DNA of 64,000 nucleotides, taken from positions 124,001 to 188,000 of the forward strand of contig NZ_UEGO01000012.1 of the NCBI RefSeq assembly GCF_900465345.1, written 5' to 3'. The notes beneath the pieces are model-generated. The model had not been told where the DNA came from. It saw nothing but the letters and a program-made list of their open reading frames with translations, and made no database searches. Below are positions 1 to 64,000 of this stretch, in pieces. Source of the stretch: Asaia bogorensis (GTDB taxonomy: Bacteria; Pseudomonadota; Alphaproteobacteria; Acetobacterales; Acetobacteraceae). Position 1 is the first letter of the stretch; every line of letters begins with the position of its first letter. A program made the position numbers and the translations under genes.

Positions 1-60
1 TTCGGAAAAGGAAGCCCGCTCCCGGGTTTTTGCCAGCACCATGTCAGGAAGGCAGCATGA
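1..60 (+). CDS. possible 3' end of an upstream gene (partial)
   Basis: Frame 1 is open from the window edge to a TGA at 58-60. That stop would overlap the ATG of the next gene (57-59) in the ATGA arrangement typical of translationally coupled genes. Only about 19 codons are visible and they match no family I recognise. Frame 2 is also open here, into the next gene, so the assignment is tentative. Confidence 0.25.
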   Translation, partial: FGKGSPLPGFCQHHVRKAA

Positions 61-674
61 CAGACAGCAACGATCCGAAATTCTCCCGTGCTGAGTCCGT
101 GGCTGCGGCTACGGCGCCACCGGAGTTTTCCCGCCGCCTTGTGATCAACCGCATTGGTCATGATGGCATGGTCGAGACAATCAAGGCCAATGAGGCCGAG
201 TGCCGCAAACTGGCCAGGAGGCTCGATATTCCGGTCATCCACGCCTTGAATTGCCGGTTTCGTATCATTCCCGAACCGGGTAATCATTTCGTGCTCGAAG
301 GGGTGCTGACTGCCCATGTGGCGCTCGAATGCGTCATCACAGGCGAAACCTTTGAGGACGCTCTCAACGAATCCTTCGCCGTGCGTATGGTACCGGCGCG
401 TCGTTTTTCTGAAGAAACTGCGTCCGATCTCGAGGCAATTGACGAGATCCCCTATGAGGGAAATGCGCTCGACCTTGGGGAGGTTGCTTCGGAGCAGCTG
501 GCCCTGATGCTGCCCTCCTATCCCCGCAAGCCCGGTGCCGCCCTCGAAAATGCGGTTGACGAAGCCCCACGGGAAACGGCAGAGGAGGCGGCTGAAGAGG
601 AAGGCGGCCGACCCAACCCGTTCGGTGCCCTCGCTGGATTGTCTTTGAGCAAAAAAAAGACAGATCTGAGCTAG
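57..674 (+). CDS. yceD: DUF177 / YceD-family protein
   Basis: A 205-residue acidic protein of the DUF177 (YceD) family. Members lie immediately upstream of rpmF in most bacteria and are linked to large-ribosomal-subunit RNA metabolism, but no enzymatic activity is settled. The body contains the family-like stretch 'HVALECVITGETFE' and a C-terminal 'GRPNPFGALAGL' segment close to the end. I chose the ATG at 57 because AGGAAGG (46-52) sits four bases before it; a TTG at 30 in the same frame has no ribosome-binding site. It heads a run of co-directional genes with rpmF, plsX and fabH. Family assignment rests on length, composition and this conserved context. Confidence 0.85.
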   Translation: MTDSNDPKFSRAESVAAATAPPEFSRRLVINRIGHDGMVETIKANEAECRKLARRLDIPVIHALNCRFRIIPEPGNHFVLEGVLTAHVALECVITGETFEDALNESFAVRMVPARRFSEETASDLEAIDEIPYEGNALDLGEVASEQLALMLPSYPRKPGAALENAVDEAPRETAEEAAEEEGGRPNPFGALAGLSLSKKKTDLS

Positions 675-811
675 AATTGAACAGGATGCTTGCGACCCGG
701 CCAAGGGTCTGCTAGAGCCGCCCGCCTGATCATAGTGAACAGCATCGTTATCTGCTGAGGCCGAATGGCGGCCGAAAGCAGGGACGATCTAAGAAGAAAG
801 AGGCTTCCGCC

Positions 812-1015
812 ATGGCCGTCCCCAAAAGAAAGACCACGCCGTCCCGCATGGGCATGCGTCGCAGCCATCACGCCCTGACCGTTCAGGCTCACGCAGAGTG
901 CAGCAATTGCGGCGAACTGAAGCGCCCGCATCACGTCTGCGCCCATTGCGGTCATTATGACGGTCGTGAAGTCGTGGCTTCCGGCAAGACGCTGAAGACG
1001 ACCGTTCGCGTTTGA
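812..1015 (+). CDS. rpmF: 50S ribosomal protein L32
   Basis: Ribosomal protein L32, a 67-residue basic protein of the large subunit. The N-terminus '[19 protein letters not shown]' is the L32 signature. Four cysteines (C30, C33, C43, C46) form a C-x2-C...C-x2-C zinc ribbon, so this is the zinc-binding C+ form. It lies about 140 bp after the DUF177 gene and 65 bp before plsX, the usual order linking ribosome and membrane lipid synthesis. A GC-rich dyad (CGACCC/GGGTCG, about 1032-1048) between rpmF and plsX has no T-run, so it is not a convincing terminator. Confidence 0.98.
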
Positions 1016-1080
1016 GGCTCGATCGGGTCGACCCCCTTCGGGTCGGCTCGTCTTGTTCAAAATAAGACGCGGGGCGGAGC

Positions 1081-2172
1081 ATGACTGACCTAGATGCGCC
1101 GGCCAGCCAGGCTGCGCCTTATAGTTTGGCCATTGATGCGATGGGTGGGGATCATGCCCCGGAAATCGTTCTGGCTGGTTTGGATCGCGCTGCCGATCGA
1201 CATCCTACAGCAAAAATTCTGCTTGTTGGTGACGAGGCTATTCTGCGCCCTCAGCTGGCGCGCTACGCCAAGGCGCAGCGCATCTGCGAGATCCGCCACG
1301 CGCCTTCTTCCATCTCGATGGAAATGAAGCCCACAGCGGCTTTGCGCCTGCGTGACTCCTCGTTGCGTATGGCGATCGATGCCGTAGCATCGGGTGAGGC
1401 AGGTGGGGTTGTGTCGGCTGGCAATAGCGGCGCTATGCTGGCTCTTGCCAAGATCGTTCTCAAAACTCTCCCTGGTATCACGCGGCCTGCCATGGCAGCG
1501 GTCAACCCATCTGCCCGTGGCGACGTGGTGATGCTGGACCTTGGTGCCAATATTGCCTGTGACACGCGCAATCTGGTCGAATTTGCTGTGATGGGCGAGG
1601 CTTTTGCCAAGGCGGTTCTGGGCCTGCCCGCACCGAGTATCGGCTTGCTTAACGTGGGTGCCGAAGAACTCAAGGGTGATGAGCGTCTACGTGCCGCTGC
1701 CGATATCCTGCGCGAATCGCCTCTCGCTGCCCAGTTTCACGGGTTTGTCGAAGGGCATGACATCACGGCGGGCACAACCGACGTGGTCGTCACTGACGGG
1801 TTTTCCGGCAATATCGCGCTCAAGACGGGTGAGGGTGCGCTCAAGCTGGTGTCGATGCTGTTGCAGCGCGTGTTCAAGACCAGCCTGCTGACCCGCATCG
1901 GTTATCTGCTCGTGCGTCCCGGCCTCGAGCGTATGAAGGAATGGATTGACCCGAGACGTTATAATGGCGCGGTCTTCGTAGGCCTTAACGGCATTGTGGT
2001 GAAATCTCATGGTGGTGCCGATGCCGAAGGATTCGCAGCGGCTATTGATGTTGCGATGGATGCCGTGACCCATTCCATCAATGAGAAGATCCGCGAGCGT
2101 CTGCGTCAGGTCGAAGCCCTCATGGCGGCTGATGCGGAAATCGAACTTGCCACTTCTCCCAGCGAGGCATGA
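1081..2172 (+). CDS. plsX: phosphate acyltransferase PlsX
   Basis: PlsX converts acyl-ACP plus phosphate into acyl-phosphate, the acyl donor for PlsY in phosphatidic acid synthesis at the inner face of the membrane. The 363-residue length is normal. Recognisable family blocks are 'IDAMGGDHAP' near residue 19, 'SAGNSGAMLALA' near 112 and 'TDGFSGNIALKTGEG' near 238. The ATG at 1081 follows GGGGCGGAGC, which gives an adequate ribosome-binding site. Its position between rpmF and fabH is the conserved bacterial order and couples phospholipid and fatty acid initiation. Confidence 0.97.
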   Translation: MTDLDAPASQAAPYSLAIDAMGGDHAPEIVLAGLDRAADRHPTAKILLVGDEAILRPQLARYAKAQRICEIRHAPSSISMEMKPTAALRLRDSSLRMAIDAVASGEAGGVVSAGNSGAMLALAKIVLKTLPGITRPAMAAVNPSARGDVVMLDLGANIACDTRNLVEFAVMGEAFAKAVLGLPAPSIGLLNVGAEELKGDERLRAAADILRESPLAAQFHGFVEGHDITAGTTDVVVTDGFSGNIALKTGEGALKLVSMLLQRVFKTSLLTRIGYLLVRPGLERMKEWIDPRRYNGAVFVGLNGIVVKSHGGADAEGFAAAIDVAMDAVTHSINEKIRERLRQVEALMAADAEIELATSPSEA

Positions 2173-2239
2173 CCGCCACGCCGGGAAAGCGGCGGGATCG
2201 GCGTGAGCGCCTGGTTGGTATCATTCAAGAGGAAGACAT

Positions 2240-3193
2240 ATGTCCCTGCGCGCGCGCCTGACCGGATTTGGCAGCTATCTGCCCAAGCAGGTTGTTACCA
2301 ATGCCGACCTCGCCGAGCGTATTGAAACCTCTGATGAATGGATCCGGACGCGGACAGGAATTGCCCAGCGTCACATTGCCAGCGGCGACGAAAATGCAGT
2401 CAGCATGGCTGTTGCAGCTGCGCGAGCTGCGATCAGCTATGCCGAGGCCGATATGGCCGATATTGGCGCGGTGATTGTGGCCACAGCTACGCCGGATCAG
2501 ACCTTTCCGGCCACGGCCGTACGTGTGCAGGCCGAGTTGGGGCTAGGTGACGGTTTCGCATTCGACGTGACAGCAGCCTGCTCGGGCTTCGTCTATGCCT
2601 TGGCGACGGCGGAGGCTTTCATCCGTAGCGGGCAGGTCCGCAAGGCACTTGTCATTGGCTCGGAAGTCTATTCGCGGATTCTGGATTGGGAAGATCGTAC
2701 GACCTGCGTGCTCTTTGGCGACGGCGCGGGTGCGGTGTTGCTGGAGGCAACTGAGGAGGAAGGCGCTGGCATTCTCTCAACGCATCTCCATAGCGATGGC
2801 ACTCATGGCGATATCCTGTTCGTCGATGGTCCCTCGACCCCGACCCCTGTTCTGCATATGCAGGGACGCGAGGTTTTCCGTCATGCTGTGGCCAAGCTCT
2901 CCGCCGTTGTTGACGAGGCGCTTTCCCGCCATGGCCTGACGGGCCAGGATATTGCGTGGCTCGTGCCGCATCAGGCCAATCTGCGCATCATCGAAGGCAT
3001 GGCTAAAAAGCTGGCCCTGCCGCTCGATCGTGTGGTTGTGACGGTTGATCGCCATGCCAACACATCGGCAGCGTCCATTCCGCTGGCGCTTGATGAAGCC
3101 GTGCGTGACGGACGTATCCGCAAGGGTGATCTCGTCCTTCTCGAGGCACTCGGTGGCGGTCTGACCTGGGGATCAGCGCTTCTGCGCATGTAG
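2240..3193 (+). CDS. fabH: 3-oxoacyl-ACP synthase III (KAS III)
   Basis: FabH condenses acetyl-CoA with malonyl-ACP to start type II fatty acid synthesis in the cytoplasm. The full catalytic triad is visible: C114 in 'TAACSGF', H244 in 'VPHQANLRI' and N274 in 'HANTSAAS'. The C-terminal '[13 protein letters not shown]' is the usual KAS III ending and 317 residues is a typical length. The ATG at 2240 follows AAGAGGAAGAC at a normal distance. It is 67 bp downstream of plsX and probably co-transcribed with it. Confidence 0.98.
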
Positions 3194-3228
3194 AGCGCAA
3201 TGCGCACTCTCACACTTCACTGATTTGA

Positions 3229-3268
3229 TTGACCTTCATTACTGTCATGATACGGTGGTGTCATGACA
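3229..3268 (+). promoter_or_regulatory. putative ihfA control site: inverted repeat over the start codon
   Basis: TGTCATGA (3243-3250) and TCATGACA (3261-3268) are perfect reverse complements separated by 10 bp. The right arm contains the ihfA ATG (3263-3265). A -35-like TTGACC begins at 3229. In RNA the repeat would place the start codon in a stem; in DNA it could be an operator, for example for autoregulation, which is known for IHF genes in enterobacteria. The function is inference. Confidence 0.4.
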
Positions 3269-3586
3269 ACGGTGACACGCGCGCAAATCGCAGAGCATAT
3301 CTACAGTGAGGTTGGACTGTCCCGGCACGAGTCCGCCGATCTGCTCGAGAGCGTTCTCGAACTGATCGCTGCGCGCCTCGAGAAGGGGGAGACGGTCAAG
3401 CTGAGTGGATTCGGGACCTTCTCCGTTCGCCAGAAGGGCCGACGTGTCGGCCGTAATCCAAAGACCGGCATCGAAGTGCCTATTCTGCCGCGCTCGGTGC
3501 TGGTGTTTCGACCCAGCCAGATCCTGCGCGCCGTTGTGAATGGCGAATCGACCGAAGGGCTGGTCAGCGAAAGCGATGATTCATGA
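3263..3586 (+). CDS. ihfA: integration host factor subunit alpha
   Basis: IHF alpha pairs with IHF beta (not in this window) to bind and sharply bend DNA. The 107-residue protein carries the HU/IHF signature 'GFGTFSVRQKGRRVGRNPKTG' region followed by 'VLVFRPSQILRAVVN', including the conserved Arg-Asn-Pro arm tip that intercalates into DNA. The last four bases overlap the next gene (ATGA), indicating translational coupling with the MerR regulator. The start codon lies in an inverted repeat and has no strong Shine-Dalgarno sequence. A location after fabH is unlike enterobacteria (where it follows pheT) but usual in this alphaproteobacterial cluster. Confidence 0.95.
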   Translation: MTTVTRAQIAEHIYSEVGLSRHESADLLESVLELIAARLEKGETVKLSGFGTFSVRQKGRRVGRNPKTGIEVPILPRSVLVFRPSQILRAVVNGESTEGLVSESDDS

Positions 3587-4533
3587 CGACGAGTTTTCCC
3601 GTGGCGACCTTGAACAGTGGCCCGGAGGAGCGAGCTGACCCGGACCGGCTGGTGAAGGGCCCGAACGCCTATCGTACGATCAGTGAGGTCGCGGACGAGC
3701 TTCATGTGCCACAGCATGTGTTGCGTTTCTGGGAAACCCGCTTCCCAGAGGTCAAGCCCCTCAAGCGTGGCGGTGGCCGTCGCTATTACAGCCCTGCTGA
3801 TATCGAGACCCTGAGGCGTATCACGGACCTGCTCTATGTCCAGGGTTACACGATCAAGGGTGTTCAGCGCGTTCTGAAGGAGCAGATGGCGGATCCTGCG
3901 ACGCCGACCGTACCAGCAATGACTGGGGCGCATCCTGCATCCCCGTCGATTTTACCTTCACCCATTGAAGAGACGCGCGGTTCATTCGAGATACCGGCGT
4001 TCCAGCCCACCGAGCCGACGCAAACTCATCCTGATCGCCATGATGGGGAAGGTGCGCTTACGGATCCCGGGACAACGTCCTCAGCAATGGTGGATGAATT
4101 CCGCGCGTCGGATCTTCAAGCTGAAGATAGCCAAGCCGCATCGGTAGCCGAGATGCCTGCTGACAAGGATTCGGATCGGACCGTTTCTCAGGCAGAAGGG
4201 TCTGAGGGCACCGATGATGACCATGATGCGCCGCAGGGTCATCCTGATGGTTCCCTGGGTCCGCAAGAGACTATTCTTGACCCTGGAGAGGAAACGAGCG
4301 CGACGAGCGTAACCGCTGTGGAGGATGATCTTGCTGAGACGACGTCTCCTGAAGGACAGCTGATCGACCTCCCCGGTGTCAATGAAGAGCTGATCACCAT
4401 CCTGCAGGATGAGCTGGTCGCGTTGCGGACCGAGCACGGGCGCTGGAGGCAGGAGCGACGTGCCCTGCGTCTGGCGCTGGAAGATGTGCTGGGCGAACTC
4501 GACAGCCTGCGTCAGATGCTGCCGCAAGCGTGA
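3583..4533 (+). CDS. MerR-family transcriptional regulator
   Basis: A cytoplasmic DNA-binding protein of 316 residues. Residues about 24-95 are a MerR winged helix-turn-helix: 'TISEVADELHVPQHVLRFWE', then a basic 'GGGRRYYSPADIE' wing and the helix 'GYTIKGVQRVLKEQ'. Residues about 105-265 are an acidic, Thr/Glu/Asp/Pro-rich linker, probably disordered. The C-terminal 45 residues look like an amphipathic coiled coil ('ELVALRTEHGRWRQERRALR') suited to dimerisation. No cysteine-based metal site is evident, so the inducer is unknown. It is coupled to ihfA by a 4-bp overlap. This ihfA-merR pairing recurs in alphaproteobacteria, where the regulator is often annotated only as MerR family. Confidence 0.9.
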   Translation: MTTSFPVATLNSGPEERADPDRLVKGPNAYRTISEVADELHVPQHVLRFWETRFPEVKPLKRGGGRRYYSPADIETLRRITDLLYVQGYTIKGVQRVLKEQMADPATPTVPAMTGAHPASPSILPSPIEETRGSFEIPAFQPTEPTQTHPDRHDGEGALTDPGTTSSAMVDEFRASDLQAEDSQAASVAEMPADKDSDRTVSQAEGSEGTDDDHDAPQGHPDGSLGPQETILDPGEETSATSVTAVEDDLAETTSPEGQLIDLPGVNEELITILQDELVALRTEHGRWRQERRALRLALEDVLGELDSLRQMLPQA

Positions 4534-4617
4534 AAAACCGTTTCCTTGCAAAAACCTGCAATCAGGTGCTTGCAGGGAAGGCCCCTCACTGCTAAACGGC
4601 CTTTACCGCAGGACTGA

Positions 4618-4691
4618 CGGGCAGTAGCGCAGCCTGGTAGCGCATCAGTCTGGGGGACTGGGGGTCGTGGGTTCGAATCCCGCCTGCCCGA
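4618..4691 (+). tRNA. tRNA-Pro(GGG)
   Basis: A 74-nt cloverleaf. Acceptor CGGGCAG pairs with CTGCCCG; the D stem is GCGC/GCGC; the anticodon stem TCAGT/ACTGG encloses loop CTGGGGG with anticodon GGG; the T arm is GTGGG-TTCGAAT-CCCGC. The CCA end is not encoded and must be added post-transcriptionally, unlike the two other tRNAs in this window. Confidence 0.96.
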
Positions 4692-4936
4692 TATCGTCCT
4701 GTCCTGCGGTACTCTCTCCAAAAACAAGATCGACCAGACAGGCTATTGCCTGCAACGTCTCGTCCATTTCGTCGTGTCATTTCGGACCGAAGGCCGACCC
4801 GCGCATTCATATTCAGGATGGATCGGCATTGAGGCCTCGCGTCTGACTGGGTGATGACACTGCCTGCCAATTGACCCTGAATACGCGAGCGAAGAACTCG
4901 TGATCTGCGCCGCGCAATGGGCGGCGCGACCAGGTT

Positions 4937-6103
4937 TCAGTAGGCCTCGTCCTTGAGAACGATCTCGGAGTCGGAACTCCAGATCCGCCAGAGCAGATGA
5001 ACCGCAGCCATGATCGCCGGACCAAGGAACAGTCCCAGCAGGCCCCAGGTCTCGACGCCGCCAAGAATACCCAGAAGCACCCAGAGAAACGGCATTTGCG
5101 TGCTGCCACCAATCAGGGCAGGGCGGATGAAGTGGTCGGCAACGAAGATGACAATGGCGCCCAGCGCGACAATCACAATCCCCGCAATCATCTTGCCTTG
5201 GATGATGACCAGGAGTGCCGCCAGCACCACTGTGGGCAGGCCGAGGAAGGGAATCATCGCCGCGACCCCGGTCAGCAGCGCGAAGAGCAAGGGCTGCGGC
5301 GTATCGGTCAACACATAGGCCACGCCCATCACCAGCCCCTCACCGAGGCCAACCAGAACCAGTCCTGCGACTGTACCATGCACGGATGAGATCATCTGAC
5401 GGGCCAGTTTCTCGCCGCGTTGGCCGAATGTGCGGTTGGAAACCACTAGAACGCGATGGATGATATCGGCGCCATCACGGAGCAGGAAGAACAGGGTCAG
5501 AATGGAGAACAGGAACAGCGTGGCTCTCTTGGCCACCTGGGTCGTCACCTGACGGGTCACGGCCATGCCGTGATTGGCATCGACCGAATGGAACAATCTG
5601 TTCAGATGCTCGGGATTGACCAGATTATTCTGCCACCATCGAGCAACCTGCGCCCGCTCAAAAGGCAGATCGTTCAGCCATTCCGGCATGGGAATGCCTG
5701 TGTGGCGGACCTCGTCAATCCAGTGAAGGGCGCTCTGTGCTTCTTCGGCTGCCTTATAACCCACCAGACTGAGCGGGATCAGGAAGATGAGCGCGATCGC
5801 CGCTGTGAAAAGCATCGGAAGCCATTCGGTACGGCCGAACCGTGCCTCGGTACGCTTGTAAAGCGGCCAGGATGCAATGGCGAATACGCAGCCCCAGAGC
5901 AGCGCTGGAAGAAAATTCTTGAGCGTGAACAGCGCGAGCGCAATGAAGAAAAACCCGAGGAGGCCGCGTGAGCGTCTTTGTCCCCGGCCAACCGGTGACC
6001 CTGTTACAGCCTCTTCCGGAAGATCGTCCTCTGCCGCACAGTCCTGACCCTTGTTGCTGGCGCCGGTCGGGCTGTTTGGTGGCATGGCGTTCTGGTCGGT
6101 CAT
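4937..6103 (-). CDS. AI-2E family transporter (PerM/TqsA-like)
   Basis: An integral membrane protein of the AI-2 exporter (PerM/TqsA/YdiK) superfamily. There are several hydrophobic segments: two close together near the N-terminus ('GLLGFFFIALALFTLKNFLP', then an Ala/Ile/Trp-rich one) and a cluster of long ones in the C-terminal half, including 'MIPFLGLPTVVLAALLVIIQ' and 'MPFLWVLLGILGGVETWGLL', which is characteristic of the family. The substrate cannot be inferred; despite the name, many members do not move AI-2. I placed the start at 6103 (MTDQN...) because GAGG lies 6 nt upstream; an in-frame ATG directly before it and longer alternatives to 6184 are less well supported. The N-terminal 40 residues are polar and probably cytosolic. 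It stands alone on the minus strand, 176 bp after the DUF3574 gene. Confidence 0.88.
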   Translation of the reverse strand: MTDQNAMPPNSPTGASNKGQDCAAEDDLPEEAVTGSPVGRGQRRSRGLLGFFFIALALFTLKNFLPALLWGCVFAIASWPLYKRTEARFGRTEWLPMLFTAAIALIFLIPLSLVGYKAAEEAQSALHWIDEVRHTGIPMPEWLNDLPFERAQVARWWQNNLVNPEHLNRLFHSVDANHGMAVTRQVTTQVAKRATLFLFSILTLFFLLRDGADIIHRVLVVSNRTFGQRGEKLARQMISSVHGTVAGLVLVGLGEGLVMGVAYVLTDTPQPLLFALLTGVAAMIPFLGLPTVVLAALLVIIQGKMIAGIVIVALGAIVIFVADHFIRPALIGGSTQMPFLWVLLGILGGVETWGLLGLFLGPAIMAAVHLLWRIWSSDSEIVLKDEAY

Positions 6104-6279
6104 CATTGTCCTCAACCTCGGCATACTGCCTCGGATTTCATAATTTGGCACGACAGCAGGACGTGACGCCTCAAGGAGGGTCATCCTGTGCCGTGGTCCT
6201 GCGTGTCATTACCGGCAAGTCCAGCCTGCACGTCAATAACGCAATTCGGACTCGGGTGTTCTAGGGTCTAGGCCTGCCC

Positions 6280-6813
6280 TCAGAAAGAGGCGCAGCCCGA
6301 GTGGATGAACGCGCCGACCGATTGCTGGTTGAACCGTCTCTTGTAGGCGTCACGAATGGCGGCGATGGCAGGGGCAAGGGTTGCTGTCTCGGGCGTGAGG
6401 ATCCACACCAGCCGGGCGGGTTCATGTGTCACCATGCCGCCGGGCCTGTCTTGCCACTGCCCCTGTGCCTCGACAACGGACAGTCCCGCAGGGAAGCGGG
6501 ACGTGACTTCACGGGCTAGGAAATCGGACCATTCAGGCGAAGTAATGGTCCGGCCGTCCGGATCGGCAAGGCCGAAAGCCAGGGTGATGGAAAGCATCTC
6601 GCGGCTGTTGGTCAGGATATTCTGAGTTATGCAGGCAGAGTCCGGCGTGACCGGCTTCTCCGGCGAGGCGGTGCATCCGGCAAACCCCGTCAGGAGACCC
6701 AGCAGCGCCACGCGACTGACACGACCAACCTGTCCCGAGGCAGGGGAGCTTTGACCTGACCCGTTTCTACGGGGCGACAATCCGAGGTGTCGAGGCATGG
6801 GAGTGTGGCGCAT
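6280..6813 (-). CDS. DUF3574 lipoprotein
   Basis: A 177-residue protein whose C-terminal 130 residues match the DUF3574 pattern: 'MLSITLAFGLADPDGRTITS', 'EVTSRFPAGLSVVEAQGQW' and 'AIRDAYKRRFNQQSVG', ending in a cysteine-containing 'SGCASF'. A hydrophobic segment with a lipobox-like 'LLTGFAGC' near residues 40-47 indicates a lipoprotein; the basic, proline-rich region before it is long for a signal peptide, so the real start may be the second Met or later. No molecular function is known for the family. It starts 11 bp after the Nudix gene and is probably co-transcribed with it. Confidence 0.75.
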   Translation of the reverse strand: MRHTPMPRHLGLSPRRNGSGQSSPASGQVGRVSRVALLGLLTGFAGCTASPEKPVTPDSACITQNILTNSREMLSITLAFGLADPDGRTITSPEWSDFLAREVTSRFPAGLSVVEAQGQWQDRPGGMVTHEPARLVWILTPETATLAPAIAAIRDAYKRRFNQQSVGAFIHSGCASF

Positions 6814-6824
6814 CGCTTTGGAAG

Positions 6825-7661
6825 TCAGTGCTGATCGAGGGCATCGCGCAAAAATGCGCTCTCAGCCGGGGAAAACAGGCCGCGACGGATAAACAGGTCG
6901 ATCAGCACCAGATTGACATTGAACTTGATGTCGTTGGTGTCGCGCACCAGACGAAACACGGTGTCGATGGGCATGAGTTCAAAAAAGGCGACTTCGCCAT
7001 CGACGGGCTGCGGGATGAAATCCTCAGGCAGGGTGAGGTCATAGCAGAAGAGCGTATCCTGACGCAGGCCTTCCGGGCGTGCCATAGCATAGCGCAGTGT
7101 TGCTACTGGGTGTGCCTTGGCTGCCAGTTCGGGTGGTATCGCGGCTTCCTCTCCCGCTTCCTTGATGAGCGCCTCAAGCGGCGTCAGCCCGGTGCAGATG
7201 CCACCCGCAGCAAGGTGATCAAGCTTGCCGGGATCAAGGCGCTTGTTCTGCGCTCTATGGCCCATCCAGAGATAAAGACCGTCTGCCTTCTCGACCAGAC
7301 CGTTCAGATGAACGCCAGCAGCCGTGCAGCCAAGGAGGGGAAGGGCACCGCGGTCGATCTGGCCAATAACTTCGCCGCCCTCGTCGAACACGTCAAAGAG
7401 CTCGTGATGAGGTCTGTAAAGCCCCCTGTCAGCCAATTCGACCCCTAGAGGCTGGAGGGCGGCGCCATCGGACACACGAAAGATCTCATGCCCCCTATCT
7501 TCGAAGGCATAGCCGAGGGCGGTGAGGGCCTCGAAAACCTTCGGATCGGCAAGGCCGAAGCGCCTGTCTCCAGCCAGTACAGGCCGCCGCCCGCCGGGCA
7601 GAATGGCGGTCTGGCAGCTTTTGATGTGCTCGAGAAACGGGGCGAGGCTGTCTGAAGTCAT
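6825..7661 (-). CDS. Nudix hydrolase with DUF4743 N-terminal domain
   Basis: A 278-residue protein with an N-terminal DUF4743-type region followed by a Nudix domain. The Nudix box is 'GGICTGLTPLEALIKEAGEE' (near residues 155-175), with the KE..EE metal-binding core. Relatives are annotated as Nudix proteins similar to the C-terminal part of thiamine pyrophosphokinase from yeast and plants; the substrate is not established. I chose the Met at 7661 (MTSDSLAPF) because the 20 residues upstream to 7721 look non-family and no ribosome-binding site precedes the longer start; none is strong for the shorter one either. It is divergent from the ABC exporter at 7751. Confidence 0.85.
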   Translation of the reverse strand: MTSDSLAPFLEHIKSCQTAILPGGRRPVLAGDRRFGLADPKVFEALTALGYAFEDRGHEIFRVSDGAALQPLGVELADRGLYRPHHELFDVFDEGGEVIGQIDRGALPLLGCTAAGVHLNGLVEKADGLYLWMGHRAQNKRLDPGKLDHLAAGGICTGLTPLEALIKEAGEEAAIPPELAAKAHPVATLRYAMARPEGLRQDTLFCYDLTLPEDFIPQPVDGEVAFFELMPIDTVFRLVRDTNDIKFNVNLVLIDLFIRRGLFSPAESAFLRDALDQH

Positions 7662-7750
7662 GAAAGGCGCAACTCTCTTGTCTGAAAGACAACGATATCG
7701 CGTATCACGGTTCGATTGCAAAACGCCGGGCGCATGCTCAGGTTGGGCGC

Positions 7751-9541
7751 ATGAACCTTCCCTTTACCCGTCCTCTGGCCCTGCCTCTGGCCTTGTCGAG
7801 CCTTCTGCGTGCCTGGCGTCTCGTCCTGTCACACGACATACGATTCTTCCGTATCGGGATGGGGCTCACTCTGGCGCTGCTGGTTGCCGAGCGCCTTTGT
7901 ATACTGGGCGCTCCCTACATGTTCAGCCGCCTCGTCGCGCATTATGCGACGGCGGATCTGCGCGTGGTCGTGCCGGCCGGGCTCATACTGGGCTATGGCG
8001 GGCTGATTTTCTTCCGTAGCGTGTTTTCTGCCCTGCAGGAGCTTGTGTATCAGCCCGTGGGACAGCGTTTGCAGGCGCTGACCGCGCAGGCGGCGTTTCG
8101 TCACCTGCTGGACCTGCCATATCGCTTCCATCGTGACCGTCAGACCGGGGCCCTGACCCGCGCGATCGAGCGGGGATCGGAGGCAGCCGATACGCTTTTG
8201 CGGCTTGCGCTGTTTAACATCCTGCCGGCCATTCTCGACACTGGGCTGACAGTGGCGGTCGTCTTTCATTTTCTTGGCGGGCGCTATGCCTGCGTCATTC
8301 TTGTCGCGTTGCTCAGCTATATCGTTCTGGCCCAATGGTTCGTTCGCCAGCGGGTTCGTGCCCGGCGTCAGCGCAACGAGGCCAATGGCAAGGCCCAGCA
8401 TTTCCTTCTCGATTCCCTGCTGAATTTCGAGGCCGTGCGTCATTTCGCCAATGAGCCGCATGAATATGCCCGATACGAGCAGGCGCGGCGCGAGCAGGAG
8501 AAGGCCAGCCTGCGCATGACATTTGTCGCAGGCTTATCTTCCGTCAGTCAGAACGCCATGATTGCCCTCGCCACATTGGCGATTTTTTTCATGGCCGGGC
8601 GGGATCTGGCGACGGGCAAGCTCGATGTGGCGGCGTTCGTGCTGATCGGCACCTATCTGCGTACCCTCTATCAGGCCATCATCTCGCTCAATCTCGTTTA
8701 TGCGGGCTGGCGCAATGCCTGTGTTGATCTGGAGCACCTGACCGAACTCATGGACGAAGCCCCACGTCCCGTACTGCCTTCGCCGGAACGCGAAGGTGAG
8801 GCGAGGGGGCCTGCCTCGCTCGTGTTCCAGAATGTCAGTTTCGACTATGACGGACGCGAGATCCTTCATGCCCTGTCATTCCGGGCGGGGCCGGGGGAGA
8901 TCATTGCCCTGGTCGGTCCGACCGGGGCCGGAAAATCGACAATTGCGCGCCTCATCCTTGGCGCCTATGCGCCAGCCAGCGGTCAGATCCTGCTCGATGG
9001 CCGGGACCTTGCCTCCATACCGCCAGTCGCCCTGCACAGGATGATCGGTGTGGTGCCCCAGGACACGCAACTCTTCAATGATACGATTGGCTACAACATC
9101 GCTTATGGCCAGCTCGATGCTACGCAGGCGGAAATCGAGGAGGCAGCACGCCTGGCGCAGATCCATGATTTCATCGAAGGGCTTGAGAACGGATATGAAA
9201 CGCTTGTCGGTGAGCGCGGGCTGAAACTCTCGGGGGGCGAGCGACAGCGTATTGCGCTGGCACGTATCATTCTGCGCAAGCCCAGACTTCTGTTGTTGGA
9301 CGAGGCAACGAGTGCACTGGATACGGGCACCGAACTGCGGCTTATGGACGCCCTGCGCCGCGTGACGTCGCGCCAGACGACCATTGCCATCGCCCATCGT
9401 CTCTCCACCATACGCCACGCGACGCGCATACTGGTTATCGAGGCAGGCAGGATCGTCGAGGAAGGCACACACGAGAGCTTGATGGCCCTTCAGGGGGCTT
9501 ATTTCGGCATGGTGTCCAACCAATCCGGGCCAGAGGCCTAG
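7751..9541 (+). CDS. Atm1-type ABC exporter (fused permease and ATPase)
   Basis: A 596-residue half-transporter with a six-helix membrane domain (about residues 35-325) fused to a nucleotide-binding domain. The ATPase motifs are complete: Walker A 'GPTGAGKST', signature 'LSGGERQRIALARI', Walker B 'LLLLDEATSALD' and H-loop 'IAHRLSTIRHA'. The sequence resembles the Atm1/ABCB7/HMT1 group, whose members export glutathione-linked sulfur or metal species needed for Fe-S biology and metal detoxification. 'YRFHRDRQTGALTRAIERGS' at the first coupling region is typical of this group. It works as a homodimer in the inner membrane. The suf operon 14 kb away is not physically linked. The precise substrate is unknown. 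Confidence 0.9.
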   Translation: MNLPFTRPLALPLALSSLLRAWRLVLSHDIRFFRIGMGLTLALLVAERLCILGAPYMFSRLVAHYATADLRVVVPAGLILGYGGLIFFRSVFSALQELVYQPVGQRLQALTAQAAFRHLLDLPYRFHRDRQTGALTRAIERGSEAADTLLRLALFNILPAILDTGLTVAVVFHFLGGRYACVILVALLSYIVLAQWFVRQRVRARRQRNEANGKAQHFLLDSLLNFEAVRHFANEPHEYARYEQARREQEKASLRMTFVAGLSSVSQNAMIALATLAIFFMAGRDLATGKLDVAAFVLIGTYLRTLYQAIISLNLVYAGWRNACVDLEHLTELMDEAPRPVLPSPEREGEARGPASLVFQNVSFDYDGREILHALSFRAGPGEIIALVGPTGAGKSTIARLILGAYAPASGQILLDGRDLASIPPVALHRMIGVVPQDTQLFNDTIGYNIAYGQLDATQAEIEEAARLAQIHDFIEGLENGYETLVGERGLKLSGGERQRIALARIILRKPRLLLLDEATSALDTGTELRLMDALRRVTSRQTTIAIAHRLSTIRHATRILVIEAGRIVEEGTHESLMALQGAYFGMVSNQSGPEA

Positions 9542-9605
9542 TTTTCACGGGCGGCCTTCCCTACGTGAGGGGCTCGGATACGAAGCAACCACAAGGAGAA
9601 CGCCC

Positions 9606-9950
9606 ATGACCAAGCCGGCTGATGACCTCGCCCAGGATTTCCGCCCCGATCAGGCCGTGGAAGAGGATATTCGCGAGCAGGCGGCTCATGAGGTGTCAGG
9701 CGACCCGGAAGGTGTCGAGATTCCTGAGGAGCTTCGTCAGTGCGGCGTCGTGATCGACAAGGCGATCGGTTATCTGGTCGAACAGAACCTGCCGACCGAA
9801 CTCATCGCGTCGGCGCTGCTTGGCGGATCGATGGGCGTGCTGGCGCGGACAACCGATGCCGAAACGATGGTTCGCATGCTTCAGACGGCCATAGACAGCG
9901 TCCGATCGGGCGAACTGCTCTGTGCGGACGCCTTTTCCGACGGCGAATGA
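9606..9950 (+). CDS. conserved hypothetical protein
   Basis: A 114-residue acidic protein with no signal peptide or membrane segment. The N-terminal 45 residues are charged and probably disordered. The C-terminal 60 residues look like two or three amphipathic helices ('CGVVIDKAIGYLVEQNLPTE', 'LGVLARTTDAETMVRMLQTA'-like heptads). It has two cysteines, one on each side of the helical part. AAGGAG (9593-9598) provides a strong ribosome-binding site before the ATG, so it is probably translated. I do not recognise the family. It lies 64 bp after the ABC exporter and 120 bp before rpmB. Confidence 0.7.
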   Translation: MTKPADDLAQDFRPDQAVEEDIREQAAHEVSGDPEGVEIPEELRQCGVVIDKAIGYLVEQNLPTELIASALLGGSMGVLARTTDAETMVRMLQTAIDSVRSGELLCADAFSDGE

Positions 9951-10070
9951 CCGGTTTGGGTCGCTTTCGGCTTGACGGGAGCGGGGGGCTCCGTCATAAG
10001 CCGCGCCTTAACGCATCGTCGTATGCCGGGAGTGGTCTCGGCGATCATATTACTACCGAGGATCAAGTCC

Positions 10071-10373
10071 ATGTCACGCCGCTGCCAAATCACGGGCAAG
10101 GGTGTGCTGACGGGCAACAACGTCAGCCACGCCAACAACAAGACCCGTCGCCGTTTCCTGCCCAACCTGCAGGAAATCACCCTTCTGTCCGACATTCTGG
10201 GCACGGGCGTTCGTCTGCGTCTCTCCACGCAGGGCATCCGTACGGTTGAGCATAATGGCGGTCTGGACTCGTTCCTGATCAGCACGCCGAACCGCAAGCT
10301 CCCGGTCGAGGCTCAGGTCATCAAGCGCCGCATCCTGCGCGCTCAGGAAAGCAAGGCCGCTCAGACCGCCTGA
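10071..10373 (+). CDS. rpmB: 50S ribosomal protein L28
   Basis: Ribosomal protein L28 of the large subunit, 100 residues. The start '[20 protein letters not shown]' and following '[13 protein letters not shown]' are diagnostic. The ATG at 10071 fits the family N-terminus; the open frame runs upstream to 9972 but those residues are not L28. Only one cysteine remains in the N-terminal region, so this is the zinc-free form. The gene stands alone, with a GC-rich dyad (GCCAGCC/GGCTGGC, 10384-10415) just downstream that lacks a T-run. Confidence 0.97.
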
Positions 10374-10609
10374 GTCTGACGGCGCCAGCCTGACGCTTCG
10401 GCGGAAAAGGCTGGCTGCAACAAAATTGGCCTTGAAAACGTGGTCGGGTTGTTTCATTCAGCCTCTCGATCACAAGGCCCACTTGGTCGGTCCGGCTTCG
10501 ACGTATTTCTTACCGGGTTTCTTCGGAAAAAGCGTCGATCTGTGACGGCCACGGCAAAGGTGTTTCGGGGCGGCCTGAAGCACCTTTCATCGCATTCTGG
10601 AGGTATCCC

Positions 10610-12715
<2,106 letters not shown>

Positions 12716-12742
12716 TCCTTCAGGTTCAGTCTCGGAACACGG

Positions 12743-12770
12743 AAAAGCCGCCCTTTCGGGCGGCTTTTTT
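12743..12770 (+). terminator. rho-independent terminator of fusA
   Basis: Perfect 7-bp stem GCCGCCC (12747-12753) / GGGCGGC (12758-12764) with loop TTTC, an upstream A-tract and six T immediately after. It begins 28 bp after the fusA stop. Confidence 0.93.
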
Positions 12771-12927
12771 CGTTTCGAGCAATCATGCGCGGGAGCGGTC
12801 GTATTTGGGGACGATCGTGATGACGGTGCAGGAGGCTGGAAACGGCAGGGAGGCGCTTGTGACGAGAGAGGCACTTACTCTTCATGAGCGCTTATGAACG
12901 CCAGCGGTGTATCAAGACGCATTCCAG

Positions 12928-13524
12928 TCAGAGGGCAGGGTGGGCACGCCGGTAGAAGCGATAAAGTGCCGGACCACGAAAACTGAGCAGGACCATGATG
13001 AGCAAACTGAGTTTCAGCCCGATCTGCTCTGCAAGCACGTCCTGAGTCTGCAAGGACATCACAAGCAGTGTCAGGGCACGCAGGCCGAAATACCCAGCCC
13101 AGATGAGGGTGTAGAGACGGAAGAACCGCGAAAGAGTGGGATTGCCACGATCGAGCATCTGGCCCTCGCGCTGCTCTGCCAGCAGCTGGATCATGGGCAC
13201 ACGCCAGGAACTCCCCAACAGGAAAAGGGCTGCGAGCAGTGTGGCGCAGAGGGCCGCGAAGATATCCGGGGAAAGCTGCGCACGCAGCGTCATATCCATG
13301 ATGCCGAATCCCAGAGCCGTACAATTCAAGGCAAGCCACAGACGATCGAATGGAACAGAAGCGCGCCAACGGCGAAAGGTGCTCGCGCCAATCAGAGCAC
13401 AACAGGCGGGAAAGGCGTATGCTTCAACATGAAAACATTCGCCACCCCAGATCAGGGCAAGGGCACCCAGTTCGGTAAGGAGCGCTCGGAGGGGTAAACG
13501 ATGTGCATCTCTCTGTTGTGCCAT
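12928..13524 (-). CDS. integral membrane protein of unknown function
   Basis: A 198-residue protein with about five or six hydrophobic segments ('LLTELGALALIWGGECF', 'LFAALCATLLAALFLLGS'-like, 'FRLYTLIWAGYFGLRALTLL', 'KLSLLIMVLLSFRGPALYRF'). The layout of an aromatic-rich 'RLYTLIWAGYFGLRA' helix with Arg-flanked ends resembles the small COG4648-type membrane proteins, but the match is not strong enough to name it. The start has AGGAAACAG upstream. It is transcribed divergently from the TetR-type gene, with an inverted repeat in the shared promoter region, so it is the most likely regulatory target. Confidence 0.75.
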   Translation of the reverse strand: MAQQRDAHRLPLRALLTELGALALIWGGECFHVEAYAFPACCALIGASTFRRWRASVPFDRLWLALNCTALGFGIMDMTLRAQLSPDIFAALCATLLAALFLLGSSWRVPMIQLLAEQREGQMLDRGNPTLSRFFRLYTLIWAGYFGLRALTLLVMSLQTQDVLAEQIGLKLSLLIMVLLSFRGPALYRFYRRAHPAL

Positions 13525-13541
13525 TAATCTGTTTCCTGTGT

Positions 13542-13562
13542 AATCTTTTCCATAAAAAGATT
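13542..13562. promoter_or_regulatory. putative operator between the membrane protein and tetR genes
   Basis: AATCTTTT (13542-13549) and AAAAGATT (13555-13562) form a perfect 8-bp inverted repeat around the 5-bp spacer CCATA. It lies 17 bp upstream of the minus-strand gene's ATG and 61 bp upstream of the tetR start. Its position and symmetry fit a TetR-type operator that could control both genes; binding is inferred. Confidence 0.45.
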
Positions 13563-13623
13563 GCGTTTACTTGGGTCATGATGTCAAACTTTTCCTTGTA
13601 AAGATGTGGCGGAGGGGGATTTC

Positions 13624-14220
13624 TTGACCCAATATGTGGAGAGTTATCATCACGGCGATCTTGCCAAAGCGCTGATGCGGGCGGCGCGGGTCGTCATCCA
13701 GCGCGATGGTATCGAGGCCCTGACCCTGCGCGCCGTCACGCGGGAGGTTGGCGTCTCTGCCACCGCTGCTGTGCCACATTTCGGCAACCTGACCGGATTG
13801 CGCTCAGCCCTTGCGGCCGAAGGGTATGAGGCCCTTGCTGATGCCCTGACCCAGGCCATGTCGGGATCGCCCCGGGTGAACGCTCATGCTGTCGGTATGG
13901 CCTATATCGGTTTTGCCCTAGAAAATCCGGACCTGTTTCGGCTGATGTTTCGCCGTGCATTGCTTGATTACGCGCTGCCAGATCTTGCGCAGGCGTCATC
14001 GCGTGCTTTTGCCGCTCTGCGTGGACTCGCGGGCAGGGAAGAATCTCACCCGGCCCCAACCGATGCAATGCCCCGCATGGCGGGACTATGGGGGCGCGTT
14101 CATGGCCTTTCGCTTCTGGCCATAGACGGGATGTTCGACCCGTTCCTCCACAGTGCTGAGGCCGGAGTGCTTCCTGACTTTTTGAGCAAGGCGCTCGGTG
14201 AGGGTCAGCCTGGACCGTGA
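13624..14220 (+). CDS. TetR/AcrR-family transcriptional regulator
   Basis: A 198-residue one-domain-plus-ligand regulator. The N-terminal 50 residues are a TetR helix-turn-helix: 'LMRAARVVIQRDGIEALTLR', then 'AVTREVGVSATAAVPHFGNL'. The C-terminal part ('GMAYIGFALENPDLFRLMFR') matches the WHG-type ligand domain found in many TetR proteins. I prefer the TTG at 13624 because GGAGGGGG (13611-13618) lies five bases before it; the GTG at 13606 in the same frame would put that motif inside the coding region. The ligand is unknown. It is divergent from the membrane protein gene and shares an inverted repeat with it. Confidence 0.85.
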   Translation: MTQYVESYHHGDLAKALMRAARVVIQRDGIEALTLRAVTREVGVSATAAVPHFGNLTGLRSALAAEGYEALADALTQAMSGSPRVNAHAVGMAYIGFALENPDLFRLMFRRALLDYALPDLAQASSRAFAALRGLAGREESHPAPTDAMPRMAGLWGRVHGLSLLAIDGMFDPFLHSAEAGVLPDFLSKALGEGQPGP

Positions 14221-14281
14221 GATTCCATGATCGGATGCTGACCCATCAGGATGGAAAATGACCGGCCACGAGAATGCTCAC

Positions 14282-14308
14282 AATGTGATTTATAACATGA
14301 ACCACATT
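14282..14308. promoter_or_regulatory. AT-rich promoter region of the sugar ABC operon with dyad
   Basis: The 230 bp before the ATPase gene turn AT-rich from about 14280 to 14375. Within them AATGTG (14282-14287) and CACATT (14303-14308) form an inverted repeat with a 15-bp spacer, followed by further TCACAT and TTATAA elements. This could hold the promoter and a regulator site; neither can be pinned down by eye. Confidence 0.3.
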
Positions 14309-14450
14309 TAACTATCACATATCCGTTATAAAACCAAAGATTGCAAAAACATTATATAAATTTAACAAAATATCTGCTTCTCTCCTGTGAGGCAGAGGGA
14401 CGCGTAAGGACCCGTCCGGCTGCCAGCGTTTAATCCGGGAGACTGGTCCC

Positions 14451-16007
14451 ATGACACTGGCCCAACACATTTCGTGTGACACGCATGGCGGTGCGCCGCT
14501 TCTGCAGGTCGAGGGTATTTCCAAAACATTCTCGGGAGTGAAGGTTCTCAAGGATGTTTCGCTGGTCGCTTACGGCGGCGAGATCCTGGCGCTCATGGGG
14601 GAGAACGGGGCCGGTAAATCCACCCTGATGAAAATCCTTTCCGGTGCCTATACGGCAGACCCGGGCGGCGAGATCCGCATTGCAGGCCAGACAGCCAGAA
14701 TTACAAATCCAGGCTCAGCGCGGGCACTTGGGATTGGCATCATCTATCAGGAACTGGCGCTCGCGCCGAACCTGACCGTTGCCGAAAATATCCATCTGGG
14801 TTCTGAACTGCGCAAGAACGGCATGATCGACCGCGCCGCCATGAACGAGGCCTGTCGGGGTCTGCTCAAGGAACTCGGGGCACCTTTCGGGCCGGAAGAC
14901 CTGCTCTCAACTATGTCGGTAGCCGAGCAGCAACTTGTCGAGATCGCCCGCGCGCTGCATCGCGATGCCCGCATTCTCGTTCTCGACGAGCCCACCACGG
15001 CCCTTTCAGCCCGCGAGACGGATCGTCTGTTCGCGCTCATCCGTCAGCTTCGGGCCAAGGGGCTGGCACTGATCTATATCAGCCATCGCATGGACGAAAT
15101 CGACGAACTGGCAGATCGGGTTTCGGTGCTTCGCGATGGTGCCCATGTCGGCACGCTCGAAAAGCACGAGCTTTCTTCCGGGCGCATCGTCAGCCTGATG
15201 GTCGGGCGTGATCTGTCGAGCTTTTACGAAAAAGACGGCAATCACATTCGCCACGATGCTGCGCCCATTCTGAAGGTCGAGGGACTGACGGATGGCAAGC
15301 GCGTTCAGCCAACCAGTTTCGACCTGCGGCCCGGTGAGGTGCTCGGCATCGCCGGGCTGGTCGGGGCAGGGCGTACCGAACTCGCGCGCCTGATTTTCGG
15401 TGCGGATCAGAAAACCGGCGGCACAGTGTGGCTCGACTCCCGCAAGATCGACATCCGCTCACCGCGCGACGCGCTGGCGGCGGGCATTGCGTATCTTACG
15501 GAAGACCGCAAGGCACTCGGGCTTTTTCTGGATATGTCGTGCAGCGGCAACATCAATCTTGGCGTGGTCGAGCGTGACTCCCGTATGGGCGTGCTCGATC
15601 AGGGCAAAGGTCGCACACGCGCAACCGGGTCGTTCTCTGCCCTGCGGATCAAGGCACAGAACATGCTCACCAATGTCGGGGGGTTGTCAGGTGGCAACCA
15701 GCAGAAGGTCCTGCTTGGCCGCCTGCTCGAAACCGGCCCCAAGGTTCTGATTCTCGACGAGCCGACACGCGGCGTCGATATCGGTGCCAAGACTGAAATA
15801 TACCGCATCATCAACGATCTGGCTGCCCAGGGTCTCGGGATCATCGTCATCTCCAGCGAGATGGCCGAGATCATCGGCGTCAGTGATCGGGTTCTTGTCA
15901 TGCGCGAAGGTCACATGACCGGTGAACTTGAAGGCAAGGCCATCACGCAGGAGGCCATCATGTCTCTCGCTGTCGGGCTCGTCTCCCCATCGCCAATCGC
16001 CGCCTAG
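14451..16007 (+). CDS. sugar ABC transporter, tandem ATP-binding protein (RbsA-like)
   Basis: The cytoplasmic ATPase of a carbohydrate uptake ABC transporter (CUT2 family), 518 residues with two fused nucleotide-binding domains. The first half has an intact Walker A ('GENGAGKST'), signature '[15 protein letters not shown]' and Walker B '[11 protein letters not shown]'. The second has the degenerate '[10 protein letters not shown]' loop typical of RbsA/XylG/MglA, signature '[15 protein letters not shown]' and '[12 protein letters not shown]'. It is the first gene of a three-gene operon with permease and binding protein. The sugar is not determined; no kinase, isomerase or dehydrogenase is linked. 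Confidence 0.95.
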
Positions 16008-16019
16008 GATATCATCTCC

Positions 16020-17039
16020 ATGAGCAACACTCTCAACCCGGCGGTGGCGGCCTCACCAGCTGCCCAGCTGAACGCACGCGCCACCACGCGCAGCATCCTT
16101 CAGGCAGCGGGCATGCTGCCTGTGCTGATCCTTCTCGCGCTGGGCTTCCATTTCCTGGGTGGTCATCGCTTCCTGTCCGGCCAGAACCTCTCCATCATTG
16201 CCCAGCAGGCCTCAATCAATACGGTGCTGGCCTCAGGCATGACCTTCGTCATCCTGACAGGTGGAATCGACCTGTCTGTCGGGTCGATCCTCGCCTTCGC
16301 TGCCATGTGCGGACTGATCGTCTCGCTCATGCCGCATCTGGCTTGGCTTGCCGTGCCCGCCTGCCTTGGTGCCGGACTTCTGATCGGCGTGTTCAACGGT
16401 GCGCTGATTGCAGGAGTGAAGATACCGCCTTTCATCGTCACCCTTGGTACGCTGACCGCTGTGCGCGGCCTTGCCCGCCTGATGGGCAATGACCGCACGA
16501 TCTTCAACCCCGATCTCTCTTTTGCTTGGATCGGTAATGACGGGATCGCCATTACCTCGACCTTCACCATTCCCTGGCTGGCTGTCATCGCCTTTGCCGT
16601 CGTGGTGGCAAGCTGGTTCATCCTGCGTCGCACGGTGCTGGGTGTGCATATCTACGCGATTGGCGGCAATCCGTCCGCTGCGCGTCTGGCCGGTATTCGT
16701 GTCGGTCTGGTTCTCATGTTCGTCTATGCGGCTTCGGGCCTTCTGGCCGGGCTGGGTGCAGTCATGTCGTCGGCGCGTCTCTACGCAGCGAACGGCCTGC
16801 AACTCGGTCAGTCCTATGAGCTCGACGCCATTGCCGCAGTCATTCTGGGTGGAACCTCATTTGTGGGCGGTATCGGTTCAATCTGGGGCACGCTTGTCGG
16901 TGCTCTCCTGATTGCCGTGCTCACCAACGGGCTCATCCTGATTGGCGTCTCCGATATCTGGCAGTTCATCGTCAAGGGTCTGGTCATCATCGTGGCCGTG
17001 GCACTCGACAGGTTCCGTGCACCGACAGCCCGCACCTGA
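16020..17039 (+). CDS. sugar ABC transporter permease (RbsC-like)
   Basis: The membrane subunit of the CUT2 transporter, 339 residues with eight to ten hydrophobic helices. The family blocks are clear: 'VLASGMTFVILTGGIDLSVG' (first half), 'GALIAGVKIPPFIVTLGTLT', 'HIYAIGGNPSAARLAGI' (the EAA-like loop that contacts the ATPase) and 'AVILGGTSFVGGIGSIWGTL'. It starts 12 bp after the ATPase stop and is followed by the binding protein, so the three are one transcription unit. It forms a homodimer in the inner membrane. Confidence 0.95.
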   Translation: MSNTLNPAVAASPAAQLNARATTRSILQAAGMLPVLILLALGFHFLGGHRFLSGQNLSIIAQQASINTVLASGMTFVILTGGIDLSVGSILAFAAMCGLIVSLMPHLAWLAVPACLGAGLLIGVFNGALIAGVKIPPFIVTLGTLTAVRGLARLMGNDRTIFNPDLSFAWIGNDGIAITSTFTIPWLAVIAFAVVVASWFILRRTVLGVHIYAIGGNPSAARLAGIRVGLVLMFVYAASGLLAGLGAVMSSARLYAANGLQLGQSYELDAIAAVILGGTSFVGGIGSIWGTLVGALLIAVLTNGLILIGVSDIWQFIVKGLVIIVAVALDRFRAPTART

Positions 17040-17098
17040 GCCGCCATTTATTCCACCGGTTCCAGAGTTTGTTTCTCTTCCGTTTCGGATTTTTCAAG

Positions 17099-18040
17099 AT
17101 GATCACTCGTACGAAATTCTTCCTCGGTGCTCTCGCTCTCTCCACCGTTCTGGCGGCGCCCGCGGCACGGGCTGATGGCATCAGCAATGTCGGTGTCTCG
17201 GTCGGCTCACTCGGCAATCCCTACTTCGTGGCGCTGGTGAAGGGCGCCACCACACAGCTCAAGAGCATCGCCCCGAGCGCCAGCATCAATGCGTTGTCGG
17301 CTGATTACGATCTCAACAAGCAGTTTTCGCAGATGGACAGTTTCGTCACCTCTGGCGTGAATCTGATCCTGCTCAATGGTGTGGACCCGCAGGCCGTCAT
17401 GCCTGCCGTCAAACGTGTGCAGAAGGCCGGTGCGACCGTCATTGCGGTTGACGTGGCCTCGGCGGGTGTCGATGGCACCGTGCAAACCGATAACGTCGCC
17501 GCTGGGCGTATCTCCTGCGAGTACCTTGCCAAGAAAATCGACGGCAAGGGCGAGGTCGCCATTGAAAACGGCCCCCAGGTTTCGTCGATTATCGACCGTG
17601 TGAAGGGGTGCAAGGAGGTTCTTGCGAAGTACCCTGATATCAAGATCGTCAGCGACGACCAGAATGGTGGTGCCGAGCGCGATCTCGGGTTCAAGGTGAT
17701 GCAGGGCTTCCTTGTGCGCTTCCCGAACCTGAAGGGTGTGTTTGCGATCAATGACCCTGAGGCAATCGGTGGCGATCTGGCCATTCGCCAGGCCCATCGT
17801 CAGGGTATTGTCGTTACCTCTGTCGACGGTGCGCCCGATATCGTTTCGTCGCTCAAGGATCCGCGCTCGTCCGTGGTGGCCTCGGCCAGCCAGGACCCTT
17901 ACCAGATGGGCAAGGACGGCGTGGCGATGGGGCAGGCCATCAAGGATGGCAAGGTTGCCAAGGGTACGGTGCGCCTGATGCCGCCAACCCTGATCACGCG
18001 TGACAACGTTGGCAGCTACAAGGGCTGGACTGGCGAGTAA
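17099..18040 (+). CDS. sugar ABC transporter periplasmic binding protein (RbsB-like)
   Basis: The periplasmic sugar-binding component, 313 residues. Residues 1-25 are a cleavable signal peptide (basic 'MITRTK', hydrophobic core, AxA site 'AARA|DG'). The mature protein follows the type-1 periplasmic-binding fold of ribose/galactose binding proteins: 'VGVSVGSLGNPYFVALVKGA', 'ILLNGVDPQAVMPAV', 'FAINDPEAIGGDLAI' and 'SASQDPYQMGKDGV'. I chose the ATG at 17099 over a TTG at 17069 because it gives a normal signal peptide. It closes the ATPase-permease-binding protein operon and is followed by a strong hairpin. The ligand is unknown. Confidence 0.93.
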   Translation: MITRTKFFLGALALSTVLAAPAARADGISNVGVSVGSLGNPYFVALVKGATTQLKSIAPSASINALSADYDLNKQFSQMDSFVTSGVNLILLNGVDPQAVMPAVKRVQKAGATVIAVDVASAGVDGTVQTDNVAAGRISCEYLAKKIDGKGEVAIENGPQVSSIIDRVKGCKEVLAKYPDIKIVSDDQNGGAERDLGFKVMQGFLVRFPNLKGVFAINDPEAIGGDLAIRQAHRQGIVVTSVDGAPDIVSSLKDPRSSVVASASQDPYQMGKDGVAMGQAIKDGKVAKGTVRLMPPTLITRDNVGSYKGWTGE

Positions 18041-18055
18041 ATCGCCTTGCAGCTA

Positions 18056-18090
18056 TCCCCCGGTGCTGAGGCATCGGGGGAAAGTCTTTT
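18056..18090 (+). terminator. terminator after the sugar ABC operon
   Basis: A hairpin with arms starting TCCCCCG (18056) and ending CGGGGGA (18081) extends to a roughly 11-bp stem (one G-T pair) around the loop TGAG, followed by AAGTCTTTT. It begins 15 bp after the binding-protein stop and abuts the 3' end of the convergent minus-strand gene, so it may act in both directions. Confidence 0.75.
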
Positions 18091-18346
18091 AGTTCTGCTG
18101 ATTATTGGTTGCGAAGATGCGATAGATCAGCAGCAGGATCATGGCGCCGAATACGGATGCGACAAAACCGGCAGGCTGGCCGGGATGATAGAAATGCAGC
18201 TTCTGGCCGATCCAGCTCGCCAGCAGCGCACCAGCCACACCAAGAAAGATCGTGATGATGAAGCCACCCGGGTCACGGCCGGGCATCAGGAATTTCGCGA
18301 TCAGTCCCACAAAGAAACCGACAATCAGTGTCCAGATCAGATGCAT
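18089..18346 (-). CDS. GlsB/YeaQ/YmgE-family membrane protein
   Basis: An 85-residue membrane protein with three helices and the family motifs 'GLIAKFLMPGRDPGGFI' and 'TIFLGVAGALLASWIG'. GlsB/YeaQ/YmgE proteins are commonly associated with the stress response; no biochemical activity is known. The start has AAGGAG eight bases upstream. It is a single minus-strand gene convergent with the sugar transporter operon. Confidence 0.93.
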   Translation of the reverse strand: MHLIWTLIVGFFVGLIAKFLMPGRDPGGFIITIFLGVAGALLASWIGQKLHFYHPGQPAGFVASVFGAMILLLIYRIFATNNQQN

Positions 18347-18444
18347 GTCATCTCCTTGAATGGATAGGGTAGTCTATCACGTTACCGTGAGTATCACGAA
18401 GCGCTCGTCATGACACCAGCCACTTGCGTCGCAAGGGTGACAGG

Positions 18445-18774
18445 TCAATGCGCTGCGTTGAGCGCCCAGCATCGCGATGTCGGAATATTCTGGTCATTGC
18501 GCAGGTCCGGGGGGGTGAGTGCACATAACGCCACGTGGCCGCGTTGGCTCAGTGTCAGGACGAGTTCCGGCCCGGTTTGTGTCGTTGTGGTGATGGCATA
18601 CCCTTGGTCGAGCAGGGAGGTGAGAGAACCGGCGAGCGGCTTCATCGTGGTCGGCACGGCAGGGGCGGAATAGGGTGATTTCACCCCCGACTCAGGCAGA
18701 ATGCCCGTTGTCTCTGCGGCCTGTGCGAGGCCGGGTACGGCGAGTGCCAAAATCAAAGCAGTGTATCGTATCAT
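18445..18774 (-). CDS. small exported protein of unknown function
   Basis: A 109-residue protein. Residues 1-20 ('MIRYTALILALAVPGLAQAA') are a clean signal peptide with an AQA cleavage site. The mature part is about 90 residues with two cysteines near the end (the 'ALCAL' and 'SRCWAL' contexts), which could form a disulfide in the periplasm. The start at 18774 is supported by GGAGAG shortly upstream; a longer frame to 18843 has no such site. I recognise no family. It is probably monocistronic; the ppc-like gene begins 3 kb away on the same strand. Confidence 0.7.
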   Translation of the reverse strand: MIRYTALILALAVPGLAQAAETTGILPESGVKSPYSAPAVPTTMKPLAGSLTSLLDQGYAITTTTQTGPELVLTLSQRGHVALCALTPPDLRNDQNIPTSRCWALNAAH

Positions 18775-18944
18775 GATCTCTCCTTTCCAAGATGCGGGCC
18801 AAGTGGGCGCCGCTTCAGACAAGGGGCGCAAGCTGCGCCGCAAAGGTCATGAACGATGGCAGGACAGGTTTTGTTCAGCTGTCGCGCCCGGCCATGCCGT
18901 CCAGCCCCCTATAGAGGCGGGAGGGACCGCATGGGGAGACTGAC

Positions 18945-21893
18945 TTAGCCGAACGACCCATTGGCATGCATGACCGCCACGCTGATTTCACGCAGCAGGG
19001 CAAACAGGCGCGCCATCGGGGCAAAGATTTCTTCATGCTCGCGCGTGAAGCCGTGATCGTCACGTGGGCCGCTCGGCTCGTGGAAGTCCAGATCGGTCAC
19101 GATACCCGCAGATTGCGGGAAGATTTCCGAAAGACGCTTGAGCACGGCAGGAATTTCGAGCTGAAGCACGAGGCGCAGCAGGGTCTCACGATTGATATCG
19201 TTGCGCGGGCTGAAATACGGGATGCGTGTAGCCAGCAGCCAGATCTGCCCGATCACGGCATGGCGAATGGCGTGCAGCGTGCGCTCCTGCGCGCTCATCT
19301 TGAGCGTGTGGCTCCAGACGGATTCGAGCGCGATATGGTCAGCCTGGATGCGGCGGAACATGGCTGGCAGGCTGCGCCAGAATTCGAGTCCCTCCAGACC
19401 ATCGGCGAGAACGAGGTGCTGGCTTCGCTGTTCCTCATTGCGGGCCGAGGCTGCCCGATCGAGCCAGGTGCCGGGGTCGAGCAGGCGCACAATGCCACGC
19501 AGGGCGCCGATATCCGAATGGGCGGCGGCCTGGCGGGCAAAATCGAGCGCAAGGCCGAAGCGACGGCTGCTGCGGGCCAGCTTCTCGAATGTTTCCGGGT
19601 GGCGGGATGCAGCCGTACCGAAACCCTGCAGCACATTGGTCCACCAGCCGAGCTGCTCGAGAATGGCGTTGTTCGGGATGGCGCGAAGCTGGCTGGGATG
19701 GGTGATGCGCGTGACACTGATGCCATCGCCCTGACGGGCCGAGGGGCGTGATCCTGATTTGTCGATCAGTGCCGGACCGAATGCGCCGAGAAGCCCCGCA
19801 TAACCCGGATCTTCCACAAGGCTGCTCATGTCGAGCGCGATGGTCGAGAAGAAATCGGCGGAGAAATCGGGCTCGTCATAAATCGGATCGCGCGACGTGG
19901 AGAGCGGGCGCACAAGATGTTCTGCAAGCGTGGCGATCGTCGAGGCTGCCAGCGGGGCCGTGCCGAACAGGGTATAGCCATCGCCACCCTGAAAAGCGGC
20001 TTCCTCGCGCAGGCGGATACCGGCTTTTGCGAACAAGCCGCGTGTATGATCGGGCGAGAAATAGCTGAGGCGGTCTGACAGGCTGAAGGGATGTGCCCCA
20101 CGGCCGATGCTCTCGCCATGCGTGTCGAACAGGACGAGTTCGATATCCTGCATGCCGTGCTTTTGCATGAGCGACAGGGTGCGCAGGCGAAGGCGCTCGA
20201 CGAGGTTCGTCGCGGCAAGCTGGCCGATATAGCGGCCCGAATCCGAATAGCCGAATTGCAGGCAGAGACGACCGTTATTGCGGATATACTGGCGCCAATG
20301 CGGTGAGCGGAAAGCCTCTTCCAGAATGATCTCACCATGTTCGAGGGCGCTTTGCGTCTCAAAGAGCGGTGAAATCTGGATCTGCTCGTCGCGAATACCC
20401 AGCAGGCGGGCCAGCCAGAGAGTGGCGAGAAGCGTATAGCCGCTTTCTGTTTCGGCAATCAGGAAGCGTATGGGTGTGGCGCTGTCGATGTGTTTGAGGA
20501 TCTGCGCCATCGTCATCATGAGACGGCCAGCAGAGGATTGCTCCATCATCACCGCGCCGAAATCGACCGGGATAGGTTCCTTGATCCCTTCCAGCGCCTC
20601 GTTGATCTGTGACAGCACCAGACGGCGGCGTGAGGGAATGGTCGGGTCGTCCTCGATGCCGAGGCGATGGCGCACGACGTTGTAGATCTGTGTCGCATTG
20701 AGGCGCGTGTGGATATGCGCAGCACCAAGGCCATGCGCCATGAAGCCCGAACGTGCGGTCAGCAGGGCGCTGCGCTTTTCCCCATCGATAAGCGCTAAAG
20801 CCTCATCGAAAAGGGGGCGAAGCGTCTCGGCGGAAATCAGGGCAGATTCGCGTCGGCTTACCAGCGCCTGCGCAAAGGCGGCGATGGCATTGGCGTCGTG
20901 ATGCTGCTGGTCAGGGCAGGCAGCCTCCTGCTCCTTGACTGCGCCAAGGGCAACATCGATGCGGGCGACCAGTTGCGAGCACTGCGGCAGGAGGGATTCG
21001 AGCTGTGTGCGCAGGCGTTCCAGCTGCGTGCGCTTGAGTGCCAGCCGGATACGCAGCGTGTCCCACCAATGGATATCGCTGCGGCCATCTGTATCGAACC
21101 CGACCCAGGTTGCCAGTATCAGGGTGCGTATGTCGAGCGTGCCCAGCGTTTCGCCCTGATCCGGCCAACGCTTGCTGGCATGATCGAGAATGGCAGCGTT
21201 GAAGATGTCGAGGGCATCGCGACCGCGCAATATGGCCGTCAGTGCCAGATTCTGCTCGTGAGCGAGGGTCGGGGCCGCTTCGCGCCGATGGGATTTGAGT
21301 TCGGGCAGGCGATGGCTCGGCTCGGTCGCCATTTCAACAATGTGACGATAGACGTTATCGGCCAGCGCGAAGGTGGGATGGGCGGTGAACACAGCGGCAA
21401 AACCGGGGCGCGACAGGCGCGCAACCAGCGTCCCGACGCTGTCGCAACTCTCCACGGTCAGGCGTGCAGCCTCGGCAAGGCGTGCCGCCGGTGTGGTCTC
21501 GTCCCTGAGCCCGACATAGCTGCGCAGACGAGCCGCACGCTGCTTCAGATTCGCATCACGCAGGACGCGCACCGCGTTTTCAAGCGTGGGGACGGACAGG
21601 GCGCCGTCGATCAGTTCGTCACCGATCTGGCTGGACAGGGTCTCGATCGGGTCGGGCGCGTGACGCTCATGGGCGGCACGGTCCTGAAGCGCCTGCATCT
21701 CGCCAGTCAGACGTTCGGCAAAAGCCGCGCCATCTCGCAGGTCCGGCACGGTTTTCGGATCGGCCTTGCTCTCGGGTTTCGGGGCAGGCGTTCCGGAAGA
21801 GGCGTGATGCGGCGCGGTATTGGACAAGGCACTCTCGCTTATGTTCAGTTCACGGACTGCGCCCGGTTTTCCATGCCCCAGGAGTGATGGCAA
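18945..21893 (-). CDS. ppc: divergent phosphoenolpyruvate carboxylase homologue
   Basis: PEP carboxylase fixes bicarbonate onto PEP to give oxaloacetate. This 982-residue homologue is longer than usual (about 880-930), with a 60-residue polar N-terminal extension. It keeps the motif 'FTAHPT' (catalytic His, followed by Phe instead of Glu) and an overall PEPC layout, but key sites differ from E. coli. The 'GYSDSNKD' motif is 'GYSDSGRY' (Lys546 position is Arg). The 'FHGRGGSVGRGGGP' loop is 'FDTHGESIGRGAHP' (His579 is Asp, Arg581 is His, Arg587 kept). The C-terminal RNTG is absent (ends 'NGSFG'). It may be a lineage-specific active enzyme or have altered function. The TTG start at 21893 has no clear ribosome-binding site; a TTG at 21827 is possible. 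Confidence 0.8.
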   Translation of the reverse strand: MPSLLGHGKPGAVRELNISESALSNTAPHHASSGTPAPKPESKADPKTVPDLRDGAAFAERLTGEMQALQDRAAHERHAPDPIETLSSQIGDELIDGALSVPTLENAVRVLRDANLKQRAARLRSYVGLRDETTPAARLAEAARLTVESCDSVGTLVARLSRPGFAAVFTAHPTFALADNVYRHIVEMATEPSHRLPELKSHRREAAPTLAHEQNLALTAILRGRDALDIFNAAILDHASKRWPDQGETLGTLDIRTLILATWVGFDTDGRSDIHWWDTLRIRLALKRTQLERLRTQLESLLPQCSQLVARIDVALGAVKEQEAACPDQQHHDANAIAAFAQALVSRRESALISAETLRPLFDEALALIDGEKRSALLTARSGFMAHGLGAAHIHTRLNATQIYNVVRHRLGIEDDPTIPSRRRLVLSQINEALEGIKEPIPVDFGAVMMEQSSAGRLMMTMAQILKHIDSATPIRFLIAETESGYTLLATLWLARLLGIRDEQIQISPLFETQSALEHGEIILEEAFRSPHWRQYIRNNGRLCLQFGYSDSGRYIGQLAATNLVERLRLRTLSLMQKHGMQDIELVLFDTHGESIGRGAHPFSLSDRLSYFSPDHTRGLFAKAGIRLREEAAFQGGDGYTLFGTAPLAASTIATLAEHLVRPLSTSRDPIYDEPDFSADFFSTIALDMSSLVEDPGYAGLLGAFGPALIDKSGSRPSARQGDGISVTRITHPSQLRAIPNNAILEQLGWWTNVLQGFGTAASRHPETFEKLARSSRRFGLALDFARQAAAHSDIGALRGIVRLLDPGTWLDRAASARNEEQRSQHLVLADGLEGLEFWRSLPAMFRRIQADHIALESVWSHTLKMSAQERTLHAIRHAVIGQIWLLATRIPYFSPRNDINRETLLRLVLQLEIPAVLKRLSEIFPQSAGIVTDLDFHEPSGPRDDHGFTREHEEIFAPMARLFALLREISVAVMHANGSFG

Positions 21894-21949
21894 TGGTGGA
21901 TTGCGGGAGGCGCAGGACTTTTTATCCCGCCGGTGGTAATCGATCCATC

Positions 21950-23281
21950 ATGCAACAAGCGTTTTCCGAGAATCCGCCGCCAACGCAACGACCTGCCGAA
22001 ACCTCGACGACCGAAGCCGAGGCGCTCGCCGCACTCAGGGCGTCCCGCCGTCTGGCGGGCGGGCTGCTGGTCGGTATGGGCGGGCTCATGGTTGTATCGG
22101 CCGGGCTGCCGGCTCTGGGTCTTGTCAAGGACGGCCTTGTTCTGGAAGTGCTGCGTTCCGGGGCGCGGGCCGGGGTGGTAGGCGGCATTGCCGACTGGTT
22201 TGCGGTCACGGCACTGTTTCGCCATCCGCTGGGGCTGCCCATTCCGCATACGGCTGTTCTGCCACGTCAGCAGCCCAGGCTGGCACGGGCCCTGGGGCGT
22301 TTTGTCTCAACGCAGTTTTTCACTGAGGAGGATGCCGGGCGGGCGCTGGCCTCGGCAGATGTCGCCCGTATCCTGGCCAATCTCTTGCGGCAGCCGCGCA
22401 CAGCCAATGCCACGGCGTCTGCCCTCCGTCGTAGCGTGCCGGACATGCTGGACCGTCTGGAGGACGGGCGGGCGAGTGCTGCCATTGCCAAGGCACTGCC
22501 GGTGCTGGCGCGGGGGGAGGCCTCCATCAACGTCATCACCCGTGCGCTGCGCGCACTGGTTGAGGATGAACTGCATCAGGAGGTGCTCTCGGCGCTGCTT
22601 GAGCGTTTCAAGATTGCCGTGCAGAAACGCGAGACAACGTTGCGCAGCTTCATTGAGGAGCGTGTGCGTGAGCAGGGCGGTCGCATGATCGGCTGGGCCA
22701 TTGGCCCCTCTGTCGCCAATCGTGTGATCACGGCCCTCTATCTGGAACTCGAGCGGATCGACCCTCAGGACTCCGAGCTGCGCGAGGGTTTCACCAGCTG
22801 GATACGGACCGAGATCGACCGGCTGGAACAGGACCCCGAGCGGCGGGCGCGTTTTGGCGATGCCGTAAGCGGTTATCTTGGGCATGACAGCCTCAAGCTG
22901 TGGTGGTCCGAGATATGGCAGCGCTTCAGGACCCTCGCCGAGGATGATTTGGCCTGTGAGAATGGCTGGAGCCGCAGCGTAATCGAGACGGCATTGCAGA
23001 GTCTTGCCGACCAGCTTGACCACGACCCCACCATGCGCGCGCGCCTTGAGCAGACGCTGCGGACGACACTTGTGCGTATCCTGCCATCGCTTCGTGACAA
23101 GCTGGCCGCCTATATCGCCTCCGTCATGGAGCGGTGGGACCCGGCGGAACTGTCCGCGCGGCTGGAGCAGCGTGTAGGGCGCGATCTGCAATATATCCGG
23201 ATCAACGGGACTCTGGTCGGTTTCGTGGTGGGTGCGGTGCTGGATATGCTCATGCGGCTCTGTTTCGGCCATCTGGGCTGA
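21950..23281 (+). CDS. DUF445 family membrane-anchored protein
   Basis: A 443-residue protein of the DUF445 (YjiN-like) family. Residues about 30-65 form a hydrophobic hairpin ('LAGGLLVGMGGLMVVSAGLP') followed by the conserved 'GGIADWFAVTALFRHPLGLP' region. The middle is long helical and charged, and a second hydrophobic segment sits at the C-terminus ('LVGFVVGAVLDMLMRLCFG'). Function is unknown for the family. I preferred the ATG at 21950 (MQQAF...); the frame extends to 21884 but those codons would overlap the divergent ppc-like gene. It is divergent from that gene. Confidence 0.88.
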   Translation: MQQAFSENPPPTQRPAETSTTEAEALAALRASRRLAGGLLVGMGGLMVVSAGLPALGLVKDGLVLEVLRSGARAGVVGGIADWFAVTALFRHPLGLPIPHTAVLPRQQPRLARALGRFVSTQFFTEEDAGRALASADVARILANLLRQPRTANATASALRRSVPDMLDRLEDGRASAAIAKALPVLARGEASINVITRALRALVEDELHQEVLSALLERFKIAVQKRETTLRSFIEERVREQGGRMIGWAIGPSVANRVITALYLELERIDPQDSELREGFTSWIRTEIDRLEQDPERRARFGDAVSGYLGHDSLKLWWSEIWQRFRTLAEDDLACENGWSRSVIETALQSLADQLDHDPTMRARLEQTLRTTLVRILPSLRDKLAAYIASVMERWDPAELSARLEQRVGRDLQYIRINGTLVGFVVGAVLDMLMRLCFGHLG

Positions 23282-23375
23282 CCCACCGTCCTGCGGTGCG
23301 AGGCCTGTGCGGTCATACGTCGCGCGCAGGATGCACAACCAGCTGTTTTATCCTCATGACAAAAGGCGAAAAGGG

Positions 23376-23418
23376 TTGACGCGGGAGCCTCGGACGCGCA
23401 TCTGCTAGAAAAATAGCA
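23376..23418 (+). promoter_or_regulatory. putative suf promoter/operator region
   Basis: TTGACG at 23376-23381 resembles a -35 element. TGCTA (23403-23407) and TAGCA (23414-23418) form a perfect inverted repeat around GAAAAA, about 50 bp before the Rrf2-type regulator gene. The AT-rich stretch that follows would contain the transcription start. It is a reasonable candidate site for the SUF regulator, which in related systems controls its own operon; the assignment is inferred. Confidence 0.35.
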
Positions 23419-23468
23419 CCATTTAGGTCTTTAATTTCTGTTCATGCGGAACTGATCGAGGGAGCAGG

Positions 23469-23954
23469 ATGCTCAGGTTATCGAAACTCGCTGATTACGC
23501 TACGGTTCTGCTCGTGCAGCTTGGCCAACAGGACACGCTCATGACAGCCACTGCGCTCGCGGGTGCGACCGGTGTGCCCGAGCCGACGGTTGCCAAGCTC
23601 CTGAAGGGGCTTGCAGCAGACGGGCTTGTGGCCTCGCATCGCGGGGCACGTGGCGGCTATCGTCTCGCCCGTTCGCTCTCCGATATCTCGATCGCTGCCG
23701 TCATTACGTCGGTCGATGGTCCGATTGCACTCACGGCCTGTGTTGAAGGGCGTGTGTGCGAGGCCAAGTCGCTCTGCTCTCTCTCCTCAGGGCAGTGGGA
23801 CATGGTGAACACGGCCATTCGCTCGACCCTTGAATCCATCAATCTGGCGGATATGAGCCGCGCCCATCTCTCGGGCGGCTTCATGCCGGCGTCACGCTGT
23901 GTGACGCATGATCACGCCGAAAATCACGACCAGCATCCTGCCAGGGAGGGATGA
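23469..23954 (+). CDS. SUF system Fe-S assembly regulator, Rrf2 family
   Basis: A 161-residue winged-helix regulator of the Rrf2/IscR family. The DNA-binding domain covers residues 1-75, including '[20 protein letters not shown]' and the wing '[13 protein letters not shown]'. Three cysteines, C91, C97 and C103, give the C-x5-C-x5-C pattern of IscR, so the protein probably binds a [2Fe-2S] cluster and senses Fe-S status. It opens the suf operon: its stop is one base before the sufB start, indicating tight coupling. Its closest functional type is the SUF-linked Rrf2 regulator found in alphaproteobacteria and xanthomonads. Confidence 0.93.
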
Positions 23955-23955
23955 C

Positions 23956-25446
23956 ATGCCAGCCGTAACCGAAACACGCGAAGCCGTCGAAACCCTTGGC
24001 CAGTCGACCTATAAATGGGGTTTCGAGACCGAGATCGAAATGGAGTTCGCGCCCAAGGGCCTGAGCGAGGACACGATCCGGTTCATTTCCGCGCGCAAGC
24101 AGGAACCCGAATGGATGCTCGAATGGCGCCTTCAGGCTTTTCGCGCCTGGAAGTCCATGGAAGAGCCGAGCTGGCAGAAGCCCCATTATCCTGCCATCGA
24201 CTATCAGGATGCATTCTACTTCGCCGAGCCGAAGACGAAACCCGGTCCGAAATCGCTGGAAGAAGTCGATCCCGAGCTGCTGCGGACCTATGAAAAGCTC
24301 GGTATCCCGCTGCACGAGCAGGCCATTCTGGCCGGGGTCGAGGGCGCGGGCGAGCCTGAGGCACGCCTGCCCGTGGCGGTCGATGCCGTGTTTGACTCCG
24401 TTTCGGTGGTGACGACATTCCGCAAGACTCTGGAAGAGGCTGGCGTGATTTTCTGCCCGATATCGGACGCTATTCGCGAGCATCCCGAGCTGGTGAAGCG
24501 CTATCTCGGCTCGGTTGTGCCGGTCAGTGATAATTTCTTTGCCGCGCTCAACTCCGCCGTGTTTACCGATGGCTCGTTTGTCTATGTGCCGGAGGGTGTG
24601 CGTTGCCCGATGGAGCTGTCGACCTATTTCCGCATCAATGCCCGCAATACCGGGCAGTTCGAGCGCACGCTGATCATCTGTGAGGATCGGGCGACTGTCT
24701 CGTATCTCGAGGGCTGCACCGCGCCTATGCGCGACGAGAACCAGCTTCATGCAGCCGTGGTCGAACTGGTGGCCATGAACGATGCCACCATCAAGTATTC
24801 GACGGTGCAGAACTGGTATCCCGGCGACGAGAACGGCAAGGGCGGCATCTATAATTTTGTGACCAAACGCGGCGCCTGCCGCGGTCGCAATGCCAAGATC
24901 TCCTGGACACAGGTCGAGACCGGCTCCGCCATTACATGGAAATACCCTTCCTGTATCCTGGCGGGTGAGGGCTCGGTCGGCGAGTTCTACTCGGTGGCTG
25001 TGACCAATAACCGCCAGCAGGCTGATACGGGCACGAAGATGATCCATCTGGCGCCAAATACGCGCTCGACCATCATCGCCAAGACCATCTCGGCCGGACA
25101 TTCGGACAGCACCTATCGTGGACTGGTGCGCATGATGCCCAAGGCACGTGGTGCCCGTAATTTCACGCAGTGCGACAGCCTGCTGATCGGTGATCAGTGT
25201 GGCGCGCATACCGTGCCCTATATCGAGAACCGCAACATGACGGCCCGCGTCGAGCATGAGGCGACCACCTCGAAAATTTCCGAGGACCAGCTGTTCTATT
25301 GCCGGTCCCGTGGCCTGTCGGAAGAAGATGCGGTGGGTCTGATCGTCAACGGGTTCTGCAAGGATGTCCTGAAGGAACTCCCCATGGAGTTTGCAGTGGA
25401 AGCACAGAAGCTCCTGCAACTCAGTCTTGAAGGTAGCGTCGGGTAA
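23956..25446 (+). CDS. sufB: Fe-S cluster assembly scaffold SufB
   Basis: SufB is the main scaffold subunit of the SufBC2D complex, on which nascent Fe-S clusters are built in the cytoplasm. It has 496 residues, the usual size. The C-terminal half has the beta-helix core, with '[20 protein letters not shown]' (containing the conserved cluster/persulfide cysteine) and '[20 protein letters not shown]'. The start at 23956 is fixed by AGGGAGGG five bases upstream. It is followed by sufC after 11 bp. Confidence 0.97.
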
Positions 25447-25457
25447 AGAGCCGCAAC

Positions 25458-26224
<767 letters not shown>

Positions 26225-26228
<4 letters not shown>

Positions 26229-27442
26229 GCGACGTCGCAGCCTTGTCGCCTGCGGTCGGGTCGTTTCTGACACGTGCCCATGAGGGTGAAGCCCGCGCGC
26301 TGCTGGCGCAGCAGGGCCTGCCCCAGCGTCGTGCAGAAGCGTGGCGCTATACACCGCTTCGCGAGATCGAGAAAACGAGCTTCGACGCGCCAAAGCCCGT
26401 GTCGCTTGGCGATGCGGAAGCGCTTCTCGCTCGTCTGGCACCTGAAGCGCGCACCGGGAATCGCGTTGTCTTCATCAATGGGTCGCTGGTTTCCGGGCTG
26501 ACACGCCTGCCTGAGGATGTTGTCATCACGAACGACGTGGCATCGCTGGTGGCCGATCGGCCTTTGAGCGTGCTCAACAACGCCCTGCGTCAGCCCGGTC
26601 TGTCGCTGGTTGTGCCGGAGAACGTTCAGGCCGGTCAGGTCTGCCTCGTCTCGCTGGTGACGACCGATACGCCGGTCTCGACCCATCTTGCGCATCAGGT
26701 CACACTCGGGGCCGGGGCGTCGCTGACCCTGCTCGATATCCAGTCGGGTGAGGGGGGCTATCTTGCCAATCCGAGCCTTACGGTGTCGGTCGCGGAAAAA
26801 GCGCATCTGACCCATCTGCGTGTTCAGCAGGACAGCCTTGAGGCCACCAACCTGGCTTTCGTCAATGCCTGCGTGGCTGAGCATGGAACGTATGACAGCT
26901 TCACCCTGACGCTGGGGGCCAGGCTCTCGCGTCATGAGGTGCTGGCGCATCTGGCCGGAAAGCATGCCGTGGTGCATGTGAATGCGGCCCAGCTTCTGGC
27001 TGGCGCGCAGCATGCCGATCTTACATCGGTCATCACCCATGCCGCACCCGACTGCAATTCGCGCCAGACCGTCAAGAACGTGCTTATGGATGCGGCTCAT
27101 GGCGTGTTCCAGGGCAAGATCCACGTTCATCGCGTGGCTCAGAAAACCGATGGCTATCAGATGAACCAGGCGCTTCTTCTTTCGGAGAAGGCCCAGATTG
27201 ACAGCAAGCCCGAGCTGGAAATCTATGCGGATGACGTGAAGTGCAGCCATGGCGCGACCGTTGGCGCGCTTGATGACGAGCAGCTTTTCTATCTGCGTGC
27301 GCGCGGCATCCCCTATGCGGAAGCAAGGGCCATTCTCGTGCGCGCCTTCCTGCTGGATGCGCTGTCTCTCGTGACTGACGAGGCGGCTCATGCCCTGCTC
27401 GACCAGCGCGTGGATGCCTGGTGGCAAAAAAGAGAGGGATGA
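26225..27442 (+). CDS. sufD: Fe-S cluster assembly protein SufD
   Basis: SufD is the SufB paralogue that completes the SufBC2D scaffold and is linked to iron entry. It has 405 residues. The N-terminal helical part carries the family stretch 'RRAEAWRYTPLREIEKT'; the beta-helix core ends with 'CSHGATVGALDDEQLFYLRA', the SufD/SufB signature with its conserved Cys-Ser-His. The end overlaps the beginning of sufS within ATGATG. Confidence 0.96.
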
Positions 27443-28677
27443 TGTCCTTAATCGACATGCTCGACCGTTTTTCTGCCCTGCGCAGCCGGTTTCCGATCCT
27501 GTCCGAGACGGTTCATGGCCGCCCGCTGGTCTTTCTGGACAGCGCGGCGTCGTCGCAGAAACCGGATTGCGTGATCGAGGCCATGATGTACGCGATGCAG
27601 CACCAATACGCGAATATCCATCGCGGGCTGCACTGGATGAGCGAGCGTACGACCGAAGCCTATGAATCGGTGCGTACGCAGGTCGCGCGTTTTTTGAACG
27701 CCCCTGACCGTCATGAGGTCATCTTCACACGCAACAGCACCGAGGCCATCAATCTCGTTGCTCATTCCTATGGCGCCTTGCTCAAGCCGGGTCAGGCGGT
27801 GCTGATTTCGGAACTCGAGCATCACTCCAATCTCGTGCCGTGGCAGATGCTGCGTGACCGCGTCGGGATCGAATTGCGCGTCGCCCCCATTACCGAGACC
27901 GGCGATCTCGATCTCGAGGCCTATGAATCCCTGCTGGCCGATGGCCGCGTCGGGCTTGTGGCCATCACGCATATGTCCAACGTTCTGGGCACGCTGACAC
28001 CTGCTAAGACACTCGCGCGTCTGGCCCATCAATACGGGGCGAAGATCCTGCTCGACGGGTCACAATCGGCCGTGCATCGCGCGATCGACGTGCAGGATCT
28101 GGACGCTGACTTCTTCGTTTGCACAGGGCACAAGCTCTACGGTCCGACCGGGATTGGTGTGCTCTGGGCACGCAGCGAATTGCTCAATGCCATGCCTCCA
28201 TTCCTTGGTGGCGGCGAAATGATCGAGACCGTGAGTTTCGCGAAATCGAGCTGGGCCGCTATCCCGCACAAGTTCGAGGCGGGAACGCCTCCTATCATCG
28301 AGGTGATCGGACTTGGCGCTGCGCTCTCCTTTATGGAAGAGCTGGGTGCTGCATCCATTGCCGCCCATGAAAACGCGCTCGTGGCCTACACGCGTGACGT
28401 GCTGGGAGGCAGCGAAGGCGTGAAGCTGATTGGTTCTCCGACAGAACAGGGTGGTGTGGTCTCTTTCATTGTCGAGGGCGCGCACCCACATGATCTGGCG
28501 GTGCTGCTGGATCGGCAGGGTATTGCGATACGTGCTGGCCAGCATTGTGCCGAGCCGTTGATCAGACGCCTTGGCCTGACGGCTACGGCCAGAGCCAGTT
28601 TCGGCGTTTACACCACACGAGATGATATCGACGCATTGGTGAAGGGCGTAGCACGCGCCCGTCAGATGCTGGTCTGA
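27442..28677 (+). CDS. sufS: cysteine desulfurase SufS
   Basis: SufS is a PLP-dependent group II cysteine desulfurase that supplies persulfide sulfur for cluster assembly. It is 411 residues from the chosen ATG. The PLP lysine lies in 'CTGHKLYGPTGIG' and the catalytic cysteine in 'RAGQHCAEPLI'; 'ELEHHSNLVPW' carries the substrate-binding histidine pair. GAGG at 27434-27437 favours the ATG at 27442 over the adjacent one at 27439 and over a GTG at 27421. No sufE or sufU follows, so its sulfur acceptor must be encoded elsewhere. Confidence 0.96.
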   Translation: MSLIDMLDRFSALRSRFPILSETVHGRPLVFLDSAASSQKPDCVIEAMMYAMQHQYANIHRGLHWMSERTTEAYESVRTQVARFLNAPDRHEVIFTRNSTEAINLVAHSYGALLKPGQAVLISELEHHSNLVPWQMLRDRVGIELRVAPITETGDLDLEAYESLLADGRVGLVAITHMSNVLGTLTPAKTLARLAHQYGAKILLDGSQSAVHRAIDVQDLDADFFVCTGHKLYGPTGIGVLWARSELLNAMPPFLGGGEMIETVSFAKSSWAAIPHKFEAGTPPIIEVIGLGAALSFMEELGAASIAAHENALVAYTRDVLGGSEGVKLIGSPTEQGGVVSFIVEGAHPHDLAVLLDRQGIAIRAGQHCAEPLIRRLGLTATARASFGVYTTRDDIDALVKGVARARQMLV

Positions 28678-28693
28678 CCAAGGGAGATCGTTC

Positions 28694-29074
28694 ATGTCTG
28701 AAGAAGGTCACATCCTGACCAGACCGCTTGGCGCTCCGGCGGAAACGCCAGCGCCGGAAGCTCATGTCGGTGTTCCGGACGAGGATAGCGTCATATCGGC
28801 TATCGCGACCGTTTATGACCCGGAAATACCGGTCAATATCTACGAGCTGGGGCTGATCTACGCGATCGACCTGCATGATGATGGGCGCGTGGATATCGAA
28901 ATGACGCTGACCGCCCCGAATTGCCCGAGCGCACAGGAATTGCCCGAGCAGGTGCGAGAGGCTGTGGCGGCGCTTCCCGGTGTCAGCAATGCCAGCGTCT
29001 CGATTGTCTGGGATCCACCATGGGATATGAGCCGCATGAGCGACGACGCCCGCCTTGCGCTGAACATGTTCTGA
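28694..29074 (+). CDS. sufT: SUF system protein SufT (DUF59/MIP18 family)
   Basis: SufT is a small DUF59 protein that helps Fe-S maturation in many suf operons. The 126-residue protein has the family motif 'YDPEIPVNIYELGLIYAI', then 'LTAPNCPSAQELPEQV' with the conserved cysteine, and ends 'VWDPPWDMSRMSDDARLALN'. The N-terminal 35 residues are a variable Pro/Glu-rich extension. It sits 16 bp after sufS and 14 bp before sufA. Confidence 0.94.
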   Translation: MSEEGHILTRPLGAPAETPAPEAHVGVPDEDSVISAIATVYDPEIPVNIYELGLIYAIDLHDDGRVDIEMTLTAPNCPSAQELPEQVREAVAALPGVSNASVSIVWDPPWDMSRMSDDARLALNMF

Positions 29075-29088
29075 ACCGGGAGAGAACC

Positions 29089-29460
29089 ATGAGCGATACG
29101 ACAACCGCCCCGGCACCGGTGAAGCGCGCCCTGCCGCCCCTGATGCAGATGACGGAGCGCGCTGCCGCACGGCTGAAGAAGCTCTATGAGGGCGCAAACA
29201 AGGGCCAGCTTTTGCGTATTGGCGTGAACACGCGTGGCTGTTCAGGCATGTCTTATGACATGAGCTTTGTGGAGAGCGTGTCACCCGGTGATGAGCGCGT
29301 TACCGATCACGGGGTAGATGTGCTGATCGATCGCAAGGCGACACTGTTTCTGATTGGTACGGTGATGGATTACGAGGTCAAGGATCTCGAATCTGGCTTC
29401 ACCTTTACCAATCCGAATGAGAAGGGCCGTTGCGGCTGTGGTGAAAGCTTTCACGTCTGA
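29089..29460 (+). CDS. sufA: A-type Fe-S carrier protein SufA
   Basis: SufA/IscA-type carriers receive clusters from SufBC2D and pass them to apo-enzymes. The 123-residue protein has the three cluster ligands in the expected places: C51 ('TRGCSGMSY'), C115 and C117 ('GRCGCGESF'). The ATG at 29089 follows GGGAGAG. It is the last gene of the suf operon and its 3' end overlaps the convergent methyltransferase gene by 10 bp, inside a perfect hairpin. Confidence 0.96.
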   Translation: MSDTTTAPAPVKRALPPLMQMTERAAARLKKLYEGANKGQLLRIGVNTRGCSGMSYDMSFVESVSPGDERVTDHGVDVLIDRKATLFLIGTVMDYEVKDLESGFTFTNPNEKGRCGCGESFHV

Positions 29461-29472
29461 CGACGTGAAAGC
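29447..29472. terminator. bidirectional hairpin across sufA and methyltransferase 3' ends
   Basis: GCTTTCACGTC (29447-29457) and GACGTGAAAGC (29462-29472) form a perfect 11-bp stem with loop TGAC. The sufA stop codon starts at the stem base of the loop and the opposing gene's last codons lie in the other arm. A pyrimidine-rich stretch follows on the plus side. A terminator serving both converging transcripts is the simplest reading. Confidence 0.7.
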
Positions 29473-30737
29473 CGCTTCTTGCTTCTGGTAAAGGCGACAA
29501 CGGCTTCAACCTCGGTCGACCAGAGGAACTGGTCGATAACCGCGATCGACAGCACCTCGTAACCCGCCTTTTTTAGGAGCGCCGAATCCTTGCTCAGCGC
29601 CTGCGGGTTGCAGCTGACATAGATGATGTCCTCGACCTTGGACCGCGCGATATGATCCATCTGGATCAGCGCACCTGCGTGAGGTGGATCCAGAACGACG
29701 ACTCGCGCCTTTTCGAACTCTTTCGCAATAAGCGGTTGGCGCGTCAGATCGCGATGCGTTGTCTCGATGCGCTGGCCAATCGCCCCCGATTTTAGCGCAG
29801 CAATGGCCTCGAAGTGGCCTTCATAGGCGAGGACGCGGCCCTTCTGGGCGAGGGGGACGGTTAATGTGCCGAAACCAGCAAACAACTCGACGATAGGGTC
29901 GCGGCGGTTCAGCGCAGGCAGTGCAGCGAGAACGGCCTCGGCGATGGCGGTCTCGCTTTGGGCGCTAGCCTGCAGAAAGCCGCCAGGGGGCGGTGTAAGC
30001 TTCACGCTGCCAAATTCATGAAAAACCGGGCCCTGTTGGGCAACGATTTCATAGCCGTCATTCGGGCGGCGTTTCGAGCGCCATGAGATACGCGGGATCT
30101 TATGTCTCTTGCCGAAATTGGCGAGCTTCCCCCGATCGGTCGGGACAAGCGCCGCGTCCGTCGAAAGCAGAATATCGGGTCCGGAGCTGTAGAGATTGAT
30201 CTGCAGATCACCCCCGCCTGTGACGGCGCCGAGTGAGCCAAGAACCTCGCGCAAAGGAGCGAGCAGAGCAAAAAGGGCAGGATCGATGACATGACACTCG
30301 GTCATATCCACGACATCGCCATGGCGGCGATGCAGCCCAAGGATAATCCGACCGGGCAGGCGCTGGAACGCCAGATCGATGCGGCGTCGGCTTTCAACCG
30401 GCACCTGCATGGCCTCGATACGGGGCAGATTGTCGAAGCCTGCACGCTGCAACGCATGCGCAACGAGACCTGTCTTCCATTCAAGAAGAGCTGGCAGGGC
30501 GGTTGTCTGCATGGAGCAGCCGCCGCAGCTGTCAAACAGCGCACAGACAGGGGCAACGCGATTGGCTGAAGCACTCTCGATATCGAGCACCTCGATATGC
30601 CGATCACTGCCAACACGCAGCTTCAGGCGGTCACCGGGGACAGCTTGCGGAATATAGGCGGGCTTGTCATCGATAAGGACAAGCCCGTCGCCGTTCGCCC
30701 CGTAGGAGAGAACGGTTGTATCAATCAGGGACGCCAT
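29451..30737 (-). CDS. RlmD/TrmA-family Fe-S RNA (uracil-C5) methyltransferase
   Basis: A SAM-dependent m5U methyltransferase of 428 residues, most like RlmD/RumA of 23S rRNA, although some alphaproteobacterial members use other sites. An N-terminal TRAM-like beta domain (1-60) is followed by the Fe-S ligands C65, C71, C74 and C148 (C-x5-C-x2-C...C, as in RumA). The catalytic part has 'ELFAGFGTLTVPLA' (SAM binding), 'VVLDPPHAGA', the nucleophile in 'VSCNPQAL' and 'DQFLWSTEVEAVV'. It needs an Fe-S cluster and lies tail-to-tail with the suf operon. It starts 6 bp after the DEAD-box helicase, so the two RNA-acting genes are probably co-transcribed. Confidence 0.9.
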   Translation of the reverse strand: MASLIDTTVLSYGANGDGLVLIDDKPAYIPQAVPGDRLKLRVGSDRHIEVLDIESASANRVAPVCALFDSCGGCSMQTTALPALLEWKTGLVAHALQRAGFDNLPRIEAMQVPVESRRRIDLAFQRLPGRIILGLHRRHGDVVDMTECHVIDPALFALLAPLREVLGSLGAVTGGGDLQINLYSSGPDILLSTDAALVPTDRGKLANFGKRHKIPRISWRSKRRPNDGYEIVAQQGPVFHEFGSVKLTPPPGGFLQASAQSETAIAEAVLAALPALNRRDPIVELFAGFGTLTVPLAQKGRVLAYEGHFEAIAALKSGAIGQRIETTHRDLTRQPLIAKEFEKARVVVLDPPHAGALIQMDHIARSKVEDIIYVSCNPQALSKDSALLKKAGYEVLSIAVIDQFLWSTEVEAVVAFTRSKKRLSRRQT

Positions 30738-30743
30738 GATCGC

Positions 30744-33305
30744 TCAGACAGTACCGCGATGCTGGATCGGGCCGACCTGATCCTCACTCTCGACCCGGCG
30801 GTTGCGACGCGGCAGGAGCATGAAGGCCGGGGTCTCATGGCCGAAGCCAGTGCGCGGTGCGTCGTGATCGAAGGCGTTCGTCGGCGCAACGGAACCACGG
30901 TCGGCGCTCGCATGCTCACCAGAGTGACGCTCGATCGTAGCATCCTGCTTCGGGCGCGATGCTTGACGCGCCGGTTCGGACGCAGCAGCCCGGTCACGGT
31001 CACGGTCACGGTCACGGTCACGGTCACGGTCACGGTCACGGTCACGGTCACGGTCACGGTCACGGTTTTCGCCGTGGCGGTTCTGGCGACCGCCGCGATC
31101 CTTCCCGCGCCGCTCGCGTCGTTCATGCTGCCCGCCTTCCTGCTCCGGATCGGCCCAGGGGAGAGTTTCAATACCCTCGATTTCGACCATCGGAATCGGC
31201 GCGTGCTTCAGCTTCTCGATACCCTCAGCCAGAAGCTTCTGGCGAGGTGAGGCCAGGCTGAAGGCATGACCTGTCTTGCCCGCACGTCCCGTGCGACCAA
31301 TGCGATGAATATAGTCCTCGGCATTGAAGGGCAGGTCAAAATTAAAGACATGCGACAATCCGCCGATATCGATGCCGCGAGCCGCGACGTCGGAACAGAC
31401 GAGAATCTGCAATTCGCCAGCCTTGAAGCGTTCCAGCGTCTTGAAGCGCAGCGACTGCGCCAGATCGCCATGCAGGTGCCCAACCGCGAAGCCGTGCTTG
31501 TGCAGCGATTTGTAAAGCACATCCACATCGCGCTTGCGGTTGCAGAACACGATGGCGTTTTGCACGTTTTCGCGACGCAGCAGCTTGCGCAGGACGCGAC
31601 GCTTGTCGTGTTCATCAACGACGAGCAGCGCTTCCTCAATAGTCGTGGCAACCGATGAGGGACGGGAAACCGTGATTTCCTCAGGCAGATGCAGGAACTG
31701 ATCGGCCAGGGTGCGGATTTCCGGGGCCATCGTCGCCGAGAACAGCAGGGTCTGACGGCGCACGGGCAGCATGGAGACAATGCGCGTGATATCGGGAATG
31801 AACCCCATATCCAGCATACGATCCGCCTCGTCGATGACGAGGATACCGGTCTGGGTCAGGAGCAGCCCGCCACGATCGAAAAGATCCATCAGGCGACCCG
31901 GCGTAGCGATCAGGATGTCGACGCCCTGATTAAGTACCGCACGCTGGTCGGCCATGCTCTCGCCACCAATCAGCAGGGCATGGTTGAGCCGCAGATGCTT
32001 GCCATAGAGTGTGAGGTTTTCGGCAACCTGCAGCGCAAGCTCGCGCGTCGGTTCCAGAATGAGAGAACGCGGCATGCGGGCGCGGGCGCGCGAGCCTGCG
32101 AGCTTCTCCAGCATGGGCAGTGTGAAGGACGCTGTCTTGCCGGTGCCTGTCTGGGCGACACCCAGCACATCCTGTCCGCTCAAGACGACCGGAATGGCGC
32201 GTGCCTGAATCGGGGTTGGGTGCTCGTACCCCATTTCCTCGATGGCACGCATGATCGGTGCAGAGAGGCCAAGCTCGGAGAAGAGCGGCTTGGGCGCATC
32301 AATGATGGCTTGCAGTGCCGGATCGGCCTTGGCTGCCTCGGTCGTGCTCGCAGGCTGGGTATCCTGCGATTCTGTCGTAGCGTCAGCAGGCGATGCATCA
32401 GCCGAAGCCTTACGGGCCGCGTTCCTGCCACCGCGCCGACGGCGCGAGCGCGTCGCACGGCTGTCGCTTTGTGCCTCAGCTTCAGATATTGCGGAGGTAG
32501 AGGCCTCGGGTTCAGCAACCGTGGTGCTGCTCACGACTGGCGCGTTATCCTGCGCAGCAGCCTTCTCGGCGGCTTTTTTCACAGCGCGGCTGCGTGTTTC
32601 TGCCGGGGTTGTGCTGGGGGCGCTGTTGCGACGTGAGGGACGGCCAGCACGAGGCTTGGGCTCGTTCGTGACAGGTGTAACGGCCTCTGCAACCGCTTCT
32701 TCCTGTTTGGACGCAGCGGGCTTCCTGCCGCGGCGTGGCTTCTCAACCGGTGCTGCCGTGCTGTCGCTTTTGACGTCGCTCTCTGCAATTTCTACCGCGG
32801 CAGCTGTCTTGCGTGGGCGACCCGGCCTGCGCTTTGCAGGCTGCTCGGGCGAGACGGGTACTTCCGGGCTCGCATCGGCAGGAGCGGTCACGACGGTCTC
32901 GATCTCTGTCGCGCTGGCCTCCTTGCCGCGCGAAGAACGACGGCCAGCGGATTTCGGCTCGTCTGCCTTGCTGCCTGCAGTTGCGGGTTTGCTCGCCTTG
33001 CGCGTCGTGGATTTTGCTTTGGCCGGGATCTTGGTGGTAGCGGAGTCCGCCGCGTTGATCTCGGTCTCCGGAGCGGTTTCCGCTGTAGTCGCCTTCGTGG
33101 CGCGTGCCTTGGTCGGGCGCGCTGCCGTCGTCTTTGTCTTGCGTGCAGCCTTTGCGACGGGCGACGCAATCGAGGCCTCGGGTTCGCTGTTGCGCGGCTG
33201 TGTGTCAGCCACGGCCTCCATCACGGATTGTTCCGTCTTTGAGGTGGAACGTTTCTTGCGTGTGGTGGAGGTCTTTGCAGAACCTGCGGTCGATTTTGCG
33301 GTCAA
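30744..33305 (-). CDS. DEAD-box RNA helicase with long disordered N- and C-terminal extensions
   Basis: An 853-residue RNA helicase. The two-domain core (about 340-700) has every motif: Q motif 'YEHPTPIQARAIP', I 'AQTGTGKT', Ia 'PTRELALQV', II 'DEAD', III 'SAT', V 'DVAARGIDIG' and VI 'HRIGRTGRAGKTG'. It resembles the RhlE/CsdA class acting on rRNA or mRNA. Residues 1-340 are low complexity (Ala, Thr, Lys, Glu, Pro) and include AT-hook-like cores 'KRRPGRPRKT', 'KPRRGRKP' and 'KPRAGRPSRR'. The C-terminal tail is Arg/Gly-rich and contains about 13 Arg-Asp dipeptides coded by a pure hexamer repeat. The start is a TTG (33305) after AGAGAG; a later Met is possible. It is followed at 6 bp by the methyltransferase gene. 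Confidence 0.9.
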   Translation of the reverse strand: MTAKSTAGSAKTSTTRKKRSTSKTEQSVMEAVADTQPRNSEPEASIASPVAKAARKTKTTAARPTKARATKATTAETAPETEINAADSATTKIPAKAKSTTRKASKPATAGSKADEPKSAGRRSSRGKEASATEIETVVTAPADASPEVPVSPEQPAKRRPGRPRKTAAAVEIAESDVKSDSTAAPVEKPRRGRKPAASKQEEAVAEAVTPVTNEPKPRAGRPSRRNSAPSTTPAETRSRAVKKAAEKAAAQDNAPVVSSTTVAEPEASTSAISEAEAQSDSRATRSRRRRGGRNAARKASADASPADATTESQDTQPASTTEAAKADPALQAIIDAPKPLFSELGLSAPIMRAIEEMGYEHPTPIQARAIPVVLSGQDVLGVAQTGTGKTASFTLPMLEKLAGSRARARMPRSLILEPTRELALQVAENLTLYGKHLRLNHALLIGGESMADQRAVLNQGVDILIATPGRLMDLFDRGGLLLTQTGILVIDEADRMLDMGFIPDITRIVSMLPVRRQTLLFSATMAPEIRTLADQFLHLPEEITVSRPSSVATTIEEALLVVDEHDKRRVLRKLLRRENVQNAIVFCNRKRDVDVLYKSLHKHGFAVGHLHGDLAQSLRFKTLERFKAGELQILVCSDVAARGIDIGGLSHVFNFDLPFNAEDYIHRIGRTGRAGKTGHAFSLASPRQKLLAEGIEKLKHAPIPMVEIEGIETLPWADPEQEGGQHERRERRGKDRGGRQNRHGENRDRDRDRDRDRDRDRDRDRDRDRDRAAASEPARQASRPKQDATIERHSGEHASADRGSVAPTNAFDHDAPRTGFGHETPAFMLLPRRNRRVESEDQVGPIQHRGTV
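30991..31066. repeat. hexanucleotide tandem repeat (CGGTCA)12
   Basis: Twelve uninterrupted copies of CGGTCA (30991-31062) plus a partial unit. On the minus strand each unit reads CGTGAC, Arg-Asp, inside the helicase tail. Because the unit is a multiple of three, replication slippage changes tail length without a frameshift. Unit-perfect identity suggests recent expansion or active slippage. Confidence 0.95.
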
Positions 33306-33518
33306 ACTGCTCTCTGATAACTTTGGAGGTCCAGAAATAATGCGGTGCCGTGGCGCTGCATATTCTCAAACAGGTCAGCCCGTAATGCTGGCCAATTGCC
33401 TGTGCGTTATCGCGAAATCAGGCAAAAGGCAAGATTTTACGGGGTATTTTGCGTGTCTCTCATTCCGCCTGCCGCTGCCAGCCCCTAGCAGCCGGGGCGT
33501 GGCAACGTCAGTCCCTGT

Positions 33519-33971
33519 TTACATGTTTCCGCCCATGGCCGCGCAAAGCACGGTCAGGACACCAACACCAACCATAATGATCACGCGCTGACGGACCTTG
33601 TTGAACAGGGCAGGCTGCGGGCGGATGGCGCGGCGGAGGCTCTGGAACGGGCCGAGATAAGCGCTCACGAAAATCAGCGCCATAACAAGCGCAAGACCCT
33701 GCATGAGGTTGATTGGCAGGCTCATATTCGCAAAGCCGCCCGTATGAATGACAAGCAGCCATCCCGTCACTAGCGCAGTAGGGATGATGTGCAGCAGGGT
33801 ACGGAAATAACGCGCGATGAGCTGCATCTGGACGTTCTGGCGCTGTGCGGGCTCCAAAAGGGCCACGGTGCTGCGGCTCACAATGGCTGCATAGAGACCG
33901 CCGCCAATCCAGTACGCCATGCACAACAGATGGATGGCGAGAACGAGGCTCCAGAGAAACGGGTTCGACAT
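33519..33971 (-). CDS. CopD-like / DUF-type four-helix membrane protein
   Basis: A 150-residue membrane protein with four hydrophobic helices. The first, 'LVLAIHLLCMAYWIGGGLYA', carries an in-membrane His in the 'HLL...WIGG' pattern typical of the CopD/HemJ-like superfamily. A second histidine occurs in 'FRTLLHIIPTALVTGW' and a third in 'LLVIHTGG', so haem or metal binding is possible. GGAG five bases upstream supports the ATG at 33971; the frame continues to 34001. It is a single minus-strand gene, divergent from nnrD. The exact function is unknown. Confidence 0.75.
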   Translation of the reverse strand: MSNPFLWSLVLAIHLLCMAYWIGGGLYAAIVSRSTVALLEPAQRQNVQMQLIARYFRTLLHIIPTALVTGWLLVIHTGGFANMSLPINLMQGLALVMALIFVSAYLGPFQSLRRAIRPQPALFNKVRQRVIIMVGVGVLTVLCAAMGGNM

Positions 33972-34096
33972 GGGGGCTCCATAACGGGTCGGTTCGCGCA
34001 TGAACCAGCCCTCAAAAGGGCGGCATCATGAATACACGGGGTTGCTGCGACGTTCCCTAGCAGTATGCGCGAAATCATCAACAGTGGAGTGAATTC

Positions 34097-35560
34097 ATGA
34101 CAGCCTTGCCGCTACGTTTCTGCCTGCCGGACCCTGCCCAGTGTGCCGCAATGGATGACATGGCGAGCCATAGTATCGGCATCGAGGCGTTGATGGAGCG
34201 CGCTGGTTGGGCAGTAGCGCAGGCCGTCAAGACGCGGTTCGCCCCGTGCCGTGTTTTGGTCCTGTGTGGGCCGGGCAATAATGGAGGCGATGGCTATGTG
34301 GCGGCGCGCTATCTCGAGCGCGCCGGGTGGCCGGTTCAGGTCGCGGCACTGGCCGCACCTCGGGCAGGCACCGTAGCTGCTCAGGCAGCGGCGCGCTTTC
34401 ATGGCAGGCATGTCGCTTTTGATCGGGAGAGTGCGGCTCGCGCCGATCTGGTGGTCGATGCTGTTTTTGGGGCCGGGCTTGATCGGGCGCCATCGGACGA
34501 TGTGATGACCGTGCTGGCCAGCGCGAAAAAGCTGGTGGCGATCGATCTGCCGAGCTTTGTCAACGGCCGTACTGGTGAATTGCTGGTCAGTGAAGATGCC
34601 TCTCGCGATGTGCCGGATTACCTCATGAGTGTCACGTTCGTGCGGCCCAAACCGGGACACGTGCTCTATCCTGCGCGATCGATCTGCGGGGAGGTGATCT
34701 GTGCGGATATCGGCATGCCGGAAGATTGCGTGGCGCACGCCGCACCAGACATGTGGCTCAACCATCCTGCGCTCTGGGCCATTCCGGCCATGTCGCCGGA
34801 TGATCACAAATATAGTCGCGGCGTGGTGAGTCTTTGTGGTGGGGCGGTCATGCCCGGCGCCACACGTCTCGCGGCAGCGGGTGCGCGGGCCAGTGGGGCT
34901 GGGCTTGTGCGGATCAGTGCTGGCAAAGCCGCGCAGGCTTATCGCCTGGGCGCGCCCGGACTGGTGGTCGACGATGCGCCGCTACCGGCGTTGCTTGAGG
35001 ATGAACGGCGCGAGGTGTGGCTCTGCGGACCGGGGCTGACGCCTGAGGAAGTGGAAGCGGCATTGCCGAGCCTGCTCCGCGCAGGTCGTATCGTTCTTGC
35101 GGATGCCGGAGCGCTTGGTTGGGCCGATGGCGTTCCGGAAAAGCTGCGCGGCGTGTCGGTCATCACGCCCCATATCGGAGAATTTACCAAGTTATTCGGT
35201 GCGCCCGGCAGTGATCTGGCCGGGGCCGCGCGTGCTGCGGCGGAAAAGCTCGATTGCGTGGTGCTTCTCAAAGGGGCTGTGAGCATTATCGCGGCGCCGG
35301 ATGGGCGGGTGATGCTCAACGATCATGCGAGTCCTGCACTGGCCACGGCAGGCTCTGGAGACACGCTGGCCGGTGTGATTGCCACGATGCTGGCGGCAGG
35401 TATGCCGGCCTGGGAAGCCAGCTGTGCCGGGGCCTGGCTGCATGGCGAGGCAGGGATGAAGGCTGGCAACTGGCCTGTTGTCGAGGCGCTGGATACTCAT
35501 CTCGGTGATGCGCGGGCGCTGGCAATCGCCCTTCATGCCGCTGCGCACGGGCAGGTGTGA
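34097..35560 (+). CDS. nnr: bifunctional NAD(P)H-hydrate epimerase / ADP-dependent dehydratase
   Basis: Repairs hydrated NAD(P)H in the cytoplasm. The 487-residue protein is the usual bacterial fusion. Residues about 1-215 are the YjeF_N epimerase, with 'CGPGNNGGDGYVAARYL' binding the cofactor. Residues about 225-487 are the YjeF_C ribokinase-like dehydratase, with 'ATAGSGDTLAGVIATML' holding the catalytic Asp. The N-terminus is consistent with the start at 34097 (MTALPLRFC). It is followed by tRNA-Leu with no shared operon evident. Confidence 0.95.
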   Translation: MTALPLRFCLPDPAQCAAMDDMASHSIGIEALMERAGWAVAQAVKTRFAPCRVLVLCGPGNNGGDGYVAARYLERAGWPVQVAALAAPRAGTVAAQAAARFHGRHVAFDRESAARADLVVDAVFGAGLDRAPSDDVMTVLASAKKLVAIDLPSFVNGRTGELLVSEDASRDVPDYLMSVTFVRPKPGHVLYPARSICGEVICADIGMPEDCVAHAAPDMWLNHPALWAIPAMSPDDHKYSRGVVSLCGGAVMPGATRLAAAGARASGAGLVRISAGKAAQAYRLGAPGLVVDDAPLPALLEDERREVWLCGPGLTPEEVEAALPSLLRAGRIVLADAGALGWADGVPEKLRGVSVITPHIGEFTKLFGAPGSDLAGAARAAAEKLDCVVLLKGAVSIIAAPDGRVMLNDHASPALATAGSGDTLAGVIATMLAAGMPAWEASCAGAWLHGEAGMKAGNWPVVEALDTHLGDARALAIALHAAAHGQV

Positions 35561-35659
35561 AAGCTTATGGGCATGGCGTGAAGCACCCCGTCTTGTGAAA
35601 AGATTGATCTTGCTGTAAAGCGGCGCGCTTGACGGCTCAGTTTACTCTGATCCGAGTGT

Positions 35660-35744
<85 letters not shown>

Positions 35745-35847
35745 AAAAATTTTCTCCTTAGTCGGGGCTTCCTGCCTTGCCTGTGCTGCGATGAAGCCGG
35801 GCGCGGGGCCCCGATGGCAACCCGGTCAATAGAGGATCGCCTGACAG

Positions 35848-37179
35848 ATGCAGGTTACCCAAACGCAATCCGAAGGTCTGAAGCGCGGCTTTACCGTCAC
35901 TGTGCCGGCTGGCGATCTGGAGGCGCGACGTGCCGCTCGTCTCGCCGAGCTCGGCCGCACGATCAATCTGCCCGGCTTCCGCCCCGGCAAGGTGCCCGCA
36001 TCGCTCGTTAAGCAGCGCTATGGCGCCGCCCTGAACGGCGAGATCATGGAGCAGGCTGTCAACGACTCCACCAACAAGGTTCTGGAAGACAACAAGCTGC
36101 GCCCTGCCGTGCAGCCCAAGGTCGAACTGGTTTCCGGTGGTGAAGGCGAAGGCGATCTCGTTTTCAAGATCGAGCTGGAAGTCCTGCCCGAAATCGCCGT
36201 GCCGGATCTGTCGGGTCTCGAACTGACCCGCCTGACGGCCAAGCCGAGCGACGAGACCATCGACAAGGCTCTGGCCGAGCTGGCAAAGCGTCAGCGCAGC
36301 TTCGAGACGATCGAGGAAGATCGCGCCGCCCGCACGGGTGACGTTGTGAACTGCGATTTCGTAGGCAAGCTCGATGGCACGCCCTTCGACGGTGGCACGG
36401 CGCAGGACGTCAATGTCGAGATCGGTGGTGACGGCTTCATCCCTGGCTTCGCCGAGCAGCTCGAAGGCATGAAGGCTGGCGAAGAAAAGGTGATTACGGT
36501 CACGTTCCCCGCCGAGTATCAGGCCAAGGAACTGGCTGGCAAGGAAGCAACCTTCGACATCAAGGCGAATGCGCTCAAGACCCCGATTGATCCGGCGCTT
36601 GATGACGAGCTGGCCAAGAAGATCGGCTTCGAGAACATCGCTCAGGTGCGTGACATCATCGTCAAGCAGGCTGAGGGCGAATACGGCCAGCTGTCGCGTC
36701 TGCGCATCAAGCGCGAGCTGCTGGACGCCCTGTCGGGCAAGACCGATTTCGAAGCGCCCGAGAGCATGGTCGAGAGCGAGTTCGGCCAGATCTGGCAGCG
36801 CGTCGAGCAGGATCGCGCTTCGGGTGAGATGGATGAGGAAGACGCGGGCAAGGACGAAGAGACCCTGCGCGCCGATTACCGCAAGATTGCCGAGCGTCGC
36901 GTGAAGCTGGGTCTGCTGCTGGCAGAAATCGGCCGCACCAAGGAAATCACGGTAACCCGTGAGGAACTGATGCAGGCTGTCCGTCAGGAAGCCATGCGCT
37001 ACCCCGGTCAGGAGCAGGCCGTTTTCGAGTTCTTCAGCAAGAACCCGCAGGCAGCCGATGGTCTCCGTGGCCCGATTCTCGAGAACAAGGTTGTCGATTA
37101 TCTGATCGAGCTGGCCAAGGTCACCGAGAAGGAAGTCACGCCGGAAGAGCTGGCAGAGATCCCGCCTGCCGATCTCTGA
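35848..37179 (+). CDS. tig: trigger factor (ribosome-associated chaperone)
   Basis: Trigger factor binds nascent chains at the ribosomal exit tunnel and has peptidyl-prolyl isomerase activity. The 443-residue protein has the ribosome-docking motif 'GFRPGKVPASLV' (residues 44-55), a PPIase domain centred on 'GDVVNCDFVGKLDGTPFDGG' near 165-185 and a C-terminal helical arm region. Length and motif order are standard. It precedes clpP by 136 bp, the conserved tig-clpP-clpX-lon order of proteobacteria. Confidence 0.97.
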   Translation: MQVTQTQSEGLKRGFTVTVPAGDLEARRAARLAELGRTINLPGFRPGKVPASLVKQRYGAALNGEIMEQAVNDSTNKVLEDNKLRPAVQPKVELVSGGEGEGDLVFKIELEVLPEIAVPDLSGLELTRLTAKPSDETIDKALAELAKRQRSFETIEEDRAARTGDVVNCDFVGKLDGTPFDGGTAQDVNVEIGGDGFIPGFAEQLEGMKAGEEKVITVTFPAEYQAKELAGKEATFDIKANALKTPIDPALDDELAKKIGFENIAQVRDIIVKQAEGEYGQLSRLRIKRELLDALSGKTDFEAPESMVESEFGQIWQRVEQDRASGEMDEEDAGKDEETLRADYRKIAERRVKLGLLLAEIGRTKEITVTREELMQAVRQEAMRYPGQEQAVFEFFSKNPQAADGLRGPILENKVVDYLIELAKVTEKEVTPEELAEIPPADL

Positions 37180-37276
37180 TCGTCTGATTCGCGCCGAAAT
37201 GTCTGGAGTCCGTTCGTTTTTTGACGGACGGGCTCTAGGCGTTCATGGTGGCCATACCAAGATGAGAGAAGTCACA

Positions 37277-37299
37277 CACCGGCCCTGATGGGGCCGGTG
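37277..37299 (+). promoter_or_regulatory. hairpin in the clpP leader
   Basis: CACCGGCCC (37277-37285) and GGGCCGGTG (37291-37299) form a perfect 9-bp GC-rich stem with loop TGATG. It ends 3 bp before the AGGAACGGA ribosome-binding region of clpP. There is no T-run, so it is not a terminator; it could stabilise or regulate the clpP transcript. A weaker dyad GTCCGT/ACGGAC (37208-37229) lies between it and tig. Confidence 0.5.
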
Positions 37300-37315
37300 C
37301 CAGTTAGGAACGGAA

Positions 37316-37960
37316 ATGGCCATGAGGGATCGCGATCCTGTCGAGATCTTCAACAACGCGCTCGTACCGATGGTCGTCGAGCAGACGTCACGCGGCGAAC
37401 GCGCTTTCGATATCTATTCCCGCCTGCTTCAGGAGCGGATCATCTTCCTGACAGGTCCGGTTTACGACCAGGTGGCCGCTGTCATCTCGGCTCAGCTTCT
37501 CTATCTGGAGAGCGTCAATCCGAGCAAGGAAATCTCGTTCTACATCAACAGCCCCGGTGGTGTGGTTTCAGCCGGCCTCGCGATGTACGACACGATGCAG
37601 TACATCCGCTGCCCCGTAAGCACGGTGTGCATCGGTCAGGCGGCATCGATGGGTTCGCTGCTGCTTGCAGCCGGTGAGAAGGGACGTCGGTTCTGCCTCC
37701 CCAATGCCCGCGTCATGGTGCATCAGCCTTCAGGCGGCGCTCAGGGCCAGGCATCGGATATCGAGATCCAGGCCCGTGAGATTCTTGAAATCCGCAAGCG
37801 CCTCAACGAGATCTACCGTCATCACACCGGTCGTACGCTTGAGGAGATTGAGCAGAAGCTTGAGCGTGATTCCTACCTCTCGGCAGATGAAGCGAAGGCT
37901 TTCGGTCTGGTCGATGAGGTTGTTCAGGCACGCCCCAAGAGTGTTGCCGAGCCGGGCTAA
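37316..37960 (+). CDS. clpP: ATP-dependent Clp protease proteolytic subunit
   Basis: ClpP forms the 14-subunit barrel protease that works with ClpX or ClpA. The 214-residue protein has the serine-protease triad S111 ('[12 protein letters not shown]'), H136 ('VMVHQPSGG') and D185 ('ERDSYLS'). '[20 protein letters not shown]' is the expected oxyanion region. An AGGAACGG sequence precedes the ATG at 37316. It lies between tig and clpX, with clpX 209 bp downstream. Confidence 0.98.
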
Positions 37961-38169
37961 AGCCCTTGTGCTCTCCGGTTGCGAGGTCCGGCCCTCCTGC
38001 CGGGCCCTACGCGGCGAACGGGCAATCCTGTCCTGTGATTGCCTCCAGGTATCCAATTATTGCCTCTTGCCGGAGGGGCTTGCCGGGCTTCTGTCGCCTG
38101 GCCTAAGTTTGAAGTTCCCCCTGTCGGGGCGTCATCGCTGATGCGCCGGATCGGGGAGGAGGAGCAGCG

Positions 38170-39438
38170 ATGAATAACAAGACCGGCGATTCGAAAAACA
38201 CCCTGTATTGCTCGTTCTGCGGCAAGTCGCAGCACGAGGTGCGCAAGCTGATTGCCGGTCCAACCGTTTTCATCTGTGATGAATGCGTTGAGCTGTGCAT
38301 GGATATCATCCGTGAAGAGCACAAGACGCATCTCGTAAAGTCACGTGACGGGGTGCCAACCCCGAAAGAGATCTGCAAGGTTCTCGATGACTACGTGATC
38401 GGTCAGTTCATTGCCAAGCGTGCGCTGTCTGTGGCTGTGCACAACCATTACAAGCGTCTGGCCCATGCCCAGAAGAGCAATGATATCGAGATTGCAAAGT
38501 CCAATATCATGCTCATCGGCCCGACCGGTTCGGGCAAGACGCTTCTGGCACAGACGCTTGCACGTATTCTCGACGTGCCGTTCACCATGGCCGACGCCAC
38601 AACCCTGACCGAAGCTGGTTATGTGGGCGAGGATGTCGAGAACATCATCCTCAAGCTCCTGCAGGCCGCCGACTACAATGTCGAGCGGGCTCAGCGCGGC
38701 ATTGTCTACATCGACGAGATCGACAAGATCTCCCGCAAGTCGGACAATCCCTCGATCACCCGCGATGTGAGCGGTGAGGGTGTGCAGCAGGCGCTGCTGA
38801 AGCTGATGGAAGGGACCGTGGCTTCTGTTCCTCCGCAGGGTGGACGCAAGCATCCGCAGCAGGAGTTCCTGCAGGTGGATACCACGAACATGCTCTTCAT
38901 CTGCGGTGGCGCATTCGCGGGGCTGGACAAGATCATTTCTGCCCGTGGCAAGGGTTCGGGCATTGGCTTCGGGGCTGATGTGCAGAATCCCGATGATCGT
39001 CGTCTGGGCGCCGTGCTTCATGACGTCGAGCCTGAAGATCTGCTGAAATTCGGTCTGATCCCGGAATTCATCGGTCGTCTGCCGGTTGTCGCGACGCTTG
39101 AGGATCTCGACGAGGAGACGCTGGTCGCTATTCTCTCGAAGCCCAAGAATGCGCTGGTCAAGCAGTATCAGCGCCTGTTCCAGATGGAAGGCGTGGCACT
39201 GACCTTCACCGATGATGCCCTGGTGCAGATTGCCCAGCGCGCCATTGCCCGCAAAACCGGTGCGCGTGGATTGCGCTCGATCATGGAAGCCATCCTGCTC
39301 GGCACCATGTTCGATCTTCCGGGCCTTGATGGCGTGGAAGAGGTCGTCATCAACAAGGATGTTGCCGAGAACCGTGCTGCGCCCGTGTATGTCTACGGCA
39401 AGGGCAAGTCTGCAGAGCCCGCTGAACAATCTGCCTGA
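38170..39438 (+). CDS. clpX: Clp protease ATP-binding subunit ClpX
   Basis: ClpX unfolds substrates and feeds ClpP. The 422-residue protein has an N-terminal zinc-binding domain with C14, C17, C36 and C39, the Walker A 'GPTGSGKT' at 117-124, Walker B '[10 protein letters not shown]' near 178-187 and the RKH/'GAGIGF'-type pore segment as '[10 protein letters not shown]'. A '[12 protein letters not shown]' block gives the ClpP-binding IGF loop region ('IGFGADV' environment). GGGGAGGAGGAGC provides a very strong ribosome-binding site before 38170. Confidence 0.98.
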
Positions 39439-39459
39439 GTCAATTAGGTAAAAACTCCG

Positions 39460-39482
39460 GGGCTGGCTTGCCGCACCAGCCC
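39460..39482 (+). terminator. weak terminator-like hairpin after clpX
   Basis: GGGCTGG (39460-39466) and CCAGCCC (39476-39482) form a 7-bp stem with a 9-nt loop, 21 bp after the clpX stop, followed only by TTCATCCT. Termination would be partial at best. A second small dyad, CTGCCT/AGGCAG, follows in the lon leader. Confidence 0.35.
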
Positions 39483-39595
39483 TTCATCCTCACATAAAGG
39501 GGATACTGCCTTTTCAGGCAGCAAAGATGCGATGCCGGCCACGCCAGACTTACGGGTGGCCGCATCGAGATCGTCCTCAAGGAGATCAGGATTTC

Positions 39596-42061
39596 ATGAC
39601 TGAAAAAAAGAGGAAAACTGCGGTGAGCAAGCTGAACACCGCAGCAAAGGCAGAAGAGGCCAAAGCCAAGACAAAGCCGGTCGAGACGATCGCTGTCCTG
39701 CCTCTGCGCGATATCGTTGTTTTCCCCCACATGATCGTGCCGCTTTTCGTCGGGCGCGAGAAATCCGTCCGTGCGCTTGAGGCTGTCACGCGTGACAGCA
39801 AGCAGATCCTGCTTGTTGCCCAGAAGAACGCCTCCCAGGATGATCCGCCGGCCGAGGATATCTATCGTTTCGGCACCGTTTCCACGATCCTGCAGCTACT
39901 GAAACTGCCCGACGGCACCGTAAAGGTTCTTGTCGAAGGCATCCGCCGTGCCCGCATCAAGGAATTTCATGATGTGGACGGCCATTTCGAGGCCGAGATC
40001 GAGGACGTGCAGGACGAGGTTGAGACGGGCAGCGAGGCGGAGGCGCTTGGTCGCACCGCGATCTCGCAGTTCGAGCAGTATATCAAGCTCAACAAAAAGA
40101 TTGCGCCTGAAGTCATGGTGTCGCTTAACCAGATCGAGGATCTCTCGAAGCTGGCCGATACGATTGCGAGTCATCTGAACCTGAAAATTGCCGAGAAGCA
40201 GGAAATCCTGCAGGGCAATTCCGTCAGCAAGCGGCTGGAGCAGGTTTTCGCTCACATGGAGCAGGAAATTGGCGTCCTGCAGGTCGAGAAGAAAATCCGT
40301 AACCGCGTCAAGCGGCAGATGGAAAAGACCCAACGTGAATATTATCTGAACGAACAGCTCAAGGCGATTCAGAAGGAGCTGGGTGAGGGTGAGGACGGCC
40401 GTGATGAAACGGCTGAAATCGAAGAGCGCATCGCCAAGACCCGCCTGAGCAAGGAAGCCCGCGAGAAGGCCATTGGCGAACTGCGCAAGCTGCGCGGCAT
40501 GAGCCCAATGTCGGCTGAATCGACTGTGGTGCGCAACTACCTCGACTGGATCCTGTCCATTCCCTGGAAGAAGCGCTCGAAGGTCTCGCGCGACTTTGCC
40601 GCGGCAGAGGAAGTGCTCGAATCTGAGCATTATGGTCTTGAGAAGGTCAAGGAACGCATCCTTGAATATCTCGCGGTCCAGACGCGCTCGCAGAAGCTCA
40701 AGGGGCCGATCCTGTGTCTCGTAGGGCCGCCGGGCGTGGGCAAGACCTCGCTGGCGCGGTCGATTGCGAAAGCAACGGGCCGTCAGTATGTGCGCATGTC
40801 GCTGGGTGGCGTGCACGATGAGTCCGAAATTCGCGGGCATCGTCGTACCTATATCGGCTCGATGCCGGGCAAGATCGTTCAGGGCATGAAGAAAGCCAAG
40901 ACGTCGAACCCGCTATTCCTGCTGGACGAAATCGACAAGATGGGCTCCGACTGGCGCGGCGACCCTTCTTCCGCGCTTCTTGAGGTGCTGGATCCGGAGC
41001 AGAACAGCACGTTCAACGATCATTATCTCGAGGTCGATTATGACCTGTCTGACGTAATGTTCGTGACCACGGCCAACAGCCTCAACATGCCCCAGCCTTT
41101 GCTGGACCGCATGGAGATCATTCGTCTGTCGGGGTATACCGAAGATGAGAAGGTCGAGATCGCGCGCCGTCATCTGGTCGGCAAGCAGGCGGAAGCACAT
41201 AATCTGAAGCCGCATGAGTGGTCGATCAGCGATGACGCCCTGCGCAGCCTGATCCAGCATTACACGCGTGAAGCCGGCGTACGTAATCTGGAGCGTGAAA
41301 TCGCGAAGATTGCGCGTCGTGTGGTCAAGCGCCTCGTGACGAGTTCGGTCGAGACCATTGCGGTCACGGCGGAAAATCTCGGCGAGTTCTCCGGCATCCG
41401 TCGTTTCAAGCATGGTGAGACAGAGAGCGAGGATCTGGTCGGCATGGTGTCTGGCCTTGCCTGGACGGAAGTCGGCGGCGAGATTCTGACGATCGAGAGC
41501 GTGATGCTGCCCGGCAAGGGACACGTGAAGGCGACGGGCAAGCTGGGTGAGGTGATGCAGGAGAGTGTTTCTGCAGCCATTTCCTATGTGCGCTCGCGAG
41601 CCCAGTCCTTTGGCATCAAGCCGACGATCTTCGAGAAGCGTGACATTCATGTGCATGTTCCGGAAGGGGCAACGCCCAAGGACGGTCCGTCTGCCGGTGT
41701 CGCCATGGCAACGTCGATTGTCAGCGTCATGACGGGTATTCCGATCCGTCGCGATGTGGCGATGACAGGAGAAATCACCCTGCGTGGACGCGTGCTCGAG
41801 ATCGGTGGTCTTAAGGAAAAGCTGCTCGCGGCGACACGCGCCGGAATCACGACGGTCTTTATCCCCAAGGATAATGAAAAGGATCTCGCCGAGATCCCGG
41901 CCAATGTGAAGGACGCGCTCAAGATCATTCCAGTGTCGCATGTCGATCAGGTTCTGGCTTCCGCACTGGTGCGGCCGCCCGAGGCAATCGAGTGGGATGA
42001 AGAGGATGATGTGCCGGCCGCACTGGGGAAGGACAACCTCTCCAGCCAGCTGCCTCATTGA
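39596..42061 (+). CDS. lon: ATP-dependent Lon protease
   Basis: Lon degrades misfolded and regulatory proteins in the cytoplasm. From the ATG at 39596 it has 821 residues, the normal length. The N-terminal substrate-recognition domain begins at about residue 30 ('[20 protein letters not shown]'). The AAA+ module has '[15 protein letters not shown]', and the protease domain has the Ser-Lys dyad: serine in '[12 protein letters not shown]' and lysine in '[10 protein letters not shown]'. The upstream frame to 39527 is not part of Lon. It completes the tig-clpP-clpX-lon run. Confidence 0.97.
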
Positions 42062-42115
42062 GGGTGGGGGAGGCGTGATCCTCCCCACGTCATCAGATTG
42101 ACCAGACTAATGCGG

Positions 42116-42138
42116 TGGCCGCCCCTAAGGGGCGGCCA
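42116..42138 (+). terminator. hairpin downstream of lon
   Basis: TGGCCGCCCC (42116-42125) and GGGGCGGCCA (42129-42138) form a perfect 10-bp stem with loop TAA, 55 bp after the lon stop. Only TTGTC follows. It is very stable, so probably a terminator or 3'-end stabiliser, and separates lon from hup. Confidence 0.6.
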
Positions 42139-42306
42139 TTGTCGTATTCATGGCAGGAAAGTCGCAGCGCGGGCCAAAGCGTGAAACCGCCCGGCTTGCG
42201 GGCCTCAGCCCTGTTGACGTTAGGGAAAACGCCTTCATAGTGCCTTGCTTGTAGCACCGCCTGTGGGCGGATGATCGGTTATTCAGGAACTCTGCGAGGA
42301 TACGAG

Positions 42307-42591
42307 ATGGAAAAGCCGCTTAACAAGCAGGAGCTCATTGCTGCGGTTGCAGAAAAGACCGATCTGCCCAAGGCGAAGGCCGGGGATGTCGTCGAGGCGC
42401 TGTTTGCGAGCATCGAAGAGGCGCTCGCACGCAAGCAGGAAGTGCGTCTGGTCGGATTTGGATCGTTCGCAACGGCAACACGCAAGGCTGCCAAAGGGCG
42501 TAACCCGCGCACTGGCGAAGAAATCGACATTCCCGCGTCAATTTCTGTGCGTTTCCGCCCCGGCAAGGGCTTGAAGGATGCCGTAAGTTAA
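42307..42591 (+). CDS. hup: DNA-binding protein HU
   Basis: HU is a nucleoid-associated protein that bends DNA non-specifically. The 94-residue protein has the signature 'VGFGSFATATRKAAKGRNPR' and 'SVRFRPGKGLKDAV', the usual arm and C-terminal strand. The ATG at 42307 (MEKPLNKQELIAAVAEKT) matches HU N-termini; the reading frame from 42271 adds unrelated residues. It follows lon, as in many proteobacteria, and is about 47% like the ihfA gene product in layout but is the homodimeric HU type. Confidence 0.96.
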   Translation: MEKPLNKQELIAAVAEKTDLPKAKAGDVVEALFASIEEALARKQEVRLVGFGSFATATRKAAKGRNPRTGEEIDIPASISVRFRPGKGLKDAVS

Positions 42592-42638
42592 CGTATCCCC
42601 TCTCCCACGGCAGGCGGCGATTCGACCGTCTGCCCTGA

Positions 42639-42713
42639 GGGCGATTAGCTCAGCGGTAGAGCGTCTCGTTTACACCGAGAGGGTCGGCGGTTCAATCCCG
42701 TCATCGCCCACCA
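42639..42713 (+). tRNA. tRNA-Val(UAC)
   Basis: A 75-nt cloverleaf with CCA. Acceptor GGGCGAT pairs with ATCGCCC, and the anticodon stem TCTCG/CGAGA encloses TTTACAC with anticodon TAC. A GC-rich hairpin (GGCAGGCGG/CCGTCTGCC, 42609-42634) lies just upstream, after hup. Confidence 0.96.
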
Positions 42714-42735
42714 TTCCTCAGCTTTTGGAAGATCG

Positions 42736-43476
42736 ATGAGCTTCCAGTCAGGCTTCAGCTGGACCCTTGAGTGCCATGAGACACTCGGTTCCACCTCCGA
42801 TTTCTGTAAAATCGAAGCGGAAAATGGTGCCGCCCACGGCAAAGCTGTCCTTGCCTACCGTCAGACGGCCGGTCGAGGGACGCGCGGGCGCCAATGGGAT
42901 GCCCCTAGCGGAAACCTATCTTTCTCCTTCATATGTCGTGATGCTCGGGTAAACGACCTCGTGCAGGCCATGCCGTTCATGGTTGCCGTGGCGCTTTATG
43001 ACGCGCTCTCTGCCTGCGCGCCGTCCGCGGCACTGCGGATCAAATGGCCCAACGATATTCTGAGCGATGGAGCCAAACTGGCTGGCGTGCTGATTGAGCG
43101 CGGCGGTGCGACCGGTTCCGAGTGGATTGTCGTCGGCATTGGCGCCAATCTGAAGACGGCGCCGGATATTGCAGGGCGTCAGACGGTCGCACTCTCAGCG
43201 CTGGGCGGGCAGGTCGGCCCTGCCGATCTTGCCCGTCAGATACTGACGTGTTTCTCATTCTGGTTCGATCTCTGGAAGCGTCGGGGCTTTGCGCCCATTC
43301 GGCAGGCCTGGCTTGATCGGGCGCATGAGCCGGGTTCGCGGCTTGCGGTCCAGAGGGGTGGAGACTATATAGAGGGTTTCTTCGCGGGTCTCGATGAGTG
43401 CGGTCGGCTGGTCTTGCAGACCGACCAGAACGAGGTTCAGACAGTCGCGGCGGGGGATATTCTACTGCTTGGGTGA
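42736..43476 (+). CDS. birA: biotin-[acetyl-CoA carboxylase] ligase
   Basis: Attaches biotin to the acetyl-CoA carboxylase carrier protein. The 246-residue protein has the ligase motif '[17 protein letters not shown]' (residues 43-59) and '[20 protein letters not shown]'. It lacks the N-terminal helix-turn-helix of E. coli BirA, so it is the monofunctional class with no repressor role. It starts 23 bp after tRNA-Val and is followed at 10 bp by coaX; this birA-coaX pair is conserved in alphaproteobacteria. Confidence 0.95.
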
Positions 43477-43486
43477 AGGACGGTCT

Positions 43487-44278
43487 GTGCTCCTCGTTGT
43501 CGACGCTGGTAACACGAACATTGTTTTTGCTGTCCATGACGGCAAGGAGTGGCGTGGCACCTGGCGCATATCGACGAATGACCAGCGGACCTCTGATGAA
43601 TACGCTGTCTGGCTTCTCGGCCTGATCGAATTATCCAATCTTAATCACCGTGCGATATCGCGTGCGATTATCGGCACTGTCGTGCCAGCTGCGCTTTACC
43701 ATCTGCGCCGTCTGTGCCGCGAATGGCTCGATATCGAACCCCTGATCGCCAATAACGCACTCGACTGGGGATGTCCCGTCAAGGTTGATACCCCGGCCGA
43801 AGTGGGTGTGGACAGGCGGCTCAACGGGCTGGCGGCACAGCATTTCTTCGGCGGTCCGCTGGTGGTGGTCGATTTCGGCACAGCGACGACATTCGATGTG
43901 GTGGATAGCGAGGGCGCCTTTTGTGGGGGTGCGATTGCACCCGGGGTCAATCTCTCGCTCGAGGCCCTGCATCAAGCAGCAGCGCGTCTGCCCCGTATCA
44001 GTGTCGGGCGTCCATCTTCTGCCATTGGGCGCAGCACGACGGTTGCTATGCGCTCGGGTCTTTTCTGGGGTTATGTTGGTCTGGTGGAAGGGATCGTCTC
44101 GCGCATCGCGCTTGAGATGGCCTCACCGATCAAGGTGATCGCGACAGGGGGACTGGCCCCGCTTTTTTCCGAGGGAACAGATCTGTTCCAGCATGTAGCT
44201 CCAACTCTCACGCTGGATGGCCTGCGCTTGCTCGCTGCGCGCAACGCCACTGGCGAATTTATTCCGGCACCAGGATGA
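43487..44278 (+). CDS. coaX: type III pantothenate kinase
   Basis: CoaX carries out the first step of coenzyme A synthesis. The family ATP-binding motif '[18 protein letters not shown]' opens the protein, and '[19 protein letters not shown]' and '[11 protein letters not shown]' follow. The frame is open far upstream into birA, but a GTG at 43487 places the DAGNTN motif at residues 6-11 as usual and has AAGGA upstream. The length is then 263 residues. It follows birA by 10 bp and is probably co-transcribed with it and perhaps with RNase J. Confidence 0.94.
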
Positions 44279-44314
44279 AGGTGTATTTTTTTTGTCTCTA
44301 TCTAGGATTAATTT

Positions 44315-45961
44315 ATGAGCATTACTGAAAAAGGTCTGGCCTTCCTGCCATTGGGCGGGACGGGCGAGATCGGGATGAATTTCAATCTCTATTGCCTCGA
44401 CGGCAAGTGGCTCGCCATTGACTGCGGTATCGGCTTTTCGGGCAATGATACGCCTGAAGCCGAAATTCTCATGCCTGACCCGCTCTTCATTGCCGAGCGG
44501 CACAAGAGCCTGTGCGGCCTTGTGATCACCCATGCGCATGAAGACCATCTGGGTGCTGTCGCGCATCTCTGGCCGCAATTGCGCTGCCCGATCTATGCCA
44601 CGCCTTTCGCGAGCGCTGTGCTTCGACGCAAGCTGGGAGAAGCGCATCTGCTGTCGCAGGTGACGATCCATACCATCCCGATGGGTGGGCATTTCGCAGT
44701 CGGGCCGTTCGATCTGCAATTCATCAATGTCACCCATTCGGTGCCCGAGGCGCAGTCGCTCGTTCTGCGCACGCCTTACGGCACAATTGTACACACCGGC
44801 GACCTCAAGCTCGATCGTGAGCCGGTGGTTGGCCCCCTGACGGATCTCGACGCCTTCAAGGCCGTGGGTGACGAGGGCGTTCTGGCCATGGTGTGTGACA
44901 GTACCAACGTCTTCCGTGACGGGATTTCCGGTACGGAAGGTCAGGTGCGTGATTCCATGGCTGATCTGATCAAGACACTGCATGGCCGTGTCGCGATCAC
45001 CTGTTTTGCCAGTAACGTCGCGCGTGTCGAGAGCATCGCACGTGCAGCCAAGGCGGCCGGACGTCAGGTGATGGTGGTCGGGCGTTCTTTGCGCAATCTT
45101 GAGGTTGCGGCTCGCGAATGCGGCTATCTGCAGGATATTCCGCCCTTCCTCGACGAGCGCGAGGCGAATTCGGTTCCGGATAACCGCCTGCTGATGATCA
45201 TCACAGGCAGCCAGGGCGAACCCCGCTCGGCGCTGTCGCGCATTGCCTCGGATGTTCACCCGAACATTTCGCTGGGTGAGGGGGATACGGTCATCTATTC
45301 CTCACGCATGATCCCCGGCAACGAGCAGGCCGTCATGGCGGTGCAGGACAACCTCACCCGTCGCGGCGCCACGGTGCTGACCGACAAGGACCATCTGGTC
45401 CATGTGTCGGGCCATGCCACGGCAGACGATCTGCGTCATCTCTACAGCCTTGTTCGGCCCAAACTGAGCGTGCCGACGCATGGTGAATGGCGTCATCTGA
45501 CCGCTCACGCAGCCCTCGCTCGCGAGACCGGCGCCGAGGCGATCCTGCTTGAGGACGGTGACCTGCTGCGCCTCGGCCCGGATCACGCCGAGGTGGTGGA
45601 TACCGCCCCCACGGGTCGCCTGGCGCTCGATGGCGGGCGTCTGCTGCCCATGACCGGCGGCGTGCTGGCCGCACGTCGCAAGATGCTGTTCAACGGCATG
45701 GTCATTGCGAGCTTTGCGGTCGATGACGAGGGCTATGTGATTGGCATGCCCAAGATCAGCGCGCCCGGTCTGCTGGAATCCGAAGATCCCGAGAGCACGC
45801 GCATCTCGGAAGAGTTCGCCGATGCCATCGATGAGATCCCCGATGATCTGCGTCAGGACGACGATGCCTTCCGCGATGCGGCCAAGACGGCGCTGCGCCG
45901 CGCGCTGGGACGCAAGCTGCAGAAGCGTCCTCTGGTCGATGTCCATCTGCTGCGGGTCTGA
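44315..45961 (+). CDS. rnj: ribonuclease J
   Basis: RNase J is a metallo-beta-lactamase-fold nuclease with 5'-3' exonuclease and endonuclease activity in RNA turnover. The 548-residue protein has the zinc motif 'THAHEDHLGAV' (H73, H75, D77, H78), 'HTGDLKLDR' and the beta-CASP section 'ITGSQGEPRSALSRIA', 'HVSGHATADDLRHL' and 'VPTHGEWRHL'. An AT-rich tract (eight T at 44286-44293) precedes the AGGA ribosome-binding site. It follows coaX by 36 bp and is followed by a terminator-like hairpin. Confidence 0.95.
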   Translation: MSITEKGLAFLPLGGTGEIGMNFNLYCLDGKWLAIDCGIGFSGNDTPEAEILMPDPLFIAERHKSLCGLVITHAHEDHLGAVAHLWPQLRCPIYATPFASAVLRRKLGEAHLLSQVTIHTIPMGGHFAVGPFDLQFINVTHSVPEAQSLVLRTPYGTIVHTGDLKLDREPVVGPLTDLDAFKAVGDEGVLAMVCDSTNVFRDGISGTEGQVRDSMADLIKTLHGRVAITCFASNVARVESIARAAKAAGRQVMVVGRSLRNLEVAARECGYLQDIPPFLDEREANSVPDNRLLMIITGSQGEPRSALSRIASDVHPNISLGEGDTVIYSSRMIPGNEQAVMAVQDNLTRRGATVLTDKDHLVHVSGHATADDLRHLYSLVRPKLSVPTHGEWRHLTAHAALARETGAEAILLEDGDLLRLGPDHAEVVDTAPTGRLALDGGRLLPMTGGVLAARRKMLFNGMVIASFAVDDEGYVIGMPKISAPGLLESEDPESTRISEEFADAIDEIPDDLRQDDDAFRDAAKTALRRALGRKLQKRPLVDVHLLRV

Positions 45962-45982
45962 TCCCGCAGCATCTGCCACGAA

Positions 45983-46015
45983 CGCGCCATAACAGGCGCG
46001 CCACTTTTCTTTTCT
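45983..46015 (+). terminator. probable terminator of rnj
   Basis: CGCGCC (45983-45988) and GGCGCG (45995-46000) form a 6-bp GC stem with loop ATAACA, followed by CCACTTTTCTTTTCT. It lies 22 bp after the rnj stop and 31 bp before proS, so proS may have its own promoter or rely on partial read-through. Confidence 0.6.
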
Positions 46016-46031
46016 AGAACGGTCACACACG

Positions 46032-47372
46032 ATGCGTCTGTCCCGCGGTTTCCTGCCTACCCTCAAAGAAGTGCCTGCCGAGGCCCAGATTGCCTCGCAT
46101 CGACTGATGCTGCGCGCTGGTCTTGTGCGTCAGACGTCGGCGGGTATCTATGCCTGGCTGCCGGCGGGTCTGCGCGTGCTGCGCAATATCGAGCAGATCG
46201 TGCGGGAAGAGCAGAATGCCATCGGCGCGCAGGAATTGCTGATGCCGACCGTCCAGTCTTCCGAGCTCTGGAAGCGCTCTGGCCGTTATGACGCTTACGG
46301 CCCCGAAATGCTACGCATCCGCGACCGTCAGGACCGCGAGCTGCTTTACGGACCGACCAATGAGGAAATGATCACCGATCTTTTCGGTCAGGTCATCAAA
46401 TCCTATCGTGAGCTGCCGCAAGCGCTGTATCATGTACAATGGAAGTTCCGTGATGAACTGCGTCCGCGCTTTGGCGTGATGCGCGGTCGCGAGTTCTTCA
46501 TGAAGGACGCCTATTCCTTCGATGCGTCTTATGAGGACGCTGTTGCTGCTTATCGTCGCATGATGCTGGCCTATCTGCGCACCTTCCAGCGTCTGGGTGT
46601 GCGGGCTGTCCCCATGAAGGCCGATACAGGACCGATCGGTGGCGATCTGAGCCATGAATTCCTCGTGCTGGCACCGACAGGCGAGAGCGGCGTGTTCTTT
46701 GACGCGGCGCTTGAGGAGCAGGACTGGCTTCATGAGGCCGTCGACATTGCCGACCATGCCAGCCTTGAGTCCTTTTTCAACGGCGTAACCAAATCTTATG
46801 CTGCGACCGACGAGATGCATGACGAAAAGGCATGGGAAGACGTGCCTGCCGACCGTCGCCGTGAAGGGCGTGGTATCGAAGTCGGTCACATCTTCTATTT
46901 CGGTACCAAATATACCGAATCCATGGGGATCTCGGTCAGCGGTGCTGATGGCAACCAGTTCTTCCCGGAAATGGGCTCATACGGCATCGGTGTATCGCGC
47001 CTCGTCGGCGCCATTATCGAAGCCAGCCATGACGAGGCCGGGATCATCTGGCCGGACTCGGTCGCGCCCTATCGCGCTGCCATTCTGAGCCTCAAGCCTG
47101 GCGATGAAGCAGTGGATGCGCTGTGCGAGCAGCTCTATGCCGCAGCCCCCGACGCATTCCTGTATGACGATCGCGGCGAGCGCGCCGGCGTGAAGTTCAA
47201 CGATGCCGATCTGATGGGCCATCCCTGGCAGATGATCGTCGGCCCGCGCGGTGCGAAGGAAGGCAAGGTCGAACTCAAGCGTCGCGCGACAGGCGAACGC
47301 TTCGAGCTGACAGTGGAAGAAGCACTTGCGAAGGTGCTGGGCACTGATGCAGCAGGCAAGGACGCCGCCTGA
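46032..47372 (+). CDS. proS: prolyl-tRNA synthetase (short alphaproteobacterial type)
   Basis: Charges tRNA-Pro; a class II synthetase of 446 residues. It has the conserved N-terminus '[20 protein letters not shown]', motif 2 '[25 protein letters not shown]' region and motif 3 '[13 protein letters not shown]'. The short length shows that the cis-editing (INS) insertion of the long bacterial form is absent, as in other alphaproteobacteria, where a free-standing editing protein normally covers this task. The next gene starts 2 bp after the stop. Confidence 0.96.
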
Positions 47373-47374
47373 TC

Positions 47375-48622
47375 ATGTTCAACCGCTTCGAGCGCGTGGT
47401 GGCGGGGCGCTATCTGCGCGCCCGTCGCGGGGAACGCTTCGTTTCCATCATCGCGATTTTTTCGCTCATCGGCATTGCGTTGGGGGTCGCCACCCTCATC
47501 ATCGTCATGGCGGTCATGAACGGGTTTCGCGCCGATCTGATGGGCCGCGTGCTCGGGCTGAACGGCGATCTGAACATTTTCAGCGCAGGGCACAGCATCA
47601 CCAATTATCAGGATGATGTGGTCGCCATACGTGAGGTCAAAAACGTCACCCGTGTCACGCCAATGGCGGAAGGGACGGTGCTGATCGACGCCGGGAATTA
47701 TTCCACGGGTGGCGTCGTGCGTGGCATCATCCCCTCTGACCTGCGCGATCTCCATGCCCTGAGCGATAATATCACCGACGGCAAACTCGCTGATTTCCAG
47801 GGCGATGATGCGATTGCCGTTGGTACGACACTGGCGGCCCGGGCCGGCCTGACGGTTGGCAGCAAGGTCACGCTGCTCTCGCCCAATGGCCGCGCCACGC
47901 CTTTCGGGACCATGCCGCGCATAAGGGCCTATCATGTGGCCATGGTGTTCGACGCCGGGGTGAATGATTACGACACCAGTGTCATCCTGATGCCGCTGGA
48001 GTCGGCCCAGCGTTTTCTGATGATGCCCGATGCGGTATCGCTCATCCAGGTGGCGACGCGTGACCCGCTTGAGGTTACGCCTGTCACCCGCGCCATCGCC
48101 CAGCGTCTGGATGACCCAAGGTTGCGCGTGATGGACTGGACCCAGAGCAATAACGCGTTTCTGGGTGCGCTGACCGTGCAGCAGAACGTGATGTTCCTCA
48201 TTCTCACCCTGATCATTCTGGTGGCAGCGTTCAATGTGATTTCTTCCATGATCATGATGGTCAAGGACAAGACGCGCGATATCGCGGTGCTGCGCACATT
48301 GGGCGCCAGCCGGGGGGCTGTCATGCGCATCTTCCTGATGTGCGGTGCCTCGGTCGGTGTGTCCGGCACGCTGATTGGTTTCGGGATCGGCGTCGTATTC
48401 TGCCTGAACATCGAGCGCATCCAGCACGGTGTGGAGCATCTGACCCATACCAGCCTGTTCAACCCGGAATTCTATTATCTCGAACATCTGCCAGCCAAGC
48501 TGATCTGGTCGCAGGTCATTGAGGTTATGGTCATGGCGCTCGCCCTGTCTTTCGTCGCAACGCTTTACCCGTCCTGGCGCGCTGCCAAGACCGATCCGAT
48601 CGAGGCGCTGCGCCATGAGTGA
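47375..48622 (+). CDS. lolC: lipoprotein-releasing ABC transporter permease LolC/LolE
   Basis: The membrane subunit of the LolCDE complex that extracts lipoproteins from the inner membrane. The 415-residue protein has an N-terminal helix ('IIAIFSLIGIALGVATLIIV'), a 200-residue periplasmic domain and three C-terminal helices, with the family stretch 'VKDKTRDIAVLRTLGASRGAVMRIF'. As in most alphaproteobacteria, a single LolC/E-type permease followed by lolD suggests a homodimeric LolF-like complex. It starts 2 bp after proS and its end overlaps lolD by 8 bp. Confidence 0.93.
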   Translation: MFNRFERVVAGRYLRARRGERFVSIIAIFSLIGIALGVATLIIVMAVMNGFRADLMGRVLGLNGDLNIFSAGHSITNYQDDVVAIREVKNVTRVTPMAEGTVLIDAGNYSTGGVVRGIIPSDLRDLHALSDNITDGKLADFQGDDAIAVGTTLAARAGLTVGSKVTLLSPNGRATPFGTMPRIRAYHVAMVFDAGVNDYDTSVILMPLESAQRFLMMPDAVSLIQVATRDPLEVTPVTRAIAQRLDDPRLRVMDWTQSNNAFLGALTVQQNVMFLILTLIILVAAFNVISSMIMMVKDKTRDIAVLRTLGASRGAVMRIFLMCGASVGVSGTLIGFGIGVVFCLNIERIQHGVEHLTHTSLFNPEFYYLEHLPAKLIWSQVIEVMVMALALSFVATLYPSWRAAKTDPIEALRHE

Positions 48623-49382
48623 GACCAACCCCGCAACCGCTCCGGTTCTTTCCCTGAAGGACGTCACGCGTCGTTTTCGCTCCGGCGAAGAGACGCTCGA
48701 AATCCTCAAGGGCGCGTCTTTCGATCTGTTCCCCGGAGAGATCGTGGCTCTTGTTGCGCCCAGCGGTACGGGCAAATCGACACTGCTTCATATCACCGGT
48801 CTGCTGGAAGCCCCGCAGGAGGGCAGTGTGCGCATTGCCGGGCACGACACGGCCTCTTTGTCGGACACGGCACGTACGCAGATACGACGCGACGAGGTGG
48901 GTTTCGTTTATCAGTTTCATCACCTTCTCGCCGAGTTCACGGCACTGGAGAATGTGGTGCTCCCCCAGCATATTGCGGGCGTTTCCCCTCGCGATGCGAC
49001 ATCACGCGCGACCGATCTTCTGACGCGTTTCGGGCTGGCGCATCGGTTGCATAATCTGCCGGGCAAGCTCTCGGGTGGAGAGAAGCAGCGCGTGGCTATT
49101 GCCCGCGCTCTGGCCAACCGACCGAAGCTTCTTCTGGCTGACGAACCGACTGGCAATCTGGATGTGCATACTTCCGATGCCGTGTTTGACGAGTTGCTGC
49201 ATGCGGTTCGTAGCGAGAATGTGGGCGCGTTGATCGCAACTCATAACGAGGAGCTTGCATCGCGTATGGATCGCGTCGTGACCCTGCGTGATGGGCGCAT
49301 CGTCGAGCGGGCCATCGGTACAGCACGGAAAGACGCCGTATCGAACAGCATGTCCGACAATGCCGATTTCGGTTCATGGTGA
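48615..49382 (+). CDS. lolD: lipoprotein-releasing ABC transporter ATPase LolD
   Basis: The ATPase that powers lipoprotein release. From the ATG at 48615 it has 255 residues. Walker A reads 'APSGTGKSTLLH', where the usual first residue G is A. The signature is 'LSGGEKQRVAIARAL' and Walker B 'LLLADEPTGNLD'. 'ENVVLPQHIAGVS' is the LolD-type Q-loop region. The start overlaps the permease end by 8 bp. The C-terminal 25 residues are a less conserved tail. Confidence 0.94.
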   Translation: MSETNPATAPVLSLKDVTRRFRSGEETLEILKGASFDLFPGEIVALVAPSGTGKSTLLHITGLLEAPQEGSVRIAGHDTASLSDTARTQIRRDEVGFVYQFHHLLAEFTALENVVLPQHIAGVSPRDATSRATDLLTRFGLAHRLHNLPGKLSGGEKQRVAIARALANRPKLLLADEPTGNLDVHTSDAVFDELLHAVRSENVGALIATHNEELASRMDRVVTLRDGRIVERAIGTARKDAVSNSMSDNADFGSW

Positions 49383-49431
49383 ACGCAAGAAAGAGATGAA
49401 GGGGGCGTTCGGGTCTGGTAGACCATGACCC

Positions 49432-52400
49432 ATGTCCCATGCCTCCTTCGTTCATCTTCGTAATCACTCTGCCTATTCGCTGAGCCAGGGGGCGATACGC
49501 ATACCCGATCTGGTGGCGCTGGCTGCTGAATCCGCCATGCCTGCCGTGGCGTTGACCGATACAGGCAATCTCTTCGGGGCGCTTGAATTCTCGCAGTACT
49601 GCACGGGCAAAGGCGTGCAGCCCATCATCGGTTGCCAGCTCGCATTGCCATCGCGCAGCGACAAGCCCGGTGCCCCGTCAGAGCCCATGGTGGCGCTGGC
49701 CCGTAATGAGGCGGGGCTTGCCAATCTGCAGTTCCTCTCTTCCGAGGGATTCCTCAAGGGCGATCCTTCCGACCCGGCCATTCTGCTTGAGACTTTCTGC
49801 GCTCATGCGGACGGGCTCTTTCTGCTGACTGGCGGGACGCGTGGGCCATTGTTCCGCCTGCTGGCCGAGGGGCAGGAAGATCAGGCCATGACGCTGCTGC
49901 GCCGTTTGCAGGAGAGCTTTGGCGCCCATATGGCTGTCGAGTTGCATCGCCATGGTCTACCTGAAGAGAAAGCCGTTGAGCCCGGCATGATCGCCGCTGC
50001 TGACCGCCTTGGCCTGCCTTTGGTCGCCACCAACGAGTGCTTCTTCTCCAAACCGGCCATGCATGAAGCCCATGATGCGTTGCTCTGCATTGCGCAGGGA
50101 CGCACCATGGCCGAGCAGGAGCGCTGGCGGGTCACGCCGGAGCACTGGTTCAAATCTCCCGATGCCATGCGTGCGCTTTTTGCCGATCTGCCGGAGGCCT
50201 GTGACAACACGCTCATGATCGCGCAGCGCTGCGCGGTGAAGGTCTCGACCCGTCCGCCGCTCCTGCCTGTCTGTCCCAAGGTGAATGAGGGCGCGACCGA
50301 GGAAGAGACATTGCGGGCCATGTCGGAAGAGGGGTTACGCCAGCGCCTGTCCCGCATGAAGGCCGATGACGACACACGCAGACGCTATGAGGAGCGTCTG
50401 GAAATGGAACTCGGCATCATCGGGCGTATGGGCTTTCCCGGTTACTTCCTGATCGTGGCCGACTTCATCCAATGGGCGAAGGAACATGATATTCCGGTCG
50501 GGCCGGGGCGTGGGTCGGGGGCAGGCTCTCTCGTGGCCTGGGCGCTCACCATCACCGATATCGATCCGCTGCCGTTCAACCTTCTGTTCGAACGATTCCT
50601 GAATCCCGAACGCGTCTCTATGCCTGACTTCGATATCGATTTCTGTCAGGACCGGCGCGACGAGGTGATCCGATACGTGCGCACCGAATATGGTGGCGAG
50701 CGCGTGGCGCAGATCATCACCTTTGGTAAGCTTCAGGCGCGCGCCGCCGTGCGCGATGTCGGGCGCGTGCTCGGCCTGCCTTTTGGCATGGTCAACCGCG
50801 TGGCGGAGCTGATCCCGAACAATCCGGCCAAGCCTGTCACGCTTAAACAGGCGATCGATGGCGAGCCGCGCCTGCAGGAAATGCGCGAGAACGACGAGGC
50901 ACTGCGCCGCCTGATGGAAATCGCGTTGCAGCTCGAAGGGCTCTATCGCCACGCGTCAACTCACGCGGCAGGTGTTGTGATCGGCGATCGGGAACTGGTC
51001 GAGCTTGTGCCGCTCTATCGCGATCCCAAGAGCGATATGCTCGTCACACAGTACAACATGAAATTCGTGGAGCAGGCCGGGCTGGTAAAGTTCGACTTCC
51101 TCGGCCTGACCACGCTCACCATTCTCAAGCGAGGGATCAATTTTATCGCGCAACAGGGCATCGAGGTCGATCTGGCCACACTGCCTCTGGACGACGCGCC
51201 CACCTATGACATGCTGGCCCGTGGCGATGCGGGCGGCGTCTTCCAGTTCGAAGGCGCGGGCATGCGCGACGTTCTCAAGCAGATGCGCCCGACGCGGCTT
51301 GAGGACCTGATTGCGGCAGTGGCGCTCTATCGTCCGGGGCCGATGGCCAATATCCCCGATTACTGCGCGCGCAAGCACGGTGCCTCATGGGAGCCGCCCC
51401 ATGAGGAAATTCGCGATATCCTGTCCGAGACCTATGGCATCATGGTCTATCAGGAACAGGTCATGCAGATCGCGCAGAAAATGGCCGGGTACAGCCTTGG
51501 CGGCGCCGATCTCTTGCGTCGTGCGATGGGCAAGAAGATCCGCGCCGAGATGGACACGCAGCGAGAGATCTTTGTCAAAGGCGCGACCGGACGCGGGATC
51601 ACCCCTGAAAAGGCTGCCGAGGTGTTCGACCTCATGGCGCGTTTTGCCGATTACGGATTCAACAAATCCCACGCCGCCGCCTATGCGCTTGTCTCGTATC
51701 AGACGGCCTGGATGAAGGCGAACCATCCGGTGGCGTTTCTTGCCGGATGCATGTCGCTCGCCCGCGAAAAGACGGACAAGCTGGCCTCGCTCTGTCAGGA
51801 AGCGCGCCGGATGAAAATCAAGGTGCTTCCCGTCGATATCAACCGTTCGAAGGCTGATTTCTCGCTCGAAAAGCAGGAGGACGGAAGCTGGGCCATCCGC
51901 TATGCTTTGGCGGCGGTCAAGCGCGTCGGGTTTTCGGCCATGCAGGCCATTGTGGAGGCACGTGGCGACAAGCCCTTTGCCAGTCTTGCCGATCTGGCTG
52001 CACGTTGTGATGCCAAGCAGCTCAACAAGATCCAGATCGAAAATCTGGCGAAGGCGGGAGCTTTTGATTCCCTCGACAAGCCGCGTCATATCGTTTTTGC
52101 CAGCTCGGAAATCATCATGCGCCGTGCGCAATCCGATGCGCAGGAGGCGGCTTCCGGCCAGATCGGCCTGTTCGGTGCCTCGGCCGAGCCCGAGGAGCTG
52201 CGTTTGGCCGAAGCCAAGTACTGGCCCGAGTTCGAGCGTCTGGCCGCCGAGGCCGAGGCGATCGGATTTCACATGTCGGCGCATCCGCTGGATGCCTATC
52301 GCTCGGTCCTCAAGCGGGCCAATGTGCTGACATCCCAGAATCTCATGACCGCTGCCGAAAACGGGTCCTATCGCGTGCGTATTGCGGGCTGTGTGGTCGA

Positions 52401-52851
52401 CAAGAAGGAGCGCCCTACCAAGAGCGGTAGCAAAATGGCATGGGTACGCCTGTCCGATGCAACGGGTGGTTGCGAAGTAACGCTATTCTCGGAAGTGCTG
52501 TCGCGTTGCCGCGACCTGCTGGTGGCTGGTCAGGCCGTGATGGTCACGGCCGATCTCAAGCTGGAGGGCGATGCATTACGCATTACGGCCAATGATGTGA
52601 CGGATCTGGAAAAAGCAGCCGCTCAGGAAAGCTCGGAGATGCGCGTATGGATCAGCGAAGCGTCAGCGGTGACGAAGGTGCGCGATCTTCTCAGCAGCCA
52701 GGGCAGGGGGCGCGGCAAGATTGTGCTGGTACCCGCCGTGGACGAGACCAAGGCTGTGGAAGTGACCCTGACCGGTTACTTCCCGGTCACGCCTCGATTG
52801 GGCGAGCAGTTGCGCACTATCCAGGGTGTGTCACGTATCGACCATTTGTAG
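49432..52851 (+). CDS. dnaE: DNA polymerase III subunit alpha
   Basis: The replicative polymerase, 1139 residues. The N-terminal PHP domain begins 'FVHLRNHSAYSLSQGAIRI'. The palm has 'GPGRGSGAGSLVAWALTITD' and the catalytic aspartates in 'MPDFDIDFCQDRRDEVIRYV'. A fingers/thumb region, the helix-hairpin-helix and a C-terminal OB domain ('RIAGCVVDKKERPTKSGSKMA') follow. Compared with E. coli DnaE (1160) it is full length. The gene stands after lolD with 49 bp between; an AT-rich insert follows. Confidence 0.97.
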   Translation: MSHASFVHLRNHSAYSLSQGAIRIPDLVALAAESAMPAVALTDTGNLFGALEFSQYCTGKGVQPIIGCQLALPSRSDKPGAPSEPMVALARNEAGLANLQFLSSEGFLKGDPSDPAILLETFCAHADGLFLLTGGTRGPLFRLLAEGQEDQAMTLLRRLQESFGAHMAVELHRHGLPEEKAVEPGMIAAADRLGLPLVATNECFFSKPAMHEAHDALLCIAQGRTMAEQERWRVTPEHWFKSPDAMRALFADLPEACDNTLMIAQRCAVKVSTRPPLLPVCPKVNEGATEEETLRAMSEEGLRQRLSRMKADDDTRRRYEERLEMELGIIGRMGFPGYFLIVADFIQWAKEHDIPVGPGRGSGAGSLVAWALTITDIDPLPFNLLFERFLNPERVSMPDFDIDFCQDRRDEVIRYVRTEYGGERVAQIITFGKLQARAAVRDVGRVLGLPFGMVNRVAELIPNNPAKPVTLKQAIDGEPRLQEMRENDEALRRLMEIALQLEGLYRHASTHAAGVVIGDRELVELVPLYRDPKSDMLVTQYNMKFVEQAGLVKFDFLGLTTLTILKRGINFIAQQGIEVDLATLPLDDAPTYDMLARGDAGGVFQFEGAGMRDVLKQMRPTRLEDLIAAVALYRPGPMANIPDYCARKHGASWEPPHEEIRDILSETYGIMVYQEQVMQIAQKMAGYSLGGADLLRRAMGKKIRAEMDTQREIFVKGATGRGITPEKAAEVFDLMARFADYGFNKSHAAAYALVSYQTAWMKANHPVAFLAGCMSLAREKTDKLASLCQEARRMKIKVLPVDINRSKADFSLEKQEDGSWAIRYALAAVKRVGFSAMQAIVEARGDKPFASLADLAARCDAKQLNKIQIENLAKAGAFDSLDKPRHIVFASSEIIMRRAQSDAQEAASGQIGLFGASAEPEELRLAEAKYWPEFERLAAEAEAIGFHMSAHPLDAYRSVLKRANVLTSQNLMTAAENGSYRVRIAGCVVDKKERPTKSGSKMAWVRLSDATGGCEVTLFSEVLSRCRDLLVAGQAVMVTADLKLEGDALRITANDVTDLEKAAAQESSEMRVWISEASAVTKVRDLLSSQGRGRGKIVLVPAVDETKAVEVTLTGYFPVTPRLGEQLRTIQGVSRIDHL

Positions 52852-53392
52852 AGCCGTCTCTGGTCGCTTGCCTATATCTCGATCGCACAAGCGGGCGCCG
52901 TGTCTCGCGGATGTCATCGTTCCTGTTTGTTTGACTTCATCGGAGACCACAGCACTTCCGGACCGCATCCATGATCCGGCGGATGGGATTTAAGCACTGA
53001 ACACAAGCGGCGTGGTCATTTTTGTGTTGGGTGATGATGCCTATTCACCCCTTCACACGTCTCCGGTAACGAGTCCGGAGGCATCGCCGCAAACGGTCAT
53101 GCGCGCGTTTGTGCCATAATCCGAGGAAACAGCAGTACTTTTCCACGTTAGTCGATCTCGTCATTGACCTTGCTATAAGGAGCCTTGCCCCTGTTCCGGC
53201 ATCTGGCGCCTCGTATGTGCCCATTATATGGATAATCTGTAAAAAATACTTTTGTGTCCCAATATCAAGCAGCATCAGCTTACTGCCGGACGCAGGAGTA
53301 TATATTGTAGATATTTACTAATATGCATGATATAGATTATTATTTTTGCAATAATGGGGCAAAATCTCCCCAGAGACCAGGGTAGTTGTTTC
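52852..53392. other. AT-rich intergenic region
   Basis: 541 bp without a credible gene. Short open frames exist on both strands (for example 53045-53275 minus and 53109-53321 plus), but they have no ribosome-binding sites and no recognisable families. The base composition falls sharply from about 53200 to 53360, unlike the neighbouring genes. No IS ends or direct repeats were found by eye. Confidence 0.7.
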
Positions 53393-53965
53393 ATGCGCCG
53401 CTTTTTTGCTTTATGTCTTGCCTATCCTCTGCTGCTGGCCCAGGTACAAGCCGCTCCGACGATGGGTGATGTTCTGAATCACCTCAACGCTGGCAAGTCG
53501 AATCCGGAAGCAGGCTTCGAAGAGTATCTGAAGGCCACCAGAACCACCAAAGGGCTTATCTGGCAAAAAAATCTGGCCAGATCCTGTGATGTTCATATCA
53601 AGATTACGTCTCGGAACATGGAGGATAACTCCATGAAATGTGAGAAATCCTATCTAATTTCTGACAGCCCTTCCGGGAGTGAATTCACTTTCGTGCTCGA
53701 CAAGTACATTTTCACGTTTTTCAGTCAGAAAGATCTTCCCCGGAACCCTACAGGAGAAAATGGTGTTTTCCCCATCTACAAGATGGCCCAACTGCACAGG
53801 GATCTGCCTGGTTCTGTGTCGAAACCTGGTATCAATTGGCCGACGCGTGGCGCCTGTACCATCGAGCTTCCCGATAAATTCCAGTCGGCAACCCGGATAA
53901 ACTGCGAAGCTGACGATGGAAAGGTTTCGGTTTCCATCTTTCAGGAAATCGGTGTTCCGAAATAG
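53393..53965 (+). CDS. orphan secreted protein of unknown function
   Basis: A 190-residue protein with a clear signal peptide: residues 1-20 'MRRFFALCLAYPLLLAQVQA'. The mature part has several cysteines (for example in 'LARSCDVHIKI', 'SMKCEKSYL', 'RGACTIELP' and 'RINCEADDG'), spaced so that two disulfides in the periplasm are plausible. The sequence matches no family I know. The codons and surroundings are AT-richer than the rest of the window. The start at 53393 is chosen for the signal peptide; no good ribosome-binding site is visible. It lies in the insert between dnaE and rpsB. Confidence 0.6.
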   Translation: MRRFFALCLAYPLLLAQVQAAPTMGDVLNHLNAGKSNPEAGFEEYLKATRTTKGLIWQKNLARSCDVHIKITSRNMEDNSMKCEKSYLISDSPSGSEFTFVLDKYIFTFFSQKDLPRNPTGENGVFPIYKMAQLHRDLPGSVSKPGINWPTRGACTIELPDKFQSATRINCEADDGKVSVSIFQEIGVPK

Positions 53966-54710
53966 GCGACTACTGGTCTCATAGACACATCCTGGCCCGA
54001 TTGGTCTGGCATTGCATCAGGTCGGTGCATTGTCGATATCCTATGCAGATTATCGGGTATTATTCGGTCAGGAATATCCGGTGACGTCGCGTGAATCTGA
54101 GCAGTAATTCGGCCGTAACGTGTCATTCAACGGTGATGATGTGTTGCCGTGTCGGGTCCCTTTGATTGCAGCAGCACGATCTGGGCGTACGGCCGCGCCA
54201 CATAGCCCCCCCGCCGGACAGATGACAGCTCTTCCGGTAGTATCAAGACGGGATGAAGTTACATCTGTCAGCACTGGCCGCCTTCCAGAGAGGCCAGAGC
54301 CTGATTCGGATCACGGCAGGAGGGCGCAGAATTCTCGGAACGAAACACGTCTGTGACTGATTTCGCTACTCGTTACGTTGAGTGGGGCTCTCTTCATCAC
54401 CCGAGTATGGGCTTCGTTCTAAGCTGCCCTCGCCATCGTCGGATAAAGGGAATAGCAAACCTCCCACAGAGCCGAGACTTTCGAACCTCTCAGATCATCT
54501 ATGGATGAGAAATCTGCGCAATCGGATCCGATTGCGCTTGCGCCTTGCCTTTTTTCGCAAAAAAGGCGATACCGCGCCCGTCTGGCTTTTCTGACGGCGC
54601 TGTCGGCAGGGAAGTGAGGCAATTCGCACGTATGACGACAGACTCTCTGGTGCCCGTGAAAACGCGCAATGTCATACGGAGGCACAACCAGAAGAACAGG
54701 AATTTGCATC
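53966..54710. other. non-coding region upstream of rpsB
   Basis: 745 bp with no convincing gene. Short open frames (54068-54274 minus, 54120-54356 plus, 54419-54733 minus) show no family resemblance, ribosome-binding sites or codon bias. The last 200 bp are the rpsB leader and hold two striking palindromes described separately. The region may be remnant DNA of a past insertion. Confidence 0.65.
54516..54567. promoter_or_regulatory. tandem palindromes in the rpsB leader
   Basis: A perfect 22-bp palindrome spans 54516-54537; each half is GCGCAATCGGA/TCCGATTGCGC. Ten bases later GCCTTTTTT (54547-54555) and AAAAAAGGC (54559-54567) form a second perfect stem with loop CGC. The first is a strong hairpin or a dyad protein site; the second has T and A tracts and could act as an opposing-strand terminator. 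Together they lie 144-195 bp before the rpsB start. Function unknown. Confidence 0.55.
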
Positions 54711-55493
54711 ATGGCGATGCCTGAATTCACCATGCGTCAGCTGCTCGAAGCCGGCGTTCACTTTGGTCACCACACGCGTCGCTGGAACCCGGCGATGGCA
54801 CCGTATCTGTTCGGTGTCCGCAACCAGGTTCACATCATCGACCTGCAGCAGACAGTTCCGATGCTCGATCGCGCCCTACAGGCCGTTCGCAACACGGTGG
54901 CCGGTGGCGGTCGCGTGCTGTTCGTCGGCACCAAGCGCGCTGCTGCCGAGCATGTGGCTGAGGCAGCAACCCGCTGCGGCCAGTACTACGTCAACCATCG
55001 CTGGCTCGGCGGCATGCTGACCAACTGGAAGACCATCACGGGTTCGATCAAGCGCCTGCGCCAGATCGACGAGATGCTCTCCGGTGACACGCATGGTCTG
55101 ACGAAGAAGGAAATCCTCGACATCACCCGTGACCGCGAGAAGCTTGAGCGTTCGCTCGGCGGCATCAAGGAAATGGGCGGCCTGCCGGACATCCTGTTCG
55201 TGATCGACACGAACAAGGAGAAGCTGGCGGTTGAGGAAGCCAACAAGCTTGGCATTCCGGTTGTTGCCGTTCTCGACAGCAACTCCAACCCGGCTGGCGT
55301 GACCTACCCGATTCCGGGCAATGACGACGCCATCCGCGCCATCACCACCTATTGCGACCTCGTATCGCAGGCCGTGCTCGATGGTATCTCGGCTGAAATG
55401 GCTGCTTCGGGTGCCGATTTCGGTGCGTCTGAAGAACTGCCGGTCGAGACGGTTGTTGAAGAGACCACGGCAGAAGCTCCGGCTGAAGCCTGA
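54711..55493 (+). CDS. rpsB: 30S ribosomal protein S2
   Basis: Ribosomal protein S2, 260 residues. The N-terminus '[20 protein letters not shown]' and the blocks '[13 protein letters not shown]', '[14 protein letters not shown]' and '[19 protein letters not shown]' are diagnostic. The C-terminal 25 residues are a variable Ala/Glu-rich tail. The ATG at 54711 is used; a second ATG two codons downstream could be the true start. It precedes tsf, the universal order, with a GGGAGA/TCTCCC dyad (55503-55522) in between. Confidence 0.97.
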
Positions 55494-55701
55494 GATGCGT
55501 GCGGGAGATCGTGAGGTCTCCCCAAGCATTCGGAATTTCTGGCGTGCCCGGCTGAAAAGCTGCGGCGCGCCGTTTCGTTCCTAGAGCCTGTCCTGCGCTT
55601 TCGGGATGCGGGAAGGGGCTCAGGTTCTTTATTGTGGCGAGTATTGTCATCCGGTCAGCCGATCGGGTCTGACGGGACAATGCTCAAGAGGAGTTTTGAA
55701 C

Positions 55702-56607
55702 ATGGCGGAAATCACTGCTGCCCTCGTTCGTGACCTGCGCGAGAAGACTGGCGCCGGCATGATGGACTGCAAGAAGGCTCTTACGGAAGCTGCTGGCGAC
55801 ATGGATGCCGCCATTGACTGGCTGCGCGCCAAGGGTCTGTCGCAGGCTGCCAAGAAGTCGGGCCGCACCACGGCTGAAGGCCTCGTGGCCGTCGCTTCGG
55901 GCAAGAACAAGGCCGCCATGGTCGAAGTCAATGCCGAGACCGATTTCGTGGGCCGTAACGAAGCCTTCCAGGCATTCGTCGAGTCCGTGGCTCATGCTGC
56001 ACTTGATGCCGGTGACGATCTCGACACCCTGTCGCAGGCCAAGCTGCCCACGGGCCGCACGGTTGCCGAAGAACTGACCCACCTGATCGCCACGATCGGC
56101 GAGAACATGTCGCTGCGTCGCGCCAAGGTTCTGACCGTTCCTTCGGGCATCGTTGCTTCCTACGTGCACGGCGCGCTGCGTCCGGGCGTTGGCAAGATCG
56201 GCGTTCTCGCTGCTGTTGAAGCCCCGTCGGAATCCGAAGCCCTGCTGACACTGGGCCGCCAGATCGGCATGCATGTTGCCGCAACGCGTCCGGCTGCTCT
56301 GGAAGTTGCCAGCGTCGATCCGGAAGCTCTGGAGCGTGAGCGCCAGGTTCTGATCGAGCAGGCACGTGAGTCCGGCAAGCCGGAAGCCATCATCGAGAAG
56401 ATGATCGAAGGCCGTATCCGCAAGTTCTACGAAGAAGTGGTTCTTCTGGAGCAGGTCTGGGTGCATGACGGCGAGACCCGCGTGTCCAAGGTTGTCGAGA
56501 AGGCCGGCGCCAAGCTGATCGCTTTCGAGCGCTTCCAGCTCGGCGAAGGCATCGAGAAGGAAACCAGCGACTTTGCTGCCGAAGTGGCCGCTGCCGCTGG
56601 CGCCTGA
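55702..56607 (+). CDS. tsf: elongation factor Ts
   Basis: EF-Ts recycles EF-Tu by nucleotide exchange. The 301-residue protein has the N-terminal UBA-like module ('[20 protein letters not shown]'), the signature '[20 protein letters not shown]' (EF-Tu contact Asp-Phe) and the coiled-coil region '[20 protein letters not shown]'. The ATG at 55702 has AAGAGGAGT upstream. It is coupled to rpsB by position. Confidence 0.97.
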
Positions 56608-56640
56608 TCGGTCAAACGATCACGGGATTGGTTGCAGCGC

Positions 56641-57417
56641 ATGAATTTCGAATGTGCTGCAATCGTCCTCTCCGCCCGGCGCTACGGCGAGGGCGGAGCT
56701 GTGGTCCATCTCTTCACGGAAGAGCATGGACGCATTGCCGGTCTGGTGCGTGGCGGCTCGTCACGACGTCAGGCCGCGCTCTGGCAGCCGGGTAATCTGA
56801 TACTCGCCCGTTATGCCTCCCGCCTGTCCGATCAGCTCGGGCATCTGAGCGGTGAAATGGTTCAGGAAACAGCCGTCAGGCTACTGGACCGCCCTCTGCA
56901 ACTCGCTCTGGTTCAGTCAGCGGCCGAACTGGCCGATGCTGCCTTGCCGGACCGCGAGCCTCATCCCGATTTCTTTCTTCAGACCGTGCGCGATCTCGCG
57001 GCCTTCTGTGTGCTGTCCGATCCCGCCCCGGTGGTGGATTATGTGCGCTGGGAAACCGCGTTGCTGGCGACGCTGGGTTATGGGCTCACGCTCGATTGTT
57101 GTGCCATTTCAGGCGCGACGACTGATCTCGCCTTTGTCTCTCCGCGAACAGGACGCGCTGTAAGCCGCGATTCTGCCGGGCAGTGGGTCGATCGTCTCCT
57201 GCCACTGCCTCATTATCTGACCCCGCAAGGGGTTGAGGATGACGGCGATGATCCCGCCCTCTGGGCTGAGGGGCTGGCATTGACGGGACATTTCCTCTCG
57301 CGCCATCTTTTCGGCTCCCAGCACAAACCAGTCCCCGGTGCGCGTGAGCGTCTGGAAATGCGTGTCAGGGCGCTGGCGGATGCGCGTGAGACCGTGCAGG
57401 AAAAGCCTTCGGCATAG
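56641..57417 (+). CDS. recO: DNA repair protein RecO
   Basis: RecO loads RecA onto SSB-coated single-stranded DNA in the RecFOR pathway. The 258-residue protein starts with the RecO OB fold ('AAIVLSARRYGEGGAVVHLF' then 'EEHGRIAGLVRGGSSRR') and continues into the helical domain ('WETALLATLGYGLTLDCCAI'). The four-cysteine zinc module of some RecO proteins is not obvious. The ATG at 56641 is used; TTG at 56632 is possible. The 3' end overlaps the convergent dioxygenase gene by 53 bp. Confidence 0.92.
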   Translation: MNFECAAIVLSARRYGEGGAVVHLFTEEHGRIAGLVRGGSSRRQAALWQPGNLILARYASRLSDQLGHLSGEMVQETAVRLLDRPLQLALVQSAAELADAALPDREPHPDFFLQTVRDLAAFCVLSDPAPVVDYVRWETALLATLGYGLTLDCCAISGATTDLAFVSPRTGRAVSRDSAGQWVDRLLPLPHYLTPQGVEDDGDDPALWAEGLALTGHFLSRHLFGSQHKPVPGARERLEMRVRALADARETVQEKPSA

Positions 57418-58315
57418 ATGTTCGTGCTTCGCGAAGCGCCGGGGCCCTTCCAATCAGATAATCGAATATCATGTGGGGCAGCGTCAGAGCGGCCAGAAGC
57501 TGGAACGTGACAGCGATCATTCGCGGTGCCAGCGGCCCTGCGTAGAACGGCACCATGACGGCCCCGATGCCTAGCGAGGCAAATGTGAGCGGCAGGCTGC
57601 GATAGAATGCGTGACCCGCTGAACTGAGACGGCACCAGCGACAGTCAGCTATGAGCGATTCGATATGCGCCGGCGCGTGCTGGGCCACAAAATAGATCAT
57701 GAACGCTTGCAGCGGCGGCAACAACGCGAACGGGACAATCAGCCCGAACAGCGACCATAAGCGCCTCATGCGTGTCGCGGGAGGACTGACGCCTAACCAC
57801 GCGCTGACGCAGAGGGCCCAGACGGGAAACGGAACGATCAGCCATAATGGTGGCATGATGAGATGAACAGGCGGCGCCATGGCACTCAGCAGCGCTGCCG
57901 TGGCTTCTGGCTGGAATACGCAGGGGAGGATCAATGGTGCCCCCCCAAGGACAAACCCGGCAAGCAGCGACGAACCATTGTCGCGCATCTCACCGCCAAA
58001 ATGCCAGACGGACAGAGCCAGAAACAGATTGAGCGTGATCAACGGCTTGATATGCCAGGTGATGAGCACGAGCCCGACGAGCGCGAGATAAGGCAGCGCA
58101 AAAACAGGAAACCAGAGATACCCGAGACGGGGCCGCAGCGCTTGTCGTGCCATCTCTCCATCAAGCGCACCATGTGGGAGACCAAAGATGATGATGGTGG
58201 CGAGACTGATCAGCACATTATCGGTGAGGATCGCGGCAGCGGCGCAAATTCCCGCGCCGCCCCAATAGAGCGGGGCGAAGAAATCGCGTGGCCCGGTCAA
58301 TGTCATGAATGTCAT
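57365..58315 (-). CDS. blh: Brp/Blh-type beta-carotene 15,15'-dioxygenase
   Basis: Cleaves beta-carotene to two retinal molecules, the chromophore of rhodopsin, in the inner membrane. The 316-residue protein has seven to eight hydrophobic helices and the family's conserved metal-binding and catalytic histidines: H48 in 'GLPHGALDGEMA', H105 in 'SVWHFGG', H213 and H217 in 'FVAQHAPAHIES' and H281 in 'LPHMIFDYL'. It sits 16 bp downstream of the rhodopsin gene on the same strand, so the pair is one transcription unit. The start may be the first Met (58315) or the fourth residue (58306); neither has a strong ribosome-binding site. The carotenoid-making genes are not in this window. Confidence 0.93.
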   Translation of the reverse strand: MTFMTLTGPRDFFAPLYWGGAGICAAAAILTDNVLISLATIIIFGLPHGALDGEMARQALRPRLGYLWFPVFALPYLALVGLVLITWHIKPLITLNLFLALSVWHFGGEMRDNGSSLLAGFVLGGAPLILPCVFQPEATAALLSAMAPPVHLIMPPLWLIVPFPVWALCVSAWLGVSPPATRMRRLWSLFGLIVPFALLPPLQAFMIYFVAQHAPAHIESLIADCRWCRLSSAGHAFYRSLPLTFASLGIGAVMVPFYAGPLAPRMIAVTFQLLAALTLPHMIFDYLIGRAPALREARTSMPKAFPARSHAHPPAP

Positions 58316-58331
58316 GCCGGGCCAGACATCA

Positions 58332-59042
58332 TCAGACCGTGGTCAGTTTACGGTCATCGGACAGGCTGAGGAAGCCAAACCCGACCTTCGCCAGAACATC
58401 CGTGATGGCGATAATGAGCACGCTTGCCGAGTCCGGAACGATGCCAAACCCGTCAGGCGAGAGAGCGAGAATGATCGGGTACACCATCCAGAGCACCGAA
58501 AGGATGGTGGCGCTGCGGATATAGGCCGCCTGGACTTCGGGCCGTTCGAGGCGGTTGGCCTGAAGCTGTGAGACCCAGATGACATAATACACACCGAGAA
58601 ACGCCACGCAGGAAAGTACGAACCAGATCCAGCGGCTCAACACGTTTTCCGAGGCACTGAAGGCAAAGGCAGTGATGACCATGATCACATCGGCTGTGAC
58701 GGCACCAAGCAGCAGATCGGCTCGCTTGCGGCCACGGAACATGCCAAGAAACCCGAGACCGACAAGCAGAAGCGGGGTCGTAAACACCCAGTCGATATAG
58801 CGGCCAAACCAGAAGATACGGGTCGTGCTGGCGGCGCCTGCGAGTGTGGCGTCCGTCGGCAGGAACACTGCGCCCTGGCCAGTCGCCATGGCGACATACA
58901 AACAACCTGCGATGATGGGGACGATACCGTGGGCAAGGCTCATAACCCCTTCGGTTTCGGTACGACGTTTGCCAAGCAGCAGCAGCGCCGTTCCACCGGC
59001 AAACATGATCAGGGCTGTCAGCCAGAGAACTGTCAGGGTCAT
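58332..59042 (-). CDS. microbial rhodopsin with DTG motif (putative proton pump)
   Basis: A 236-residue type-1 rhodopsin with seven helices. Essential residues are present: retinal lysine K219 in 'ITDVLAKVGFGF', second counterion D215, helix-C arginine R81 and primary counterion D84 in 'RYIDWVFTTPLLLVG', with T88, W85, W185 and Y188 lining the pocket. The third functional position (bacteriorhodopsin D96) is G95, so the motif is D-T-G, not DTD or DTE. L92 at the spectral-tuning site predicts green absorption. D197 matches bacteriorhodopsin E194, whereas the E204 position is Ser. D84 with the other pump residues favours outward proton transport, but the glycine leaves the internal donor undefined. 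It heads a two-gene operon with blh. Confidence 0.95.
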   Translation of the reverse strand: MTLTVLWLTALIMFAGGTALLLLGKRRTETEGVMSLAHGIVPIIAGCLYVAMATGQGAVFLPTDATLAGAASTTRIFWFGRYIDWVFTTPLLLVGLGFLGMFRGRKRADLLLGAVTADVIMVITAFAFSASENVLSRWIWFVLSCVAFLGVYYVIWVSQLQANRLERPEVQAAYIRSATILSVLWMVYPIILALSPDGFGIVPDSASVLIIAITDVLAKVGFGFLSLSDDRKLTTV

Positions 59043-59286
59043 TATCGCTGTCTTTCACGAGATGAGGAGAGCGATGAACGGTGCCTGACACATAAAGTTG
59101 TAATTCATCTGCCTTGACAGCCATATTTATCGGACCTGATCGCGCCTAGGCCTTTCTCTGGGCCGATGACGCAGGGGTGGCCATCCGCTGAAGCGTGCCA
59201 AGAGGGACCGGGAACAAAAACGGGGTATTTGCACTGGACAGGCCGCGCCGCGCCGCCTTATCTGCCCTGAAACGAAAGGGCGTGGC

Positions 59287-61509
59287 ATGAGTCAGGATCT
59301 GGCAGGACATATCGAGGATACCAAACTCGCAGACGCGCTGAGCGAGCGCTACATTGCCTATGCCATGTCTACCATCATGGCGCGTTCGTTGCCCGATGTG
59401 CGCGATGGTATGAAGCCTGTGCATAGGCGCATCCTCTACGCCATGCAGCAGCTCAAGCTGGACCCGACGGCGGGTTTCAAGAAATGTGCCCGTGTCGTGG
59501 GTGACGTGATCGGTAAGTTCCATCCCCATGGCGATGCCGCCGTGTACGAGGCGCTGGTCCGCCTCGCCCAGGACTTCGCGGTGCGTTATCCGCTTGTCGA
59601 AGGCCAGGGCAATTTCGGTTCCATTGACGGCGATAACGCAGCCGCCATGCGTTACACGGAGTCCCGGCTGACCGCTGTGGCCAAGGCCCTGCTGGAAGGC
59701 ATCGAGGATGACGCGGTCGATTTCCGTCCGACCTATGACAATGAGGATGCCGAGCCCGTGGTCCTGCCCGGCGCTTTTCCGAACCTGCTGGCCAATGGCG
59801 CTGCCGGGATTGCGGTTGGCATGGCCACCAGTATTCCCCCGCATAACGCCGCCGAGATCTGTCGCGCCGCACGTCATCTGATCGAGAACCCGCAGGCGCC
59901 TGTCGAGGCGCTGATGCAGTTCATGCCGGGACCTGACTTCCCTACAGGTGGCGTGCTGATTGAGGACCCTGCCAGCATGGTCACGGCTTACGAGACCGGA
60001 CGCGGCAGTTTCCGTACCCGCGCGCGATGGGAAGTCGAACAGGGACGTTTTGGTACCTGGACCGTGATCGTAACCGAGATTCCCTATCAGGTGCAGAAAT
60101 CGCGCCTGATCGAGCAGATCGCGGAGTTGATGGAGCAGAAGAAGCTGCCGCTCCTTGCCGATATACGCGATGAAAGCACGACCGATATCCGCCTTGTCCT
60201 CGAACCCAAGACCAAGGGGATCGAGCCGGAAGTGCTGATGGAAACGCTCTTTCGTGTCACGCCGCTGGAGAGCCGTTTCAGCCTGAACATGAACGTGCTG
60301 GACGCCAATCGCGTGCCGCGGGTGATGGGACTGCGTGAAGTCATCCAGTCATGGCTGGACCATCGCGAGATCGTTCTCGTTCGCCGTTCTCAGCATCGTC
60401 TGAACGCAGTTGAGCGCCGTCTGGAAATCCTCGAAGGGTTTCTGGCCGTTTATCTCAACCTTGATGAAGTTATCCGCATCATCCGTGAAAGCGACGAGCC
60501 GAAGCCCGAATTGATGCGTGTGTTCAGCCTGACGGATCTGCAGGCCGAATATGTGCTGAATATGCGCCTGCGCTCGCTGCGTCGTCTTGAGGAGATCGAG
60601 ATACGCAAGGAGCGTGATGCGCTTCTCAAGGAGAAATCCAGGCTCGAAGGATTGCTGGGTAGTGAGCGCAAACGCTGGACCCGTATCGGCAAGGAACTCG
60701 ACGCGACAGCCGCCAGCTTTGGCGAGGGCGCTCTTGGCACCCGACGCACCCAGATTGCGGCACCGCCCGCACCGATCGATTTGAGTGCCGCCATACAGGT
60801 CGATCGTGAGCCCCTGACCGTGCTTCTTTCACGTGAAGGCTGGGTGAGGGCCGTGAAGGGACATGGGATCGACCCAGAGAGCCATAAGTTCAAGGAAGGT
60901 GACGCGTTCGGGCTGTCGCTCGAGTGTCAGAGCACCGATCGCCTCTGTATCCTGGTGAGTGGCGGTCGGGCCTTCACGCTCAAGGCGGCTGACCTGCCGC
61001 GTGGGCGTGGCTTTGGGCAGCCCATTCGCGTTCTGGTCGATCTGCCTCAGGATGAGGATATCGTCTCTTTCTTCGTGATCGATGAGTCCGGCCGTCACGT
61101 TCTGGCCAGCGAAAGCGGACGCGGCATGATTGTGCGTGACGCCGATATGGCCGCTGAAAAACGGACGGGCAAACAGGTCCTGACGCTGCGTGACGGTGAC
61201 CGCGCCGGGTTCTGCGCGGCTGTCACTGGTGATCAGATCATCACCATGGGCAGCAACCGCAAGGCGCTGTCCTTTGCTCTCGATGCCCTGCCCGAAATGA
61301 CAAAGGGCATGGGTGTCACGATCCAGAAACTCCCGCCGGGTCAGCGCCTTGTCGATCTGCGGGTCTTTGCCTCGGAAACAGGTCTGGTCTGGCATGAGGG
61401 GCAAAAGCCGCGCAGTGACGCCGATCTCGCGTCGATCGTCGGCAAACGAGCGGATCAGGGCAAGGCTGCCCCGCAATGGATGACCCGCAAGCCCGTGACC
61501 AGAAGCTGA
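59287..61509 (+). CDS. parC: DNA topoisomerase IV subunit A
   Basis: ParC, the DNA-breaking subunit of topoisomerase IV, 740 residues. The catalytic tyrosine is Y123 in '[11 protein letters not shown]'. The winged-helix region contains '[20 protein letters not shown]', where A84 occupies the position of E. coli Ser80. The length and the shorter, less blade-like C-terminal domain favour ParC over GyrA; the start '[22 protein letters not shown]' also fits. It is read away from the rhodopsin cassette; the 245 bp between them must hold both promoters. Confidence 0.93.
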
Positions 61510-61513
61510 GTTC

Positions 61514-62311
61514 TCAGGCGGCCCCGGCGGGAGGGGTGTCGGCTTTCGGGCTCGATACCGCGACTGCCGTTGTGGGGGAAACCGCAGAGGGCGCGCCCGC
61601 CAGTCGGTGCCAGTGCCCGTTGCGAAGAATTTCCGCCGGATTGAAGCGTGATTTATAGCCCATCTTCGTGCTGCCTGGTACCCAGTAGCCGAGATAGAGA
61701 TAGGGCTTGTTGCGTCGGGCCGTCTCGGCAATCAGCCATAGAATGGATGCCGTACCGTAGGAGCGATGGGTCTCTGCCGGGTCATAGAATGTATAGACTG
61801 CAGAGAGACCGTCAGAGAGCATATCGACAAGAGACACGCAGACCAGACGACCATCGCGTGAGCGGAACTCGAACAGGCTGGTTTCGACCGGGCTGGTCTC
61901 GACCATCGACTGATAATCATCGAGCCCCATGAGGGCCATATCACCATCGCCATGACGATGCGCCTGATAGGCCCGGAACAGGGCATATTGTTCCTCGGTT
62001 GCGACAATGGGGCGCTCAGTCACAACAAGATCGGCGTGGTCCCGGCGCACCCGGCGCATGGTGCGATCCGGCACGAATTCCGCGACAGGAAGCCGGATCG
62101 GGATACAGGACTGGCAACCATGGCAGACAGGGGCATAGACAATGCCGTGGCTGCGCCTGAAACCGGCGCGGGACAGGCGATCGTGAAGCTGGTCGACATC
62201 ACTGCCGGTCAGCTCGGTCATGACCTTGCGCTCTGTCCTGCCGGGGAGATACGGGCAGGGCGACGGTTCTGTCGTGTAGAAGAGCTGGGGACGATGAGCT
62301 GACATAACCAT
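61514..62311 (-). CDS. bpt: aspartate/glutamate leucyltransferase (Bpt / arginyltransferase family)
   Basis: A Leu/Phe-tRNA-protein-transferase-like enzyme of the Bpt (ATE1-related) family that adds leucine to N-terminal Asp or Glu, creating an N-degron for ClpAP. The 265-residue protein has the cysteine-rich motif 'YAPVCHGCQSCIPIRLPV' near residues 58-76 and 'LYLGYWVPGSTKMGYKSRF' near 204, the GNAT-like family blocks. GGAGAG precedes the ATG at 62311; a second ATG two codons on is possible. The C-terminal 30 residues are a Pro/Ala-rich tail. The stop lies 4 bp from the parC stop, convergent. Confidence 0.9.
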   Translation of the reverse strand: MVMSAHRPQLFYTTEPSPCPYLPGRTERKVMTELTGSDVDQLHDRLSRAGFRRSHGIVYAPVCHGCQSCIPIRLPVAEFVPDRTMRRVRRDHADLVVTERPIVATEEQYALFRAYQAHRHGDGDMALMGLDDYQSMVETSPVETSLFEFRSRDGRLVCVSLVDMLSDGLSAVYTFYDPAETHRSYGTASILWLIAETARRNKPYLYLGYWVPGSTKMGYKSRFNPAEILRNGHWHRLAGAPSAVSPTTAVAVSSPKADTPPAGAA

Positions 62312-62713
62312 CCTTTCTCTCCTCTGCCTGAAAACGCTTCATGGTGACGCCCTTTCACGGGAGGGCCATCGATTGTGTAAGCCTGACTTGCCTGACCGCC
62401 GGTTGCTCCCTGCAGCCCCCGCAGTGCCGGTTCAATGCCACAGGGCGTTTCTGTCCCATGCGCAGAGGGCTGCAATGGACTTGCCTCAGACCCTTGTCCA
62501 GCCGGTATCCTGACCCGGCAGGGAGAGGGTCCGTGAAAGCGCTGCACGATTGTCCGAGCGTATCAGCAATACTCCCTGCGGCAGACATCAAGCCCTGCAC
62601 ACCGAGTCCGGCCGGATCCGACTTGCGATCATTCTCTCATATTTTACGATGATTTTTCCGGTTGCAAGATGTCTCTCTTTGAATTCCGGACGAATACGCT
62701 AACGTTATGAGAA
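62312..62713. other. intergenic region between bpt and cls
   Basis: 402 bp between divergent genes. A plus-strand open frame at 62341-62652 has many cysteines but no codon bias, ribosome-binding site or family match. The final 80 bp become AT-rich (around 62640-62700) and probably hold the promoter of the cardiolipin synthase gene. Confidence 0.6.
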
Positions 62714-64000
62714 ATGAGCTGGCCCATTACCCTCCTTGACGTCTTCCTGATCCTGCTTCGGCTCGGTCTTTCTGTTGCAGTCACTCTGCATGTTCTGCGG
62801 ACGAAACAGAACACGGCAGCCTGTGCCGGCTGGATCGGTGTGAGCTGGCTTATGCCGATTTTCGGTGCGCTGCTCTATCTGATGTTCGGTATCAATCGTG
62901 TCAGGCGTCTGGCGCGACGTCTGGTGAGTGACCATCACTGGCGAGGGCGGGGCCCGGCCTTTCATACGCGCCACCGTATGGAGGGGGATTTTGCCCCCCT
63001 CGCGCGGATGATCGGCAAGCTGACCGAGCGGCCCCTGCTGGGCGGCAATTCCGTCGATTGCCTCCATGATGGCGACAACATCTATCCGCGCATGCTGCAG
63101 GACATTGCCTCGGCACAGGTCTCGATTCTGCTGTGTTCCTACATCTTCAGGGCGGACAGGATTGGAGAGCAGTTTGTGGATGCCCTGGCGGCAGCGCAGG
63201 CGCGGGGTGTTGCGGTGCGTGTACTTGTTGACGGTATCGGGGGCGGGTATTTCCGCAGCGGTATTCACAAGGCCTTGCGCACGCGTGGCATCCCTTGTGA
63301 GCGGTTCATGCACTCGCTTCTTCCATGGAAGATGCCGTTCATCAATCTGCGCAATCATCGCAAGATTCTGGTTATCGATGGGCGTACCGGGTTTATGGGC
63401 GGGCTGAATATCGGTGAAGAGAACCTGCGGCGCCTGCGCATCAAGCATCCGGTGGCGGACACGCATTTCCGGCTTCAGGGGCCGATTGTTCATCAACTGA
63501 CCGAAGCCTTCGCGCGTGACTGGTCCTTCACCTGCGGTGAAGAGCTTGACGGAAAGATCTGGTTTCCCGAGCTTGACCGGGCCGGTGATATCCCAATGCG
63601 TATCGTGACGTCGGGGCCGGATAACGATCTCGAGAAGATCGAATTCTCCATGTTGCAGGCGATCGCCCTGTCACGCCGCTCGGTTCGCCTGATGACGCCG
63701 TATTTTCTGCCCAATGAGCGTCTGGTGTCGGAGCTCTGCCTCGCCGCCCTGCGTGGTGTGCAGATCGATATCATCCTGCCACGTCGCAGCAATCATAGGC
63801 TGATCGATTATGCCCGCGATGCCAGTCTCGCACCGTTCCTGAAGGCAGGGTGCCATGTCTGGATGAACAGGCCGCCTTTCAATCACGCCAAGCTGCTTGT
63901 CATTGACGAAGAATGGTCTTTTGTCGGCAGCAGCAATATCGATGCGCGCAGCCTGCGTCTGAATTTCGAGATCAATCTCGAAATCTACAGTGCGTCAGTG
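62714..64000 (+). CDS. cls: cardiolipin synthase, phospholipase D superfamily (partial, 3' end outside)
   Basis: Makes cardiolipin from two phosphatidylglycerols at the inner membrane. Translation from the ATG at 62714 gives 'MSWPITLLDVFLILLRLGLS' and a second hydrophobic segment ('GVSWLMPIFGALLYLMFG'), the paired N-terminal helices of Cls. Both HKD catalytic motifs are present: 'NHRKILVIDGRTGFMGGLNI' near residue 215 and 'NHAKLLVIDEEWSFVGSSNI' near residue 392. The frame is open to the end of the window (429 codons), so the last 50 or so residues are missing. The convergent minus-strand frame across this region is a shadow. Confidence 0.93.
   Translation, partial: MSWPITLLDVFLILLRLGLSVAVTLHVLRTKQNTAACAGWIGVSWLMPIFGALLYLMFGINRVRRLARRLVSDHHWRGRGPAFHTRHRMEGDFAPLARMIGKLTERPLLGGNSVDCLHDGDNIYPRMLQDIASAQVSILLCSYIFRADRIGEQFVDALAAAQARGVAVRVLVDGIGGGYFRSGIHKALRTRGIPCERFMHSLLPWKMPFINLRNHRKILVIDGRTGFMGGLNIGEENLRRLRIKHPVADTHFRLQGPIVHQLTEAFARDWSFTCGEELDGKIWFPELDRAGDIPMRIVTSGPDNDLEKIEFSMLQAIALSRRSVRLMTPYFLPNERLVSELCLAALRGVQIDIILPRRSNHRLIDYARDASLAPFLKAGCHVWMNRPPFNHAKLLVIDEEWSFVGSSNIDARSLRLNFEINLEIYSASV

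What the first reader, a model, noticed from the sequence alone, without database searches (positions are those of the whole stretch)
57365..59042. Self-contained rhodopsin-retinal cassette in an acetic-acid-bacterium-like genome
A microbial rhodopsin and a Brp/Blh-type carotene dioxygenase lie 16 bp apart on one strand. This would let the cell make retinal and use it for light-driven ion transport. The position between recO and parC is a plain housekeeping context with no mobile genes, so the cassette has probably been vertically kept or recombined in cleanly. A respiratory acid producer running a light-driven pump would be of ecological interest, because the outward proton gradient could offset acid stress or support carbon-limited survival.
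Basis: partly seen in the sequence, partly recalled or inferred. Interest (0 to 1): 0.8.

Follow-up and report, generated by a model that had tools for sequence, protein, structure and literature searches.

The report
Asaia rhodopsin operon lacking beta-carotene supply
The Asaia genomes examined keep a light-driven pump gene next to the enzyme gene meant to make its pigment, yet none shows a known route to the carotene that enzyme cuts, so where the pigment comes from is an open, testable question.

Summary
A type-1 rhodopsin (58332-59042, minus) and a Brp/Blh dioxygenase (57365-58315, minus) lie 16 bp apart between recO and parC in an Asaia genome. The pair is already in print for A. bogorensis (PMC4596401). 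It sits at the same site in 9 of 9 Asaia genomes held and in Swaminathania (blh intact in 9 of these 10); 6 of 13 other Acetobacteraceae loci show recO beside parC without it.

"Self-contained" is not supported: 0 of 9 Asaia genomes shows a phytoene synthase (only HpnC, HpnD) or a CrtY/CarR-type cyclase; 9 of 9 carry a C30 diapocarotenoid desaturase pair.

The rhodopsin (motif DTG) falls in a clade with Methylobacterium (MpR-like), not with mirror proteorhodopsins. The 22 sampled Acetobacteraceae hosts of this clade all carry the C30 pair; one has a plausible lycopene cyclase. Two retinal-ring-site residues (BR G122 to A/S, W189 to L) are changed in 25 of 25 clade rows and 0 of 25 others.

Most likely: a light-driven outward proton or cation pump whose chromophore does not come from an ordinary endogenous beta-carotene pathway: scavenged, made by unrecognised enzymes, or, boldly, a ringless C15 analogue cut from the C30 carotenoid.

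The parts
58332..59042 (-). MpR-like DTG-motif type-1 rhodopsin, 236 aa (D84, T88, G95, H38, K219)
   Evidence: PF01036 E 7.3e-42; motif alignment; tree; ring-site residues A at BR G122 and L at BR W189
57365..58315 (-). Brp/Blh-family carotenoid 15,15'-dioxygenase, 316 aa
   Evidence: TIGR03753 above cut-off; H48, H105, H213 and H281 invariant in 26 aligned Blh, H217 replaced by Q in the 3 partners of mirror-type rhodopsins only
58316..58331 (-). 16-bp intergenic gap, suggesting one operon
   Evidence: coordinates, gap; same gene order in the 9 Asaia loci and Swaminathania
59043..59286 (.). 244-bp divergent intergenic region between the rhodopsin and parC; presumed promoter region (not tested)
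56632..57417 (+). recO, convergent flank; its last 53 bp overlap the end of blh
   Evidence: TIGR00613 above cut-off; overlap
59287..61509 (+). parC, divergent flank
   Evidence: TIGR01062 above cut-off

Best explanation
A two-gene operon that entered once, between recO and parC, in the common ancestor of Asaia and Swaminathania and has been kept since. It encodes a light-driven outward cation pump of the MpR-like DTG clade, most likely pumping protons, together with its partner dioxygenase. Inferred mechanism: light isomerises the chromophore on K219; the Schiff-base proton passes to D84 and out; with Gly where BR has the Asp96 donor, reprotonation comes from the cytoplasm by way of the conserved His38 region and water. 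Shown by sequence: the genes, their intactness, selection on the rhodopsin, the clade, and the absence of the searched phytoene synthase and lycopene cyclase families next to a C30 carotenoid gene set. Inferred: the operon, pumping, ion and direction. The dioxygenase therefore does not appear to be fed by an ordinary endogenous beta-carotene pathway. My split for the chromophore source: scavenged carotenoid or retinal about 40%, a beta-carotene route through unrecognised enzymes about 25%, C15 aldehyde cut from the C30 carotenoid about 20%, other 15%.
For: Family hits. Rhodopsin in 9 of 9 Asaia plus Swaminathania (genus size). Cassette at the same site in these 10, while 6 of the 13 other Acetobacteraceae parC loci listed have recO just before parC and no rhodopsin; the other 7 show no recO in the stretch held. 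The G009 gap holds a different small ORF. Rhodopsin dN/dS 0.04-0.08. Tree: own sequence in a 25-row clade with two Methylobacterium plasmid rhodopsins, 100/98, apart from the mirror rows, 100/100. PF00494 finds only hpnC and hpnD in 9 of 9 Asaia; TIGR01789 0 of 9 and PF18916 0 of 9, while the same searches found CrtY above cut-off in G360 and CrtB-like proteins in several relatives. Adjacent crtN/crtP-like genes in 9 of 9, with an acyltransferase and a glycosyltransferase beside them in the window's genome.
Against: PMC6151773 (passages) reports beta-carotene at 0.1 and 0.7 ug per 100 mL in A. bogorensis ISD1 and ISD2 and other C40 carotenoids in all six strains, said to be matched to standards; if right, a C40 route exists. 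MpR is cited as a Na+/Li+ pump, so 'proton' may be wrong. Asaia has lost two of the three MpR carboxylates, so MpR may be a poor guide. PF05834 gave two marginal passes in the window's genome (24.3 and 24.4 bits against 23.4), which I take as shared FAD-binding sequence because E. coli also rings. CruA-type cyclases were not searched with a model of their own. No function was measured.
Confidence: 0.62

Rival explanations
1. Self-contained cassette: Asaia makes beta-carotene by unrecognised or promiscuous enzymes (for example the HpnC/D and CrtN-like enzymes acting on C40, plus an unknown cyclase), and Blh cuts it to retinal as usual.
For: PMC6151773 reports beta-carotene in 2 of 3 A. bogorensis strains. 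Blh is a full-length family member with the conserved histidines. A. minutum makes retinal although it lacks the known gene (PMC7734400, passages), so gene absence can mislead.
Against: No phytoene synthase and no CrtY or CarR-type cyclase in 9 of 9 Asaia. The same paper finds no beta-carotene in its three A. lannensis strains, although the named A. lannensis genome NBRC 102526 carries the pair. Its compound list includes neoxanthin, synechoxanthin and myxoxanthophyll, for which I expect no genes here (recalled, not searched).
Confidence: 0.25
2. Scavenging: Asaia lives on flowers and fruit and in insects, takes up beta-carotene (cut by Blh) or retinal made by others, and uses the rhodopsin only when supplied.
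For: No endogenous route found. A rhodopsin bacterium that needed added retinal is described (Rhodoluna lacicola, in PMC7734400). Flower, fruit and mosquito habitats are stated in PMC6151773. The rhodopsin is under strong purifying selection.
Against: No carotenoid uptake gene was searched for. It does not explain why the clade's 22 sampled Acetobacteraceae hosts all carry the C30 pair, unless that pair is common in the family anyway (not tested).
Confidence: 0.4
3. Non-standard chromophore: Blh cuts the host's own 4,4'-diapolycopene-type C30 carotenoid at 15,15', giving a ringless C15 aldehyde with the same conjugated chain as retinal, which binds K219 in a ring site altered to fit it.
For: C30 pair in 22 of 22 sampled Acetobacteraceae hosts of this clade, absent from the one mirror-type host G360 (best match 31%). 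Of 16 pocket positions compared, two (BR G122, W189) separate the clade from the rest, 25 of 25 against 0 of 25. KR2 G153, which I equate with BR G122, is listed among residues round the ring (PMC6491443, passages); AR3 Trp199, which I equate with BR W189, contacts ring methyl groups of an analogue (PMC8721008, passages). [quoted passage not shown] Unrelated CCD enzymes cut C30 diapocarotenoids (PMC5133782, passages).
Against: No biochemistry. The 25 rows form one clade, so the ring-site change counts as one event and could be colour tuning. MpR is cited as active, presumably with added retinal (the original was not read). How common the C30 pair is in Acetobacteraceae without this rhodopsin was not measured, and four other rhodopsin hosts (G018, G026, G105, G284) were not searched for it. 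Catalytic histidines are shared with ordinary Blh.
Confidence: 0.2
4. Blh is decaying or serves another role, and the rhodopsin uses retinal taken from outside (a special case of scavenging).
For: Blh diverges far faster than the rhodopsin: outside G149, 46-62% identity to the window's Blh against 86-96% for the rhodopsin; dN/dS 0.39 (own-G149) and 0.27 (W19-krungthepensis) against 0.06 for the rhodopsin in both pairs.
Against: Blh intact in 9 of 10 loci, catalytic motifs kept, and blh next to the rhodopsin in 9 of the 12 other hosts of this clade; in the other three the contig is short or ends close by. recO reaches 0.31 in the W19-krungthepensis pair too.
Confidence: 0.12

Closest known systems
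[quoted passage not shown]
   Same: Same genus, same two genes in an operon, same proposed role.
   Different: That passage does not discuss beta-carotene supply, the DTG motif, the clade or the genus-wide locus; 'carotenoid' has 0 occurrences in the main text.
MpR-like DTG/DTS rhodopsins (Methylobacterium populi MpR, cited in PMC10154332)
   Same: Same clade as two Methylobacterium plasmid rhodopsins that bear the MpR E-E-x-D pattern; no carboxylic donor; blh next door in both plasmids.
   Different: Asaia keeps one of the three MpR cytoplasmic carboxylates (E31; the others are G32 and M34) and has Ser at both SpaR-type extracellular positions.
Mirror proteorhodopsins (SpaR, PspR, PaR; PMC10154332, passages and one section seen)
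   Same: DTG/DTS motif, His at BR T46, Ser at the S121 and S199 positions.
   Different: No H32/H33, separate clade, different ring-site residues, Blh partners of another subtype.
C30 carotenoid pathway of Methylobacterium extorquens AM1 (PMC10448405, passages seen)
   Same: HpnCDE-derived precursor, CrtN and CrtP type oxidoreductases, glycosyltransferase and acyltransferase.
   Different: In the window's genome the genes after HpnCDE sit in one row with an aldehyde dehydrogenase; the product is unknown.

Membership tests
Type-1 microbial rhodopsin (PF01036) | Profile match above the curated cut-off, Schiff-base Lys, Asp counterions | tested here: met
   143.8 bits against 24.6; D84, D215, K219
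MpR-like DTG/DTS clade | Phylogenetic placement with Methylobacterium rhodopsins | tested here: met
   25-row clade, 100/98; MpR itself was not in the tree, the two Methylobacterium plasmid rows stand in for it
MpR-like DTG/DTS clade | Carboxylates E32, E33, D35 (MpR numbering), said to be shared by most members | tested here: not met
   Asaia has E31, G32, M34; the Methylobacterium rows have E, E, D
MpR-like DTG/DTS clade | Na+/Li+ transport | not testable with these tools
   needs an ion-transport assay
Mirror proteorhodopsin | H32 and H33 (SpaR numbering) | tested here: not met
   G32, V33 in Asaia
Mirror proteorhodopsin | S121 and S199 (SpaR numbering) | tested here: met
   S129 and S207
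Mirror proteorhodopsin | Placement in the SpaR/PspR/PaR clade | tested here: not met
   six-row mirror clade 100/100 without Asaia; the labels SpaR for 8anq and PspR for 7w74 are recalled
Brp/Blh dioxygenase | TIGR03753 above cut-off | tested here: met
   160.8 bits against 95.25
Brp/Blh dioxygenase | Conserved iron-ligand histidines (ligand roles recalled) | tested here: met
   H48, H105, H213, H217, H281 present; all but H217 invariant in 26 sequences
Brp/Blh dioxygenase | Cleaves beta-carotene to retinal | not testable with these tools
   needs an enzyme assay
Self-contained rhodopsin-retinal system | Phytoene synthase in the genome | tested here: not met
   only HpnC and HpnD in 9 of 9 Asaia
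Self-contained rhodopsin-retinal system | Lycopene cyclase in the genome | tested here: not met
   TIGR01789 0 of 9 and PF18916 0 of 9 Asaia. PF05834 in the window's genome: five weak matches, two marginally over the cut-off, read as FAD-binding sequence. CruA model not searched

The most novel reading that the evidence does not exclude
The MpR-like rhodopsins of C30-carotenoid bacteria (Asaia, other Acetobacteraceae, Methylobacterium) use a natural ringless C15 retinal analogue, made when their partner Blh cuts 4,4'-diapolycopene at its centre. That would be a naturally made non-retinal chromophore for a microbial rhodopsin; the changed ring site (BR G122 to A/S, W189 to L) would be its mark.
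Probability: 0.18. Interest if true: 0.96.

Novelty: new variant of a known kind. Interest (0 to 1): 0.62.

Why it matters
A rhodopsin kept under strong selection, with a partner enzyme whose known substrate the cell apparently cannot make, poses a sharp question in a cultivable genus: where does the chromophore come from? Each answer is informative: carotenoid supplied by plants or insects, an unknown beta-carotene route, or a chromophore that is not retinal. The same pattern in other Acetobacteraceae, with a matching ring-site signature, suggests something clade-wide. It also warns that adjacent rhodopsin and blh genes do not prove a complete retinal pathway.

Tried and rejected
Mirror proteorhodopsin (acid-active pump) was my first reading, because 7w74 and 8anq, which I recall as PspR and SpaR, are among the best sequence matches with solved structures; the tree and the missing H32/H33 rejected it. 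Recent mobile transfer was rejected: the flanks scanned are recO, parC and arginyltransferase, the locus is the same in 9 Asaia and Swaminathania, and cassette GC is 0.595 against 0.599 for the window; however, two Methylobacterium relatives sit on plasmids, one beside a transposase. A crt plasmid missing from one assembly was rejected, because 9 of 9 Asaia genomes lack phytoene synthase and one of them is a single contig. Blh as a pseudogene was rejected. Paper searches for a link between Asaia or DTG rhodopsins and C30 carotenoids or carotene supply showed none in the rows listed (listings only, most of them capped at 12-20 rows; open-licence PMC papers only). No Blh relative with a solved structure was found by sequence. 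Blh had no match in phages. Rows dropped: L034, L047 and L104 from the tree (kept in the residue counts); L035 (G105) gave no full ORF and is in neither. One search was a useless 20-residue scan.
Full report
OBSERVATION. Pfam (both) and NCBIfam (Blh) assign them well above their cut-offs; NCBIfam has no hit for the rhodopsin. The gap is 16 bp; blh runs 53 bp into the end of recO; 244 bp separate the rhodopsin from parC. The host is Asaia: the named close relatives, at 86-96% rhodopsin identity, are seven Asaia records and Swaminathania salitolerans. No call names the window's own species; the nearest genome held, G149 (one contig), is 98% identical in rhodopsin and 99% in ParC.

ALREADY KNOWN. 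The pair in A. bogorensis NBRC 16594 was reported in 2015 as an operon for a possible light-driven ion pump and its retinal enzyme (PMC4596401, one passage seen).

DISTRIBUTION AND LOCUS. The rhodopsin query hit 27 of 397 Acetobacteraceae genomes, among them 9 of 9 of the genus (genus size). recO, blh, rhodopsin and parC lie together in Asaia and Swaminathania. blh is intact in 9 of 10 loci examined; the tenth, A. platycodi, has breaks in blh and in parC, as expected of a rough draft. Of 13 other Acetobacteraceae parC loci listed, six (G002, G009, G010, G012, G014, G015) have recO just before parC and no rhodopsin; seven show no recO within the stretch held. In G009 the gap holds a different small ORF. 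I read this as one clean insertion before Asaia and Swaminathania split. No recO or parC was found near the other family rhodopsins, though several of those contigs are short.

SELECTION. NG86 dN/dS for the rhodopsin is 0.04-0.08 in eight pairs (several dS values above 1 are saturated). Blh is looser: 0.39 (own-G149) and 0.27 (W19-krungthepensis), 0.11-0.42 in the more distant pairs that could be computed. recO is 0.08-0.31. The rhodopsin is clearly used; Blh is kept but evolves fast, with its motifs intact.

WHICH RHODOPSIN. The motif at BR 85/89/96 is DTG in 9 of 9 Asaia and DTS in Swaminathania. A 47-row tree (three of the 50 aligned rows left out) puts it in a 25-row clade (100/98) of Acetobacteraceae plus two Methylobacterium plasmid rhodopsins, separate from a six-row clade (100/100) of 8anq, 7w74, Sphingomonas, two Pantoea and G360, which I call the mirror clade; that 8anq is SpaR and 7w74 PspR is recalled. 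Long branches elsewhere make the deep joins unsure. The Methylobacterium rows carry the E-E-x-D pattern that PMC10154332 gives for MpR-like rhodopsins, so I call the 25-row clade MpR-like; Asaia keeps only one of those three carboxylates and has the two serines said to mark SpaR-like proteins. By the printed criteria it is thus a mixed case, placed by the tree. MpR is cited there as a Na+/Li+ pump (original not read), SpaR as a proton pump active at acid pH. I think proton pumping more likely, because the Asp-Thr pair at 85/89 is kept and the NDQ motif of known sodium pumps is absent; this is inference.

NO KNOWN BETA-CAROTENE ROUTE. PF00494, which covers phytoene, squalene and dehydrosqualene synthases, finds in each of the 9 Asaia genomes only two genes (one is split in G259). 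In the window's genome they pass the HpnC and HpnD cut-offs, beside HpnE and a squalene-hopene cyclase; in the other 8 genomes they are 82-99% identical to these. CrtY (TIGR01789) hits 0 of 9 Asaia and not Swaminathania; PF18916 hits 0 of the 23 genomes searched. PF05834 in the window's genome gives five weak matches: four within the first 38 of 380 positions, one over positions 1-143 in an ORF that reads like a dihydrolipoamide dehydrogenase (by eye). Two of the five pass the Pfam cut-off marginally (24.3 and 24.4 bits against 23.4), but the same search rings in 10 of 14 controls, E. coli included, so I read them as FAD-binding sequence. The searches can find real genes: CrtY in G360, 486.6 bits, above cut-off, and CrtB-like proteins in G360, G017, G049 and G358; these score below NCBIfam's own CrtB cut-offs but well above the HpnD model. 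G086 and G132 are ambiguous between CrtB and HpnD, G128 was not resolved, G206 had no PF00494 hit and G163 one partial hit. In G017 weak CrtY-like hits (67 and 59 bits, below cut-off) lie beside PF00494 genes on two contigs, one of which also holds its second, DTE-motif rhodopsin and a second blh. Two further TIGR01789 hits, in G108 and G163, are 23 and 19 bits over the first 140 positions; I discount them.

C30 PATHWAY INSTEAD. Two adjacent crtI-family genes are present in 9 of 9 Asaia (fragmented in the drafts G307 and G286). In the window's genome they stand in a row with an aldehyde dehydrogenase, an acyltransferase and a glycosyltransferase, much the set described for the C30 carotenoid of Methylobacterium extorquens AM1, whose precursor comes from HpnCDE (PMC10448405, passages). 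A matching pair (53-59% and 57-63% identity) is in 12 of 12 other Acetobacteraceae genomes that carry an MpR-like rhodopsin, and in Swaminathania (72% and 79%); in the mirror-type host G360 the best match is 31%. That makes 22 of 22 hosts of this clade in the sample. Of these, one (G017) has a plausible lycopene cyclase; G163 and G206 are only 73% and 67% complete. The other five rhodopsin genomes are G360 and G018, G026, G105, G284; the last four were not searched for the C30 pair. I could not measure how common the pair is in Acetobacteraceae without the rhodopsin, so the association is unproven.

CONTRARY CHEMISTRY. PMC6151773 (passages) reports ten carotenoids in six Asaia strains by UHPLC-MS, including beta-carotene at 0.1 and 0.7 ug per 100 mL in two of three A. 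bogorensis strains and none in three A. lannensis strains, with 0.05% yeast extract in the medium; it says peaks were compared with standards. This conflicts with the gene content. Misassigned C30 pigments could explain it, but that is my conjecture.

THE RING SITE. I compared 16 pocket positions, after thinking of the C30 reading. Two separate the clade perfectly: at BR G122 the 25 MpR-like rows have A or S and the 25 others G; at BR W189 the 25 have L and the 25 others W, F or Y. The equivalent KR2 G153 is listed among residues round the beta-ionone ring (PMC6491443), and AR3 Trp199 contacts ring methyl groups of an analogue (PMC8721008); the equivalences are mine, from offsets and motifs. 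The rows form one clade, so this is one event; colour tuning is a plain alternative, although KR2 G153S was among eight changes that gave no significant red shift.

WHAT IT MIGHT MEAN. Central cleavage of 4,4'-diapolycopene would give a C15 aldehyde with double bonds at C5, C7, C9, C11 and C13 and the aldehyde at C15, the same conjugated chain as retinal without the ring (own derivation). [quoted passage not shown] Crouch was not read). Other, unrelated dioxygenases cut C30 diapocarotenoids (PMC5133782, passages). I give this about 20% for Asaia and 18% as a clade-wide claim, behind scavenging (40%) and an unrecognised C40 route (25%); no biochemistry exists for any of them here.

VERDICT. The gene pair is of a known kind and already in print. 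I saw no mention of the missing beta-carotene route, the C30 association or the ring-site signature in the passages and listings I looked at, most of which were capped.

Noticed in passing
L121:6125-12805 (G000:C36): Likely C30 carotenoid gene row: aldehyde dehydrogenase, crtN-like, crtP-like, acyltransferase, glycosyltransferase, then DUF2141, with an iron-containing alcohol dehydrogenase upstream; perhaps the source of Asaia's pink colour.
   Followed up: partly
L138 and L222 (G017): One Acetobacteraceae genome carries an MpR-like rhodopsin with its own blh and also a DTE-motif rhodopsin with a second blh, near PF00494 and weak crtY-like genes.
   Followed up: partly
L223:6208-8646: A single ORF in G086 that joins a CrtI-type desaturase to a CrtB/HpnD-type domain.
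   Followed up: no
L205, L206: Two Methylobacterium plasmids carry the MpR-like rhodopsin and blh pair; on NZ_CP099615.1 it sits beside an IS91-family transposase and an integrase.
   Followed up: partly
L207-L209: The Blh partners of mirror-type rhodopsins (Sphingomonas, two Pantoea) have Gln where the other 23 aligned Blh have the second His of the H-x3-H motif.
   Followed up: no
L123 and L124 (G108): One genome with two MpR-like rhodopsins (motifs DTS and DTT), each next to its own blh.
   Followed up: no
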